From: Polytrichum commune
Lineage: Eukaryota; Streptophyta; Polytrichopsida; Polytrichales; Polytrichaceae
DNA: 64,000 bases
Assembly: GCA_950295325.1 (NCBI GenBank)
Contig: OX485804.1
Location: 29,512,001-29,576,000 of the forward strand
Direction of reading: 5' to 3'
A program made the translations under genes and the position numbers. Numbering within the stretch: position 1 is the stretch's first letter; the number at the start of each line of letters is the position of its first letter. The notes under the pieces were generated by a model. The model saw only the letters and a program-made list of their open reading frames with translations, searched no databases and was not told the origin of the DNA. Shown one piece after another: positions 1-64,000 of the stretch.

Positions 1-2450
1 TTCAATACATCATAAGTTTGGTGACCGAGTACTCATCCGTCAGTATAAAAGTAGATTAGTCTCACCCTAAACCAAAAAACAACCTCATATAACAAAGGTT
101 ATGCCAAGGTCACACTAAAGCTTAAGGTACGTACTTAAAACGTCGAAATCCAAGGGTTGGGAGGTGGATATCATCACGGCTGTGACGCATTAAAAACTCA
201 TAAGCTTACGTGGAGACAAAATTCTAGAGGGTCCATAAGATGCAAGTATCTTTGTATAGTTGATCGATGAGAGTTGTACACTCTAATTTCTATCATTCAC
301 AGGGGGGAGATGTCACCTCTATTTCAAAATCTAGGACGATGGTAGGTATACCATTTTCACCAGTGGTTCGCATCTACCTTTATCCTAGATACTGGACATA
401 GGTGATGGACTGCAGGGCCCTTTTCATTCTGTCGCTCAAAATTGTTTGAAGGGCTTGTTCTACCTGAAGTGTGTGGAATACTAAATGGAGACTATGCGCT
501 CATGCAAATCCAACTGACTCCTTTGAGCCCTAACTACCCTGTATTTCAGAATGAAATTAAATATGTTCATGTACTGTAAGCAAGTTGCGCCATATACCAT
601 TCTCAACTGGAAGGTATATATGGAACATGTGTCTGATACAAAGTCCTCACCAGATAATTTTCTCTTCTTTACATCACCAACAAACATGAAGATGAAGTAT
701 GTTCAAAGATTCCAACAGGGCAAGCTACATATGTATCAACCACAAGACTTTTGGAAATTTTTCGCACAGCTCACCTTGAGATTTTTGGTGCAACAATTCT
801 TGTGAGGGTTTGATACTTCTTTTGTGACTCCATTGGCAGAGTAGTCTGAGTTGGCCATTTCAAGGTGTCTCAGGGTGTTGAACTTACTGTTGAACTATCT
901 TTGTTAACAAATGTGGAAAACAACATAAATCCAAAAGTCTTCATTAAATTGACCAACTAGTCACGCTATAACTTTGGAACTACTTTCACAAACACGCTTA
1001 CTATCACAATTTTGCTCACTTGGATATCAAACGAGGCCCAAGCGCCAAAACTGACCGTAAAACAACCAGTACAATACTAGACGGCCAATCACATGATATC
1101 TTTAGAAGCCAATCCTTGCAATACAACGAACCCCGCAAGTTCGGAAGCGGAAAAGGCAGATAGGATTTGCCAAATTGGAGAGTTAGAGCAGCCATGAATA
1201 GCAGAAGCAAGCAGAAGCAAAAACGTGATTGGTGTGATGGAAGTAGAGATGAGACAGGACTGGGAGAGAATAGCATAGAGATTGAAAGGGGATGCGGGAG
1301 AAGTATCAGCTTGAAATTATCTTATGGACCACAACCAGAACATCAAAACATGTTCATGAGAAGAAAAAAATATAAGTAAAAAACGAAAGACTGAAGAAGA
1401 CGAAATAAATATATATATATATTATTGAAATTGGTAAATCCGAAGGAGAAAAAAAGAACGGCAAGGACAATATTGATGGACTTTGAGGTGAACCACCTCA
1501 TTGCTATTCAAGGCGAGATAGGTGAAAAAATTTGCCAGATCATAAAAAAACAAGATAAATATTTTTAAGATAAGTAATTTTCATAAAAAACAATAATTTT
1601 ATTTTACAAAAAGTAAGTTGAATGAAGTTGAATGCGGATGTATATGGATTGTATGATGAGGCCATAGAATGCCTTGTCCCTAGGCCCCCCCTTCTCCCAA
1701 AACAACATTAGTTGCTACCGCAATGGCTTTGGGATTCATTTCCTCCTATACAGTCTCGCATGCGCGTGCAATTTCACACCAACGCCAGTTCGGATCAAAA
1801 TTCCACCGGCCCAACCGGTTAACCACTAAGTTTTTATATTTATTTTGTTCAATATGATTTTTTGATTGTATATTATGTAGTTACATCTTAAACAATGTAT
1901 CAACATATTAATATCGTATTTACATATTAACGTTAATTTTACAGACCAAGTTTTATGCTATGTTTCATGTATATTTGTGTAGTTTGCTATTATTAAATGC
2001 AAGTGTAAACATTTGGATTGAACTTGCAGATTCATTTGGTAGCTACAATCAAATATTTTAATCGTTTCTAGTTGTCATGTTAAAAAATACAAAAGCATTT
2101 AAAAAATATATAGGTCTAACAAGAAGGTAATGAAGTTTCCAGATCAAATACAACACAAAAATGTACATGATTTCAAGAAATAGATGAATGATATAGGAGC
2201 ATAATAAGTGTATATAATCAGATTCCAACAAGTACAACAAAATTATTTCCAAAAGATATTGTTCAATTTACACATATATCATATCAAACAATATCAATTA
2301 CTATACTAACAAAAGGTGGATCACAAGACCAAAAAGTTTATTGGAACATGTTATCAACAATTTCGGAGTTGTTTTTGCATCATTCCAAGAATTTATTAAT
2401 TTCTTGAAGAACATGAACAAAATTATGCTACTCTCTTGGATAAAGTTTAA
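1..2450. other. Intergenic stretch, no gene seen
   Basis: No open frame here has a recognisable family signature or convincing splice structure. The sequence is AT-rich, with a short TA run near 1411-1424 and A-rich patches near 1360-1620. Open frames of 60-90 codons on both strands look like chance. Nothing regulatory could be assigned. Confidence 0.6.
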
Positions 2451-2919
2451 TTACTGCTCTACTATATCACTGTCATCATCACTATCTAAATATGGTATAC
2501 CGGATTTATTCCATATTTTATACTGCCACATACATTCTGCCAGTAAATTTTGTATAATTGTAACTCCCCTAAAAAGGTCATTTTCCTTCTTAATTTCTCT
2601 CAATAAAAATAAATATTTTTTACATCGTTTATCTTATTTGGAATTCAAGCATCCTCTATGTGAAAAAAAAATTCTTTTAATTTCAGCAAGCCTTGTTTTT
2701 CCTTCTTGTAGTTCATTACCTTCTCGTAATTCTCCTTCAGTAACTCTTCTAGCTAATTTTTTTCATGCTTTTATAATCTATTCATCTTTCATTCTTTCAT
2801 TATTTACAATGCATATATTGTACAATACTATGCATAAATTGCTATAATATTTGACATATTATTCAATGGCACCTCCAATCGCTTTATTATCAACCTTCAT
2901 CTATTTTTCAATATACCAA
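2451..2919 (-). pseudogene. PIF/Harbinger transposase relic, C-terminal half
   Basis: Read on the minus strand from 2919 downward, this gives FGILKNR-stop-RLIIKRLEV, then after a frameshift VLYNICIVNNE, then a charged tail ending in DSDDDSDIVEQ and a stop at 2451-2453. It aligns residue for residue with the intact transposase at 4226-5635 (FGMLKGRWRILLKRIDV, VLHNICI). A TGA replaces a Trp codon, and there are one or more frameshifts and further stops, so it is dead. The N-terminal half lies 7.8 kb away at 10748-11430. The two halves join exactly at the 8-bp duplication made by the foldback insertion. The join is read directly from the sequence; the family assignment rests on the motifs. Confidence 0.85.
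2912..2919. repeat. Left target-site duplication of foldback element
   Basis: TATACCAA immediately precedes the first base (GGGAATTG) of the foldback element. The same 8 bp follow its last base at 10748-10755. On the minus strand it encodes the FGI portion of the interrupted transposase. Confidence 0.88.
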
Positions 2920-3858
2920 GGGAATTGTTAAAACCACCACGCCTTTTGTTAATGCCACCACGCTCGTGATTTGCAGTCACGTCATTTGGGATTTTACGCG
3001 CGATGTCGGAGTATCTTAAATTAAACTAATTTCTTGGCGGGCCGGACGAGGGCCGCTATATGAACCATTTATGGCGGGGGAAGATCTTTACTATACGCGG
3101 GCCGGTTCTAGGGGGGCGGACATTGGTGGGGCTCACTTATGCCGTCGGCCTCATGTCTTATTTCGGGGAGCCCACCTTTAGGCTCTTGTTGGGCTAGGCG
3201 GGCTTGGTGGCTACGTGGCTACGTGGCTAGGTGGATTAGGCAACTAAGTATAATTCCTTTCTAGGCCTACTTACTACTAAATAACTAGTTGCTTAGGCCT
3301 ACTTACTACTTAATAACTAGTTGGTTAGGCCTACTTACTACTAATTAACTAGTTGTTTAGGCCTACTTACTACTTAATAACTAGTTGGTTAGGCCTACTT
3401 ACTACTAATAAGTAGTTCGTTAGTCTTACTTGCTTAGTGGCAAAGGGTGACTAAGGTTGAGTCAATTCTATTATGTACTCACACATGGTTTACATCTTGA
3501 AAGCAATGTGGGCACTTCCAACTTCGCCCAACATTGTAAGATAACCGGGTCTTAAACGGACATTGTAAGATAACCGGGTCTTAAACGGACATTGTAAGAT
3601 AACCGGGTCTTAAACGGACATTGTAAGGTAAGTAGAATTGATTCAACCTTAGTCATCCTTTGCCACTAAGCAAGTAAGACTAACGAACTACTTATTAGTA
3701 GTAAGTAGGCCTAACCAACTAGTTATTAAGTAGTAAGTAGGCCTAAGCAACTAGTTAATTAGTAGTAAGTAGGCCTAACCAACTAGTTATTAAGTAGTAA
3801 GTAGGCCTAAGCAACTAGTTATTTAGTAGTAAGTAGGCCTAGAAAGGAATTATACTTA
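2920..3858. mobile_element. Foldback transposon, left arm, loop and inner right arm
   Basis: The left arm (2920 to about 3470) is the inverted repeat of 3633-3858 continued by 10431-10747, so the arms are about 545-551 bp with few mismatches. The termini read GGGAATTGTTAAAACC. The arms contain five tandem copies of a 32-bp unit beginning TAGGCCTACTTACTAC (about 3262-3425 in the left arm), which is typical of FB-type elements. The loop (3471-3632) holds three tandem 29-bp copies of ACATTGTAAGATAACCGGGT plus nine more bases. With the interrupting PIF element removed, the element is about 1,256 bp and has no coding capacity, so it is non-autonomous. Foldback elements with 8-9 bp duplications and long arms often belong to the Mutator group, but that assignment is inferred. 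Confidence 0.88.
3532..3627 (+). repeat. 29-bp tandem repeat in foldback loop
   Basis: Three near-perfect head-to-tail copies of a 29-bp unit (ACATTGTAAGATAACCGGGT plus nine bases) and the start of a fourth occupy the loop between the foldback arms. Confidence 0.9.
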
Positions 3859-3871
3859 GGCCCATACCACA
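3859..3871 (+). repeat. Left terminal inverted repeat of PIF element
   Basis: GGCCCATACCACA, preceded by TTA. It pairs with TGTGGTACGGGCC at 10415-10427. Confidence 0.82.
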
Positions 3872-4225
3872 CTATTGGCAGCCATTAGTGCTGTACAGGC
3901 TAGGTTTAGAGATAGGGTGGGGGGTGGCACGTCAGCCGCTGCCTTCTACCCCCACCACACTCTGCCGCCTTTCCTGTCGACCTGTCACCGGTTTGACTTG
4001 CAAACACTTTATGGGGGCCCGGCAGTGAAGGTGCCTGGCAGCTGCCGGGAGGGATGCAAACAGAGGCATGTTACAGGTATTAAAAATCACAGAGAGCTCC
4101 AGAGAGCTCTCTTCTTCTCTGCGACAGAGTAGCTGCTGCTCTCGGGGGTCACAGAGAGCACTCTCTGTGAAGCTCTCTGTGGTTTTTTTAAGTTTTTTAT
4201 TTTAATATATTTTCAAGCTTCGAAC

Positions 4226-5635
4226 ATGGATGCTCAGGGCCGGAAGCTCTTCATTTTGTTCATTTTTCAGTGTTCCTTGTTCGTCATCTTGGAGAGTATG
4301 CCTAGATATGAGGGTTTGATTCATGCGTGGAAGTGGCAACAACTAGGTTATGTGGCCGTGGCACTGCAAAGATACAGGACACATCTCGCGGCGCGCCCAA
4401 GGCGCTTGTGGGCTCATGACAGAGGCTTGCACCGGCCTGGATTCTTTGACCAAAATCTTTTGGGTTCATTCAACGCTCGGGAATTTAAGGGTCGGATGCG
4501 CATGGATGTGTCAACATTCGAATACTTGTGCAGCTCTCTCGCTCCGGTCATGCAAAGACAGGATACAAGCATGCGGCTTGCAGTCCCAGTTCAAGTGAAG
4601 GTTGCCGTATCCATATCAAGACTAGCAACAGGTAATTCAATGCAAAGCATCGCAGACTTGTATAAAATTGGTCTATCTACAAGTCAACTTGCGGTCTCAC
4701 AGTTCAATGCTGCAGTGAAATCAATTTTGCTACAAAAATTCTTGAGATGGCCTTCACCCACCGTAATGGAAAAGTTTGCACAAGAGTTCCAGGACATTCA
4801 CAACATACCTTACGTGATAGGGGCTGTGGATGGCTCCCACATTCCCATTGTGGCTCCGCAGCTACACGCTGCAGATTACTACAATCGTAAGGGATTCCAC
4901 TCCATTCTCTTGCAGGGAGTGGTTTCCAGTAAATGTCTTTTATGGGATTTCGACATCGGATGGGCTGGCTCAATGCACGATGCAAACTTGTGGTCAAGAA
5001 CCGACATTGGGCGATTTTGTGAGGATGGAAGACTTTCGCCCTACGCCCTAGTCGGTGATGCCGCTTATCCGTGTCGCCCTTGGATGCTCTCCCCTTTCAA
5101 AGGCCACAAAGACGGGTTGACAAGAGAAGAGTATCATTGGAATTTTGTGCAAAGCTCGACGCGAATGTGCGTTGAGAGAGCTTTTGGGATGCTCAAGGGG
5201 AGGTGGCGCATATTGTTAAAGAGAATCGACGTTCATTTGAAAAATGTCCCTGAACTAGTGAGCACATGTTTGGTACTTCATAACATCTGCATTATACTTG
5301 GGGATAGTTTTTGGAAAACAGAGTGGTTGCAGGAAGCGACTGACGAGGTGCAGAACGCTCTATCCGCCGGCGCTCAAGTAGGGGCTTCCACACAGGAGAG
5401 ATTGGCCGTTGCAAACCACGCACTGAGCACACTTGCAGGGATCGATGACAACTATAGGGAGAGCATAGAATACATGAAGCAGGAATGTGCTAAAGAGTTC
5501 CAAATTGCAATGGCCACAAGAGGAAAAACACCAAAAGAACTTTGTGCAAGAAGGAATGGGATAGCTAAGAGTCTTTGGATGGCCAAAACAAAAGCATGTA
5601 TTGGAGAAATTTTCCCGGAAAATGACATTTGTTAA
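4226..5635 (+). CDS. PIF/Harbinger (HARBI1-like) transposase
   Basis: An intact 469-residue DDE transposase predicted to cut and rejoin the ends of its own element. The catalytic triad is visible: D202 in GAVDGSHIPI, D278 in LVGDAAYP and E317 in RMCVERAFGMLKGRWR. The WAGSMHDANLW motif (residues 246-256) between the first two is also typical. Length and layout fit DDE_Tnp_4-type nucleases. The N-terminus has a hydrophobic stretch (residues 8-24) that may be non-native, and M25 is an alternative start. The gene is single-exon and undamaged. It ends only 9 bp from the stop of the convergent Myb/SANT-like ORF. In this superfamily the transposase needs the second ORF product for nuclear entry and end recognition (family knowledge). 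Confidence 0.95.
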   Translation: MDAQGRKLFILFIFQCSLFVILESMPRYEGLIHAWKWQQLGYVAVALQRYRTHLAARPRRLWAHDRGLHRPGFFDQNLLGSFNAREFKGRMRMDVSTFEYLCSSLAPVMQRQDTSMRLAVPVQVKVAVSISRLATGNSMQSIADLYKIGLSTSQLAVSQFNAAVKSILLQKFLRWPSPTVMEKFAQEFQDIHNIPYVIGAVDGSHIPIVAPQLHAADYYNRKGFHSILLQGVVSSKCLLWDFDIGWAGSMHDANLWSRTDIGRFCEDGRLSPYALVGDAAYPCRPWMLSPFKGHKDGLTREEYHWNFVQSSTRMCVERAFGMLKGRWRILLKRIDVHLKNVPELVSTCLVLHNICIILGDSFWKTEWLQEATDEVQNALSAGAQVGASTQERLAVANHALSTLAGIDDNYRESIEYMKQECAKEFQIAMATRGKTPKELCARRNGIAKSLWMAKTKACIGEIFPENDIC

Positions 5636-5644
5636 AGCAACTAC

Positions 5645-7517
5645 CTAGAGCTTTTCTACAAGCTTCATCATTGTCTGTTGCATGCTTAAAAGTAATGCCA
5701 TTCTCATTTCGTCACTTGACTTCATTACTTGTATTAGTTTGTCACTGCTATCTTCTATCTTACCAATACATTGCTCTAAAAACAAGTCTTCCTTGCGCTT
5801 GCGCTCGGGGGACTTTGATGTGCTCTCCCCGTCACGAATCTCCACTGTGTTTGTGTCCAATGTAGCACCGCCCTTAGGCCCATCCGGATTCATGGCGCTC
5901 GCATGCGCATGCGACACCACATTGGCCCTGTCATACATAAATTCATCGACGAGCAGGTACCAACGACACTTCTCCGATCGTTGTGACCCCGACTTCGCAT
6001 TCATCGCCTTATCCTCCTTATAGTCGTTGTAGATTGCAGCCCACTTCTTGCGACATGCTTCGCTATCCTTCGTGAAGTCTGGACACATGGAAACGAGCTT
6101 GGTGTGCAATCGCGACCAGTTGTCCACACCTGGAAGCCCACACAAACCCAATGCTTAGATTGTCTTGAGCCCATTGCCATCGGATTGTCTGTATGTGCGA
6201 AAAAAAACCATACATGTTGAAACAAATGCAAAGCCTCCACGTACACCCAAACAATAGCAGACTCTGCCCACAAACATCATCATCAAATACAGTAAAGGAA
6301 TACCTTTCAAATGATTGACTCTTTACCTAAATGTCACCCTATTAAATGCCGGTCCAGAAATAGTGTAGGTAGCTTAAGTTATCGGTTTAAGGTACCTCAA
6401 CCTTATTCTATAGGGTGTTTCAATACGATGTGTCATTGAATCTGTAACAAGATTTTGATGCCTATAAGAAACAGAGACCATACCATACCCACCCTTCTCT
6501 CAAATGATACAATAATGACACACTGGTAGAGATTGAATAATAGGATTGTGTGTCATTCAACCTCTATTAGTGCATTACTGTAACATACTGATGGAGATTT
6601 AATTCTGTAAATTAACCTAAGTGTAGGCTGACCCTATACTCACACTATGCTTGAGGAACCAGAAGAGTATGTGAATGCAAGATGGTTGTAAAGTCTACAT
6701 GGATTTCTACATGACATCCAATGGATTATTTCCAAAAATCACCTCTTGGAGGTAGGCCTATAACAAAACCGAAAAATTATGGCACTAGAAATTCTTTGAA
6801 ATAGCATTTGGTTGAAGGACCGGTCACAAATGACCTCACTCTACACGTGAGGGCCCGTGACCACACTACATGATCATGGCGGTGTGTTGGGACGGTCTTT
6901 GGACACTTACTTTTTAGCCTCTCACAATGTCATGGTCACGGCTCTTGGCTTGTGTGTGAAGTGGGGATCAAAAACATAGCAAGCATAAATATGTGAAAAT
7001 AAAAACCAAAAAATTGTTTTTGAAGGAGAATAAGACCTTGCTTTGGCGGAGCACTGAAAGTCTTTTGCATTTCGCCTCGAATGCTAATGAGCTGTATGAC
7101 CCAGTGGTCTTTCCACGGGCCAACATTCTTCAGTAGCTCGACCTCCTCTTTCACGTCATCCAATTCAACCACCTCGATTTTTTTCTTCAGAGCCTTGCAT
7201 TTTTTCTTAGGTTTGGATTGGTTGGGTTCACATTCTTGGGGGCCACGTTTATGCGACCCATCCGAGAGGTCGATGATTGCGGGAGGACTGCCTTGGATTG
7301 GGGGCGGGAATCCCAAGCCATGAACATGTGGCATGAACGAATGCGGAAACATGAAGGGCATTTGATTTGGTGCACTCCCGAATCCTTGGAAAAATGGAGG
7401 CTGAGGCACAACCGGGAGCTGTGAACGGAATTGTGTGGGAATTGGCGGTGGAGAGGAACCTGTCGCCCCATTGTGCGTGGATCCATTGACATTGGGTTGT
7501 GTCCCATGTGAGTCCAT
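5645..7517 (-). CDS. PIF/Harbinger second ORF, Myb/SANT-like DNA-binding protein
   Basis: Two exons, 7037-7517 and 5645-6129, join to a 321-residue protein. The donor after 7037 reads CAAG|GTCTTA and the acceptor before 6129 reads TTCCAG|GTGTGG, together giving an in-frame KQGVDNWSRL junction. The start chosen is MDSHGTQ. Residues 1-100 are Pro/Gly/Asn-rich and low in complexity, followed by a Lys-rich patch (PKKKCKALKKK) that may be a nuclear signal. The DNA-binding module spans about 135-225: WKDHWVIQLI, then NWSRLHTKLV, CRKKWAAIYNDYK and a Trp-Tyr motif, as in MADF/Myb-SANT trihelix folds. The tail (about residues 290-321) is helical with Met/Leu-rich heptads. The 907-bp intron contains a MITE. 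No stop or frameshift is seen. Confidence 0.88.
6634..6964 (+). mobile_element. Tourist-like MITE copy in intron of second ORF
   Basis: A partial, diverged copy of the roughly 500-bp family also found at 18922, 48840, 50788 and 56430. It starts within the CTTGAGGAACC segment and ends GGCTTGTGTGTGAAGTGG, where the terminal repeat breaks off. It lies wholly inside the intron of the Myb/SANT-like gene (6130-7036), so the ORF can still be spliced. Confidence 0.75.
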
Positions 7518-7596
7518 CTTGGGTAGCTGGAAAAAAACAAAACACCGTAAGGGAAATCCTTGAATCAAATTATGAGCTTCAACCCAACAATCACAT

Positions 7597-7935
7597 GTGA
7601 CAGTCCCAAAGACAAAGCAACCAAAAAATATAAAAAAAATAAAAAATAAAAAAAATCAGACAGACATCAACTCCTGGCGGTTACATCTTTTGGTTTCGGT
7701 GAACCTGTTCCCAACTAGCAGTTCGGGGATAGCCGAACTGCTAGTTACAGATGAACCAGTTGAGATTATCGAGAATCACCGGTTGAAGTTCAAGACCTCA
7801 GGAAAAAAAATCACCTATCTTTGTAGAGGAACCTGTGGAGTCTATGATCGGGAGAACCGGCAATTGCACACAAATGAACTGGTTGAGTTTGAGGAACCTG
7901 TGGAGTCTATATATGTATGTATGCATTGCAAGTGG
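7597..7935 (+). repeat. Dispersed repeat shared with 16076-16254
   Basis: Forward translation here (LLVTDEPVE, then KKITYLCRGTCGVYDREN) resembles the minus-strand translation at 16076-16254 (LVVDEPVEF, then RKFTYHFRGIYRIYLKR). The plus strand of both also has ACATCTTTTGGTTT near one edge. This suggests a repeat with inverted ends rather than a gene. I do not recognise the coded sequence. Confidence 0.45.
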
Positions 7936-8002
7936 GCATGGTCTAGTCTAACCAATTTTGACAACCATATTCTCCTCATGCTCTATGGCACTTTTCATGC
8001 AG

Positions 8003-9537
8003 GTTTCATGGATAAGCAGTCTGCAAGCATTATGGAGATTGGACCTCGGCCGCAATCAACTGACCTCATGTGCTGATGTCGGCAATTTCGCTTCTATTGA
8101 GCAGCTCTCAGTTGATAATAACCAGATCTCATCCCTGAAGGTTCACCTACTTTCTGCCAGCCTTTTCATATCATCATTAGTATTAGCAATTGTAAGATCT
8201 TCCATTGAAAATACTGCCAATAAGAGACGGATAAGAAAATTAGTGATGTGAAATTACTCCCAAGCCTTATCACATATACTCAGTTTTATTATTCCTTTCT
8301 TTAGAAGTAATGAGGAGGTACACTCGCATAGAGCCAAATATGTACATCACTGATCCTGCAGGGACTGGAGAACTTGGTGTGCTTGATGGAGCTATATGCA
8401 CAAAATAACTGCATCACAGAAATAGCTGAGACCAACTACATCCGGGAGTTGCCTAAACTTATGGTGGTCAATTTCTCTGGCAATGGCTTTTGTGGAGCTC
8501 ATGATTATCGGCTTTATACTGTGTACTCCCTGCGAAAACTCAAGGTATGACAATTGTCTCCAGGAAAATAAGCCTCGCCTAATTGATAAAAGTCCGAGTC
8601 TAATCCCCGTCAGATTCTTTTATGATATATAGATTCATTAAGGTAAGTACTAAAAAAATTTTAAATCAAGGAAGGCAGACAACCACAGTCATTTGTATGC
8701 GTGCTAAGACAAGCAGGGATATCAGCATATTCGAGTGTATCATCTTGAAAATCACCCTGAATAAAACATTCAGGAAGAAAGCAAAACAATGAACGAATTG
8801 AGATTTGACCTAAATGAAAATGACAAAAGAAGTCTTTAGGAAAGCCTTTCCTGTGGACCAACCCTAACTTAGAGAACAATCACTATACTGAACCTTTGGG
8901 TTGAATCCCTTTGAGAACCACAGTTTTATTGGACGTGGCCAGAGACAATCTCCATGTGGTTGGCATGTTGCAGGTTCTAGACAACTTGAATGTGGAGAGT
9001 ACAGAACTCGCAGAGGCACGCAGTAAGTACACAGGGCGTCTCACCAGAGAGATGCAGGAGGAATATTTGGGTCACAAGGAACTTGAAATTGCGGAGGTCA
9101 AAGTCGATTCCATAGCTACTATTTCAAAGTTGATTCCTTGTTTTGTACAAACTGCGGACGCACAGGTGTTCTTATTCAGGACACATTAGGTGAGCATTAG
9201 ACTGTTCTGAACAATTTGCCAACTTGGAAGACCGGGCCTCAACATTGGGAGTAACTCTTAAATAGAATCTTCAAACCACCTTCTATCCTACACGACAAAT
9301 CAAGCATTTGAGGACTGTTGTGCACAGTTTGCAATGTATATTGTTTGCCTAGCCTTGATGTAATATCAAACATGCACTATCTCTATTCAGCCATTCTGGA
9401 TTTTTGGTGTGCAGGTGTTGGATTTGTCAGATAGAAGAATAAGACATTGTGGGGATGTGTTTGAGTCAATGAATTTCCAGAACTTGAGGGAGCTCAACCT
9501 AAACAACAACATGATATCTGCTGTGGATCCTCTCAAG
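8003..9537 (+). pseudogene. Captured LRRC9-like leucine-rich-repeat gene fragment (four exons)
   Basis: Four exons with splice signals lie in order. At 8003-8140, TTTCATGCAG precedes and AAG|GTTCAC follows; it encodes LWRLDLGRNQLTS and IEQLSVDNNQISSLK. At 8362-8544, ATCCTGCAG precedes and AAG|GTATGA follows; it encodes LMELYAQNNCITEIAE and LMVVNFSGNGFCG. At 8974-9189, ATGTTGCAG precedes and GTGAGC follows; it encodes VLDNLNVESTELAEARSKYT. At 9415 to about 9537, GGTGTGCAG precedes; it encodes VLDLSDRRIRH and LRELNLNNNMIS. LRR units (LxxLxLxxNxI) and the VLDN...YTGRLT cap resemble LRRC9, a long multi-LRR protein. The frame closes with TAG at the end of exon three and there is no start, so it is a fragment. 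It lies inside the PIF element. Confidence 0.75.
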
Positions 9538-9779
9538 TAAAGTTCCTCAACCCCAAAGAGATAACTCCTACTGTAATGCTCTAATTCACCATGCTCTACT
9601 CCTTTTCTCAAAAACCATATCTCTGGAAGTTCTGCCATCAATTGGAAGCATTGCCCATCCTTGGCTTCAAGAGTCTTATTATATTCAGCATCAGGAACCA
9701 TATGTGGTTGGATGCAAACAGAGCATACATGAAGTGTGTCTCTATTGAGCTAGACAGAAAACCTGGTGCATTTCGTGTC

Positions 9780-10414
9780 ACATGAAGAGGTGATTAAGGC
9801 TGGAGGGAGAACGCCACAAACCAGCAATCCAAGGCCACACACACGCTTCAATTTTTTTTCTTTGAAGCTTATTCATCAACACTCAATGTCTGTGCCGAAT
9901 TTACCTGCTAATTGAGTGCCGAACCTACACAGATTTCTGTACCTAAACCCAAGAGTATTGTGGCGTACCTAACCAGTGCCGAAATTCAAGAGGATTGAAT
10001 TGCCGGGGAAGCAAAAACAAAACAAAAAACCAGGGATTGGCTTCGAAGCTGCAATTCCTTCAAAGCTGCGGCCAGGGAGGGTGTGGGAGGAGGAGGGTGG
10101 AGGAGGGAGGAGTGTGGCGGAGGGGAGTGGCGACCTGTGGGGAGCTCAGAGCAGGAGCGAGAGTGAGCGAAGGAGAAATGGTCGGAGCTCGGAGCAAGAG
10201 CGGGGAGAGAGTGTGCCGAAGGAGGCGCCACCTGGGGACCCGACGTCTGATGTGGCACGGCAGGGTCCCTCTACCATAGTATTTTCCCTGGCAGAGTGTC
10301 CCTGCCGCTCTCCCATGCCAGCTCAGATTGCCTCTCACCTGCCTGCCGAGGGTGTGGTGAATGGCAGGTGGGCTCGGCCAATGGGGGCAAGCAATACGCC
10401 TTGCCTCCCCCCCA
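9780..10414. other. Right interior of PIF element, GC-rich, no gene
   Basis: A purine-rich block (10070-10250, GGAGG/GGAGC runs) followed by a GC-rich stretch up to the right terminal repeat. Several open frames cross it on both strands, but they overlap one another, are low in complexity and match no family I recognise, so I call none. It may hold subterminal sites for the transposase. Confidence 0.5.
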
Positions 10415-10427
10415 TGTGGTACGGGCC
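10415..10427 (-). repeat. Right terminal inverted repeat of PIF element
   Basis: TGTGGTACGGGCC, followed by TTA at 10428-10430. It is the partner of 3859-3871 with one mismatch. Confidence 0.82.
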
Positions 10428-10747
10428 TTAGTTGCCTAATCCACGTAGCCACGTAGCCACCGAGCCCGCCTAGCCCAACAAGAGCCTAAAGGTGGGCTCC
10501 CCGAAATAAGACATGAGGCCGACGGCATAAGTGAGCCCCACCAATGTCCGCCCCCCTAGAACCGGCCCGCGTATAGTAAAGATCTTCCCCCGCCATAAAT
10601 GGTTCATATAGCGGCCCTCGTCCGGCCCGCCAAGAAATTAGTTTAATTTAAGATACTCCGACATCGCGCGTAAAATCCCAAATGACGTGATTGCAAATCA
10701 CGAGCGTGGTGGCATTAACAAAAGGCGTGGTGGTTTTAACAATTCCC
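10428..10747. mobile_element. Foldback transposon, outer part of right arm
   Basis: Reverse complement of 2920 to about 3246, ending CAATTCCC at 10747. It is the distal remainder of the foldback right arm, separated from 3633-3858 by the PIF insertion. Bases 10428-10430 are the second copy of the PIF target duplication TTA. Confidence 0.88.
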
Positions 10748-10755
10748 TATACCAA
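10748..10755. repeat. Right target-site duplication of foldback element
   Basis: TATACCAA, identical to 2912-2919, abuts the last base of the right arm. Confidence 0.88.
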
Positions 10756-11727
10756 ATGTCATTTCTACACATATTCTAGTTGAAGACTTAATAAAAATCT
10801 AGTTTGCCTCTTTGCCGGACAAACAGACTTAAACAAACTGTGCATCCAAGGCCTCACCGGATACAAAACGTCTTCGACAAGTTTGTACGGCTGGAATTTT
10901 CCTTCTATACATGCTTGTCCGATTCTTGTTACCTAAAATACAGCCCAAGCATGTAGACTTTATACCCATCCGAATTCATTATCCCAAAACATACAATCTA
11001 GTCCAACAATCATTTGTAAAATTGTTGAGTGGAATGATTTCATACGGTAATAGTCTTCTCCACGGACTATCAGAACTAGAACAAGAATATGCAAATCGTT
11101 TATTGCCCCTATAATGTATGGTATATCATGTAGTTGTTCGAACATTGTAGTTAAAACCCTAAACTGCGATTCATCCAATGTTTGTACAAAAACTGGTTGC
11201 AAATGCTTCCTAACAACCCTACAGAATTCCCTTATTATTTTTGACAATGTGCTCTTATAAACTCCATACAAGTCTCTTATGTTTTACAGTCCATCGCTGC
11301 TACCTTACATATGCAATGACATTGCTACCTTCTCTTGCACCGGTATAATAACTCTAAAATGGGTGTCTTCTTTCTTCAAATACGGGTCCAACCTATCACA
11401 CAAAAATCTGAAAGTATTATATTTCACTCAAGTTCACTTCCTAAACTCTCTCTCTCTCTCCGTCCACAATCCCAACAACAAGTGCTCTACAAATTTGGAC
11501 ATCCGTTCTTGACTCCATATGCTCATCTCTCTATCGCCATACTCCCATAAACCAAGCTCAAAATTGCAAACTTCTCCCACTCTCCTTGCAAAAGCAATGT
11601 TTGAATGTCCACAACATGTTTCACAAGCATGTACAAAAACATATATAATTCTACGAGCAAAACAAGGCTCCTCCTCCTCTCCTCCATTACAACCATACTT
11701 GCTAAAATTCAAAGTGAAAACAACCAA
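10748..11727 (-). pseudogene. PIF/Harbinger transposase relic, N-terminal half
   Basis: Minus-strand translation gives FRFLCDRLDPYLKKED, IPVQEKVAMSLHM, LHDIPYIIGAIND, YKLVEDVLYPVRPWMHSLFK and finally SSTRICVEMTFGI. It runs straight into the foldback target site and continues at 2919. The order matches the intact transposase at 4226-5635. The first catalytic Asp is Asn here (GAIND against GAVDG), the second Asp (VEDV) and the Glu (CVEM) remain, and there are frameshifts. The strand above about 11430 (to 11727) stays open and may be its N-terminus, but is less certain. This is an older, separate family member, not a piece of the intact element. Confidence 0.85.
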
Positions 11728-11868
11728 AATCGAGAAGTAAGGTCAAGAGAAGACTACTGTAGTGAAGCCAAGAGAATGGTCAAAGTTGATTTTATTTTTT
11801 TAAATTGCCCTTTTTGTGCATATATTTTTTTAAAAAGCACCTTCACTTTTGGGTCCATGGTATTTCCT

Positions 11869-12025
11869 CTTGGTCCACATTCGGTTTACACCCAGTGAGG
11901 GGCCCAAGGCTCTCAAAACTGTTTTTTAAGAAGTCAGACCAAGGAAGTGGGACCATAAACTTGGACCGTTGACAAAGGCCATCTTCCATGGTCCAACTTC
12001 ATGGTCTATAGTGTAAACCAATGAA
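11869..12025. mobile_element. Possible short MITE
   Basis: TTCGGTTTACACCCAGTG near 11873 and TATAGTGTAAACCAATGAA near 12010 form an approximate inverted repeat (GGTTTACAC / GTGTAAACC) about 150 bp apart. A similar end, TGTGGTGTAAACCGACCC, occurs near 12905. No clear target duplication was found. Confidence 0.35.
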
Positions 12026-12915
12026 CGGGGAGTACCGAACTTTAGTTACGAGCTAGCCGAAATTTTTTGGAGATTTCCGAATGAGTTCGCAATGATTCGG
12101 ACGAGGTACCGACTTAAAATTGTTAAGGTCGGAAATTGACCGGTTCAAATGAGAAAAGATCGGCAATATAGCCGGTTGAGGCATCATATTTTAGGATATT
12201 TACCGAGCCGATTTTTAAATTTTAGGCAAGTAGCCGAAGGGACTAGGGATAGGGCGGAAATTTCTACTAGGGTAATACTAGAGTCATGACTCATAAGGTC
12301 AAGAACCATGGAGGCTAATTAATTTAGGGTTGGTTCCGTTCACTAGGCCGATTAGGGTTTTGAGGCTCTAAGCACCCAAAGACCCTCTCTCACGAGTAAA
12401 AGGAGTTTGAGTCCCTTGTGCAAAGTATCTCACTCCTCTCACTCCTCTACTGGGATTTCTCTCTGTGCTCTTTCACTACTGCTCTTCCGCTTCTGTTTGT
12501 GGCGATCGTTTGTTTGTGCTCCATTTGCGATCTACTGGGATCAGGGTATATCATATACCAACTATCTCAATCATACAAGAACATTGTGTCATTTATTCGC
12601 ACACGATTACCCCTTGGACCCACTTTGGTGACACGATGACCACGCTAGGTTTCAACCTGTAAAAGCATAACACCAATTTTTTTTACAATATTTTAAAAAA
12701 AAATCCGACATACAATACAAATCTTCGGAAACATACCGAAATGAAATTCAGAAAGTCGGAAAATTACCGAATGGTAAAGTTAAATATCGGTTTTTAACCG
12801 AAAATAAAAATTGGATTTAGGTAGCTTCCGAGCAAAAAAATAAAAATCCGAATGTCTTTATAAAAGATCGGAAATGTACCGATTTTTGTATAAAACTCCC
12901 CGGACTGTGGTGTAA
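12026..12915. mobile_element. TCGG/CCGA-rich element with terminal GGGGAGT
   Basis: Starts near CGGGGAGTACCGAAC and ends near ACTCCCCGG. Both flanks (12030-12260 and 12700-12900) are packed with irregularly spaced TCGG/CCGA/CCGGTT motifs in AT-rich context, a pattern like the subterminal binding-site arrays of DNA transposons. The middle (12330-12640) lacks them. No transposase is seen, so this would be non-autonomous. The superfamily is undetermined. Confidence 0.4.
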
Positions 12916-12929
12916 ACCGACCCTTGGTA

Positions 12930-14680
12930 TCAGTTTCAACCTAAAATCAATGTTCTTGGACATACTCTGCGGCCGTCTTCAAGGACATCCTCACAGGTTT
13001 TAAATTCACACCAGGGAAGAAATAGAAGCAGAAGGATAGGTATCATGATGAAATAACCCCACAACAAAGTGGTGATTGGCACAAACATGAATCCCTAAGT
13101 TGTTTGGAACGGCTTCAATAATCATGTTGTTGATGGAACAACATTTTTGATTGATATATATGGAGGGCAAGATCGGACTGTATTAACTCAACGCATTCCA
13201 ATGAGTACTAAGCTGTCATCTCCTCACCCCTTACCCTCATCCAATCACCCGCACAATACAGGAGAGGGCTCCTCTGTTCTGACGCCACATGTCACTCCCA
13301 CATTGGTTGAAGCATAATTGAATCCCATCTGGATACTTCATTCCGGCACTAGTAAAGCTGAAATCGAGAGCCCTCTATGGTAGTTAGGCTCGGCAAGGTG
13401 ACGGCCAGGGTTCGAGAGATTTTTGAGCTCAACTAGCTAAAATCCACCCCTTCACAACTTCTACCGGTTTTTTCAAGATTTGGTTGGTTGCAAGCTTGTT
13501 GCCATTAATTTGGACCAGCCAATATTCTATATTTTTTTTCAAGTGTTGGCTAATTTCCTCTTCATTGTAATGACAACCGGCCAAAAACTTGGGCATTGAT
13601 AAGTAAGCCGGTTTCCAATGTAGCAAAATTATATCTACAAACACTATACACCATTCAATAACAACGTCCAAAGAACATATCAACATACAAAAAAACATGT
13701 AATGATATCAACATCCAACAACAATGATCAACAATTCAGATAGATAGAAAGATAGATAGAAACTCCAGTCCCTTTTGAGGGACCGGCGTGAATAAAGTGT
13801 CCGTTCGTAATGCCAACGACCCGATGCCCACCGGACAAGGGGAAGTTGGGACAAAACTACTCTCCCTTTTGAGGATGGACACTATAGTAGCCATCAACAA
13901 TTCACTACATACAAGAAACAACAATAATGATCAACAATTTATTCATAGCAGGAGTTGAACCTGAAATAACCCATCAACTGGTTGATGGCCATGGATTTAC
14001 TCTTCTATCATACCTAGGTCTTACAACCTCATATTAGATTCGAGGCCACATCATGCTAAAAGAGTGTCCTAACATACCACACTATATACAAAAATGAAAT
14101 TCATCAATTGTTAGAGTCAAAATCAGCAGCATCACCTTCACCTTCAAGAGGAAAACGCCCTGAAAGGTATCTTTGTGGATGTGAAAACAACCATCTAAAC
14201 GTTGTAGAGTTCCTCCATAAAGCTATGGCTTCCAGTAGTACGTTATCAAGATCACCACAAAGATCTTTCATAGACACACGCATAATACATTCTAAACCCT
14301 AGCCGTCAATAATGAAATGCAATAATGAAGCAAAAACTTCGCCTATCCATCATTCACCAAATCGCTACAAGCCTACAACAAACACATGATCTAAACCTTA
14401 GAACTAGATGATATCTGGCCCTTGATCGATCAAACCAGATGAAATTCGCCTATTTCACAATTCATCCGGGTAAAAATCCTCCTCCTCAACATAATTGCCG
14501 GTTGAAATCCCTTTTTATTTTTAAAGCACCGGTTTCACATCCTCCACTTTCCCAGTTTAACCGGACTTTTCACAAAACCAACCAGCTGCCATTACACTAA
14601 ACTGACACTGGTTGTCGGCCTCATTTACAATTCTCCTCCAGGAAGACATTTCATTTCTTTCATTGCCACTTTGGACTTTG
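12930..14680. other. Intergenic stretch, no gene seen
   Basis: No recognisable gene. A short GATA-type repeat lies at 13740-13765. Open frames on both strands are short and unrecognised. Confidence 0.5.
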
Positions 14681-14684
14681 CCTG

Positions 14685-15110
14685 TCCTGGACCTGTTCAA
14701 ATTGTTGATTTATCTATCACAAATTTACCTGCAAAAACATGTCAAACTTTACCTCGCATGGTCGTTACAAATGGAAATCACATAACACTAGCCAGGCAGT
14801 TACAGAACTCTCTATTCAACGCTTTTTGTGCAATCATACACTAATTTCCAAGCACACAAATAAACGAAGTGTATCAGTAGCCCAGCTTATTATTAATAGT
14901 CCTGGACCTGTTCAAATTGTTAATCAATTATCTACCACAAATGTACCTGCAAAAACATGTCAAACTTTACCTCGCATGGTCGTTACAAATGGACATCACA
15001 TACCACTAGCCAGGTGGTTACGTAACTCTATTCAATGCTTTTTTGTGCAATCATACATTAATTTCCAAGCACACAAATAAACAAAGTGAATCTGTAGCCC
15101 AGCTTATATA
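14685..15110 (+). repeat. Two-copy tandem duplication, period 215 bp
   Basis: TCCTGGACCTGTTCAAATTG at 14685 recurs at 14900. The roughly 200 bp after each is highly similar through TTTCCAAGCACACAAATAAAC and CCCAGCTTA. The copies have diverged by a few percent. No function is evident. Confidence 0.9.
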
Positions 15111-16865
15111 TTATGTACTTTTGTACGAGCTCCTCATTTATCTGCTGAAGTTTGGGGAGAAACAATCATACAATCATACAAACATGTCAACGGTGTGAAA
15201 ATTGGTCAAGTATATATCACCAAGTAAAGGTTATATATAATGCATTGCCCCAACAGTTCAATTGATACAAAGTGTATGTGCCATGCATGCCAGCAATAAG
15301 TTAACACGCGCATCTTCAAAGGAAGCTTGTAGCGTGCAGGAGAACCCCACTTTGGAACTTGTCATAAATGTTTGAAGCAATTTCTACCTTATTCATTTCA
15401 ATCAATTCCACTGACATGAGTTCATTTGGTCAGTGCCTTCATAGTCACATTAAGACTTGGTCCCCGATACCCTATGATATATAATAAGGTGATTGCACCA
15501 GTGCCCGGGAAGGTTTGGGCATAGTCGGTGTCAAGATCCTAGTGATTCTAATGCTCCCTTCCCACCTGACTTTACCATATAATCAAAGTATTTCCTAAAA
15601 ATTGGGTAAAGCTTCCTCGGTTATAGCGGAGGCATCTGGCTCTCCCAATGCACTTACAAGAACTTGCTCCGGAGATTGTCAAGTAGGTTTTAGTTAAGTA
15701 GCTTTCACACATGTTCATTGTTTTATCTATCAAGCAATGAATGTTGGGTAGTTTTTGTCCCATCCCCAAATGCCTTACTACAGTACTCACCTCTCTTGCC
15801 ATCGGTGTTTGTTAATGGAGCTCCTCATTCCCTCATAGCTAAGACTAAAAAGCAACCAATCACAAGGGCAGGAGGCGACGCTTTTACAGGTTCTATGTTC
15901 TTGCCTCATGTTTAGGTACCGATGGGAGGGTTGGTGCTTGAGGCTTAAAACCTCCACTTGTAAGCCATGCCACATCATTTGCCAACTAGGCTCGGCACTA
16001 GATAATGTCGATGATGGTGTGAAGGCCGGGTTTTTAGAACCAACTTTTAGTCTTAGCTAAAGTCAGGTGGGAAGGGGGCATAAATCCAACCGGTTACATG
16101 TTGACATCTTTTGGTTTGGCTTCATTCGTTTGAGGTATATTCTATAGATTCCTCTAAAATGATAAGTAAATTTCCTGAAGACTTGAACTCTAACCGGATA
16201 TTTCTTGAACTCAACCGGTTCATCTACAACTAATCGTTGGTTCTTCGTGGACATAGGATTGCACCTTTGAGCAACTCCCTACCCCATACCAACCCTCATG
16301 GTCAATGGGAAGTGACCAAAAAATAGCACTACACCATTCATGGTACTTAGTGTCACATGCGTAATAATGACACTTACCCTATTTTGAGGCAAATGCTAGG
16401 TTATACTCATGATTAACAACTTCATCATTTCATACTAAAATGTAAGCACATGACACTTGCTATTAATACGCTAAAAAAGAACTTCCTCTTGCATACTGAA
16501 ATGCAAGACTATTATCTAAAGTATCCCAATGTGCTACTCTAAATGTCATAATGTAGGTATTTTTTCACTTTGAAGAAGTTACTTTTGTTGATGAATGAAA
16601 TCATATTGGCAATTAGCAAGCGCGACACTTTGAGATCACTAGGCATCTAGTTTAGGCCCTTCGCAAATAGTGTACGTGCCACTAAATACCATAAAAATTG
16701 TAATGTATTTTGCACCAGTTAGCTAGTCTTTATGACACTTACATGACCTCTTTGGGTTTCAATGACATTGAAACTGAACTACACATATATGTGGTTTGTA
16801 GGACGTTTACATGTGAAGTTATGAAATACTACCATTTGCAACGTTTACTAGGGTTTTGCTTTATA
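15111..16865. other. Intergenic stretch, no gene seen
   Basis: Holds the second copy of the dispersed repeat noted at 7597-7935 (here 16076-16254, opposite orientation) and otherwise nothing I can assign. Confidence 0.5.
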
Positions 16866-16867
16866 CC

Positions 16868-17848
16868 ACAGGGGGTGCACTCATTATTAGAACTGAGACC
16901 ACGTGCATGCATGACCCGTAAATTGATACCCTTAATATACAAGATTTCCTCCCTCTTAAAAATGATATATGTATATTATGTGGCTAAAAAATCCCCACAA
17001 AGGCATACACAAGTGAGAAATATATAAATCATATAGACCCCAATCATATGTATACACCGGAAAGATCATATGGCTAAAATACTCTTAGCAAGACATATTT
17101 AACTATCATTGATAAAAATCATTGAACACGAGTTCATTTATTGCATGTAATTCATACAATTTTGCTTCTACAATACAAATCATTGTAGCCAATGAAATGA
17201 TGGTTTCTAACTATACCATCCAATGATTTGTGAAATCATTGGTCCACATTGACCCATCATTATTATGATACCAACATAACCTTATTTCCATATTGGAAGG
17301 CTGGTCCTAGAGGTCAATTAGTTGTTGATACTCAGTCCACACGTTGCCAATTTTGCGGCGCATCTTATATACCCTTCCCAAGTACCAAGTCTTGGTGGTC
17401 AATCTTTAGCCAACTTGTTTCTTTAATCCATTTTTTCACTTCTTCAACTAATGCTTCAGAATCGATACCCCATAATCACATTTCGATTTCAATGAGTAAT
17501 TCATTATCCCTAGCTCTAGATAGTCAAACTTTAGGTTTGACATGTAGCATAGCATACTTGATTCTAGTGAACCTATCCTTGGACAATGTGGGATTACCAT
17601 TCACACTCACATATTGAATGAATTATTCATTTGGACCTCTTGTAGATTACCCACTTCATCATAATTGACTATGGGCCTAAAAATAGAAATACAACTAGGA
17701 GTATATGAATAATGGACCTATTATATACACAAAGTTAGAATAAATAATACCCATACCTTATATATATTTTGTAACCCGAAGGCACCATTAACACCGCTTT
17801 TGTGCACCCGCATGGGCCCATACTTCTAACATTGAGTGCACCCCCTGA
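16868..17848. mobile_element. Possible hAT-like non-autonomous element
   Basis: CAGGGGGTGCACTCA at 16868 and TGAGTGCACCCCCTG near 17848 form a terminal inverted repeat, with similarity extending to TTAGAA inside. GCTTTATAC occurs just outside both ends (2 bp from the left terminus, 1 bp from the right), resembling a target duplication. CAGGG ends and an 8-9 bp duplication suggest hAT. There is no coding capacity. Confidence 0.5.
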
Positions 17849-18921
17849 GCTTTATACATAGGACAGGGGTTGATCATTGTTCAAAACTAAATTTGTATGC
17901 TTATGGTAATGACTTTATATAATTCTTCATTTTTTATGTGTACAAATATTACCACATTTATTTTTTATAATTGAAATTGTACATTTATTACTCCATGTTA
18001 CAAAAATATTCGTAAATAGGCTTGATTTTTTTACTACATGTTGCAAACACATATGATTATTTTTTGACATCAAAGACTTTTGTCTTTTGACTGGAGGTGC
18101 CGCAACCTTGTGGGATATTGCCTCAACAAGCTTTTAAGGTGGAGGGTTGTGCTCCCCCCTAGCCATGTCCATTTCTAGTGGTTTGTGCCTCTTTCTATAG
18201 TTGTTGGTAGTATCCAATACAATTGTATTGGTATGGGGTCCATCTTGCGTCCCTTCCACACAATCTCTTCTTGGAGCACATTTTGAAGGTGATTCTAGGT
18301 GAGAACTTTGATGAGATTATTGCCCAATTGAATGAACTTCATCTTGTGAACACAAATTGGAGCGTGACGATCAGGGACCACTCAAATTGGCTTGCTTGAT
18401 TTCAGGCAATGCGAGATAACTAGCACTATGCAACACCACTATTTTTTTTCGTGTCCAGGTTTGGGGGGAGAATCCGGAGCCCAACCCAATCATGAGCAAG
18501 AAATGTACAAGTTGGGATTTTACGACAATTCTTCCTGAATGGGTGTTGGAGTATTCCTGGAGTACAATGTTGGGGAGCTTAGTTGTAGACCTTAGTGTTG
18601 GAGATGTTGAATGTAGTGCAATTTTGTTATGTGTGTTATTTAATATCACCTACGAACAATGTGTACACAATACCTTCATGCACTATGGACATTATTTTGA
18701 TATGTTGTATGTTGTTGCACATGTGGTGTACGATGGAATCTCTCACAATTATAAACCATACATCAACAAGACCCTAACCATGTAACTTAACTAGCATAAA
18801 AAGTTGTCCATTATCCTTAGGAATTTGGGTTCAAGTCCATTGTCTTTTAGACACAAGTCAAAATACCAAAAGTGTAGGCAACTTATTGTACCTAACTTAT
18901 CCAAGAAACATATACATCTTA

Positions 18922-19423
18922 GGGCCCCTTCACACACGAGACGGAGAGCCCGTGACCATTACACTTCAAGCACTCTCATTGGTGGAAAAGGCGGAGCCGG
19001 TTCAAGTTCGCTTAACACGACGCTTGAGGGACCAACGGAGTATGTGAATGCAAGATGGATGTAAAAGTCTACATGGATTCCTGCATGGCTTGAATGAATC
19101 ATGTTTCATGGTCACTTGGACTATCTTCAAAAATCACCTCTTGGAGGTAGGCCTAACACAAAACCATTGGGAGACCATGGCACTCCAAACGCTCACAACC
19201 GTTGGTTTATTTTATATTATCATGTGTGAGGACCCGCATGACTAGACGTTCATTGAAATGACATTTGGTTGAGGGTCTGGTCACATATGACTTCGCACTG
19301 CACTTGAGGGTCCGTGACCACACAACATGTTTTTGGAGGTGTGTTGGGACGGCCTTTGGACACTTTCTTTTGGGCTCTCACAATTTCATGGTCATGGCTC
19401 TTGGCTCATGTGTGAAGTGGCCC
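18922..19423 (+). mobile_element. Tourist-like MITE, full length
   Basis: A 502-bp element starting GGGCCCCTTCACACACGAGA and ending GTGTGAAGTGGCCC, flanked on both sides by TTA (18919-18921 and 19424-19426). About 500 bp of internal sequence is shared with copies at 48840, 50788 and 56430. The 3-bp TTA duplication and GGGCC terminus point to PIF/Harbinger-type mobilisation. Confidence 0.85.
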
Positions 19424-19845
19424 TTAGTTTGGGACTCAATAGGCACTACCATAGTACCTTTACTAGTTTGGCTATTCATAGGCTACTAGTTTTGTAATTT
19501 CTCTTTCTAGATTTGGCGATCCCGAATTTGAAGGACATATCCAATTTTTCCATATTAGTTTTTGATATTTCAAAAATAAATTACCGAAAAAAATGGTTTT
19601 CATAAAAATAGTTTAATTAGTGCCGAAGTGCTAAAGGTACTACGGTATGTGGGTATGAAAACACAGCATTGCAAGTGGCACTCAACACCAAAAACCCTAA
19701 TAAAACCTCAAATTTGTTTGAGCTAATAGAGGTTGAGTGGTATTTGGCAAGGTTTTTAAGTTGTAACTGGGAACGGACATCCAAAAGACACATGTTATGG
19801 TGAGATTGGACTAGGTATTTGCTTATTGACATATGGAAGCCAGAG

Positions 19846-20505
19846 TTCGGGAAGTTTTTGAAGCCTTAGTGGCTAATTGCCGGTAGTTGCTACAAAGGGT
19901 CGGATTTTTTCCAATTTACATCGGCAAGAGCCGGTCTTTTGTAAAATCAATCGGCCAATTGCCTATATTTTCATATTTTCATTGGCCAATATCAGATTAA
20001 ATGGAATTCATATCGGCACTAATTGTTTTAAAAAATGTATGAAAAGTTATTAGAAATCATTTCTTAGTACACAATCTTGAATATTAAGTGAAAAGAAAGG
20101 CATGTTCAAAACTTTAAATTTGAAGAGTTAATATCCTTGGCAGGAATTGAACCTAGCAATGCTTTCACCGCTTGAAGGCCAAGGGTCCCCCGATTCTTCA
20201 CAGAAGCAATTGGATTTGGTCATGGAAATGTTGCATCATTCAAAAAGTTTAAGGTTTAGGGTACTTCCTCAAGTGCATCATCATATGCCCCAGACAAATA
20301 GTGCTCTGGATGCTTCCGGCTGAAATCCAGTAACTCACAAGAAGAATCAGCTACATTTCCGGGACATTTTCTGGTCCATCGGCTAATTGCCGGAGGATTG
20401 AAATTACAATCGGATTGCCATCCGATGGTTGGAAATTTGGACCGGCCATGAGGGGAAATCCATCGGCTAATAATGAACTAGCCGTCGGTTTTCCCCGAAC
20501 ATAGA
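19846..20505. mobile_element. TCGG/CCGA-rich element with GTTCGGG ends
   Basis: GTTCGGGAAGTTTTT near 19846 and TTTTCCCCGAAC near 20503 are approximate inverted ends. The subterminal regions carry many TCGGCxAATTGCC-like motifs (19860-20000 and 20385-20500). It resembles the element at 12026-12915 and may belong to the same family. Non-coding. Confidence 0.4.
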
Positions 20506-21700
20506 TGGAAGCCCTTCTAGGTACCATATATTTTACACAAGTGGGTGAGCATATTTGATCATTTAAAAAGAGAGAGTTTCTTCACTTTGCCTCATATAGC
20601 TTGTGCACCTCAACTCCAATTCTATAAACTTTAGAAAAATAATTTTTGTGATGACTTGTGAATTGTAAGAAGCAAGTACAACGCACATTAAATTCTATGT
20701 GGCCCACACTATCTATTATGGGCTCACATGAACTATTTTGCAACCATTTGGGCGGCAACTTGAGAAGGTAACATAAAACACTTGATGCTACACGACAAGT
20801 CATGGAAGCCACTTCCCCGCTACTCCAGTTGACATGCCACACATATTTTAATGCCAAAATAAATTACCAATGTAAATTATTGTCAATGTACAACCTTGTA
20901 ATAATGAGGGGAATTTCTTGAATCAAGCACCCTCGGTTTCTTCTTCAAATTACATCAAAATGATGACGTGCATACCATGTCACCAATAACCATGTGCTTT
21001 GTGTGGAACACGTCACTAAATATGTATACATCTTATGTTAGTATATGGGATACCAAATATAAGATGATGTTTTCTAAATAAAGTCATCATAAGTTTTTTG
21101 AGAGGCAGGGGGAACAAACATAGACACAATCACACACAATCTCATAGTGATCATCAATTCATTCAATCATGTAAACAACAAAGAGGAACCACCACTTGCA
21201 TATTTGTGAATCTTGTTGTTGATTAAGGAAGGACCCACGTTGGGTAATTTTGTTTTGTATTGTATCTTGAAGCTAACATCAATCTTGGCTTAGTCAAGTG
21301 GTTACACCACACTACATAGTGCAATGCAACAATGGTTATGTTGCTTGATTTCATGATTTGGAAATGATTTGAGAAAGTCTTTGTAATACCTCAATGAGCA
21401 CATCACACATGTGGGAAATGAGTGGGACTAGGGTTTGTGGGAGGTCACCCATCTCAATTAGGTTCCCAAAGTTCAACTCAAGAAAATCAAGATTCCAAGT
21501 GGATATGAACTACAAATCTTCGTGAGTCTTAGCCAATTCTAGCTTGACATATAGGCATCCCATAGTGTTGTATTACATGTGCCACAATCGTATTATCGAG
21601 GTAAATTGAACTATTAAGTTTGGTTGATGGAAGTTCCTCGTATTATCAAGGTAGTATTCGACCAAAATGTGGGCCTATCCATTTGCCCACGTACTAAACC
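20506..21700. other. Intergenic stretch, no gene seen
   Basis: AT-rich, with short open frames only. Nothing recognised. Confidence 0.5.
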
Positions 21701-21701
21701 T

Positions 21702-21802
21702 CCCGTGTTCCCGTGTTCCCGTGTTCCCGTGTTCCCGTGTTCCCGTGTTCCCGTGTTCCCGTGTTCCCGTGTTCCCGTGTTCCCGTGTTCCCGTGTTCCC
21801 GT
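21702..21802 (+). repeat. 8-bp minisatellite (GTTCCCGT)n
   Basis: About 12.5 near-perfect tandem copies of an 8-bp unit GTTCCCGT. Because eight is not a multiple of three and the unit carries no stop, open frames cross it in both directions with an 8-residue period. These are artefacts of the repeat. Confidence 0.97.
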
Positions 21803-23036
21803 ACATAAGAGAGAGCATGCGACTCTAATGGTTCCCAAACCTCCCCATGGAATACCCCTTCTTGACGTAATAACTAACCCTCCCCCCCTCCCTTATCTCT
21901 CTCTATGCGACACATGGTTGAAACACAAAGATATAATTAAACCATTCTTTTAATGATTGTTAGTTTTCTTATGACTACGAAAGTATTGACAATCCATTGA
22001 AGTCGGTTGGGAATGCATGTACTATATCAATTGCACCTATTATCATGCGCTAAAAGTTCGGGTAGGTAGAACATATCGTGATCCATTATATTTTATGTAT
22101 GGATTCAAAATTAGAGTGGCCCACATTAATTTTGAACTTAGTTATGTGATTTTAAGGACATGTTTCTCTTCTTGGAGTAGTGTCCTAGGATCAGTGCATA
22201 GTTTAAAGTATAGAATCAAGTTATTAAATTTGGAAGAGCTAACCCTTAAACATATGTTTATAATAAGTGAGGTGACAATTTCTTACACATAAGAACGTTT
22301 CACACATCATATGATTTTGTATAAATGTAAATATTTTATAATCCTAATTCTAGACATGTGATAATGTGAGCAAAAAATTATGTGGATTAAGGAAAGTTAC
22401 ATTCCGGGAGATGGACACATCATACCACCTACAACCTAACATGAGTGTGAAAAGGGGTATCATTTGAGGCATCAGTGTACATAGTATACATAAGGGAGAG
22501 GCATTGCTTTTCTTGGATGTGTAATTCTAAAAAGGCTATATAAGATTTTTGAAATAAAGGTAGACATACAACCCGGGGGGGGGGGGGGAGGGGGCTAAAG
22601 TTTAGAGAAAAAATGACATGGTATGTGCTACTTTCATTCAAGTTACGTTTTTCCATCCCAATGACATGTGTTTCAAGGTCATACTTTTATGAGTTATATC
22701 CTATGAATAAAACAAAATACAATGACTTTCTCATTAGAAAGTGAAAGTAGATTGTATACGTAATAAAGGCCTATTTATTTCATGGTTTCTATTTTGTGTT
22801 TGTAGTGAAGGAAATTATGACAGTAAATTGAAAAAATCACTACAAAGTCATGAGTCCACTTTCTAGCCTACTGTTAGTACATATACATTGTTTTTCTTTA
22901 CTTTGTAGTCACCCACGCATGTCATTTAGGTTTCCAATGAAGAGTCCACCCCCATGACTAGATTGATGAATTAATCATTGTGTATCAAAATTATAGTGGG
23001 CTATAGGTAACAAGTGTGATTGGTGTACATGTACCG
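21803..23036. other. Intergenic stretch with G-homopolymer
   Basis: Contains a run of about 15 G followed by AGGGGG at 22574-22594. No gene is recognised. Confidence 0.5.
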
Positions 23037-23222
23037 TAATCATTTAACTCTTCTTTTTCTTTTGGGAACATGGGAGGCGCTTGACCACCTGCCTAGTTTT
23101 CCGTCAAGTAGAGAGACGATTTCATAACCGGGAATTGAACCACCAACCACTCCGTTTGGTTTGGGCACCTCCCCACTATCATTCGGTATTTTAGGGTCAT
23201 CTCATACCATAATCATTTAACT
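23037..23222 (-). mobile_element. tRNA-type SINE with 13-bp target duplication
   Basis: A 160-bp body (23050-23209) is flanked by TAATCATTTAACT at 23037-23049 and 23210-23222. On the minus strand it contains GGTTCAATTCCC, a match to the Pol III B box, downstream of an A-box-like GGGGAGGTGCCC, and ends in an A-rich tail CCAAAAGAAAAAGAAG. The same body occurs at 59637-59796, also exactly 160 bp with its own duplication. Internal Pol III boxes plus target duplications define a SINE. Confidence 0.85.
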
Positions 23223-25292
23223 TCATGGAGTTGGTAGAAGAGTTTCTATGAAATGGCTCGATAACAAGTTAGCATGAGTGAGCTTCAATAGTTCACAAAA
23301 CGAGTATGATGTTTCATCAAATTTGAAGTGCCAAAGGAGAGGAGTCAAGCTTAGGTGCCGTAGTACACATGACATGAAAATGCAACATCCATGGAATCAA
23401 GGTGAAAATAATGGAAAAATCCTTATAGATCATTTGTTATTGTTTCTAATAGATCTTACCTCATATTTAGTATCAAAGATCCCAACTTTGTCTAGTGAGA
23501 TTAAGTTAACTTGTAGAGGGATCTTACCGGGAGCCCTAGTGTAGTTGGCATGGATCTTAAGAGTATGAAAAGTATAACACAAACATACAACATATCAAAC
23601 AAATATACAACATACAACATTCAAATATTCTTGGATTGTATACTAAATGGGGCTAACAAATCTTTGCTTAAGAAGGTTTTGTTTGAAGTTCGTTCTACAC
23701 AATTCAAGTACTCTCTAGGTTTTCACAACAAGTTGTTGTAAGCTTGCAGTTTGTAGATAAAGCTTGTTGTGCGGATGAAGCATGCATAAAAGAGATTACA
23801 ATTCACCCCTCAAAATAAAATTGACTCCTAATGCTTGCAAGTGCTCCTCTTATCATTTAGTGTTGGGCTCTAGATGTAACTTCATTCTAGCTACTTTTCC
23901 GCATGATGTTGTTGCAAAGATACACAAACCGACAACTATAAAAACTTTGACGGTGCTAACGATTGAGTTTGTGGACCTATGGAACTATGCAAACCTTAAA
24001 AATTAGTTCCGTACATTTGCCTTAGTCCAAAACTAGGTCTCTTAAAGTGGGCAAAGGGAGTGATAAATTTGTTAGGATGGCATGTTGGGTGGAGTATATT
24101 GTGTAAGTGTGGCATTCATGATTGTGTAAGGTAGACAAGCCCATTGCCGTTACCCGTAAGCAATTTCGCATAAGTGTAGCACAAATGTGATATTGGAGCG
24201 ATTTTTAACAAGTTTGGAAATTAATATCACAACATTTAATCCAAAAAATTACAATTTATTTCCAAGTTTTGAAAATATTGTAAATATCCAAATGCAGTGT
24301 TCTCTCCTGACCCATATTCCCAACATAGGTCGACCTATTTTCGGCAGTTAGGAGACAAAACTTGTGTACAATCAATGCCCTTTCAAGGAAGCCAAATTTG
24401 TGCCCTTTTAACTTACATTTTCCATCATGCCGAATGTGAAAGCTACATGTGTGATTCTCCATGGTTTTTTCATCATGTTAGAAAATACAGCTACATATGT
24501 TCATGAATTTAGGGGATTCTATGTATAAAGATTTTGGTGGGGAGGGGGTATCAGAAACGGGTATGTCTACCATAGAAAAATCTATGGTTTAAGATAGATG
24601 TGCATTAGATGGATGTTTTTCTCTCTGCACCCACTTCTCATATTTAGTGCAAGATATTAGCAAATCCAAATCGTGCTCGTAGCCTTTTGCCTCATAAAGT
24701 TTGGAGCTCGTAAGATTATATTCATCGTTATCAAAGTGAAGATTACTCTGTTCATTAAGTGGTCATGTAGGCCCCCTCAATTATGTCGACTATTGAACCT
24801 AAAATGGTTAGAACATTGTGAACATATAGTCCAGTCTCTTTTAAACACATGTTTTCTTGGTGCCAGTTCTTGGATCCACACCTAACCACGTACCATTCAA
24901 ATACATGGTGTCCATATTATTGTTGTGTTCAATCTAGGCACGTCTACCTTAGTAGCTCGGGTGTCTCAAGGTTTCCTTTCCCATCCAACTACGACAATAA
25001 CCTCTTTGCACCCATCCATTATGGCTGAGGCCCAACACAAAATTAAAAATCAAGCCCACCATAGATTGAGGGCCAACTCATTTTAATTGGACCCTACTAC
25101 ATTAAGTGGGCATTAACTCAAGATTTATAATTTTTGGTTAAAGTGGGTTAAAATAAAATGAATACCCAAGTTATAGAGTACCTCAATGCATTTTCACCAT
25201 GCCAATGAATGGGGTTTACCTAGACACCATGAAACTTTACATATTTGTTTCCAATCTTAAAACTTTCATTTCACAGCAACTAAACAATATAT
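23223..25292. other. Intergenic stretch, no gene seen
   Basis: AT-rich sequence with only short, unrecognised open frames on both strands. Confidence 0.5.
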
Positions 25293-25372
25293 TGTTGTTT
25301 TTTTGAAACACATGAGGTGCATTCGATTTGGGTACCTTTCCGTCATCCGGTAGTTTAGGGTCATCTCGGACA
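25293..25372 (-). mobile_element. Internally deleted SINE copy
   Basis: Both ends of the SINE are present (CACATGAGGTGC at one side, GGTAGTTTAGGGTCATCTC at the other), but the central part, including most of the B box, is missing. No target duplication is seen. Confidence 0.55.
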
Positions 25373-25764
25373 GTACTGGAAATTATGGTTGGAGAGGCCC
25401 AAGTTCCATATTTGTACTAGATATTTAAAATCGCAAGATAGCTTTTCAACGGCATAGTCTTTGCATTGTCATCCCCATATTTGGGTATTTAATTTAATAA
25501 GAACAAAATGTATGTTCTCAAAATCTTTTGTTGGAAATTTCACCATGAAAGTGCTTGCCTAATACCCATACTATGAGGGAGTCGAGTTAAGCGTCAGTTA
25601 ACAATTTTTTGCCCTCAACAAGAGTGTTACATGTCACCATATGACTGGTTGGAACATGCTAAATATGATATGAAAAATGGATTGTAGGCAAAGACGTGCC
25701 CAATCATACCTGAGCACACAATACACTAGGAATTTGCCTGTGGCTCTTTAAGGTGAGATATTAC

Positions 25765-26640
25765 ACGGTAAGTTCAAGTCTAATTGGTCGAACTTTCAAC
25801 TTCCACATCATCCAATCACATGGGAACATGTGGCATCATATACTACACCAGGAATCGCCCAAGGTTCTCACATGTGTTGTTACCACAAGTTCGGGTTTGA
25901 TTGGGCAACTTTCCAATATCCATGTCATATGTTAACTTGTTCCCACCAATCACACGACAACACCTGGCACTATTTTTTATGCCTAATCCACCCCACACAT
26001 AGGACCCACGAAACCAACATTTTGCAGTTGAAATCTGCAACATCTCACTCCAAACAATGCGCGCACTTGCTTGTGGATGTCGAGTTAAGAAAAGAAAAGA
26101 AAAAATAACGCCAGTATTTAATACCGGCGTGAATGTGAGCCCGTTGGCCATAAACTGATCACGGTATTCCATGATCAGTGTATGGTTTTATGCCTCCTGT
26201 GGAGAGGTGGGCTCTAGGGGGTTGACACAAGCAAACTATTTTTAATTAGGGGGGGTTACGGGTTTTTGTTTGTTATCTAGTTTTCTCTTATTTAGTACTA
26301 GGTAGGTGAGGTATTTCATGGCGTTCTGGTGTATGTTTTTCATAAGATTTTTTATGCTTGATTTTGGGATGTTTAGTCTTGTGAGGTTTTCAATGGAGTG
26401 CTCGTGTATGGCTCCTCTTACTCCTGCCGTGATGGTTATGAGGGGGTTGGTTTTCCAGCCATTATTTTGGATGGTGTTATTTAATGGGTCGTATTTGGCG
26501 TGTTTGTGTGTGATGGCTTGTCCTGGGAATTTGTCATGGCAGTATGTGAATTCAATGAATTGGATCTGTCGAGTTAACTATGGAGTCGACCCATAAACAA
26601 AGAAAACATGCTTGCTTGGTCAGTCAGATTCAAGCTGGGC
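25765..26640 (+). repeat. Dispersed block copy 1, interrupted by retroelement fragment
   Basis: A block beginning AAGTTCGGGTTTGATTGGGC, then CCACCAATCACACGACAACA, CCTAATCCACCCCAC and ending ...GTCGACCCATAAACAAAG. It is shared with 26664-26915 and 27985-28235. A partial extra copy precedes it (25765-25845). The retroelement fragment at 26089-26566 sits inside it. Confidence 0.75.
26078..26577 (-). mobile_element. Truncated reverse-transcriptase-element fragment with 11-bp duplication
   Basis: TGTCGAGTTAA at 26078-26088 and 26567-26577 brackets 478 bp. Minus-strand translation from 26566 is open for about 105 codons: FTYCHDKFPGQAITHKHAKY, NPLITITAGVRGAIHEHSIE, KSSIKNLMKNIHQNAMKYL, LVLNKRKLDNKQ. 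I associate this with the C-terminal region of reverse-transcriptase proteins of non-LTR-like elements; the assignment is from memory of the motif and should be verified. Near the downstream end a short palindrome (ACGCC-GTATT / AATAC-GGCGT, 26110-26132) could fold as a 3' stem-loop. Confidence 0.65.
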
Positions 26641-26663
26641 CGATAATTGTATGTTATGTGATT

Positions 26664-26915
26664 TGACCGCGAGTTCAGGCTTGGTTGGGCAACTTTCCAA
26701 TATCCATGTCATCTTTAAATGGTCCCAACCAATCACACAATGACACGTGGCACTTAATTTCTTTCCTTAAAGCCTAATCCGCACCGCATGTAGGGTACAC
26801 AAAACCACGATTTTGCAGTCAAATTCCGCAACATCCTACTCCAGATGACGCCGTTTGCTTGCATGTGGATGTTAAGTTTGTGGAGTCAACCTATAAACAA
26901 AAAAAGAAGTGGGCT
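26664..26915 (+). repeat. Dispersed block copy 2
   Basis: Contains CAACTTTCCAATATCCATG, CCAACCAATCACACAATGA, CACGTGGCAC and CAACCTATAAACAAAAAAAG. It carries a CCAAT box and an ACGTG core in promoter-like spacing, but no gene follows. Confidence 0.8.
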
Positions 26916-26929
26916 AGTTGGCAAAAGTA

Positions 26930-27800
26930 ACCATTTTAGGACCCAATTATCTTAGGACATGAGTTTGAGAGCTTGTGCAAAGTCAACCCAATTTTTTTGA
27001 TGTTCAAATTACCACACTCGAAGAGTGTTATCATGTTATTAAAAATTGGCCTTTCTGCTTGTCCTACTAAGATGGGTGGGTCAAGTTTGCTTGCATAGGC
27101 CAATCTTGAATTTAGGACAGTGGATTCATGGGCATACCCTATTTTAGATCCTAAACGATTCTTAAAGTTTTTGGGATGGCAAGAGGAGGTCCAACTTTCA
27201 AATTAGGCTTTGACTCATGTCAAGTTCACAAGCTCTTTATTGAAAGTTTTCTTAAAGAGAGATCAAACTCACGGTTTCATCCCTCTTTGAGAGATTTTAC
27301 GGATAACTTTATTAGAGTTATGCGTAACGAAAGTAGATGAAACCATTGGGTTAGTCCCGGACCCTAAGTTTTATGAGAATTAACACAAAGTCACCCAAGT
27401 TCTCTTAATGCTTGAATTACCATACACAAAGAGCGGTGTTGGGCTATTCATAACCGCTTTCTAACTTGTCCTACTAGGATGGGTGGGCCAACCTAGCCTT
27501 ACATAGGCCAATCTAAAATTTAGATCAATGGGTCCCATGCGCATACCCTATTTTAAATCTTAATATTTTTTCAAAATTTTTGAAATGAAAAAAAGAAATC
27601 CCAAAACTTTCACCCAACTATCCAAATAGGCTTTGATACATGACGAGCTAATGAGCTCTTAAGTAGGGGAGAAAATTTTTAAAAATAGAAAAATAATCTA
27701 AAATCTAAAATCTAAAATCTAAAAAGAAGGACCAAACCATGGTTTCATACCTCTTTAGGAGACTTTACAGACAGCTCGTATGGCCAACAAAAGACAAGAG
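26930..27800 (+). repeat. Two-copy tandem duplication, period about 420 bp
   Basis: The first copy (26940-27350) and second (27360-27790) share CTTGTCCTACTA-GATGGGTG, ATAGGCCAATCT, GCATACCCTATTTTA and TGGTTTCAT-CCTCTTT. They are clearly diverged, so this is an old duplication. Confidence 0.75.
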
Positions 27801-27984
27801 ACAGTAGCACGGAAAAGCCATTTATAGTCAATGCACTACTGAGTCGTCTATATGCCTTTTCGAGAAGAGATTCTCCGGGTATATATGTCTATAACAAAGA
27901 ACAATAAGAGGCTCTTCTTCATCGCAAGTTCCTGAGATTTGAATTGAAGTATCGTAGACATTTCCTTTAGAAACTAAGTTACCA

Positions 27985-28235
27985 CAACTATGTTCAGGTT
28001 TGATCGGGAAACATTCCAATGTCCATATCATCTTCTCTGTTGTCCCAACAAATCACACAATGACATGTGGTGCTTCATGCCTAATTCACCCCACTCGTTC
28101 AGTATACAAAACCGAGATTTTCCCAGTTGACAATTCCGCAACATTCCACTCCAGACGAAGCGTGCACCACGCACATGTTGAGTTTTGTAAAGTCAACCCA
28201 TAAATACAAAAACCAACTGTGCTTGCTTGGCATGG
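27985..28235 (+). repeat. Dispersed block copy 3
   Basis: Same block as 26664-26915: GGGAAACATTCCAATGTCCAT, CAAATCACACAATGACATGT, GTCAACCCATAAATACAAA. Here the ACGTG core is mutated to ACATG. Confidence 0.75.
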
Positions 28236-28305
28236 ATTCAGGTAGATGATTGGAAGTAGGGTTGTAATTTATGTTATGTTGGAGGGAGGCAACATCCGGA
28301 TGCAA

Positions 28306-28686
28306 GTGGAGGCCACACACGTTCGAAAACGCAGGTTTCGAAATGGAGTTTTGTAAGCCAAGGTAAAAGAATGTTTGGCCTTGACATGTGCCTAACTTTG
28401 AGGAGTTGGGTTTCAAGGTTGGTCTCTCTTTTAGTGGTTGAAACTGTTCATTTTCCAATCTAGGTTTTTAAAACCTTTGTTTTATTTTTATTTTTAATCA
28501 AAGTTGAAAACGGATGGTTTTAATCAATAAAAGAGGGACTGACCTCAAAACTCAGCTCCTTGAAGTCAGGCATGCGTCAAAGTCAAACATTCTTTTACCT
28601 TTGCTTATTAAACTCCATTTTGAAACCGGCGTTTTTGAATGTATGTGACCTCCCTTTCAAAGGTAACGTGCAGTGTGTGGCCTCCC
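28306..28686. repeat. Long imperfect hairpin, arms about 165-180 bp
   Basis: The left arm (about 28306-28470) with GGAGGCCACACACGTTCG, TTTCGAAATGGAGTTTTG and AAGGTAAAAGAATGTTTG is the inverse of the right arm (about 28505-28686) with CAAACATTCTTTTACCTT, AAACTCCATTTTGAAACC and GTGTGGCCTCC. An AT-rich spacer of about 35 bp separates them. This could be a MITE or an inverted duplication. Transcripts would form long double-stranded RNA. Confidence 0.8.
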
Positions 28687-28689
28687 CTT

Positions 28690-30070
28690 CGAAGGTGATA
28701 ACTTAACTGAGGCACTATCCAGCAAGAACATAAGAAAGAGCCAAAACAACGGAACCAACGGAAGAGCCACAGACCGTATAAGAGGACTGCCTGGTGACTC
28801 ATGATGCTTGTGCGAAAGGTATCATTTGAGTCACTGAGTCAGAATCCGGATGCATATTCTCACTTTCTTACTTGCCAGATTAGGTGGTGGGTTGGTTATA
28901 TGGAGCTCTACCTGCAGCAGCAGCTGCGGGGAGTCACCGAGAAAAGCCCGGAATGGAATGAGATGGGATAAATTCATCGCGCTCTCTATCTCACACACAC
29001 AATTGTCCTCCGAAGAAACCCAAAGGTGTGAGTTTTGAGTTACATGGGGTGAGAATTTGAAGCCATAAACCTCCACTTGCTGCAAGTAGGTGAGGCCAGC
29101 TTGTTTCTTGGGGCCATTGCAGAAGACTGTTGGTGGTGGTTATGGTGGCCTTCGGAGCGAAACGAAACCAAATATCTTCTTCGCTGGGGAGTTTTCAATC
29201 GACGGAGGTTGGGTGATGCGTTTTTTGTAACTCCCGATTTCAATCTTGTAGGAAAGCAGTGCGGTAAGCTTCAGAGTTTATTGAATGCAAAGATGATGTT
29301 GCCAAAAAAAAATTGAGGTTCTTGAAGAGTGGACATCTGTTTCTTGATAGGCTGCCCTGCCCCGCCCCGCCCTGCCCTACCAACCACACTTGTTGAGTCG
29401 TCCCAAATCCCATTCTTCACATTTAGTTTTTGTCCTCCTCACATTGTTGCGGGTCGAGTTGTCGGCCCCCTTCGTGTTGTGGATTGGAGTGGGAGAGGTC
29501 ATTTGTGAGATGGTTGCAGCGGCGGCTTGTTTTGGAACAAACAAAGCTTTTGTTTTTTGATGTTTTGTTGTTGTTTTTTTCCAATTGTTTCATAACACAA
29601 GACTCCGTTTTGAAGTTTAAACATTCAATTTTGGGGTTGGGGGGAGCAGGACTCTCAATCTGTCCGACAATCTGGGTGGATTGACCCGTCGGCGAGGTTT
29701 GTTGCCCTGGATCCCTGAAGGAAGGATCTTGGAACAGCCTGTGTAGGCGTATGTACACCTAATTTAATTCCCTTGAGTGTGAGTGCGTGTTTTGAAATTC
29801 GACTGTAGGCCTTTGTTGTGATCTTTGAAGAAACCAGTTGCAGATGGTTAGGAGTCCGAAGTAGGTATGTAGGTATGTATACAGCATTGAAGAGCTCGAT
29901 TAGGTAGCATGGCTGTCGCGCCATTGGTGTGTCATCTCATTAGGCACCTTGGAGGGGCGTGTGGATCTCTTGATACAAACAAACCATCGGAAAGTCGAAT
30001 GCCGGAGTTGCACGCAATTCTTCGCTTGTTCAACTGTGACCTCACCTTGAGGCTAAAGAGCAATAATTGA
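28690..30070. other. Upstream region of the transporter, no gene called
   Basis: Open frames near 28831-29316 and 29423-29758 overlap on both strands and match nothing I recognise. The region is less AT-rich than the repeat territory and may include distal promoter or an unrecognised transcript. Confidence 0.45.
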
Positions 30071-30075
30071 AGATC

Positions 30076-30600
30076 GCTGCCGTTGGAGATTGCCTAATAA
30101 TTTTCTCCCGAAAAACTCTGGTGACAGGACTACAAATTCCCTCATTTAAATCCTCTGCCAACCTTTCTTGTTCTTAGTCTCCATTCTTGATGCTCAAAAT
30201 CCAGTTGAGCAATCTCAGCCTGAGGGTAGAGAGCCAGTCTGTGCACATTGCTGCCGTTGAAGATTGCCTAATCATCTTCTTCAACGAAACTCTGGTGACA
30301 GAAGTTGTGATTTCTACATATTCCCGCATTCAAATCCTCTGCCAACCTTTTCTTGTTTTTCTTAGGGTTCATTTTTGAAGCTCAAAATCCAGTTGAGCAA
30401 TCTCAGCCTGAGGGTAGAGAGCCAGATCTGTGCAAATTGCTGCCGTTGAAGATTGCCTAATAATCTTTTTCAACAAAAGTTTATTGATAGGACTTGCGAT
30501 TTCCGCAAGTTTATCATACAAATTCCTCTGCCAGACCTTTTAGGTTCTTCTTCTCCACCTCCATTCTTTCGAGCTCGAAACCGATCCTGTCGAGGTTGCA
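30076..30600 (+). repeat. Three-copy tandem repeat in promoter/leader of transporter gene
   Basis: The unit GCTGCCGTTG-AGATTGCCTAAT starts at 30076, 30250 and 30439 (periods of 174 and 189 bp). It includes CTCTGGTGACAG, CAAATCCTCTGCCAACC and, between units, CAGTTGAGCAATCTCAGCCT. The last copy runs into the ATG of the transporter at 30601. It probably spans promoter and 5' leader, so copy number could change transcription start use. No TATA box was assigned. Confidence 0.85.
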
Positions 30601-31644
30601 ATGGACACGGTGGCGATGGGCAACACAAAGGCAGCCACCGTCAGCGTCGTACTGGGATACGCACTCTGCTCCAGCCTGCTGGCCGTCATCAACAAACTTG
30701 CCGTCACATGCTTCCCATATCCGGCACTCCTGACGGCAATGCAGTACCTGACCTCAGCAGCAGGGGTGATTTTGGCAGGCAAGCTAAACCTAATCACACA
30801 TGACCGCTGGACATGGTCGACCGCAAGAAAGTTTTTCCCGGCAGCCTTGGTGTTCTACCTGGCCATCTTCTTCAACACCAACCTCCTGAAGCATGCCAAC
30901 GTTGACACATTTATTGTGTTCAGATCCGCAACTCCACTCCTGGTGGCCATAGCTGACACTGTCTTCAGAAAACAACCCCTCCCTTCCACATGGACATTCG
31001 GTGCCCTAATTGTGATCCTTGGTGGAGCAGTGGGCTATGTTGCAACAGACTCCCAATTCTCAGTCACCGCATACTCCTGGGCAGTGGCATATTTGGCAGT
31101 GATTTGCACTGAAATGGTGTATGTGAAGCAGATGGTGACAGACTTGGATCTCAACACATGGGGTTATGTCTTGTACAACAATGTCATTTCCCTCTTGCTC
31201 TCCCCCTTCTTCTGGCTCCTCATGGGAGAGTATAAGATGATGATGACCACAACTGCTCCACAGGCGAGTGAAAATACTTTTGCGAGTGTTTCCGCAGTTG
31301 CTTTGAGCTGTGTGTTCGGGATGGCCATCAGTTTCTTCGGTTTTGCAGCCAGGAAGGCTATCTCGGCCACTGCATTCACCGTGACCGGAGTTGTAAACAA
31401 GCTGCTTACTGTGGTCATCAATGTGTTGATCTGGGATAAGCATGCCAGCAACTTGGGATTGCTTTGCCTTCTTGTCACAATTGCTGGTGGAATCATGTAC
31501 CAGCAGGCAACATCATCGGTTTCCAAAAAGCCTTGCAGTTTGCCCTCCGAAGTTGCTGCGGAGGATGAGGAGAAAGGGTTACTGTTGATTGCCGAGGAGG
31601 CAATTGCGTCTGTCAAGGAGATCAAGGTGGTGGAAAATAAATGA
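30601..31644 (+). CDS. GFT1: Golgi GDP-L-fucose transporter, GFT1/GONST4-like
   Basis: An intact single-exon gene for a 347-residue nucleotide-sugar transporter of the drug/metabolite (TPT/NST) superfamily. It is predicted to exchange cytosolic GDP-L-fucose for luminal GMP in the Golgi, supplying fucosylation of xyloglucan, pectins and glycoproteins. It is recognised by GYALCSSLLAVINKLA near the N-terminus, NTNLLKHANVDTFIVFRS (about 100-117), GAVGYVATDS (about 147-156), SWAVAYLAVICTEMVYVKQM, NTWGYVLYNN, and the signature GFAARKAISATAFTVTGVVNK followed by LTVVINVLIWDKHA. Eight to ten hydrophobic segments span the protein. The C-terminal tail is cytosolic, acidic and Lys-rich, usual for the family. 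The start is the first ATG after the leader repeat. Substrate is inferred from close similarity to Arabidopsis GONST4/GFT1. Confidence 0.93.
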   Translation: MDTVAMGNTKAATVSVVLGYALCSSLLAVINKLAVTCFPYPALLTAMQYLTSAAGVILAGKLNLITHDRWTWSTARKFFPAALVFYLAIFFNTNLLKHANVDTFIVFRSATPLLVAIADTVFRKQPLPSTWTFGALIVILGGAVGYVATDSQFSVTAYSWAVAYLAVICTEMVYVKQMVTDLDLNTWGYVLYNNVISLLLSPFFWLLMGEYKMMMTTTAPQASENTFASVSAVALSCVFGMAISFFGFAARKAISATAFTVTGVVNKLLTVVINVLIWDKHASNLGLLCLLVTIAGGIMYQQATSSVSKKPCSLPSEVAAEDEEKGLLLIAEEAIASVKEIKVVENK

Positions 31645-32010
31645 TGTGCAGATTGCATGATTCCAAAGTTTTGTGGACCCACAGAGGAATCAACTTTGCA
31701 AGGTTTGGCGATTCGGTTCATTGCCATCGAGGGTTGCAAAAAATTTCCACGATTTGAGTTTTTAAAACAGTTTCGACAAGCAGGTGGAGGGGGTTGATTG
31801 AGTCCTTTAGGAAGGAAGTTTAGAGAACAAATGGTGTGCAGATTGCATGCTTCCAAGGTTATCTGGATTCACAACGGGATCGACTTTGCAAGGTTTTGGG
31901 ATTCGGTTTCTTGCCATTGAGAGTTGCAAACATTTTCGACAAGCAGGTGAAGGGGATTGATTGAGTGCTTTTCGGGAGGAAATTAAGAGACTGTTGAAGA
32001 ACAATCTTTC
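31639..32010 (+). repeat. 190-bp tandem duplication starting at transporter stop codon
   Basis: ATGATGTGCAGATTGCATG at 31641 recurs as ATGGTGTGCAGATTGCATG at 31831. The copies share CAACTTTGCAAGG / CGACTTTGCAAGG, TTGCCAT-GAG-GTTGCAAA and TTTCGACAAGCAGGTG. The stop codon of the transporter lies in the first copy; the second is downstream 3' UTR or intergenic. Confidence 0.85.
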
Positions 32011-32049
32011 AGTTTAGAAGAGTTTCTGTGGCACAAACCTCGCCTCTCC

Positions 32050-32600
32050 TTTAGCTATGGAGAGGAGACTTGAGAGCAAGCAACAGGATGGTGAAGGTGA
32101 AGGTGAAGGTGAAGGTGAAGAAGAATGAATGGCAACTTGCTCCCCCTTCCTCTCATCATCTTCTGTACCTCCTATCCCATCCCGGCCTCTAGTATCAATT
32201 GCAAATAAGAGAGTTTCTTGGTCCCATTCATGTTGGACCACTTCTAGGTAATGTGGGCTAACCCCATTCACGTGATCATGGCGGCTTTGCACGTTGCAGC
32301 GTTGGACTCCTTGCATCTGCTTCAAGAGTGGCCATGAACCACCTAACCTTCAGCTATGGAGAGGAGGCCTGAGAACAAGTGACATGAAGGTGAAGAAGAG
32401 GAGTGACTTCTTGCTCCTTCCTTTCATCATCCTTCTGTAACTCTCAACCCACCCTCTAATTTCATTATAGATTAGAGAGTTCCTCAGTCCCGTTCAGAGG
32501 ACCATTTCTAGAGTAATGTGGCTAAACCTCATTCGCATGCTCATGGAGGCTTTGCACGTTTACAGCGCCGGACTTCTTGTATCTGCTTCAGGAGTGGCCA
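32050..32600 (+). repeat. 299-bp tandem duplication with (GGTGAA)n
   Basis: AGCTATGGAGAGGAG at 32053 recurs at 32352. Both copies continue with CTTGCTCC, TCATCATC-TTCTGTA and the TTTGCACGTT-CAGCG region. The first copy contains a 6-bp microsatellite (GGTGAA)5 at 32093-32122 that is contracted in the second. Confidence 0.8.
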
Positions 32601-33035
32601 GTTGACAAATCAAATCCCTTCGATCGAAGCTGTGAAATGCAGCCATGTAGTTTGATCTCAATTCTAGATAATTGCCCTCAGGCAGCAAGATTTGTTCGCT
32701 TGTGTCTGGCACTGATGGGTAGAGCATTCATTTGAGTCTCAAAATGTAACTAAGAACCTTCAGGTCTCGAACAGTGATTAATCAGTGAAATAGTGCATTC
32801 ATGGCAACACATTGTTGCCGACCTTCTTGAATTTAATTGCAGGCAAGTTGTTCTCATCTAAGGTAGAAGCACAACCTTAAACCGAGAAGTTAAGGTATTT
32901 GGCATACATCTGGTAAGTGTATGAACTGAACCAAACAAAAACAAACAAACAAAATGTCAGGGAGAAATAAAGCCATGTGTACAGAACTTATTTTATTTTA
33001 TCACCCCCAACTTTTGAAATAACTACAAGTTTTTG

Positions 33036-34830
33036 AAGTGAAATGAAATGAAATGAAATTGATTTTGAAGTCTGGGAAGCTAAAAATGCTAATGGGACTA
33101 AAAGTATATCAAGATGGTTTCAAACCAGTTAATTCTTTGGAGTGGCAGAGTGCAGTAGCCTCTGTGAGGTAGAGGCTAATGTTAACTAATTGAAAAGAAG
33201 ACTTGTGGCTCCTTGGAACTACGTTCACAAATAATGAAGACTTATCTCTAATGGGGTTGTATAGGGGACATTCCAATACGAAACAAGCCTCATTTTCAAC
33301 TACATTATAGGAGCAAAAGTGGCATAGTCTAGTATCTCTAGAGATAGGGATACTCATCCATCATTTAGTGTCAATGGCAAGTCTATAGTTCAAGATGTGG
33401 TAGGCACCAATGATCTTGCATTGTGGTGGAGTCAATGGGTTGCTTCAAGTACAATTCACATTCATATTTAAGAAAATTCTTAAGGTGGAGGTAATCTAGT
33501 TTCTTCCCATAGAGGTGGAATGAGTTCCACTCTTCAGCATAAAAAAACCTCCTTGATATCACTCTATGTTGTTTATGATGTTGTTGGGTTGTCATGGGTT
33601 CCCCAATGAGATAAGCTCCATGATGTCTTCCACATGGTTGTTGATTTGAACCAAGTGTTAAATCCTTGTTCAGTCAAGTGTTGGGATAGTGAGGTTGCTA
33701 CACTGACTAGCCAAGAGGGGGATAGGTGGGTGAGCTGTTGTTGAAAGCCCATAGTAAGCTTGAGAGTGTATAATTCTATGGGAAGTATTCTAAATTTGGC
33801 AGGTAAGATATGATAGGTAGTCAAATATAGTAACTTTGATGTGAGACATCATAAGCATCTTCATGCCCTTCTCAAAGACTTTCCAATGAGAGGTTTTCAA
33901 GTCGCCTCCCCAAATTTTGGTGCCATATATGAAACTAGGAAGCACTAAAACCTTGAATAGGTGAGATTTGAGTTCCCAACATGTGACGCCAACTACCGCT
34001 TCTTTCCTAAAAGTTCCCCATCAATGCTTTCATACCTACAAATCCTCACCTTTTACTAGATGGCTCAAACTAACGATGTGAATAAAAATCAATCCTAAGG
34101 TATTTGTATTCATGGGTTTGGTCCTTGTCTAGGTAAAATACCTTTTGGTTTAATTTCCTTTTGTTGCGGCCAAATATCATGATTTTAGTCTTAGCTAGAT
34201 TGACTTCAATGCTAGAAGAAGAGAAAACTAATATAGCTTGTGCCAAATTCTTTGTAGGCATGCGCCTAATCTAGAGAGTAGAACAACATTATCAACATAA
34301 AGAAGAATGGCAACCACTATGTTAAATAAGCACGGAGAATGCCCATCGATCTCGTCAAATATGTTTCAAGTTCATCAATATACAAGCTCAATAGTGTGGG
34401 GGAGAAGGGACATCCTTGCTTAACACCAATGTTGGACAGTACTTCATCATGTCTATCACCATTTATTCGAACTTTTGCATGGATTGCGGTGTATATGGCT
34501 TTTACAATATGTTGCAAATGAGGTGGTACCCCCAATCTTTGGAGGCATTCCCAAAGCTTGTCACGCAGGACCGTGTCGAAAGCTTTTTTGAAATCGACAA
34601 AACAAGAATAAAGACATCAACCTACAAATATCTCTTGTTCAATTAAAGTATGTAGTGTAAGGATGTGGTCCAAAGTAGATCTACCTTCCTTGAAAGCTAC
34701 TTGTTCTCTTGCCCTTTCAATTCTGCCCATGAACTAATTATTTTTTCTAAAACAAAGCCATTAATTTTGCCAAAAATTGTTCCTAGCATTATGTCCTATA
34801 ATTCCCCATGAAAACCATGTTGGCACCCAA
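33036..34830 (-). mobile_element. 5'-truncated, decayed LINE (non-LTR retrotransposon)
   Basis: Minus-strand translation runs in order through NYRTI-like sequence near 34800, CFVDFKKAFDTVLR near 34600, GVPPHLQHIVKAIY and IGVKQGCPFSPTLLSLYIDE (34535-34380), VNLAKTKIMIFG (about 34200), then a thumb region and, at 33340-33250, a Cys-rich motif CHFCS...ENEACFVLECPLYN. These are reverse transcriptase motifs and the C-terminal zinc-finger-like motif of plant LINEs. The catalytic YxDD segment lies in a damaged stretch and was not found. Frameshifts break the frame repeatedly. The endonuclease half is missing. The downstream end is close to a (TTTCA)n tract (33036-33059). Confidence 0.85.
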
Positions 34831-35480
34831 AAACGTTAGGGGGGCTGATGTTCACATAATGAACATTTTCAAAACCAACATGTACTTATTTAGAGTATGC
34901 AAGATATCGAGGGTCTTGGTTTAAGGTCATGAATTTTTGAAAAGTAATGAATTTTGGCTGTTTCAGGATTATTTCGAACAAAGTTTGTGATACTTTTGTA
35001 TCATACATTCACCTCTATATACTTACTAGAATAAGTGACTTGAAATAACAGTCTCGAACAGGGCCATATACGCTAACCAGATAAGTGAAAATGTGCCCCA
35101 AATTGCCCAAAGCTTGTTGTGAACACCATCAACAGCAGGATGATTATCAGGTAACAGACTGTGCACATCTGGTATGAAACTGATATAACGGCCAGTATGA
35201 AAATCATAGATAAGTACTTACACAAAACTGCGAATCAGAAAGCTGTCAATCCAGACCCATTGGACAGACATTTATTCATATTCCTGGATAAATCTTCGTA
35301 TCTACTTTGTAGATACTTGAAGAAATTCCTCACTGTTACAGAATTGTACAAAACGACTTCTCTCCGAAGTTATGTACAAAGCTCAGCTTCCTCAAATGTA
35401 GCTAAGAGCTTCTTCAGGTTGTTTTTACAAGGAAACTGAATGTGCCTCTACAAATTTGAGCCGCTTGCCCAGGTTCTATA
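34831..35480. other. Intergenic stretch, no gene seen
   Basis: Between the LINE 5' end and the unrecognised ORF. No feature could be supported. Confidence 0.5.
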
Positions 35481-35486
35481 CACAAT

Positions 35487-35894
35487 CTAAATGCAAACTA
35501 AATGCGTCATTGCTGGCCCATATCTACCATGAAACTTTTCGCAAACAGAGGTTTGCCCAGAAACAAAATCTTGAGCACTTAGTGATTCAAATGGCAGCAC
35601 CTCCTTGATGGCTACCATGAAGTATTGCTCACAGATCAATTTATCACTGTACTGCAATTTCCTACCCAAATTTCCAGAAGAAAAAAATTGCTTATTTATC
35701 AGCGTCCATGTGGACATCCACACCTCTTCAATTAGCTGCACACCTTTGGATGATGTTGAAAAAACACCTTTCCACCACTTTCGAGCAGCAACCAGGAAAC
35801 CGCCAAAAATCAGCCTTTCAACAGCAACTCCACATTTGAAGCCTAAACTATCAGGGAGACTCCATAGCTTTGCGTCATCGGGAATCCTGTGCAT
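35487..35894 (-). CDS. Unrecognised exon-like ORF downstream of LPA1-like gene
   Basis: An open frame of about 135 codons with normal amino-acid composition and no low complexity (RIPDDAKLWSLPDSLGF, LIFGGFLVAARKWWKG, LIEEVWMSTWTLINKQFF, RKLQYSDKLICEQYF, ending THLVCI). I do not recognise the family. A plausible acceptor (GATGCACAG|GATTCC) sits just upstream on the minus strand, so it could be the last exon of a small gene. Another minus-strand open frame at 36095-36325 could supply an earlier exon. Alternatively it lies in a long 3' UTR of the LPA1-like gene, whose stop is at 36604 on the same strand. No start codon is proven. Confidence 0.35.
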   Translation of the reverse strand: MHRIPDDAKLWSLPDSLGFKCGVAVERLIFGGFLVAARKWWKGVFSTSSKGVQLIEEVWMSTWTLINKQFFSSGNLGRKLQYSDKLICEQYFMVAIKEVLPFESLSAQDFVSGQTSVCEKFHGRYGPAMTHLVCI

Positions 35895-36603
35895 CCAGGC
35901 ACTTTACTCAATGTCTTTATGAGCACAGCATTCAACTCTCAACCTTGAGGAGGACCAGATTCCCAGATTGAAGTCTGGAACAACAACAATTCTCCTTGTA
36001 GCTACAAATTAGGATAACAAAACAAATTATTGTTGCATGTATAGAAGAGTCCATTTCCCAACAAGGATGTTTAACAAGTCCTGAGCTTAGAAGCTCAATG
36101 TGCTCTCAAGCAAAGCATAGTGTCCACAATCTCCATAACGTTGGAAGAAAAATAAGAGTGCACACCAAACAAGACACTTAACAAACATGGGTAGAAGCTA
36201 CCTACAGGACAGAACTCAATCTTGGTCAACACTGTTGCCATATCAAAATCAGCTTTTGTTCTGACGATGGCAACAGAGATGAAGAAAGGGCAAAGAAATA
36301 ATTTGCATATATTGTTTGAAGACATTTCCTTGAGTGATTATCACACTGGATCCGCAAAGTGAGGCAAAATCTGCTCTTTACTTATCTGCTTTCAATATCC
36401 TAGAGATCCATTCCAAAAATATCCAAGATTCTTACTGATCAAAGAACAAAAAAAATGAAGAAAAAGATAAAAAAATAGTAGAGCATAGAAGCTCTCTGTA
36501 CAAACACCCATTACAGAGCTGAAAAGCTCAGGGCATCGTCAGAGCCAGAGTGACCATGCGCTGTTGTTTTAACAGCGCAAGCTCTCCACATGACAGGTTT
36601 TAT

Positions 36604-39600
36604 TTACCCTCGTAATGGAATGCTTTCTTTCTTGTAAGGCATGTGGGACACACATCTCCGTAGTTGTGGTAGGGCTCTCCCAACCACTGCCTGATCGAAT
36701 GACCGTAACCTGGACAAAGTGGGCTTACCCTTGCCAAGATCAGCACCAATATGGTCAGCTGGCAGTACTGTAGGGGGAGTCACTTCATCCATGTCATATG
36801 ACCAGTATCCATCATCATGGTCAATTTCATCCATATAGTCAACATCACCTTCATCGGATCGTGCACTCTCCTCATCAACAGAGCCTTCCATCTGTACAAA
36901 CATCAGAGAGCCACCCTTCTTGTTCAATGATTCAGAACAGAGATTCCAACCATGCACAATAACACGACTCTTTTGAACTGCTACATGCAACAAAATGAGT
37001 TTGTAACAAAACACATACATAATTTTCTTCAACGGGCTCAAGCTCTGCATCACTGTTTTCTTCGTCACTATCAGCACCTTCCATGCCATCCTCAACCTCC
37101 TCCTCACTACCTGACACTTCAACTTCCTCTTTGAGCTGCAAAAAGCAACCAACAAAAAAGAAAAATAACATGAGCAGTTTTTTATCTTGATAAGTTACAG
37201 CTTGATAGGTTACTGCAGTTAACAACAGATACTAATCACGTGTTACACATCCTAAACGAAGTAGGTGCAAAGCTAAAAAAGTCCATTTTAAGTATCATCG
37301 AGTGTGACCACAAAACATGGAAATACAGAAATTTAAGGACATAAAAGGCACCACCTTAACTAACCTCTTTCTCAGGACCATCACCAGGCATGATAGCAGA
37401 TGCGGAGGATGAAGCATGCTCAAGTCGGCTTCCATCTTCCTGTCCACTAAGACTTGAGTTGCTACCATTCCCACTTGTATCCCCCTTTTCACTGTAAAAA
37501 GCACTCAGCCCCAAATTTCCAAACTGGAGATTCACAGGTTCAGCTTTTCCAACTGTCAATGGTCCATAAAGAGGTCTACTGTCTCCAAAGGCACCTGCCA
37601 CTGGCTTCCGATCCACTTGGTGTGACAGGAGAGGCCAAGCTTTAGCCACGGAACCATCATCATTCATCAGAGCCATCAGGTTTCGAGATGAACCACGGCG
37701 TTGGATTAACTGAAACATGCCTTTCGAGCCAAGTGCAGATGAGGTATGTTGGTTCTTGTACTCCTGATGGAGCACTTTGACTGTATTTGTGGCCTGGTCA
37801 AGGAGGACTTCACCATCCTCCAGGCGCCGCATGCAGCTGAAAACCGTCGCATGTATGGCTGCAACACTCTTGTCGACATTTGTGTTATTGACCTTGGGCA
37901 CTAAGTGCTTGTCAGCCCGCTTGCACAAGTATTCCTGAATGGTCCGGATGTTGCGGATATATTTCACGTATTTATTCCTCGTTGGGTCGAGGGTCATGTA
38001 TTTTGCACGCACTGCAAATCTCTCCAAGTGCTTATCCTCGTTCGATATGTACACCATGAATGGGATGATGGAAGGGTGTTTTTTCATCAGCCCCATCTGC
38101 AGAGGACACAAAACAGCTTGTAAGTATCTAGCAACTTGCAACAACTGCAATGATGCTTTCATGATCTCTCCATAAATAACAAAAATACCATCTAAAAATA
38201 ACAAAAGCAGGCGATATTTGAAATGTCCTAGATGGAACTTTACAGGATGACTCTATTGAGAATAGAACATACTCAGGAATGAAACACAAAATTGAAGTGG
38301 GGGCGGAAATCGTTACCACAAAGTTGAGACTCAGGTGCACGCCCTCAACAACAACTGACTCTTTCTTCCCTTCCCACGCAGTGATTAGCCGGTCCAGACT
38401 ATCCATCACCATCTCACTCTGTGCTTTAAAACCTTCCACAGCCATGGTCTTGGTACCCACCAAGGATTCCGCATGTTCAAGTCGTACCCTACCATCTGGC
38501 CGAAGGTTTGGTTGTTTCTCCAAGGACACATTCAGCCCTTTCTCATCAGTACCTGATCCGTTGCCTCTGTTATTTGTGAAACTCTGTGCTGTTGTTAGTG
38601 TTCCATTTGAACCCCCACTTGAGGTGTGAAGCGGAAGACTTGCTTGCTTGGCTTCCTTCTTTTTCGCCTTTGCCTCAGCCACCAACTCCAGGTCTAAACA
38701 CTCACCAGCATGGTAAGTGGAAGCCCACAACAATGGATTCTCTTTGTCACTGACAAATCCTCGCATCATGTGTCTAACTGAATCTGTTGATACCACTGTA
38801 GTCACTCCCAGCCTGCTAGCCTGCCATACATTTCATTTCCAAATGAGGACTCTCACACATGTGTAAACTTCATGAGAACATGTAGAAATTACTAATGGAT
38901 GCCTAGCTAACTCAAAGACCCTAGCACATGCATGTGCTGAGTACTTCAACAATCTATACTTGGTTGTCTACACATGCTGGATAAGGTCATCACAAAACCA
39001 TAAACTAGGATAACTCTCCTAAAGCCAAATCACCAAGTATTTAATAGGATAAGGAAGAGCATATACCAGCAGTGAAGCTAAGGTGGACTTGCCACAACCA
39101 CTTGTACCACACAAAAGAACCGTCATGGATGTCTTTCTCTCACGTATGCTGCAACCAACCATAAAATTCAGTGATGCATACAAAGCAAGGTAATGTCAAC
39201 AAAACAAAAGTTGCATGCTATCGCAGATTGTGGAATAGGTAGCAACAAATAATATCGGACACAAGTCCTACTGAGCTTAATAATTCACTCATATAAAAAG
39301 GGCAGTGTCCAGATAAAAATATACTGGCAAGAGTATATACCGACAAGCGATCATGAGATCAGCACGCTGCTTAGGACCCAAATACTGGTATTTGGCAAGT
39401 GCGTTGCACACAACATCAAGGAACTTCTCTCGGTCTACAGACACCATAGAGCGTTTTTTGAGAGGTTTCATGTTGAGGCCAGACACGTCTGCATTGTTCC
39501 TCTTCTCAGTCACTCCGTCTGCTTCAGTATCATCCTTCTTCGTAAAATCAGCCAGAGGAGCCAATCCAATTGAATGGTGGCTTTTTGATTTCTTGGGCGG

Positions 39601-39978
39601 CATCTCCTGCCTTATGACCTCAAAGACAAGTCCGCTAATCTGCCAAAAAGAAAAAAGAAAAAAGAAATCATGGTTTCAACAGACCCATTGAGGAACAAAA
39701 AGGGCAATTGGTAACACCACCACAACAGGATGACAACAAATATAAATACTTTGAACAGCAATATCTTAATTTATATTAAAACATTTTGTATTTTTTAAAG
39801 TGTAGCCATCAGATCTCAGTACCTTAAAAGCATGACGAGGTTTACAACCCATGAGTTGAAGCGTGCTCTGGAGCAGGGGCCGGGTGTAACGAGGAGAGGG
39901 AACCTTAACTTCGTTTTCCGATGCCACTCCCTCCTCATCTTGCACAACGATATACAGCAACTTTGGCCGCTCCGCCAT
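36604..39978 (-). CDS. LPA1: LPA1 / 2-phosphoglycerate-kinase-like P-loop protein
   Basis: Seven coding exons: 39823-39978, 39341-39639, 39067-39148, 38317-38820, 37365-38096, 37019-37135, 36604-36891. All introns are GT-AG and in phase, giving 725 residues, close to plant homologues. Start is [11 protein letters not shown]. Residues 1-52 carry [19 protein letters not shown]. Walker A is GTSGCGKS (166-173), split off by short introns, followed by [11 protein letters not shown] (190-200). [12 protein letters not shown] ends exon four and [20 protein letters not shown] opens exon five, continuing with [11 protein letters not shown] and [20 protein letters not shown]. The C-terminal 130 residues are acidic and disordered (exons six and seven), ending KESIPLRG. 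In rice and Arabidopsis relatives, loss lowers seed phytic acid; the enzymatic role is inferred from bacterial/archaeal 2-phosphoglycerate kinases. No defect is seen. Confidence 0.93.
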
Positions 39979-40026
39979 TGTAATGTATGAAGTTGCCTCC
40001 CCACGTGAAAGATGAAGTTGAACTAG
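39979..40026 (-). other. 5' UTR end of LPA1-like gene with leader-intron acceptor
   Basis: On the minus strand GTGGTTGCAG precedes CTAGTTCAAC at 40026, a good 3' splice site 48 nt before the start codon. A leader intron would reconcile the distance between the ATG and the GC-rich (GA)n promoter-like region at 41.2-42.3 kb. The leader exon itself was not resolved. Confidence 0.55.
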
Positions 40027-41201
40027 CTGCAACCACAGAGGACGGCCACCGATTAAAAAAGGATATTCATGGCAAACATGTTCCTGAAAGACACCTTCTG
40101 ATGGAGTCTGTCTACAGAAGGCTACCTATGTGTTCCCTGAAAACACAAGCTAACTTATCACATGGAGTGACCAAGTCTTCCTCCGGCCTCCTAATTACCC
40201 ACACAGTGCAAAGGAGGAAACAAGAAGAAAGGAAGGAATGTCATCTGAAAAGGAATAGCTAGCTGTATTTTTCCGTACCATCTCCAGAAATAAAACATTT
40301 CCCTGAAAAGGTAAACTAACAATATCTCGCCACAAAAGCAACATGCACTGACACAAGACGTGCAACAAACGAACGGGAGCACACAACCCCATGAACCGCC
40401 CCCCGGGAATTGAAGCAATGAGGAGACAGGATAACATCCCATTCAACCCGCATTTGCAAAAACCACATTGTGAAACAGATGACATGTATGAGCTACGACA
40501 GTAATTCATCATCCCTCCATGGCAATTAAGAAAGTGAGGTAAAGGAGGCGGTGGCATACTTGTTAACCACTGACAACAGAGTAAACCCGGAGCACAAACC
40601 CTTTGATGTAGTGACGAAAGCAGCTGTCATTTCTGTAAGTAGGTCCGGTGCACACCAGACGCTCATGAAATTCTTCACACCTAGAGTTTGAGCTGCATGA
40701 TTGCGTTACAAAATACCCATAAGGCCTCAAAGCGCGTGGACTTCAATTTGCTAAGATTTGTCTGGAATGTGGGTTTAAAGGTGAGGAAGAAATCCAAAAA
40801 CCTTCAGACAGAAGACTACTTATGTGATGATGATTTAAGAAGAGAAGAAAGGAGAGCTTGGAAAAAAAGGTTTTGACGCCCCAGTGCCAAATCACTTTCA
40901 CGTTGGACGCTTTTGCAAAATATTGCGAAACAAGGGAATTGGTGAGGAGAAAGAGACAGAAGCTACTTTGGTACCGGGTGGCACAAAAGTGGAAACGAAG
41001 CAATCACTCTTCATGCATGCATGCGCGCCCTGACCCAAATATAAATATATGTATGTGTGTAAGGTAAGGAGTAAGTAGTCCCGTGTGGTGAGTAGTTTCA
41101 CAACAGAAATGACGTTTGGCCTCCAGGATTCCGAAGAAGGTGAACCGACTACCTACTTCTCTACCCAGCTAGCCATAGCTACATGAAAAACAGCCCAACT
41201 G

Positions 41202-41202
<1 letters not shown>

Positions 41203-41255
<53 letters not shown>
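41203..41255 (-). repeat. (GA)n microsatellite in leader region of LPA1-like gene
   Basis: About 26 CT dinucleotides on the plus strand, i.e. (GA)n in the sense of the LPA1-like gene, followed by a TG-rich run to 41282. GA tracts are common in plant 5' UTRs and core promoters. Confidence 0.9.
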
Positions 41256-41262
<7 letters not shown>

Positions 41263-41284
41263 GTGTGTATGTGTGTGTGTGTGC

Positions 41285-42361
41285 ACTTCCACGTCCAACA
41301 GTCTTACAATCGGATCAGACCTCGCTCTGAAAACCCACAACTCGCGCCGAAAATCCCGAACCCTCACAATCAGTTCACACCCTCGGGAGGTCAAGCCCGC
41401 ACCAGATTTCACACGGGCTGCCAATCCCCGTCAACGACGAGGAGTAGGAAGGCGAAGAACAAGGCCCGCCCTTTCCCTTCAATGAGGGAAGGTGTCACGA
41501 GAAGACGAATGCTGCTGCTGCGAAACACTTGTGACGACGACGACTCGGACGACGCAATGCTGGTACCTCGCCACAACCCCACAACAAAGTTGCGTTTTTG
41601 GGATCCTCCGCCCACACTCCTTCTTCCCAAGCAAATTGCCCCGTCTCCATACACGCAGGGCACAATCTACAAATCAGGAAGGGTGCACGCCACCGCCACC
41701 TCTCCAACCGAGAACCAACAACGCAGCAATCACCCGAAAATGCGAGCCCCAACAGCAACCACAGACGCCTGCGATTCTCCCGACGGTGGACCTCCGATCT
41801 CTCTCCTTCTCCCACTTTCACCGACACACAAAAACCCCGCACCCGAGCTTCCGAAAATCCCCGCGCGCAATGCAGGAGTTCATACGAACGCCGCCAGGCA
41901 ACCAAGGAAGCAAGAGCACGTCCCTGAAATGTACCGGAACGGTAGAATGCAATGTAGCGCAATGCAGCAGGAGGAGAGGAGCAAATGGCTAGTGATGGTG
42001 ACGAGTGAGGAGCAGACAGGCAGAGAGGGATGAGAAGTTGAGAAGTTGCTTATTTCGTTCGCCCTCACGGAGACGCCTGATGACAAGAGGCCGCAGCAGC
42101 CCAGCCTCGCCCGCCTCCCTTATTTACTTTCTATGCCCAGACAGCCTCCTCAACTAATCGCGCGCAGGCGCGACTTCGGGACGCGGGCCCGACGCGGGAA
42201 CTTGGGACTCGGCTCTCGGGACACGCGCCAGTCGGGACACGGCAGTTCCACACTCGCGGTGAGCGGGGTACGAACCGGGTATCGGGAAAGGTATGGACGG
42301 GTATGTACTGGGAGTAGGTGCCAGGTTCCCGGGAGAGAAAGAGGGGGGGGGGGGATTTATA
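41285..42361 (-). promoter_or_regulatory. GC-rich promoter/leader region of LPA1-like gene with TATA motif
   Basis: GC content rises sharply between about 41290 and 42340 compared with the rest of the window. At 42355-42361 the minus strand reads TATAAAT, immediately followed by a C-tract and CTCTTTCTCTCCC pyrimidine-rich sequence. The same site reads TATAAAA on the plus strand. This would put a start site near 42325 for the LPA1-like transcript. Overlapping open frames on both strands here (e.g. 41257-42033) are low in complexity and are treated as chance. Confidence 0.5.
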
Positions 42362-42911
42362 AAAGAAACTCCTGCTCACTTCAGGTGGCATGGAGGATGC
42401 GTGCATGCAGCCAAGTGGTGAGTAAATAACTTTCTTTATTCACCTCCACAGTAGCTTAGTGATGATGTCCTCACTGTTGGTTAACTGGGCCCAAATAGCT
42501 GTTCTTACTTGTCATTTTATAATTGTTCTTCCTTACCACACTCGGCAGAGTGGGCCGTGACAACGGTTACCTGCATTTCGTTTCCCAACACCCTACGCGA
42601 GATGTTCCGTAGCGCCCACAACGGGGTAGGTGGAAATGTTGATTGTTATGTAGATCCCGGGGTTTGATGTTTCATATCATATTAACATGTGTTCAGGAGT
42701 TGGAGATCCCATATTAGTTCACTAATGCTATAATTTTAATTGGATTAGCAATAGATCTCCAGGGGAGGGAGGGGGGCAAGTTTTTACCACCCCCCCCCCC
42801 TCCCCTTGGCAGGTGTTTAGAATCCGTCACCTACCCTTGGGGGTGCAATACCTTGGTAACCTAATTGCTCTGATCTTAGCTACATTGATTATCCCGTTTA
42901 GCGATGGCGGG

Positions 42912-42968
<57 letters not shown>

Positions 42969-43556
42969 TAACTTTATTTACGCCATGAATTAGTGCCACC
43001 TAAAGATCTAAGTTTTCAGGAGCCCAAAGCGTGAAAGTGGTGGAACTCTCAAACAAGCTCTCTTCTGTTTTTTTAGTGTTAGGAGATACCTATGGACTGA
43101 GTAGCACTGATTGTAAAGAGGAAGAAGAAGAAACCTCTTTGAACTCACCCAAAAAAGTTATGCACTCTACAAACATCTTAGAGAATGCACTAATATTCTT
43201 GAAACGTCTCGTATACGAGCATGTATGCATGTATCACTCTGCACAAATTTCAATCCTTGCTAATTTGAGATTTGGAAAAATAGTGTGTGTTTTGTGAATC
43301 CGTACCACACGCATTAAATGGGATAATCAATGTAGCAGATTGGGGATTTTTTGGTCCCCCCTCTAGGCAATAGTTTGGTTACAAATCAAAAACACCCGGG
43401 CTCTATATAGGGATCGATGGTTTCACCTTCCTCAATGCTAGGTGTGGTGAACATGTACCTCGGTAACCTCGCTCTTAACAAAGGTAAAGAAAACTTAAAT
43501 GGAAATTTTTAGCTCGCCACCTACTCCTTGTAGTATATGAATTTTGAATCCGCAAG
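42362..43556. other. Intergenic stretch with simple repeats
   Basis: Contains a homopolymeric C stretch at 42789-42800, a (GA)n tract of about 49 bp at 42915-42965, and a G-run at 42342-42354 on its edge. No gene is recognised. Confidence 0.6.
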
Positions 43557-43777
43557 TACACCAAATATGATATTTAGTGTGACTTACTATTTGGATTTAA
43601 ACAGTGCTATATTTTTTTACTATTGAAATAAATTTTTATCAAGTAGAGTTGTCAATGTTCTATAATGTCCAAACTACCAATTTAACATTTGTTGGTAATA
43701 TATGAGATGTACAGTACATAGATATAGCATTGCGTAATTCCAAATAGTAAGTCACACTAAATATGATATTTAGTGTA
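43557..43777. mobile_element. Stowaway-like MITE, TA-flanked
   Basis: Ends TACACCAAATATGATATTTA and its inverse TAAATATGATATTTAGTGTA. The inverted repeat continues inward through GACTTACTATTTGGA / TCCAAATAGTAAGTC, about 38 bp. TA lies at both ends, fitting a Tc1/mariner-type target. The outer terminus matches the element at 62003-62303. Confidence 0.8.
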
Positions 43778-46700
43778 GTGCAAGATATCTAGCAAATCCA
43801 AACAATGCCGGTTTCCAATTTTCCTCTTATTTTTTTGAAGCTCATGTGAATATCTAATTCATTATCAAAATGAAACTTTTCTTTTTCATTGTACGATCAT
43901 GGAGGACCCCCCCCCCTCCCCTCCCCATTCTATTTACTATTGAGACTAGGATGTTTAACATATTTTGATTGCGCAATCCAACCTCTTTTGAACATATGTT
44001 TTGTATGCCCGTTCTTAGATCCACACCGCTCAAATATAGGTGTATAAGTTTGATATGAGTAAGCACACTAGACACACTTATCTTAACCCCTTAGCTAAGC
44101 ATCTAAACGGTTCAACTTAATTGTCTGAGCACATTTCTCAAATCGGTTTAATAATTTCATAATATTAAAGATTTTGGTTTAGATACATAGTTTGGGCACC
44201 TTGAAATTTGGGTTTAGCTTGGGTGCCCTTGGTTTGTATGTATGGGTTATATGTGGTCAAGGGTTTGGGCCACTCTAATATGTCAAGAGATGAAAACTTT
44301 GGGAACCCCTTCTAGCTCGAATTGTTTTTTTTTTCTCTTTGCAAACTTGATCTTGGGATGAGCATCAAATACCCAAATTGATTGAATAAGATTAAATTGA
44401 GATGAATCGACCGTAAACCTAGAGGAGTAGGTTTTTATTGGACCCTTACATGGCCCTTACTTGTGTGGCACAAACCCTAAACCGTTGCATGTATGCTTGT
44501 GTGTTTGGGTAGAGCTTGGGTGTCCTTGCTATGTATGTATGTGGGAAAATCCCATCCATGAGATGGTTGAAAAAGTTGTGTGTGTTTGTGTGCACGTGTG
44601 CTTCATCCATGCCACCTTGAGAGCGCATAGATTGAATTTTTTGAGTAGGATAATGCATTGGCTCGAGTGCTCTCTATATGCAAGTACAATAATTTCCAAG
44701 GACATGAGTCCAAGGGGATTCTTGCATGTAGAATGCACTAGGATTGCAATCCCCTTGTCGAAATCTTAGTGGAGTCCAACCGTTTCAAGAGAAGAAAAAG
44801 TAGAAGATCGTGTGTATATCTAGTTAGTTAGTTAGGTAGTTAGTTAGGTAGTTGATGTCAAAGAAGAAGCACTTGAAACTTACGGGAACCGCATTTGATG
44901 GGAATGATGAGGAAAATTTACAAGCTCTGTAGTATAATAGCAAAAAACAAGGGAAAAAAAAGGGAAAAAAAGAGAGAGAGCTAGCAAGTGAATGGTTGTA
45001 ACTATCTTTGAAGGTTCTTATTTTCAATAAATTTGGAAGCTTTCAATTGGCAATTTTGCATGATCACATAGACAACAAATCTCTCATTTTAATCATGCAA
45101 ACATATTCTTATAACGAGGGTTGTGTGATTCAAAACATGCCAAATCAAGTATAGAATAAGTAGTATTAATAACACAATTTTTTTTCTTCATTCATAAAAT
45201 TATGTAGCATACACATCATGTTTGGTGGGGCGCATCAAATATGGAAAATTTTGTTTCATGAAGTGGATGGGATGCTCAAAGATTATTTTAATCTCTCGGG
45301 TTGAATTTGAAAGGATGAATGCAAATTTGTCATGAACATGTCTCGATATCAAGTAATTATGGATATATATTTTTATAGTCATAAATCTTAGGATTTTGAT
45401 AACACCGATGCTACAATCAACACCATTTTAAATATGTGATGATGGAAAGAAGGTAAAAAAGGTTAAACAAATATTATTTTATTTTATTTTACATGTTTGA
45501 TAAAAGATGGATGGTTCATGACATTTTCCGTTCATTGTAACACCTGCTATAACTTGACCTTGAGCAAAATTATTTAGTAGAAGAGTGAAACTTTCCATTT
45601 TTCATTCTTGAAGTTTGATGATACAAATTACTTTTTTACTTACATCACATGTAAAATAAGATCTTGAACGTAACATTGTAGATTTAGTTTTCTTTTCCTA
45701 AAGTATGACCACAACCCTTGAACCAACACTCCCCATTGTCCTCCACCCAAGTCTCAAGCCTATTGGATACAATACCTCTTCCAATACCTTTATTGTTGAT
45801 ACGTTTGGGAGTGTGCCCAGGTGCAAGTAAGCTTATCATGTTATGGTGCAACTTGTCAAGACTCAACTTCACTTGTACGAATGCCAAACAAGATCATGAG
45901 CTTTACCTCATCAACAACCTTCAAGTGCATGAAAAATGAACTAGGGATGAAAAAAATGCCATCCCAACGCCATAACATATGAAACCGCTCCGTCCACTTC
46001 CAATGATGAGAAAGTGAAGAATTTTGATACTTTTGTTGGTTGGGCAACATGATGCTTGCTTGTGGCCAATGGCTTTTATAATTGCACATGTAATCCTCTC
46101 ACCAAAGACCTTCACTAGAATCTTCGGCCGTTTTTTTATCGATTTGTATAATAATTTTCACCATTTTTGCAATCAACTTACCAAGAACATAGCCAAATCA
46201 CCGGGAGTTTGATCCCAAGACTTCATACATAACTCCAATGTAGTAAAACGAAGCTAGCAAAAACAAGTGTGGTCGGTATTTGACATGATTGAACTTGAAA
46301 AAGAAGGCTCGTGGAATAGCTAAGAGATTGGGTTCGTAATTGTGAAGTTGGTTGCTACAAATGTGAAGCTAATCCCGAAGAATATAGAAATGGCAAGACT
46401 GTGGAATTTTTACAAGTTTGAGTGGGATCTATGAGTCAAAGGAGTGATTACAGACAAAGGGTTCTTACAACATGTAATCGGGGTTTATGTAATTCTAAAA
46501 TGAATTGGTAACTCTACTTGACCCTAATCAAAGAGGGGGAGAGGTTGAGAGACTCTTATGGATAGTATATGTCTTTCAATTTTATGCCGCTAGTTTTGGA
46601 GGACGAGGGGAGGACCTGTAGTTATCAACAATGTTAATCAACCGGAATGAAAGACAAAGATGAGTACGAGGATTGGGATGAGAGTTGGGGTAAGGGCAAT

Positions 46701-48839
46701 GGATGATAAGAGCCATGAAAGAACAATAGGAACATGTATTGGATAATCAACATCGTTCATGTATGGTTTTTGTGTTTGTAAGCTAATGCGTGTCTTTATT
46801 TTCCATTGGTCATTCTATCATTTGATGAAAAACAACACTGCATGGTACAACTCTAGAACTTCAACAATAAAAATCACAATATTAAACAATCAGAAGTACG
46901 ATGCATGTGGACAATAAAGAACTTCCTTTCTCAGTCAATTGACATGTCCTCTACGTAACAACCCAACCAGTCACATATTTTCCATCCAAATTTCATGACT
47001 TGCCCCACCCCCTCTCCCTGGAAAAAGAGAGTAAAAGTTGGTTCTTGGATATACTTTGTGAAAACAAATAATAGAAATTTCCTCTTCGAAATATTTGTAT
47101 ATTCTTTAAAACAATTACTTCCTTTTGTTGATGATGAGCTCATCATGTACTTTCAATTATTCCATCATATATGGATTCAAAAGATAGACTGCACATATTA
47201 AAGTTAACTTTCTAGACTGCACCAATGCCCCACCAATTGTGTGTGGGGGAGGACATGTATATATGTTAAAGTCAACCATTTCAGGTTGTATCATACTATG
47301 CTAGAGTTGGCAACATGGTTTCCTTACCTCTCTAGCTAATGTTCCATGAGAGAAAAAAGTTGAAGTTTACTTGACCCTTAAAGGACCAAGGGCTTAATGT
47401 ACAATCTAAAGGCATGATTTCTACAAGCCTTGCCAAGTCTTCAAATCAACTAAGTTGTTTATGGTGAAGAAGGGTTTGCGAATTTATGTAGTACATTGTC
47501 TTATATCCCTAAGAATAATAAGAGAACTATAATCATGTGTGACATGGGTGATTAAAACACAGAAGGTTCCCAAGCTATAGTCAATATATACGTTGGTGGG
47601 TCTTTTCCAATGCAGCATATATAATATCTTGTTGGGCCATCCCACATGTCCACTCAATATGCCGCCGTCAATGAGTGGTCATTTCTTGAAAGGTTGAACG
47701 TTGACAACCAGACCAACCATGAGCCCTCACCATTCAACATTTCAAAATGTATAATAAATGACTCTCAAGTAAGTAATTTATTGCAACACTGTGATCCTTA
47801 GAAATATTGAAAGGCAGCCATCAAGTAGGCTAGTCACCACAACACTTTGGTGCTTGAGATAGGGAAGGCGGTTGTGTGCACATGTGCAAAGATATAAACC
47901 TTATACATGCAAGAGGACTTTTCCTTCACACTTGAGCCATGTAGTGAAGAATAATATATTTTGTAATGACATGGACCCTTTCCTATTTCTTTCTTTCTTT
48001 CTTTCTCCTCTTGCAAAGTCATTTGTTTTGGCATGGGAGAGGAGTACTTCCTAGTGCTAATGAATAAAATTTTGAATAAGGAACCCAACAAACACTAAGT
48101 TTCGAGGCATCATGGATGATGGTGTGCATGCTAATCTCAAGAGTCCCACTTCCTCTTCGCTTCATGCGGCAAAGTTTGAGCATGTCTAACTTACTTTTCT
48201 ATTTAGCTTATTTGTAATTATTTTCTGCAATGCATATATTGGACTAAGGGTCGATTTACACTAGAGTTTGGTCCAAGAAACTTGGGGTCCAAAACACCAC
48301 TCAACAGATCTTGTTGTCAAATTCAAGATTGGACCCAAGCTTGAAGATTAGCTTCTCAACCCTAAAATATCTAAGCCACAAACATTTGAGTCACAAAGAC
48401 TAAGTTATTTATCATCTTGTTTTGTGTGCGGTCTCTCATACTCGAAGGCCTCAATGTATGAGCATGTTCTTGCCATCACACATTTGACTCGTGCCGAATA
48501 TGGATCTAAGTTACTTACTTGATGCCAAAAGTATGGCTTCAACGCTCGATGTTGATTCAAAACTCAATTATTTGGCTCCGGACTTCGATGTTGATTCCAG
48601 ATACACAATGTTGACCGAATTTGTGTGAATTTCTTCCAAATTAACTATCCATTGCGAAAATGAATCTTGTTCTAGTGGCATAGAGGTCACCCAATTTGGT
48701 CAAATATGCACATCTTCGGTGATGATCTGCCTATTACGCTTTCTATTGAAAAATATCCAATATTTTATAATGCAATATTGTCTTACAGTTGTTCCCGTTA
48801 AGGTTTCTTCCGCTCTCATTATAATGACCTCCCTACTAA
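43778..48839. other. Intergenic stretch, no gene seen
   Basis: Five kilobases of AT-rich DNA with only short, unrecognised frames on both strands. It includes a C-rich run (43906-43925), a GTTA-type repeat near 44823-44855 and a (TTTC)n tract near 47982-48006. Confidence 0.5.
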
Positions 48840-49324
48840 GGGCCATTTCACACACGAGACTGAGAGCCCATGACCAGTACAATTCAAGCACTCTCATTGG
48901 TGGAAAAGGCAGAGCTAGTCCAAGTTCGCTTCACATTAGGCTTGAGGGACCAACAAAGTATGTGAATGCAAGATGGATATAAAGTCTACATGGAATCTTA
49001 CATGTCATCAAATGAATCATGTTCCATACTCACTTGGACTATTTTCAAAACCCACCTCTTAGAGGTAGGCCTAACACAAGACCGGGAGACCATGGCACTC
49101 CGAACACTCACAACTGTTGATTTACTTTATTTTATCATGCATGAGGACCCGCATGAATAAACATTCATTGAAATAGCATTTAATCGAGGGCTCGGTCACA
49201 AATGACTTCACAGTACACTTAGGGTCCGTGACCACACTACATGATTTTGGAGGTGTGTTGGGACGGACTTTGGACACTTACTTTTGGGCTCTCACAATGT
49301 CATGGTCACAGCTCATGTGTGAAG
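48840..49324 (+). mobile_element. Tourist-like MITE, right end degraded
   Basis: Starts GGGCCATTTCACACACGAGA after TAA (48837-48839). The internal sequence matches 18922-19423. The right terminus ends at CTCATGTGTGAAGG without the GTGGCCC end, so no target duplication can be read. Confidence 0.8.
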
Positions 49325-49528
49325 GCACTCCTTTCATCACTAATTCCAGCAACTCACACTGTTCTGCCACAGAATGTCTTTAATCACAGTAGTGACATTC
49401 CTTCTTTATAAATATCTCGCTATTCTATATTCATAAGGTTGGTTCTCCAATATCGATGTGGAGATACTAACGTTTTGGATCTTCTTTGTTACTACAAAAA
49501 CAAAACAAAAGGGGCCTAAAGTGATTGC

Positions 49529-49715
49529 TTGGCCATAACATTATTAAGCAGTGTGCGTTCGTCCGTGTGGGCCATGAGAATATAACCATGGGATGCTTCA
49601 GCCTAGTGCAAATTCAGGCTTAATTTGAGTCTCTTGCATTAGGTCGGGGCATCCCATGGTTATCTTCTCGAGGACCACATGAACGAACGCGTATTGCTTA
49701 TAATGTTATGGCCAA
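49529..49715. repeat. 187-bp fold-back, MITE or MIRNA-like hairpin
   Basis: TTGGCCATAACATTAT-AAGCA at the left is the perfect inverse (one extra T) of TGCTTATAATGTTATGGCCAA at the right. Pairing continues through GCGTTCGT / ACGAACGC, then AATATAACCATGGGATGC against GCATCCCATGGTTATCTT. The arms total about 80-85 bp with a small AT-rich loop. No coding potential. Confidence 0.85.
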
Positions 49716-50263
49716 GTGCAACCATATTGTTAGTCTAGGTACAACATTGGAATCCGATCACACATACTAAGATTGAGGCATCTATAACCGGTAAAACAAG
49801 AGAGTTTGCATATGTTTAAGAGGTATAATAGCAAAGAATTATTTTTCTTGCGAAGAGAAACATAATTTAAGGAAAATGCAATTATTTTTCAAAAATCATG
49901 AAAACATGAAAACTGCTACAAATTTCAAAGCGTAAATTTTAGGGTTACACATAATCGATCTATAGGTTAACCCATAATTGCTCATCTTGATGCTACTCCA
50001 TGGCTACAACAATTGTTAAAACTCTTATGAGGGTAATCAATCACAAGCTACCGCCACATTAACTTTAACTTTGTTCGCCTAAAATATATAGATCTCATCT
50101 ATGTTGACATTACATGACCCTAATGAGCAATTAAATGGACCTGGTCAACTATGGAAGCCTCAATCTTACTAAGCCTACACTCAATGAGGTATGACAACCA
50201 ATATCTAAACTATAATGATGTCATGTAATCAAACCTTTGTTACATCGATTTTCCAAACTCACT

Positions 50264-50449
50264 TAGTGCATGTTGTTATTTGGAATTACGCAATGCAATA
50301 ACGTCTTACTTAGGAGTTCAATTTTTACTTATGAAAGTCCAATAAATTATTTGAGAGATCATAGAACACAAATGACTTTGCTTGTTAAAATATTACATTC
50401 TCATTATATAGTTATAGCACTGTATAACTCCGAATAGTAACATGCACTA
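50264..50449. mobile_element. Stowaway-like MITE, TA-flanked
   Basis: TAGTGCATGTTGTTATTTGG at the left pairs with CGAATAGTAACATGCACTA at the right. TA is at both ends. A relative of the 43557 and 55076 elements through the internal ATTTGGA-TTA motif. Confidence 0.65.
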
Positions 50450-50787
50450 AATGAGATGATCATTGTAGTTTTCCTCGACGTGTTCATGTCCATGAGACAT
50501 ATTATTAAAGAAAAAATGCAAGCATACAACATGTAATTATGCAAATGCAAGTAAAAAAATTGACATGTGATGGCTCAATCATGGACAGTGCAAGCAATTT
50601 GGCGTCTTTAATTAATCCGGCTTGTAACACCAATTGGTCTTTTATAAAATTGCAAACTATTATAACAAACCCCACTTCTTAGATCTCCTCTTTTGATGAC
50701 TATCTTTGTAATGTGCTTGCAAATTTTTGGCATACACCAACAATAAGGAGCCAAATACCCATGATAAAGTAGTATCAACGCTTGTTA

Positions 50788-51289
50788 GGGCCACTTCACA
50801 CACGAGACTAAGAGCCCGTGACCATTACGCTTCAAGCACTCTCATTGGTGGAAAAGGTGGAGCCGGTCCAAGTTCGCTTCACACTACACTTGAGGGACCA
50901 ACGGAGTATATAAGTGAATGCAAGGTGGATGTAAAGTCTACATGGAATCTTACATGCATCAAATGGATCATGTTTCACAATCACTTGGACTCTTATCAAA
51001 AACCGTCACTTGGAGGTAGGCCTAACACAAAACCAGGAGACCAAGGCACTCCGAACGTTCACAACTATTGATTTATTCTATTTTATCATGTGTGAGAACC
51101 CGCATGAATCAAAATTCATTGAAATAGCATTTAGTTGAGGGTCCGGTCACATATGATTTCACACTACACTTGAGGGTCCGTGACCACACTAGATGATTTT
51201 GGAGGTGTGTTGGGACCTCCTTTGAACACTTTCTTTTGCGCTCTCACAATTTCATGGTCACGGCTCTTGGCTTGTGTGTGAAGTGGCCC
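50788..51289 (+). mobile_element. Tourist-like MITE, full length
   Basis: GGGCCACTTCACACACGAG to GTGTGTGAAGTGGCCC, 502 bp, same family as 18922-19423. It is flanked by TTA on the left and TAA on the right, so the duplication is either mutated or only TA is shared. Confidence 0.85.
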
Positions 51290-52580
51290 TAAGTTTAGGG
51301 GCTAGGTGGTGGCGCCATCTTGGCCGTGACCTTCACACCCTCATCCAACATATAAGGTTAGAGGTGTCCAAACCTTAGCGTCCAACCCTCTCCATCACCT
51401 CCATCTCACTGTCATATTGGCTAGGGCGGTCATTGTCCTCGTCATCTTCATCGGTCCTCGACACCAATCTAGGTGGCTCCGGTAACGAGGGCAACCTCAA
51501 AAGAAATGGTTACATGCCATTCCTTAGCACTATTTCAAGTGAATCTTGAACATCAATTGTTTTTGTAATCATCTCATCGTATATCAACCTCCATTTTTGT
51601 GATTGTCATATTCATCCCCGTCCAAAATAGTGGCATGCACCATCTTCAAGGCTATCATTCAATTTAATGAGTCAAAAATACATTTATTCCAACCTTTGGC
51701 AAAGAACGACTTTGATGTTGCCACGGCTATGAATTATGGTCGTGCATTACTATGTTGCTTTGTCTCCGAGTTGGTTTGTTGGGAACTTACCATGACTAAG
51801 GTCTCTCGTATAAACCTTGAACCCTAAAAGAGCCTTGTTTTTACCATTTGTGCAAGTGAGAGGAGGTGCTCGCAATGTTTGTAATTATTGAGGTGGTAGA
51901 TAAGTGCTAAACATGGGAGAATTAAGGGTAAATCACAAGTGGGTTATTTTACTTGGAGTAACCCAACCATGGCAATGGGAACATGTTTGAACACTCATTT
52001 GTCATCTTGCAATGGGTGAAGTAGTTTGAAAAACCTCAATGCGTTCGAATTTTGTGAAGGTTGTGTGACATGCATGACACTTGGGTCTTGATGTTACTTA
52101 CCTTGTGTACGCGATTGATCCTTAAATGTTTGTTGCTTGGTTGCATGGGCACGTGTGAGGTAGACCCTTCACACTTTCAACACATACAATGATGTATTAT
52201 GTTCAAGAGTTTTTATACAATGTATTGGATGAAGTTACTAGGAGCATTGTACCCTAGTAAATGTTTTGTAGTTGTTATGGTAATGTTACGTATGTTTTGT
52301 AGTGAAGGAAAGGAGTGATTTCTTGAACTTCCAAGGTATGAGAATTTTATACTCAAACCCTAATTGGTGGATATCATTGAAAGTAAAAACCCTAAGTAAG
52401 GTACACATTTTTGCAGAGGAACTTAATCCAATGCACAATTTGTTTGCATCTCACATTGCACATACAATAACATCCCACTTAAGTATGCCATGTGAACCAT
52501 AGTCGTTGGTGCGCACTTAGTTGGTAGGTGTGCACTTTACTCATATTGCTTTCTAGACCCTTTGATTTGATGAATCACAA
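51290..52580. other. Intergenic stretch, no gene seen
   Basis: Short open frames only (for example 51603-51827), none recognised. Confidence 0.5.
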
Positions 52581-52952
52581 TGGGAAACATATGAAATTGA
52601 GGCAACCCGCTTGACCGAAGCCCAACGATGTGAAATTATTGCAAAGTTGAGCAAGCCGAATGCGCCAAGCAAGCGAGCGTTGGGGTAGGATTATGAAGTC
52701 AGTGAAGGTGCCATCTGGAAAGTTATGGAAACGATGCGAATTGAAGAAGAACCACCTATTGATGACAAAATCTAGCCTATCAAGACATTTGTTGAATTTG
52801 AAAGTGCTACCGACTTCAAAGGCTTTGAAGCTCTATTGTCCTTGACATCGATGACCAATTGCTTTGCTCCGATGTTCAAACGGAAGCTAGATAGATGTAA
52901 GATGAATTGTGACGATCTTTTGAGACTTTTTAGCGAAACGTTAACAAATTGA
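52581..52952 (+). pseudogene. Relic with CENP-B/pogo-like helix-turn-helix
   Basis: One frame reads WETYEIEATRLTEAQRCEII, AKLSKPNAPSKRALG, stop, DYEVSEGAIWKVMETMR, then after a second stop FVEFESATDFKGFEALLSLT and FKRKLDRCKMNC, ending TGA at 52950-52952. LTxAQRxEIIxKL...SKRALGxxYxVSEGAIxKVW resembles the N-terminal HTH of pogo/CENP-B-type transposases. Two in-frame stops in 124 codons show it is dead. The family call rests on the HTH pattern only. Confidence 0.5.
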
Positions 52953-54013
52953 CATTGAATGTCAAGTGTAAAAAATTCATGCATTCATGGCAAATGACTT
53001 TGCATGACATTTTCAAACAATAAAGTATGAACCTTGATTTTTGTCAAAAAAATTGTGCACTTAACGGGGATGCGTACTTAAGTGGGAGATTACTATACTT
53101 AGTCATATTTGAAAATAAATGTACTTCACCATGCAATCAATCACTTTTTTACAAGTTAGAATGATCAAAAAGAAGTTGAGGAAGTCTAGGAAAAATTCCC
53201 ACTCACTCACCCTTGCATTGCAACAAAGAAGAGTTTGAAAGATTCGGCCTCTGAAAAGAGGAAGTTTGAACTTTGAAAAGTTAGGTGTGTGTATATCAAG
53301 ATTACACTTTGTGATAATGCAATAATTCAACCTAAGAATTGGGCTCAAACTCATGAGTCATCTTTTATTGACCCACAAATCAAATTTCCTTTATTTTATT
53401 TCGAAGCTTAACAATATGATGCTCATCGGGGGATTTTCCTTCAACTCGTGCTTTTGACCGTTGTCACAATAAGAAAAATCACTTGGTAAGTGACAATAAT
53501 TGCAACACTACTGTAAATCTATACCTCCCAACCCCCAAAAAACTACAATGAATGACAAATAATGTTGGTGACACTATACCGCACTTTACACCAAGTATTG
53601 AGCAAGACAATTAGAATTGGTGACACTAAACACCATAGTTAGTGTAGTTAAAGCATGTAAAGCGTTTATTTTCCAGATTTGAGTTAGGTCATGATATTCT
53701 CGTTCTTAACACACAATCTTGGCCTGTCAGTGATCGATGTGCTTTTATTGGTCCATGTGTTGGTGTATGTTATATGATGGGTGAGGAGCCACTTGGATAT
53801 TTTGGGGAGGGTCTTGAGTTTCTTCTATCGCAAACTTCATTCAATATTTGAGGCAAGTCCCTGTAGCTCACCTTTTGTATTGTTTAGGTTTGCGGGATTG
53901 TTTTGGAATGGGGTGGCTTTATCAATGTGAGGTTAATAGCATGGAAGGGTGCTTACGATGTGTTGTACAACATACTAAAGTACACTTTAGTATGGGGCTT
54001 ACTAGGACTTGCA
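52953..54013. other. Intergenic stretch; part of a dispersed repeat
   Basis: 53490-53650 shares GTGACAATAATTGCAACA, GAGCAAGACAATTAGAATTG and GTGACA-TAAACACCAT with 58545-58710, so a dispersed element is present. Nothing coding is recognised. Confidence 0.5.
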
Positions 54014-54767
54014 TTAGAGCTTTGCCCTTCACACTAACTTATGCCTATCCAAGTCGAGAGGCCGTGGGATTGAATGGCCAAACTTTGTCGAGAGTCCAAA
54101 GAAATGGGCTGAAAATAGTCAATAAGATATAGGAATTGGAGCCTTTGGTCGGGTACAATGTGAAGCCTCCAAAGGCCAGGCCCAAAGTCCAAACCTTTGG
54201 CCATGAACTCCCACAGCCTCTCAACTTGGACGGCCATAGTGTGAAGCCTCCAAAGGCCAAGCCCAAAGTCCAAAGGAAGTCTAAAGGAAGAAGGAGCATT
54301 CCACTTTATTCTTTGCCGAAGACAAGCCCTCCGATCTAACATCCGAGATCTTGTCAATGTTTGATTTTTTCATGAAAAAAAATGAACGGCCTCTCGACCA
54401 TAGTTCGGGTTTCCATTCCCGTCTGACCCGAACTTCCTTTGAGAGTCCGTCACCTTGGTAAAAAAGTATTGCCATGGAAGCACTTTAAATCGCGACGGCC
54501 TTTGGCCTCTAATATGAAGGGTCGAGAGGCCGAATTCTTGGTTTCTTGCAATCTTATTTATTGAAATCAATGGCCTCTCGACCTTCGGCTATAGTATGAA
54601 GTGGCCCTTAGAGCTTTGCCCTTCACACTATAGCGTAGCGCGTCGAGTATCTTGACTTGAATACAACCATTTTCAAATCACTTCCAGGACACATGGAGTC
54701 GAGACTTTTAACCTCTAATGAGTGGGACTTGGCAAAGTGGGACTGAAGGTTAGTGAAAGTGGCCCTT
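54014..54767. mobile_element. Two adjacent MITEs sharing GCCCTTCACACTA ends
   Basis: The same 23 bp (TTAGAGCTTT followed by GCCCTTCACACTA) lie at 54014-54036 and 54608-54630. The first element (54024-54607) ends GTATGAAGTGGCCC and the second (about 54618-54767) ends GTGAAAGTGGCCC, each followed by TTA. The first contains many GTCGAGAGGCCG / CGGCCTCTCGAC motifs in both orientations and is related to the MITE at 59241-59602. TTAGAGCTTT would be the first element's duplication if it inserted next to the second. Confidence 0.6.
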
Positions 54768-55075
54768 ATTACATATTTTGGTGTAGTGAGAAGTACATAT
54801 AGATTGGAAATGAAATACAATGTTCATTAATATTTAGGCCTTGGGGTTCGTGGCGTCTATGTAAGCTCATTTGTAATGGATAAAGGTTCTATAATAAAAC
54901 AAATCCCTGCAAGTTGAGGGCTGACTCATTCCCACTAAACCTGACCATACAACTTGGGGGATCATTGATGTCATTTCCAGAGTCGACATGTCTAAAACTA
55001 ACAATTTACTAGTTTGAAATCATTTGACAAGTTTTCATCTTTCTAACGGATGGGTTTTGTTAGCCCATTGATGAT

Positions 55076-56072
55076 TAGTGTCACCTACTATTTGGAGTTA
55101 GTTAGTGCAATAACATTAATTCAATTGAACAATTTTTACTGGGTGAAGCATTTGATAAGTGCATAGACCAAAATTCAAAGAGGGAGAGGACTATCATATA
55201 TGAGTGTACATCTCATCCATTCAACATAGTTTTATTTTACCCCCTATAGATTTGTAGTCAATGTATCTCAAATGACGTGGGTTTGACTAAACTCAAGACT
55301 TCAAGCATAGTTATAGTGGCAAATCAATCCAAAATTAACATCCAGGCTGAATGCCTTGGTACCATTACCACTTTGGCACTAGTTAACTATTTAAAGGAAA
55401 AAAATGTTTTTAAAATTGTATTTTATAACCCATATTTAGATCAAAAGTAATATGGAAGAGTGTCCTTTAAATCCGGGATATCTGAATCTAAAATAGGAAG
55501 TGTAATAATGACTTTCCTATAAATAGAAGTACGTGTGTACCTTTACCATAATTTCTATTTATAGGAAATACTCATTTCATGGCTTAATGTTGGATAAATG
55601 AGAGGTATGCTCGTCTGCGATCTCTCTCTCCAACACGTAACATTACTAAGCCCATACTAATAGGTCCTTTCTAAAAGACAAAATGCTTTTAGTAGGCCAC
55701 CTTGATGGCCATGAATGGCAACGATATATTCGTGGCCCTGGATACTTGATGCAAACAGTGACATGGCACCCATGTGCACCCCTCCCACGTTAGGAGCCTG
55801 GCAAATCATTCATGATACCATAAGTCATAACAAACCTTGAAATTCCCAATCATTGCAAGCCAAGAGACTCACACCTGTTGGTTCGGTGTGGCAAACTGAA
55901 CAACACTCATAAAACTACCCGGCTCCTTCTCCTCGGTGCAAGAGGCTATTGTTGAGTAATGTTATGCACTCCGTAGTTGGTTGTATTCGTATTTTATGAA
56001 AAATGGAATGGCATAATAAGGGCATATTAAGATAGCATGGCGTAACTCCAAATAGCACTATACGTGACACTA
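55076..56072. mobile_element. About 1-kb Stowaway-like element, TA-flanked
   Basis: TAGTGTCACCTACTATTTGG at the left pairs with CCAAATAGCACTATACGTGACACTA at the right. TA lies at both ends. The interior is non-coding and includes a 16-bp perfect hairpin (TTTCCTATAAATAGAA / TTCTATTTATAGGAAA, about 55513-55570). Confidence 0.6.
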
Positions 56073-56429
56073 GTTGTCATCAACATGAGTGTAAAGGTAG
56101 TACGGGACTTGTGGTTCGAGCTTCCCATTGGACTAAATGCAAAGGTACTAAACCCATTACTAGGGTGGGCCGGATTTACACCTGCCACATTCAGTGCTAG
56201 AGAATATTAGGTCGACTAGCTAGGTTACCGTGTTTAGTTGCGGCATGTAACTTATGGATCCACCATGATGAGACACCAGTCACCGCTGCATGTCGACCCT
56301 AGACTTGGAAGTTATGAAGCAAGCACATTGAAAAGCATGGGAGCAATGGCAATTAAGAATGAATGATGCAAGGGAGGCTAGGGTTCACACCTACCTACCA
56401 TGGCGTAAGGTATAGGCCACCCACACTTA
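56073..56429. other. Intergenic stretch, no gene seen
   Basis: Between two transposable elements. No feature could be supported. Confidence 0.5.
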
Positions 56430-56929
56430 GGGCCACTTCACACACGAGCCAAGAGCCGTGACCGTGAGATTGTGAGAGCCCAAAACAAAGTGTTCAAAGG
56501 CCGTCCCAACACACCTCCAACATCATGTAGTGTGGTCACGGACCCTCGAGTGTTGTGTGAAGTTGTATGTGACCAGGCCCTCAACCAAATGCTATTTCAA
56601 TGAATTCTATCCATGCGGGTTGTCCTGCATGATAAAATGGAATAAATCAACGGTTGAGAGTGTTTAGAGTGTCATGGCTTCCTAGTTTTGTGTTAGGCCT
56701 ACCTCCAAGAGGTGGTTTTTGAAAATAGTCCAAGTGACCATGAATCATGATCCATTGGATGCCATGTAGGAATCCATGTAGACTTTACATCCATCTTGCA
56801 TTCACATATTCCGTTGGTCCCTCAAGCGTAGTGTGAAGCAAACTTGGACCGGCTCCGCCTTTTTCCACCAATGAGAGTGCTTGTAGTGCAATGGTCACGG
56901 GCTCTTAGTCTCGTGTGTGAAGTGGCCCT
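56430..56929 (-). mobile_element. Tourist-like MITE, full length, inverted
   Basis: 500 bp, reverse orientation relative to 18922-19423. Ends GGGCCACTTCACACACGAG and GTGTGTGAAGTGGCCC. A perfect TTA duplication lies at 56427-56429 and 56930-56932. Confidence 0.88.
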
Positions 56930-58947
56930 TATAGCCCATCCACGTTTACTGGTTTGGGTCACCACTAAATGGTTTCTACCAATATTGGTCACATTCATTG
57001 ACTCTCATTACTCAAATTGGAGCTAAAAGGGGCCCCTGTTGGTAGGATCGGTTCATTGGTGGCCTGAATCAATAAGTGTGGGCATGTTATTATTGGCCAG
57101 TATGGCCAGTGAACAATTTAACCTTGTTCATTGCCACCACTTGGTGTGGGACTAATTCTAGTATATACCCTGCCAAATAATATGAAGTATTACCCAATGT
57201 GGTTTATGTAATAACCCATATACATTCTATCTATTGTACTTTAGCCTAGTTTAGGGTTTCAACTAACGAATGGGAGAACCGGCTACTCCACTAAATATTG
57301 GATTTAGGTTTGCCATTTCTATATGCGTTGCGTAATACTAATTGTATACCAGTCGAGTAGTATCACCAACACAAAAATGCGAACCTCGCATTACATGTCA
57401 TTCCTTGTAAACAAATTTGGGTATTATATATTTACAATGTTGCAAATACTATCACTTATTAAGTGGGTTTTCGTCCAACTTTAAATCATCCACGGTAATA
57501 TTTCATTACATGATACAAGGAATAGCTCAAGCATTCCAATTTATAGCAAATTGATATGAAAGAAGTAAGGATAGTGACCGAGTTTGCTCAAAATTCTTAT
57601 TTTAATTAGATTCGTATTTTATGATAGTTATAATCTACCAAACAATCTTACCACACATTCAAACCATTCTTTATATTTTAAAATCAAAAATTGTAAATTC
57701 ATATTGTATCATGGAATTATCTCATAAACAAAATCATGATGGTCAAATAGTACATAATATTGGAACAATGGATTTGACAACATATATATCTATACTTTTT
57801 AATGCTAAATTCAACCGTTTATCCTAGATTAGTGAACATTCAATCTTAAAGCATGTATGTAAAGTGTTTCAAGAAGAGGGTCCTCCTGGTCCACTTTTAA
57901 GAATTGCCTTTAACTTTTGAATTTCAAGTTGAAAAGTAATATTTCGAGTTGCTATTCACTCATCACTCTCTCTTCTCTTTAGCATTATGTTGTTCCATTT
58001 CCCGCTTATCTTTTGCAATCTATTCTTCAAATTCGTGTTTTTCTTTCATCAATACTAACTCCCTGTTGGGCCCATCAAATATACAAAGATTCTTTTACCT
58101 TGCCTTATGCATCAATAATCAACATTTGATTGGTATCACAAATTTGACACTCACATATAGGTTCATGCATACCATTATTGATGTTCACTCTTGATACCAT
58201 GCATTCATCTCTATACCAATCCAACATTGTTGTACACACCCTAAACCCTGATATTTATCCTATTGTTAACACTATCTTAACAATATTAATATTTTATTTT
58301 ATTAGCCCATTCATTTCCTAACATCACTAAATATTGTAGATAGTGGGGATGGTATTTTATGTCATTGGGGTGACTATTTTAGTTACATTTCTACGAATAA
58401 CTTTACAAATAACTTCATAATTCAAATCAGTTCATTCAAATGCCATATATTGAAGAAAAAGAACGTTTGGTATATTCTGCATCTGAACGTTTATGTAATA
58501 TAATATTGTCATGAATGATTGAAATTATTATAAAAACTCATTGAGTAAGTGACGATAATTGCAACATTTCAAATCTACCATTATTAAAAAAAATAGAAGG
58601 AATAAAATATAATATAAGGTCTACCTTTTTAGTGTTGGTAAAACTATACGGGTGGTTTACAATTAGTATTTGAGCAAGACAATTGGAATTGGTGACATCA
58701 AATACAATATGTAACATAGCTTTGAAAACTTACATATTGTAATAAAAATAATAACTGAAAGTAACACATTTAGGAAAACCATTCTTGTCTTTCTTGGCCA
58801 GTTCACCCAGTTGTGAGTTTGAGGCCAACGAATGAGTATAAAAACAATTCACTACATTTAGTTGTTGGTAGAGCTTTAAAAAAAGCTCATAAAATGACCC
58901 ATGTTGGTGGAAGGCAGTCATTGTCCACCCCTGAACTCGCGTGAAGG
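56930..58947. other. Intergenic stretch, no gene seen
   Basis: Strongly AT-rich. 58545-58710 is a second copy of the dispersed repeat at 53490-53650. No coding feature. Confidence 0.5.
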
Positions 58948-59162
58948 ATTTTTACTTACTTATTTATTTATTTATTTAATTTGAGACAGAAGGGCTAACA
59001 TGCCAACGTCAAAGCACAGGTAGCAATTGATCACCTGGCAAGTTTTCCATCAAGTAGAGAGGAGATTTCACAGCCGGGATTCGAACCGCCAACCTCTTCC
59101 TTGAGATTTGGGTATCTCTCCACCATCATCTAGTAGTTTAGGGTCATCTCGGACCTGTCGAG
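58948..59162 (-). mobile_element. tRNA-type SINE, longer copy with (AAAT)n tail
   Basis: On the minus strand GATGATGGTGGAGAGATACC (A-box-like) and GGTTCGAATCCCGG (perfect B box) are followed by the family body and a tail of AAATAAAT repeats (58955-58980). GCGTGAAGGAT at the left and GCGAAGGAT at the right suggest an imperfect target duplication. Confidence 0.8.
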
Positions 59163-59240
59163 CGAAGGATATCATGTGGCCCTGTTTTGAGCGTTTTCAA
59201 CTCCACGTAGAATAGAGTTATCTTTAAGTTGTGAGGATGA

Positions 59241-59602
59241 GGGCCGGTTCACACTATGCCCAAGTCGAGAGGAGAAGCGTCACTTTTCTAGACCAAACTA
59301 TGTCGAGAGGAGAAGCCTTTGGGCTGAAAAAGTATATTAAAATAATCCACGGCTAAAAAAGTTCGGCCTCTTGACGGAAGTTTGGGTCGAGCATTTTGCT
59401 CGACCCAAACTTGGCTCGAGAGGCCGAACTCTTGGCGCCATAACTTCCTAAAAGTGTTGCCACCTAGGCTCTTTTGGAGGCGACGTCCTTTGGACTTCGG
59501 CCTCTAGTGTGAAGGCCGAGAGGACGGACTTTGGACATTTCTGCATTTTCATTGGTCCAAACGCTTCTCCTCTCAAAGTTTGGCCATAGTGTGAACCGAC
59601 CC
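59241..59602. mobile_element. MITE with GGGCCGGTTCACACTATG ends
   Basis: GGGCCGGTTCACACTATG at the left and CATAGTGTGAACCGACCC at the right, with TGA directly repeated at 59238-59240 and 59603-59605. The interior carries GTCGAGAGG / CCTCTCGAC motifs in both orientations. The 3-bp duplication and GGGCC terminus resemble Tourist-type MITEs. Confidence 0.75.
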
Positions 59603-59622
59603 TGAGATGTGGTTAGTTAGCT

Positions 59623-59810
59623 CCTCTATCCAACTTCTTCTTCTTCTTCTTCAAACACATGAGGCGCTTGACCACTTAGCTAGTTTTCCGCCAAGCATAG
59701 AGACGATTTCACAACTGGGAATCGAATTGCCAACCACTCTGTTCGGATTGGATACCTCTCCACTATCATCTGGTAGTTTAGGGTCATCTTGGACCACCTC
59801 TATCCAACTT
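59623..59810 (-). mobile_element. tRNA-type SINE with 14-bp target duplication
   Basis: A 160-bp body (59637-59796) flanked by perfect CCTCTATCCAACTT at 59623-59636 and 59797-59810. The minus strand carries GATAGTGGAGAGGTATCC (A-box-like), GGCAATTCGATTCCC (B box) and a (GAA)n tail adjoining the target duplication. It closely matches 23050-23209. Confidence 0.92.
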
Positions 59811-60144
59811 ATGAAGCTTTGAATGTAAAAGGTGTGAGTCAACCTATTTGGTAAAATAAACCCAACCATGTTGTCATCTGCTGCACAAACCCATGTAAAT
59901 CGAGGCGCCACCCTGTCGCATTACGTAGCGTTCCCACTACAAGTGACGCGTTCCCATGAGCACTAGTGCGATCTTATTATAAGTACTCCCACGTTCCCAC
60001 ACATTCACTAGTTCCCTTGACCTTTGCTGGCATGTTAATTTTGGACCATTCCTAGGTGGTTCCTATGATCTCATCAACAGGTCATTTAGACCAACACCCT
60101 AATCCTTTCTTCCTACATAAGTTTATCCCTTTGTCACGCACAAA

Positions 60145-60292
60145 CATCACATTATTCAGATGCATAACAATGTTATGTGGGACTGACATTATTCCATAGA
60201 ATAATTCTCATATTCAGTCTTGATGTGGGGAATATTATGTGGAATATTGTCAATCAGACATAACATTGTTATGAATCTGAATAATGTTGTGA
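60145..60292. mobile_element. Short fold-back MITE
   Basis: CACATTATTCAGATGCATAA followed by CAATGTTATGT at the left is the inverse of ACATAACATTG followed by TTATGAATCTGAATAATGTTG at the right. The interior is also partly self-complementary. Total about 148 bp. Confidence 0.75.
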
Positions 60293-60319
60293 AGTTGGAG
60301 TAGTAATTTAATATCGATC

Positions 60320-61452
60320 GTGGACTTTGCACCTTATGTGGAATTGGATGATAGCTATGATACGGACACCGATGACGAGATTTTACTCGACTTGGAGGAG
60401 GACATCTTGGTTGTGTTCACAATTTCATGCACTGGTTTGATGGAATTATTCCATTCCAACGGATTGGGGGAAGGAGGTCAAACTACTGTTAACCACAACA
60501 TTGGCGTGAATGACATCCTTGCATTAGTGAGATCAGTATCTTCTTTTGTTTGAAGTTCTCACTAAAAAAAAAGCTCATTGAGGAGTTTGATAGATTGAGT
60601 TATCTTGTGTGTCCTACTATCCATGGCAATACTTGTTCTATCACATGTTTTAGGAGCAGTGCTTGCTCAACTTCATCATATATATGAAACATGATAATGT
60701 GGTAACATACGAGTCTTTTTGTTGGAATGTGTTGCGTTCCGCTTTGTGTGACGATGCCCTCTTCATTGCTTCATGCATCAATGGTTCTATTGCACATGTG
60801 ATATTGTGGCCGGATGAAATTGAAAGATGTTGTATGGGTGCTTTAAGCCCTCACATTTCGGGTTGCGTTGGTATCATAGATGATGTACTTGTAGATATTT
60901 TCCACCCTTGGAATAATCCTCTTCACTCCAAGTGGTTTAATGGGAGGAAAAATATATGTATTGCATGAACAACACCGTTGTTATTTCAAACAAGGGTTCG
61001 TTTCTTCACTTGGTTCTAGAATTTCCAAGTTTGTTCCATGATGTCACAATTCTCCAGGATGCAAATCTCTACAAGAGGTGGTGTGATCATTTTATCCACA
61101 TGGAGGCATATTTCAAGTACCTTCTTGGCGACCCCAAATATCAAGGTGAGAACATGTTCATAATGTGGAGGATAGGCCAAGCGGAGCGGCCCCTGATATT
61201 GACGAAGATGCCTTGACCTTCTACAATTAGATGCATGTTGGGTTTTGTGTTCGGGTTGAATGGTGCATTGGAGGGTTGAAGCACAAGTTTAAACGACTTG
61301 TGAAATGATATGATGCTACCGAGGACAAATACAAACACCTTGCTCAAGATATTGTACTCTTGACCAACTATCTTCATCGGAGGTGTATGGACTTTGCCAA
61401 CGAGATTGTTGGAGCCCATGACCATGAGCATGGGTGGGAAGGAGATTACTAG
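60320..61452 (+). pseudogene. PIF/Harbinger-type transposase relic, distinct family
   Basis: Reading across frames: an acidic N-terminus (YDTDTDDEILLDLEED), then GCVGIIDDVLVDIFHPWNNP, LHSKWFNGRKNI, YCMNNTVVISNKGSFLHLVL, FPSLFHDVTILQDANLYKRW, YLLGDPKYQGENMF, then VGFCVRVEWCIGGLKHKFKR, a stop at codon K-stop-YDATEDKYKHL, and LTNYLHRRCMDFANE. The pattern IID...LGDPxYQ...RVEW gives the D-D-E triad of DDE_Tnp_4-like plant transposases, with FHD between the first two. A frameshift near 60955 and premature stops near 61205 and 61306 inactivate it. It differs strongly from the 4226-5635 protein, so it is another lineage. Confidence 0.78.
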
Positions 61453-61599
61453 TTCCTATCAATTTAGTATTGCACTCAAAGTTGTTAGTGTCCAAGTTGT
61501 GCACACAACAAAGATTTCTTAAAGTGAGTTATAACATTCATTCTCATATCTTGTCAAGCATCATTTCAATTGTGTGAACCTCAACCCACATACCATCAA

Positions 61600-61765
61600 G
61601 TCATATAAGCTCAAGTCACATGGCCTCAAGCATTTCACTCACATTAGCTCAAGTGACATAGTCTCCAACAATCCACTCATATAGCTTCAAGTCACATGGC
61701 CTCAAGCAATTCACTTACACAAGTTCAAATCACACAATCTCAAGCAATCCACTCACATAGCCTCT
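61600..61765 (+). repeat. Imperfect tandem repeat, period about 38 bp
   Basis: About four copies of a unit like CTCAAGTCACATGGCCTCAA followed by GCAATTCACTCACATAG. The copies are diverged by roughly 15-25 percent. It sits just before the inverted-repeat end at 61768. Confidence 0.75.
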
Positions 61766-61767
61766 TG

Positions 61768-61822
61768 CGGTTAATCTTGTTAACCATAAGTGGATATGTG
61801 GGCTCTTAACAAGATTAACCGC
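61768..61822. repeat. Hairpin formed by two inverted-repeat ends
   Basis: GCGGTTAATCTTGTTAA (61768-61784) and TTAACAAGATTAACCGC (61806-61822) form a perfect 17-bp stem. The second half extends outward into TATGTGGGCTC, which is repeated in inverse at 63679-63705. Confidence 0.85.
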
Positions 61823-62002
61823 ATTGCTCCAAAACCACGTCACTTGGGAAACAAACTTTATCACCTACACCATTCAAATTCCCAATTTGTCTCTTGTTAA
61901 GGTTATCTCTCAACCTCTTCTTCCAAGTCTTTTTTTCCCACAAGCTATGTGAGATCTTTTAATGTAAACTGCATACACCTTCTTCTGTATAGTTGTTGGA
62001 AC

Positions 62003-62303
62003 TACACTAAATATGATATTTAGTGTTTGATTAGATTTAGTGTTTTACCACCCTACTATGCTCAACACTAATTTTCAATTCTTTGATAATTAGTGTTAGA
62101 CATAAATGCGCCGCCGCCGCCTTCCTTGTTGCCACCTCTTTCCTACTAAACACTAAATTCATGCATGTAACTTTCACATATTACCATAGATGATATTTAG
62201 TGTTTGAGTTTACATTTAATGTTACTTACTTTCATAGGGTTAGTGATATTTAGTGTAGTGTTCGTATTTAGTGTATCTAACACTAAATATCATATTTAGT
62301 GTA
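62003..62303. mobile_element. Stowaway-like MITE, TA-flanked
   Basis: TACACTAAATATGATATTTA to TAAATATCATATTTAGTGTA, 301 bp, with several internal copies of TTTAGTGTT. TA lies at both ends. The terminus is shared with 43557-43777. Confidence 0.8.
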
Positions 62304-62439
62304 GTTGTGGCACCTTCTTGTGGCCATTATAGTATTTGCCATAATGTAGGTTGTAAGCTCCAACCGATATACTTAGTTGCTCAAATTCCATTATGGCACA
62401 TGGACCCTTTTCCTTGGGAGGTTTATTGCTATAGTTGGC

Positions 62440-63537
62440 ACATGATATAATACCCATAGGGACACATGATCCAATCTCTTGCGTGCAAGATTCTCCAAGA
62501 TGACTAGATCATTGTCATCCAACAACCCATCCACATTGTTGCCATTGGTATAGCCCAGGTGTTACATAAGTTGCTCAAACGGAGTGCAACCATAGTCCAT
62601 TTGAGAAAGCCCATGCCACTCCATTCTTTGCATGTCCACAATATGACCAAATTAGCACAATGATTTACAAAAAGTGGAAGTTGTAACAATTAAACCAAGC
62701 ATCACTTTGTATTAGGAGAAGCAATCACCTCTCATGTCAACTCTTAGGATTTCCAGTACAACACATGTACGACTTAACCAAGATATCCCACTCTACATGG
62801 TCTACATCCGGATTGATCTCATGAGCCAACTCTTCCTCCATGGAAATGTAGAAGTCATAAAGGTCCTTGTATTTGTGCATGAAGTTTTCCCTCTTGACAT
62901 CATGGCAATCACATACAACTAAATGAAGGGCCCTATAAAGAGTGTCCATATGGACCGCTTCTTCATTGCAAACTCTAAACCATACATCACACAACAAGGA
63001 AGTAATAATAACACCATTTATGCCTTCACCACCCAACCTTTCCTCCGATTGGATGCTATTCTCAATGTGGAGTGTCCAATAGAAGTCATCATATGCCACT
63101 AACTCCCTAACCTTTGCGTCAATTGTGATCCTTGTGTTCTCATCATAGTCCTCCCTATCAATTTGTAGCACTTGATATGGAATCCATGCATTGAAGTTGT
63201 AACCAATTCAAATTGAACCCATGCCACACAAGTGTATCAACATTCTCTTCATTGCATTTGACAAATGAAAAAACTAAACACAAATGTCACTAAACCTAAT
63301 AACCTATGCCGCTAGGTTATAATAGCTTGTGCTCGCCTTTGTGGTTACATATAGACCCATGTCATTGGTGGGTAGTAATAATACCAATCATCAATTTTTT
63401 GGGATCACCTTCACCATTGTGCACATCCTTCAAGACCCCTCTAAGGCAAGTCCACTCACTAAAGTTCAACAATGTGAATGGAGCCACAATGATATACACC
63501 GGAAAACTACAGCCCGACTTGGTTTTGTCTTAATATG
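62440..63537 (-). pseudogene. Unidentified coding relic, possibly transposon ORF
   Basis: On the minus strand several open stretches follow in order: VAPFTLLNFSEWTCLRGVLK and HNGEGDPKKLMIGIITTHQ, then a stop (63500-63360), a 144-codon frame at 62737-63171 (RITIDAKVRELVAYDDFYW, SLLCDVWFRVCNEEAVHMD, FMHKYKDLYDFYISMEEEL, EWDILVKSYMCC), and after stops MEWHGLSQMDYGCTPFEQLM and DDNDLVILENLARKRLDHVS (62640-62470). Composition is protein-like throughout, but stops and frameshifts separate the pieces. I do not recognise the family. It lies between 27-bp inverted repeats at 61796 and 63705. Confidence 0.5.
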
Positions 63538-63678
63538 ATGAAGGTACTAGTTAAATTCCCTAAAAACGTTGTTTTTAAACCAAACATGATGCCATCAGCC
63601 ACAAACCCTTTTCAACCAATTGTTTATGACCCGGAAAGAAACGAAATTAGGTGTCAACCCCACTAATCATCTCCACTT

Positions 63679-63705
63679 GTGGTTAATCTTGTTAAGAGCC
63701 CACAT
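63679..63705. repeat. Inverse copy of 61796-61822
   Basis: GTGGTTAATCTTGTTAAGAG followed by CCCACAT is the inverse of 61796-61822 with one mismatch, and weaker similarity (ATCCAC, TGG) continues outward. Candidate terminal inverted repeat. Confidence 0.7.
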
Positions 63706-64000
63706 GACATCCACATTTGGAGTCTAGTCCATTTGAAAGGGTTGCATGGCTCCAATAAGGAAGGAAGAATGTTGTGCACCACAAGATCATTGGGGAGGCC
63801 GAGAATGTACAAGACTTTATGATCCTCCAATGTGTACCTAATGGATAAGGTTGTCTTTACAATAGGGGTGATAGAATCTCAAAACATGGAACTTGCTATG
63901 GAGTATCATCCATCAACATGTGCACGACAAAACCAAAAAATATACCATCTCAAGAAATGGACTAGACTATGTGATTATGAGACAAAGTGAACACACCAAA
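63706..64000. other. Window edge, no gene seen
   Basis: No supported feature. Confidence 0.4.

Follow-up and report, generated by a model that had tools for sequence, protein, structure and literature searches.

A piece of a host leucine-rich-repeat gene, probably acquired by repair, within a PIF/Harbinger transposon of Polytrichum commune

Captures of host DNA by PIF elements, which include both exons and introns and which lie outside of the transposase and ORF1 regions, were described for grapevine in 2008 (PMC2528002, here as represented by its available sections). Gisby and Catoni (2022, PMC8903248) likewise describe PIF Pack-TYPE elements of rice and maize; in the pipeline used there, to the extent that the available text describes it, any transposase match caused an element to be designated autonomous, and repeated clusters were kept. 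A 2026 review (PMC13317346), in its available part, describes one route to capture--the Pack-CACTA hybrid of two neighbouring elements--and states that a yet undiscovered mechanism might exist by which DNA transposons copy unlinked host DNA.

Here a 64,000-nucleotide stretch of the Polytrichum commune genome (termed here the window; G000:C2:29512001-29576000) is analysed in the light of these systems, together with searches of the genome, which comprised 407.8 Mb in 64 contigs, about 406 Mb of it in C1-C7. This analysis points with good confidence to a PIF/Harbinger transposon (termed here the window Harbinger) having acquired a 1.8-kb piece of a host leucine-rich-repeat (LRR) gene by repair and having later moved together with this cargo. 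Positions given below are those of the window unless another locus is named.

The window Harbinger occupies 3859..10427 (6569 bp), with ends GGCCCATACCACAC and GGCCCGTACCACAT as read by eye, and is flanked by a TTA target duplication (left 3856..3858, right 10428-10430; also by eye). Its 13-bp terminal inverted repeats, GGCCC[A/G]TACCACA, match by eye at 12 of 13 positions. These short inverted repeats, the 3-bp TTA/TAA duplication and a DDE_Tnp_4 transposase are features of the PIF/Harbinger class, and all of them were found here. The transposase is encoded by an intact open reading frame of 469 aa (4226..5635, + strand), in which Pfam identifies DDE_Tnp_4 (PF13359) at 115 bits versus a cut-off of 24.8 (E 3.3e-33); at the nucleotide level it is 95.6% identical to relative L008 and 95.9% identical to relative L009, with dN/dS ratios of 0.27 and 0.22, respectively (0.42 for L008 versus L009). 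A second PIF protein, ORF2, is encoded on the - strand at 5648..7517, with one exon running from 7517 to about 7037 and another within 6154-5648, the splice sites having been inferred by eye; both exon stretches are matched by L008-L012. ORF2 weakly matches PF13837 (Myb/SANT-like) at 19.6 bits, which is under the cut-off of 27, and its first exon has no Pfam match. To judge from its sequence, the window Harbinger is structurally intact, and its mobility is predicted from the intact transposase reading frame and from the constraint upon it. (Two of the relatives carry 713 extra bases in the ORF2 intron--L008 3425-4137 and the corresponding part of L009; this stretch was considered as a second capture and rejected, as the genome search matched it to those two loci only and found no donor.)

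The window Harbinger sits within one arm of a palindromic (foldback) element, termed here element X, which spans 2920..10747 including the Harbinger and whose own parts lie on either side of it at 2920-3858 and 10431-10747. Element X was recognized by its inverted arms, by further copies and by an empty copy, L021; its 8-bp target duplication, TATACCAA, occurs at 2912..2919 and again at 10748-10755 (by eye). The outer arms, which are more than 300 bp long, are nearly identical, and there are other genomic copies, the better of which match at 90-99%. The empty copy L021 has its own, different 8-bp duplication, TATCCTAT, and is uninterrupted at the Harbinger site: the joined X flanks align with it across the junction over 547 columns at 97%, with one gap, which is present because one Harbinger base was left in the joined query. 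Since L021 is uninterrupted across the site, the Harbinger does terminate at its 13-bp ends, so that one of the conditions under which the preliminary description would have been refuted does not hold; the TTA duplication and the ends of two short copies, L005 (745 bp) and L006 (712 bp), both on contig C3, bear this out as well. The left ends of these short copies are identical to that of the window Harbinger, their right ends differ from it at two bases in L005 and at one in L006, and their target duplications read by eye as TAA and TTA, respectively. Near the left end they have about 20 bp in common that are absent from the window Harbinger; hence neither arose from it by deletion alone, and the two look like a separate branch on the basis of this comparison. 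A motif search found no clean paired ends comparable to those of the window Harbinger in the distant relatives L008-L012.

Two further open frames were observed elsewhere in the window. One, at 10960-11283 (-), has a translation that appears transposase-like to the eye and that has no Pfam match; the other, at 30544-31641 (+), encodes 366 aa with a triose-phosphate-transporter/EamA-like domain and is probably a normal gene of the host.

Between ORF2 and the right end of the window Harbinger lies the captured LRR gene piece (7908..9703, + strand), which consists of a partial intron, four exons with the three introns between them, and another partial intron. The exons, termed here a through d, lie on the + strand at 8003..8140 (138 nt), 8362..8544 (183 nt), 8974..9165 (192 nt) and 9415..9536 (122 nt); reading on from exon d through its splice donor leads to a TAA at 9538-9540. 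The gene from which they came is a many-exon LRR gene on the same chromosome, 12.6 Mb away (G000:C2:42091334-42093122, i.e., L007 4335-6123). Of 1591 candidates in the genome search with 7530-9840, 40 were scored, and among these no locus apart from the window itself and this donor matched strongly (94% over 1.8 kb for the donor); the remaining matches are about 130 bp or shorter, and no third strong copy of the captured piece was found. The four captured exons are collinear with four consecutive internal exons among the 10 joined donor exons, which form a single open frame of 869 aa (15 donor exons were tried by eye, of which five, some with unclear limits, were omitted from the join). Each captured exon keeps its AG acceptor and GT donor (8/8 splice-site dinucleotides). 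Relative to the donor, the exons differ at 20 of 635 positions and show neither an indel nor an in-frame stop; the introns differ at 60 of 1146 positions and show eight indels. Because the introns were retained, the source was DNA rather than mRNA. Pfam finds LRR_4, LRR_8 and LRR_9 repeats in the donor protein, the gene being rich in leucine-rich repeats, and a PDB search with this protein returned generic LRR proteins, none of them named LRRC9, among the best 60 of 196 matches; the donor protein as translated here is an LRR protein, for which the LRRC9-like designation of the preliminary description is a putative one.

The preliminary description had recognized four collinear exons with preserved splice sites between ORF2 and the right end, and the donor alignment confirms this; the extent it had reported was 8003-9537, and the matching stretch with its introns is longer (7908-9703). 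It had also proposed that a parental gene be sought in the same genome, where one was indeed found and aligned, introns included, at 94%.

Two observations concern the introns. A high-copy MITE in an intron of the donor (L007 ~4093-4334) has one edge no more than a few bases from where the captured match begins on the left, which may be coincidental or may have to do with the cause of the breakpoint. Within 8729-8850, a part of the b-c intron, some 80-110 bp have further matches, at 83-87%, to three loci; an Rfam search of 7500-10450 gave two matches under the gathering score, taken as chance, and none at 8729-8850.

The captured piece is absent from all eight relatives fetched (L005, L006 and L008-L013). 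These are a subset of the 28 and 55 matches from two element searches, the rest of which were covered by the genome search with 7530-9840; thus the question raised earlier of whether other copies of the element carry the exons is answered by zero of eight fetched relatives and by no third strong match in that genome search. The acquired insert as a whole (about 2.09 kb, 7665..9751) has been delimited from L013, the sole relative that has both insert sides: its counterparts of 7562-7615 and of 9764-9884 are separated by 49 bp. The matching stretches of L013 are short (54 bp at 94%, 121 bp at 77% and 133 bp at 80%), and neither a transposase match in L013 nor a further copy of its junction in the genome was found. 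Because L013 alone keeps both sides, and does so with short matches and without a transposase match, the insert limits are approximate (left 7616-7680, right 9704-9763). The insert is absent from L008-L012 too. To its right, the native right end of the Harbinger (9759..10427) is 98% identical to L005 (from 9840) and to L006 (from 9859), and L013 matches it over 9764-10005. The earlier proposal that a PIF/Harbinger element captured genomic DNA is therefore upheld by a donor that has been found, introns that align with it, element ends that have been verified and fetched relatives that lack the piece.

What surrounds the gene piece within the insert resembles a scar. To its left is filler consisting of dispersed-repeat pieces (7713..7896), of which 7724-7839 and 7844-7896 match many loci; this dispersed repeat has at least 42 further matches in the genome. 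The filler includes a 14-bp inverted repeat (7713-7726/7733-7746), and a 20-bp stretch is duplicated at 7826 and at 7891, the second copy running to 7910. To the right of the gene piece, 48 bp (9704..9751) separate it from the native right end; this stretch has no genome match, and comparison with the donor locus and its surroundings (L007, L022) gave chance-level short matches only. The motif AGACAGA flanks the insert on the left (7658..7664, +), where it is aligned to an AGACAGA of L013, and on the right (9752..9758, +), where pairing with the AGACAGA of L013 is a chosen register; in the computed L013 alignment the left copy pairs with AGACAGA and on the right neighbouring letters are paired instead, which counts slightly against the repair reading. 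These are the sole + strand copies of the motif within the Harbinger. In random draws, 206 of 20000 shared a 7-mer between 20-bp windows, with pairs less than 300 bp apart having been skipped but counted.

Break repair with template switching would be expected to leave such a patchwork of sequences from unlinked places, and it is from this scar that we infer such switching. A break inside the Harbinger (e.g., the gap left by an excision) would have been repaired, and the LRR piece would have entered at that time: the repair copy may have left its Harbinger template for a dispersed repeat, gone on from there to the LRR gene and finally returned to the Harbinger, possibly duplicating AGACAGA in the process. 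The Harbinger would have kept its transposase and ORF2 and would later, cargo included, have inserted into element X.

Alternatively, a second transposon--a Helitron, a MULE or some other element--could have brought the LRR piece into the Harbinger, and AGACAGA would then represent the target duplication of that second element. Such nesting accords with the well-known ability of Helitrons and MULEs to carry gene pieces, with the occurrence of the motif near both ends of the insert, and with the dispersed-repeat sequence in the left part of the insert. On the other hand, no inverted ends were seen at the insert limits by eye, nor are there any among the 25 listed of 34 inverted-repeat pairs, and the parts of the insert were matched at different places, genome searches having given no second copy of the whole. 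Helitron ends have the form TC...CTRR between A and T, with a 3' hairpin; inspection by eye of the element sequence and its junctions for such ends or hairpin turned up nothing beyond chance-level motifs and no convincing Helitron termini. A nested transposon is unlikely, and gap repair with template switching is favoured over it because dispersed-repeat fragments adjoin the gene piece. A hybrid of two neighbouring elements, as in the Pack-CACTA mechanism, was considered separately and is not favoured: the 18 kb retrieved from the donor region (L007, L022) contain no Harbinger sequence, and the piece is joined to unrelated repeats.

The order of events under the repair reading can be approached through sequence differences. 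The arms of element X differ from each other at 2 of 320 aligned sites (plus nine gap columns), which is significantly fewer than the 60 of 1146 positions at which the captured introns differ from the donor (Fisher P 5e-5); the right end of the Harbinger differs from L005 at 8/564 (P 6e-5) and from L006 at 11/569 (P 0.001). Given similar rates, these differences imply that the capture predates the arrival in X as well as the L005/L006 split, so that the element moved with its cargo; by this comparison, the Harbinger probably moved into X after the capture. This dating presupposes that neutral rates are equal, that the X arms have not undergone conversion, and that the donor was this very allele; either arm conversion or a donor allele that had already diverged would undo the capture-first order.

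Does the cargo have a function? When spliced, it yields an open frame of 218 codons that starts with an ATG at 7985, runs through the four exons and ends with the TAA at 9538--that is, a predicted 218-aa LRR protein. The captured exons differ from the donor by 12 synonymous and 8 nonsynonymous changes (dN/dS 0.18). For a fragment that had drifted over half of the divergence, the probability of so few nonsynonymous changes is 0.006-0.019, or 0.016-0.048 when the neutral baseline takes in the introns as well. Such a ratio is unexpected for a fragment drifting over half of the divergence, and has been counted against the simple-capture reading; it is a weak hint of function, which older divergence of the donor explains equally well. 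The boldest readings of these data, namely that this is a working three-gene PIF transposon with an expressed and selected LRR cassette, or that the cargo came from a related lineage and would thus mark a transfer of the element, are quite improbable. That the exons are functional cargo, with the predicted 218-aa protein being expressed and kept by selection, is a very doubtful proposition as well: a spliced frame that is open from a start codon to a stop codon, the low dN/dS and the confinement of indels to the introns would fit it, but divergence before the capture (with another allele, a paralog or a related species as the donor) gives the same pattern and also fits the younger element dates, and the ATG at 7985 falls in what used to be an intron and has a counterpart in that of the donor. 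The cargo is most likely a mobile pseudogene fragment with no function under selection. It could yield sense LRR transcripts; because the captured exons are on the + strand, antisense RNA would need transcription of the - strand, such as an ORF2 transcript that starts from the right end and passes through the insert. Finally, that the exons are those of a duplicated host gene hit by transposon insertions--a concern raised in the preliminary description, and one for which their being intact and in order might speak--is hardly credible, being contradicted by native Harbinger sequence on either side, by relatives that lack the exons and among which the two sides lie close together, and by the rest of 2800-10900, no part of which matches the 10-kb donor locus L007.

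This locus brings together, in one genome, a well-bounded PIF/Harbinger capture with an intact transposase reading frame, its donor, an insert-free relative, an empty site and a filler scar. It thus adds a useful data point on the copying of unlinked host DNA by DNA transposons; knowledge of which elements can capture genes is unchanged by it. The earlier remark that gene capture is much less known for PIF/Harbinger than for other elements is fair as a comparison, to be read alongside the precedents in PMC2528002, PMC8903248 and PMC2572040. The titles and abstract openings covered by the literature searches showed no gene capture by a PIF element in a moss or fern.

Among these precedents, Pifvine-3 of grapevine (Benjak et al. 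2008, PMC2528002) is similar in having, outside of ORF1 and the transposase, a long extra region that for the majority of cases matches the host genome, both exons and introns. In the available sections of that report, captures are frequent and some are common to several copies, whereas here there is one capture in one copy; conversely, a relative without the capture and an empty target site are demonstrated here. The KI-MULE and ULP-carrying MULEs (as cited via the available part of PMC2528002) likewise have host-derived coding sequence beside a transposase gene, but belong to another superfamily than the window Harbinger and have a different target duplication and a different transposase. 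In C. elegans, the Harbinger-superfamily element Turmoil-1 (Sela et al. 2008, PMC2572040) has acquired host coding sequence; as described in the accessible text, however, its pieces lie in long inverted repeats, whereas here the piece is interior, beside ORF2. PIF Pack-TYPE elements (PMC8903248, available part) share with the window Harbinger terminal inverted repeats, captured coding DNA and, for the most part, a TTA/TAA target duplication, and host coding DNA between terminal inverted repeats was found here. Pack-TYPE elements are non-autonomous by definition, however, whereas the window Harbinger has a 469-aa transposase reading frame; and the repeated clusters kept in that work contrast with a cargo that is present in one element copy and that is strongly matched at two loci only, here and at the donor. 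Compared with these systems, the window Harbinger is a clean new example of a kind of capture already known for PIF/Harbinger elements, and not a new phenomenon.
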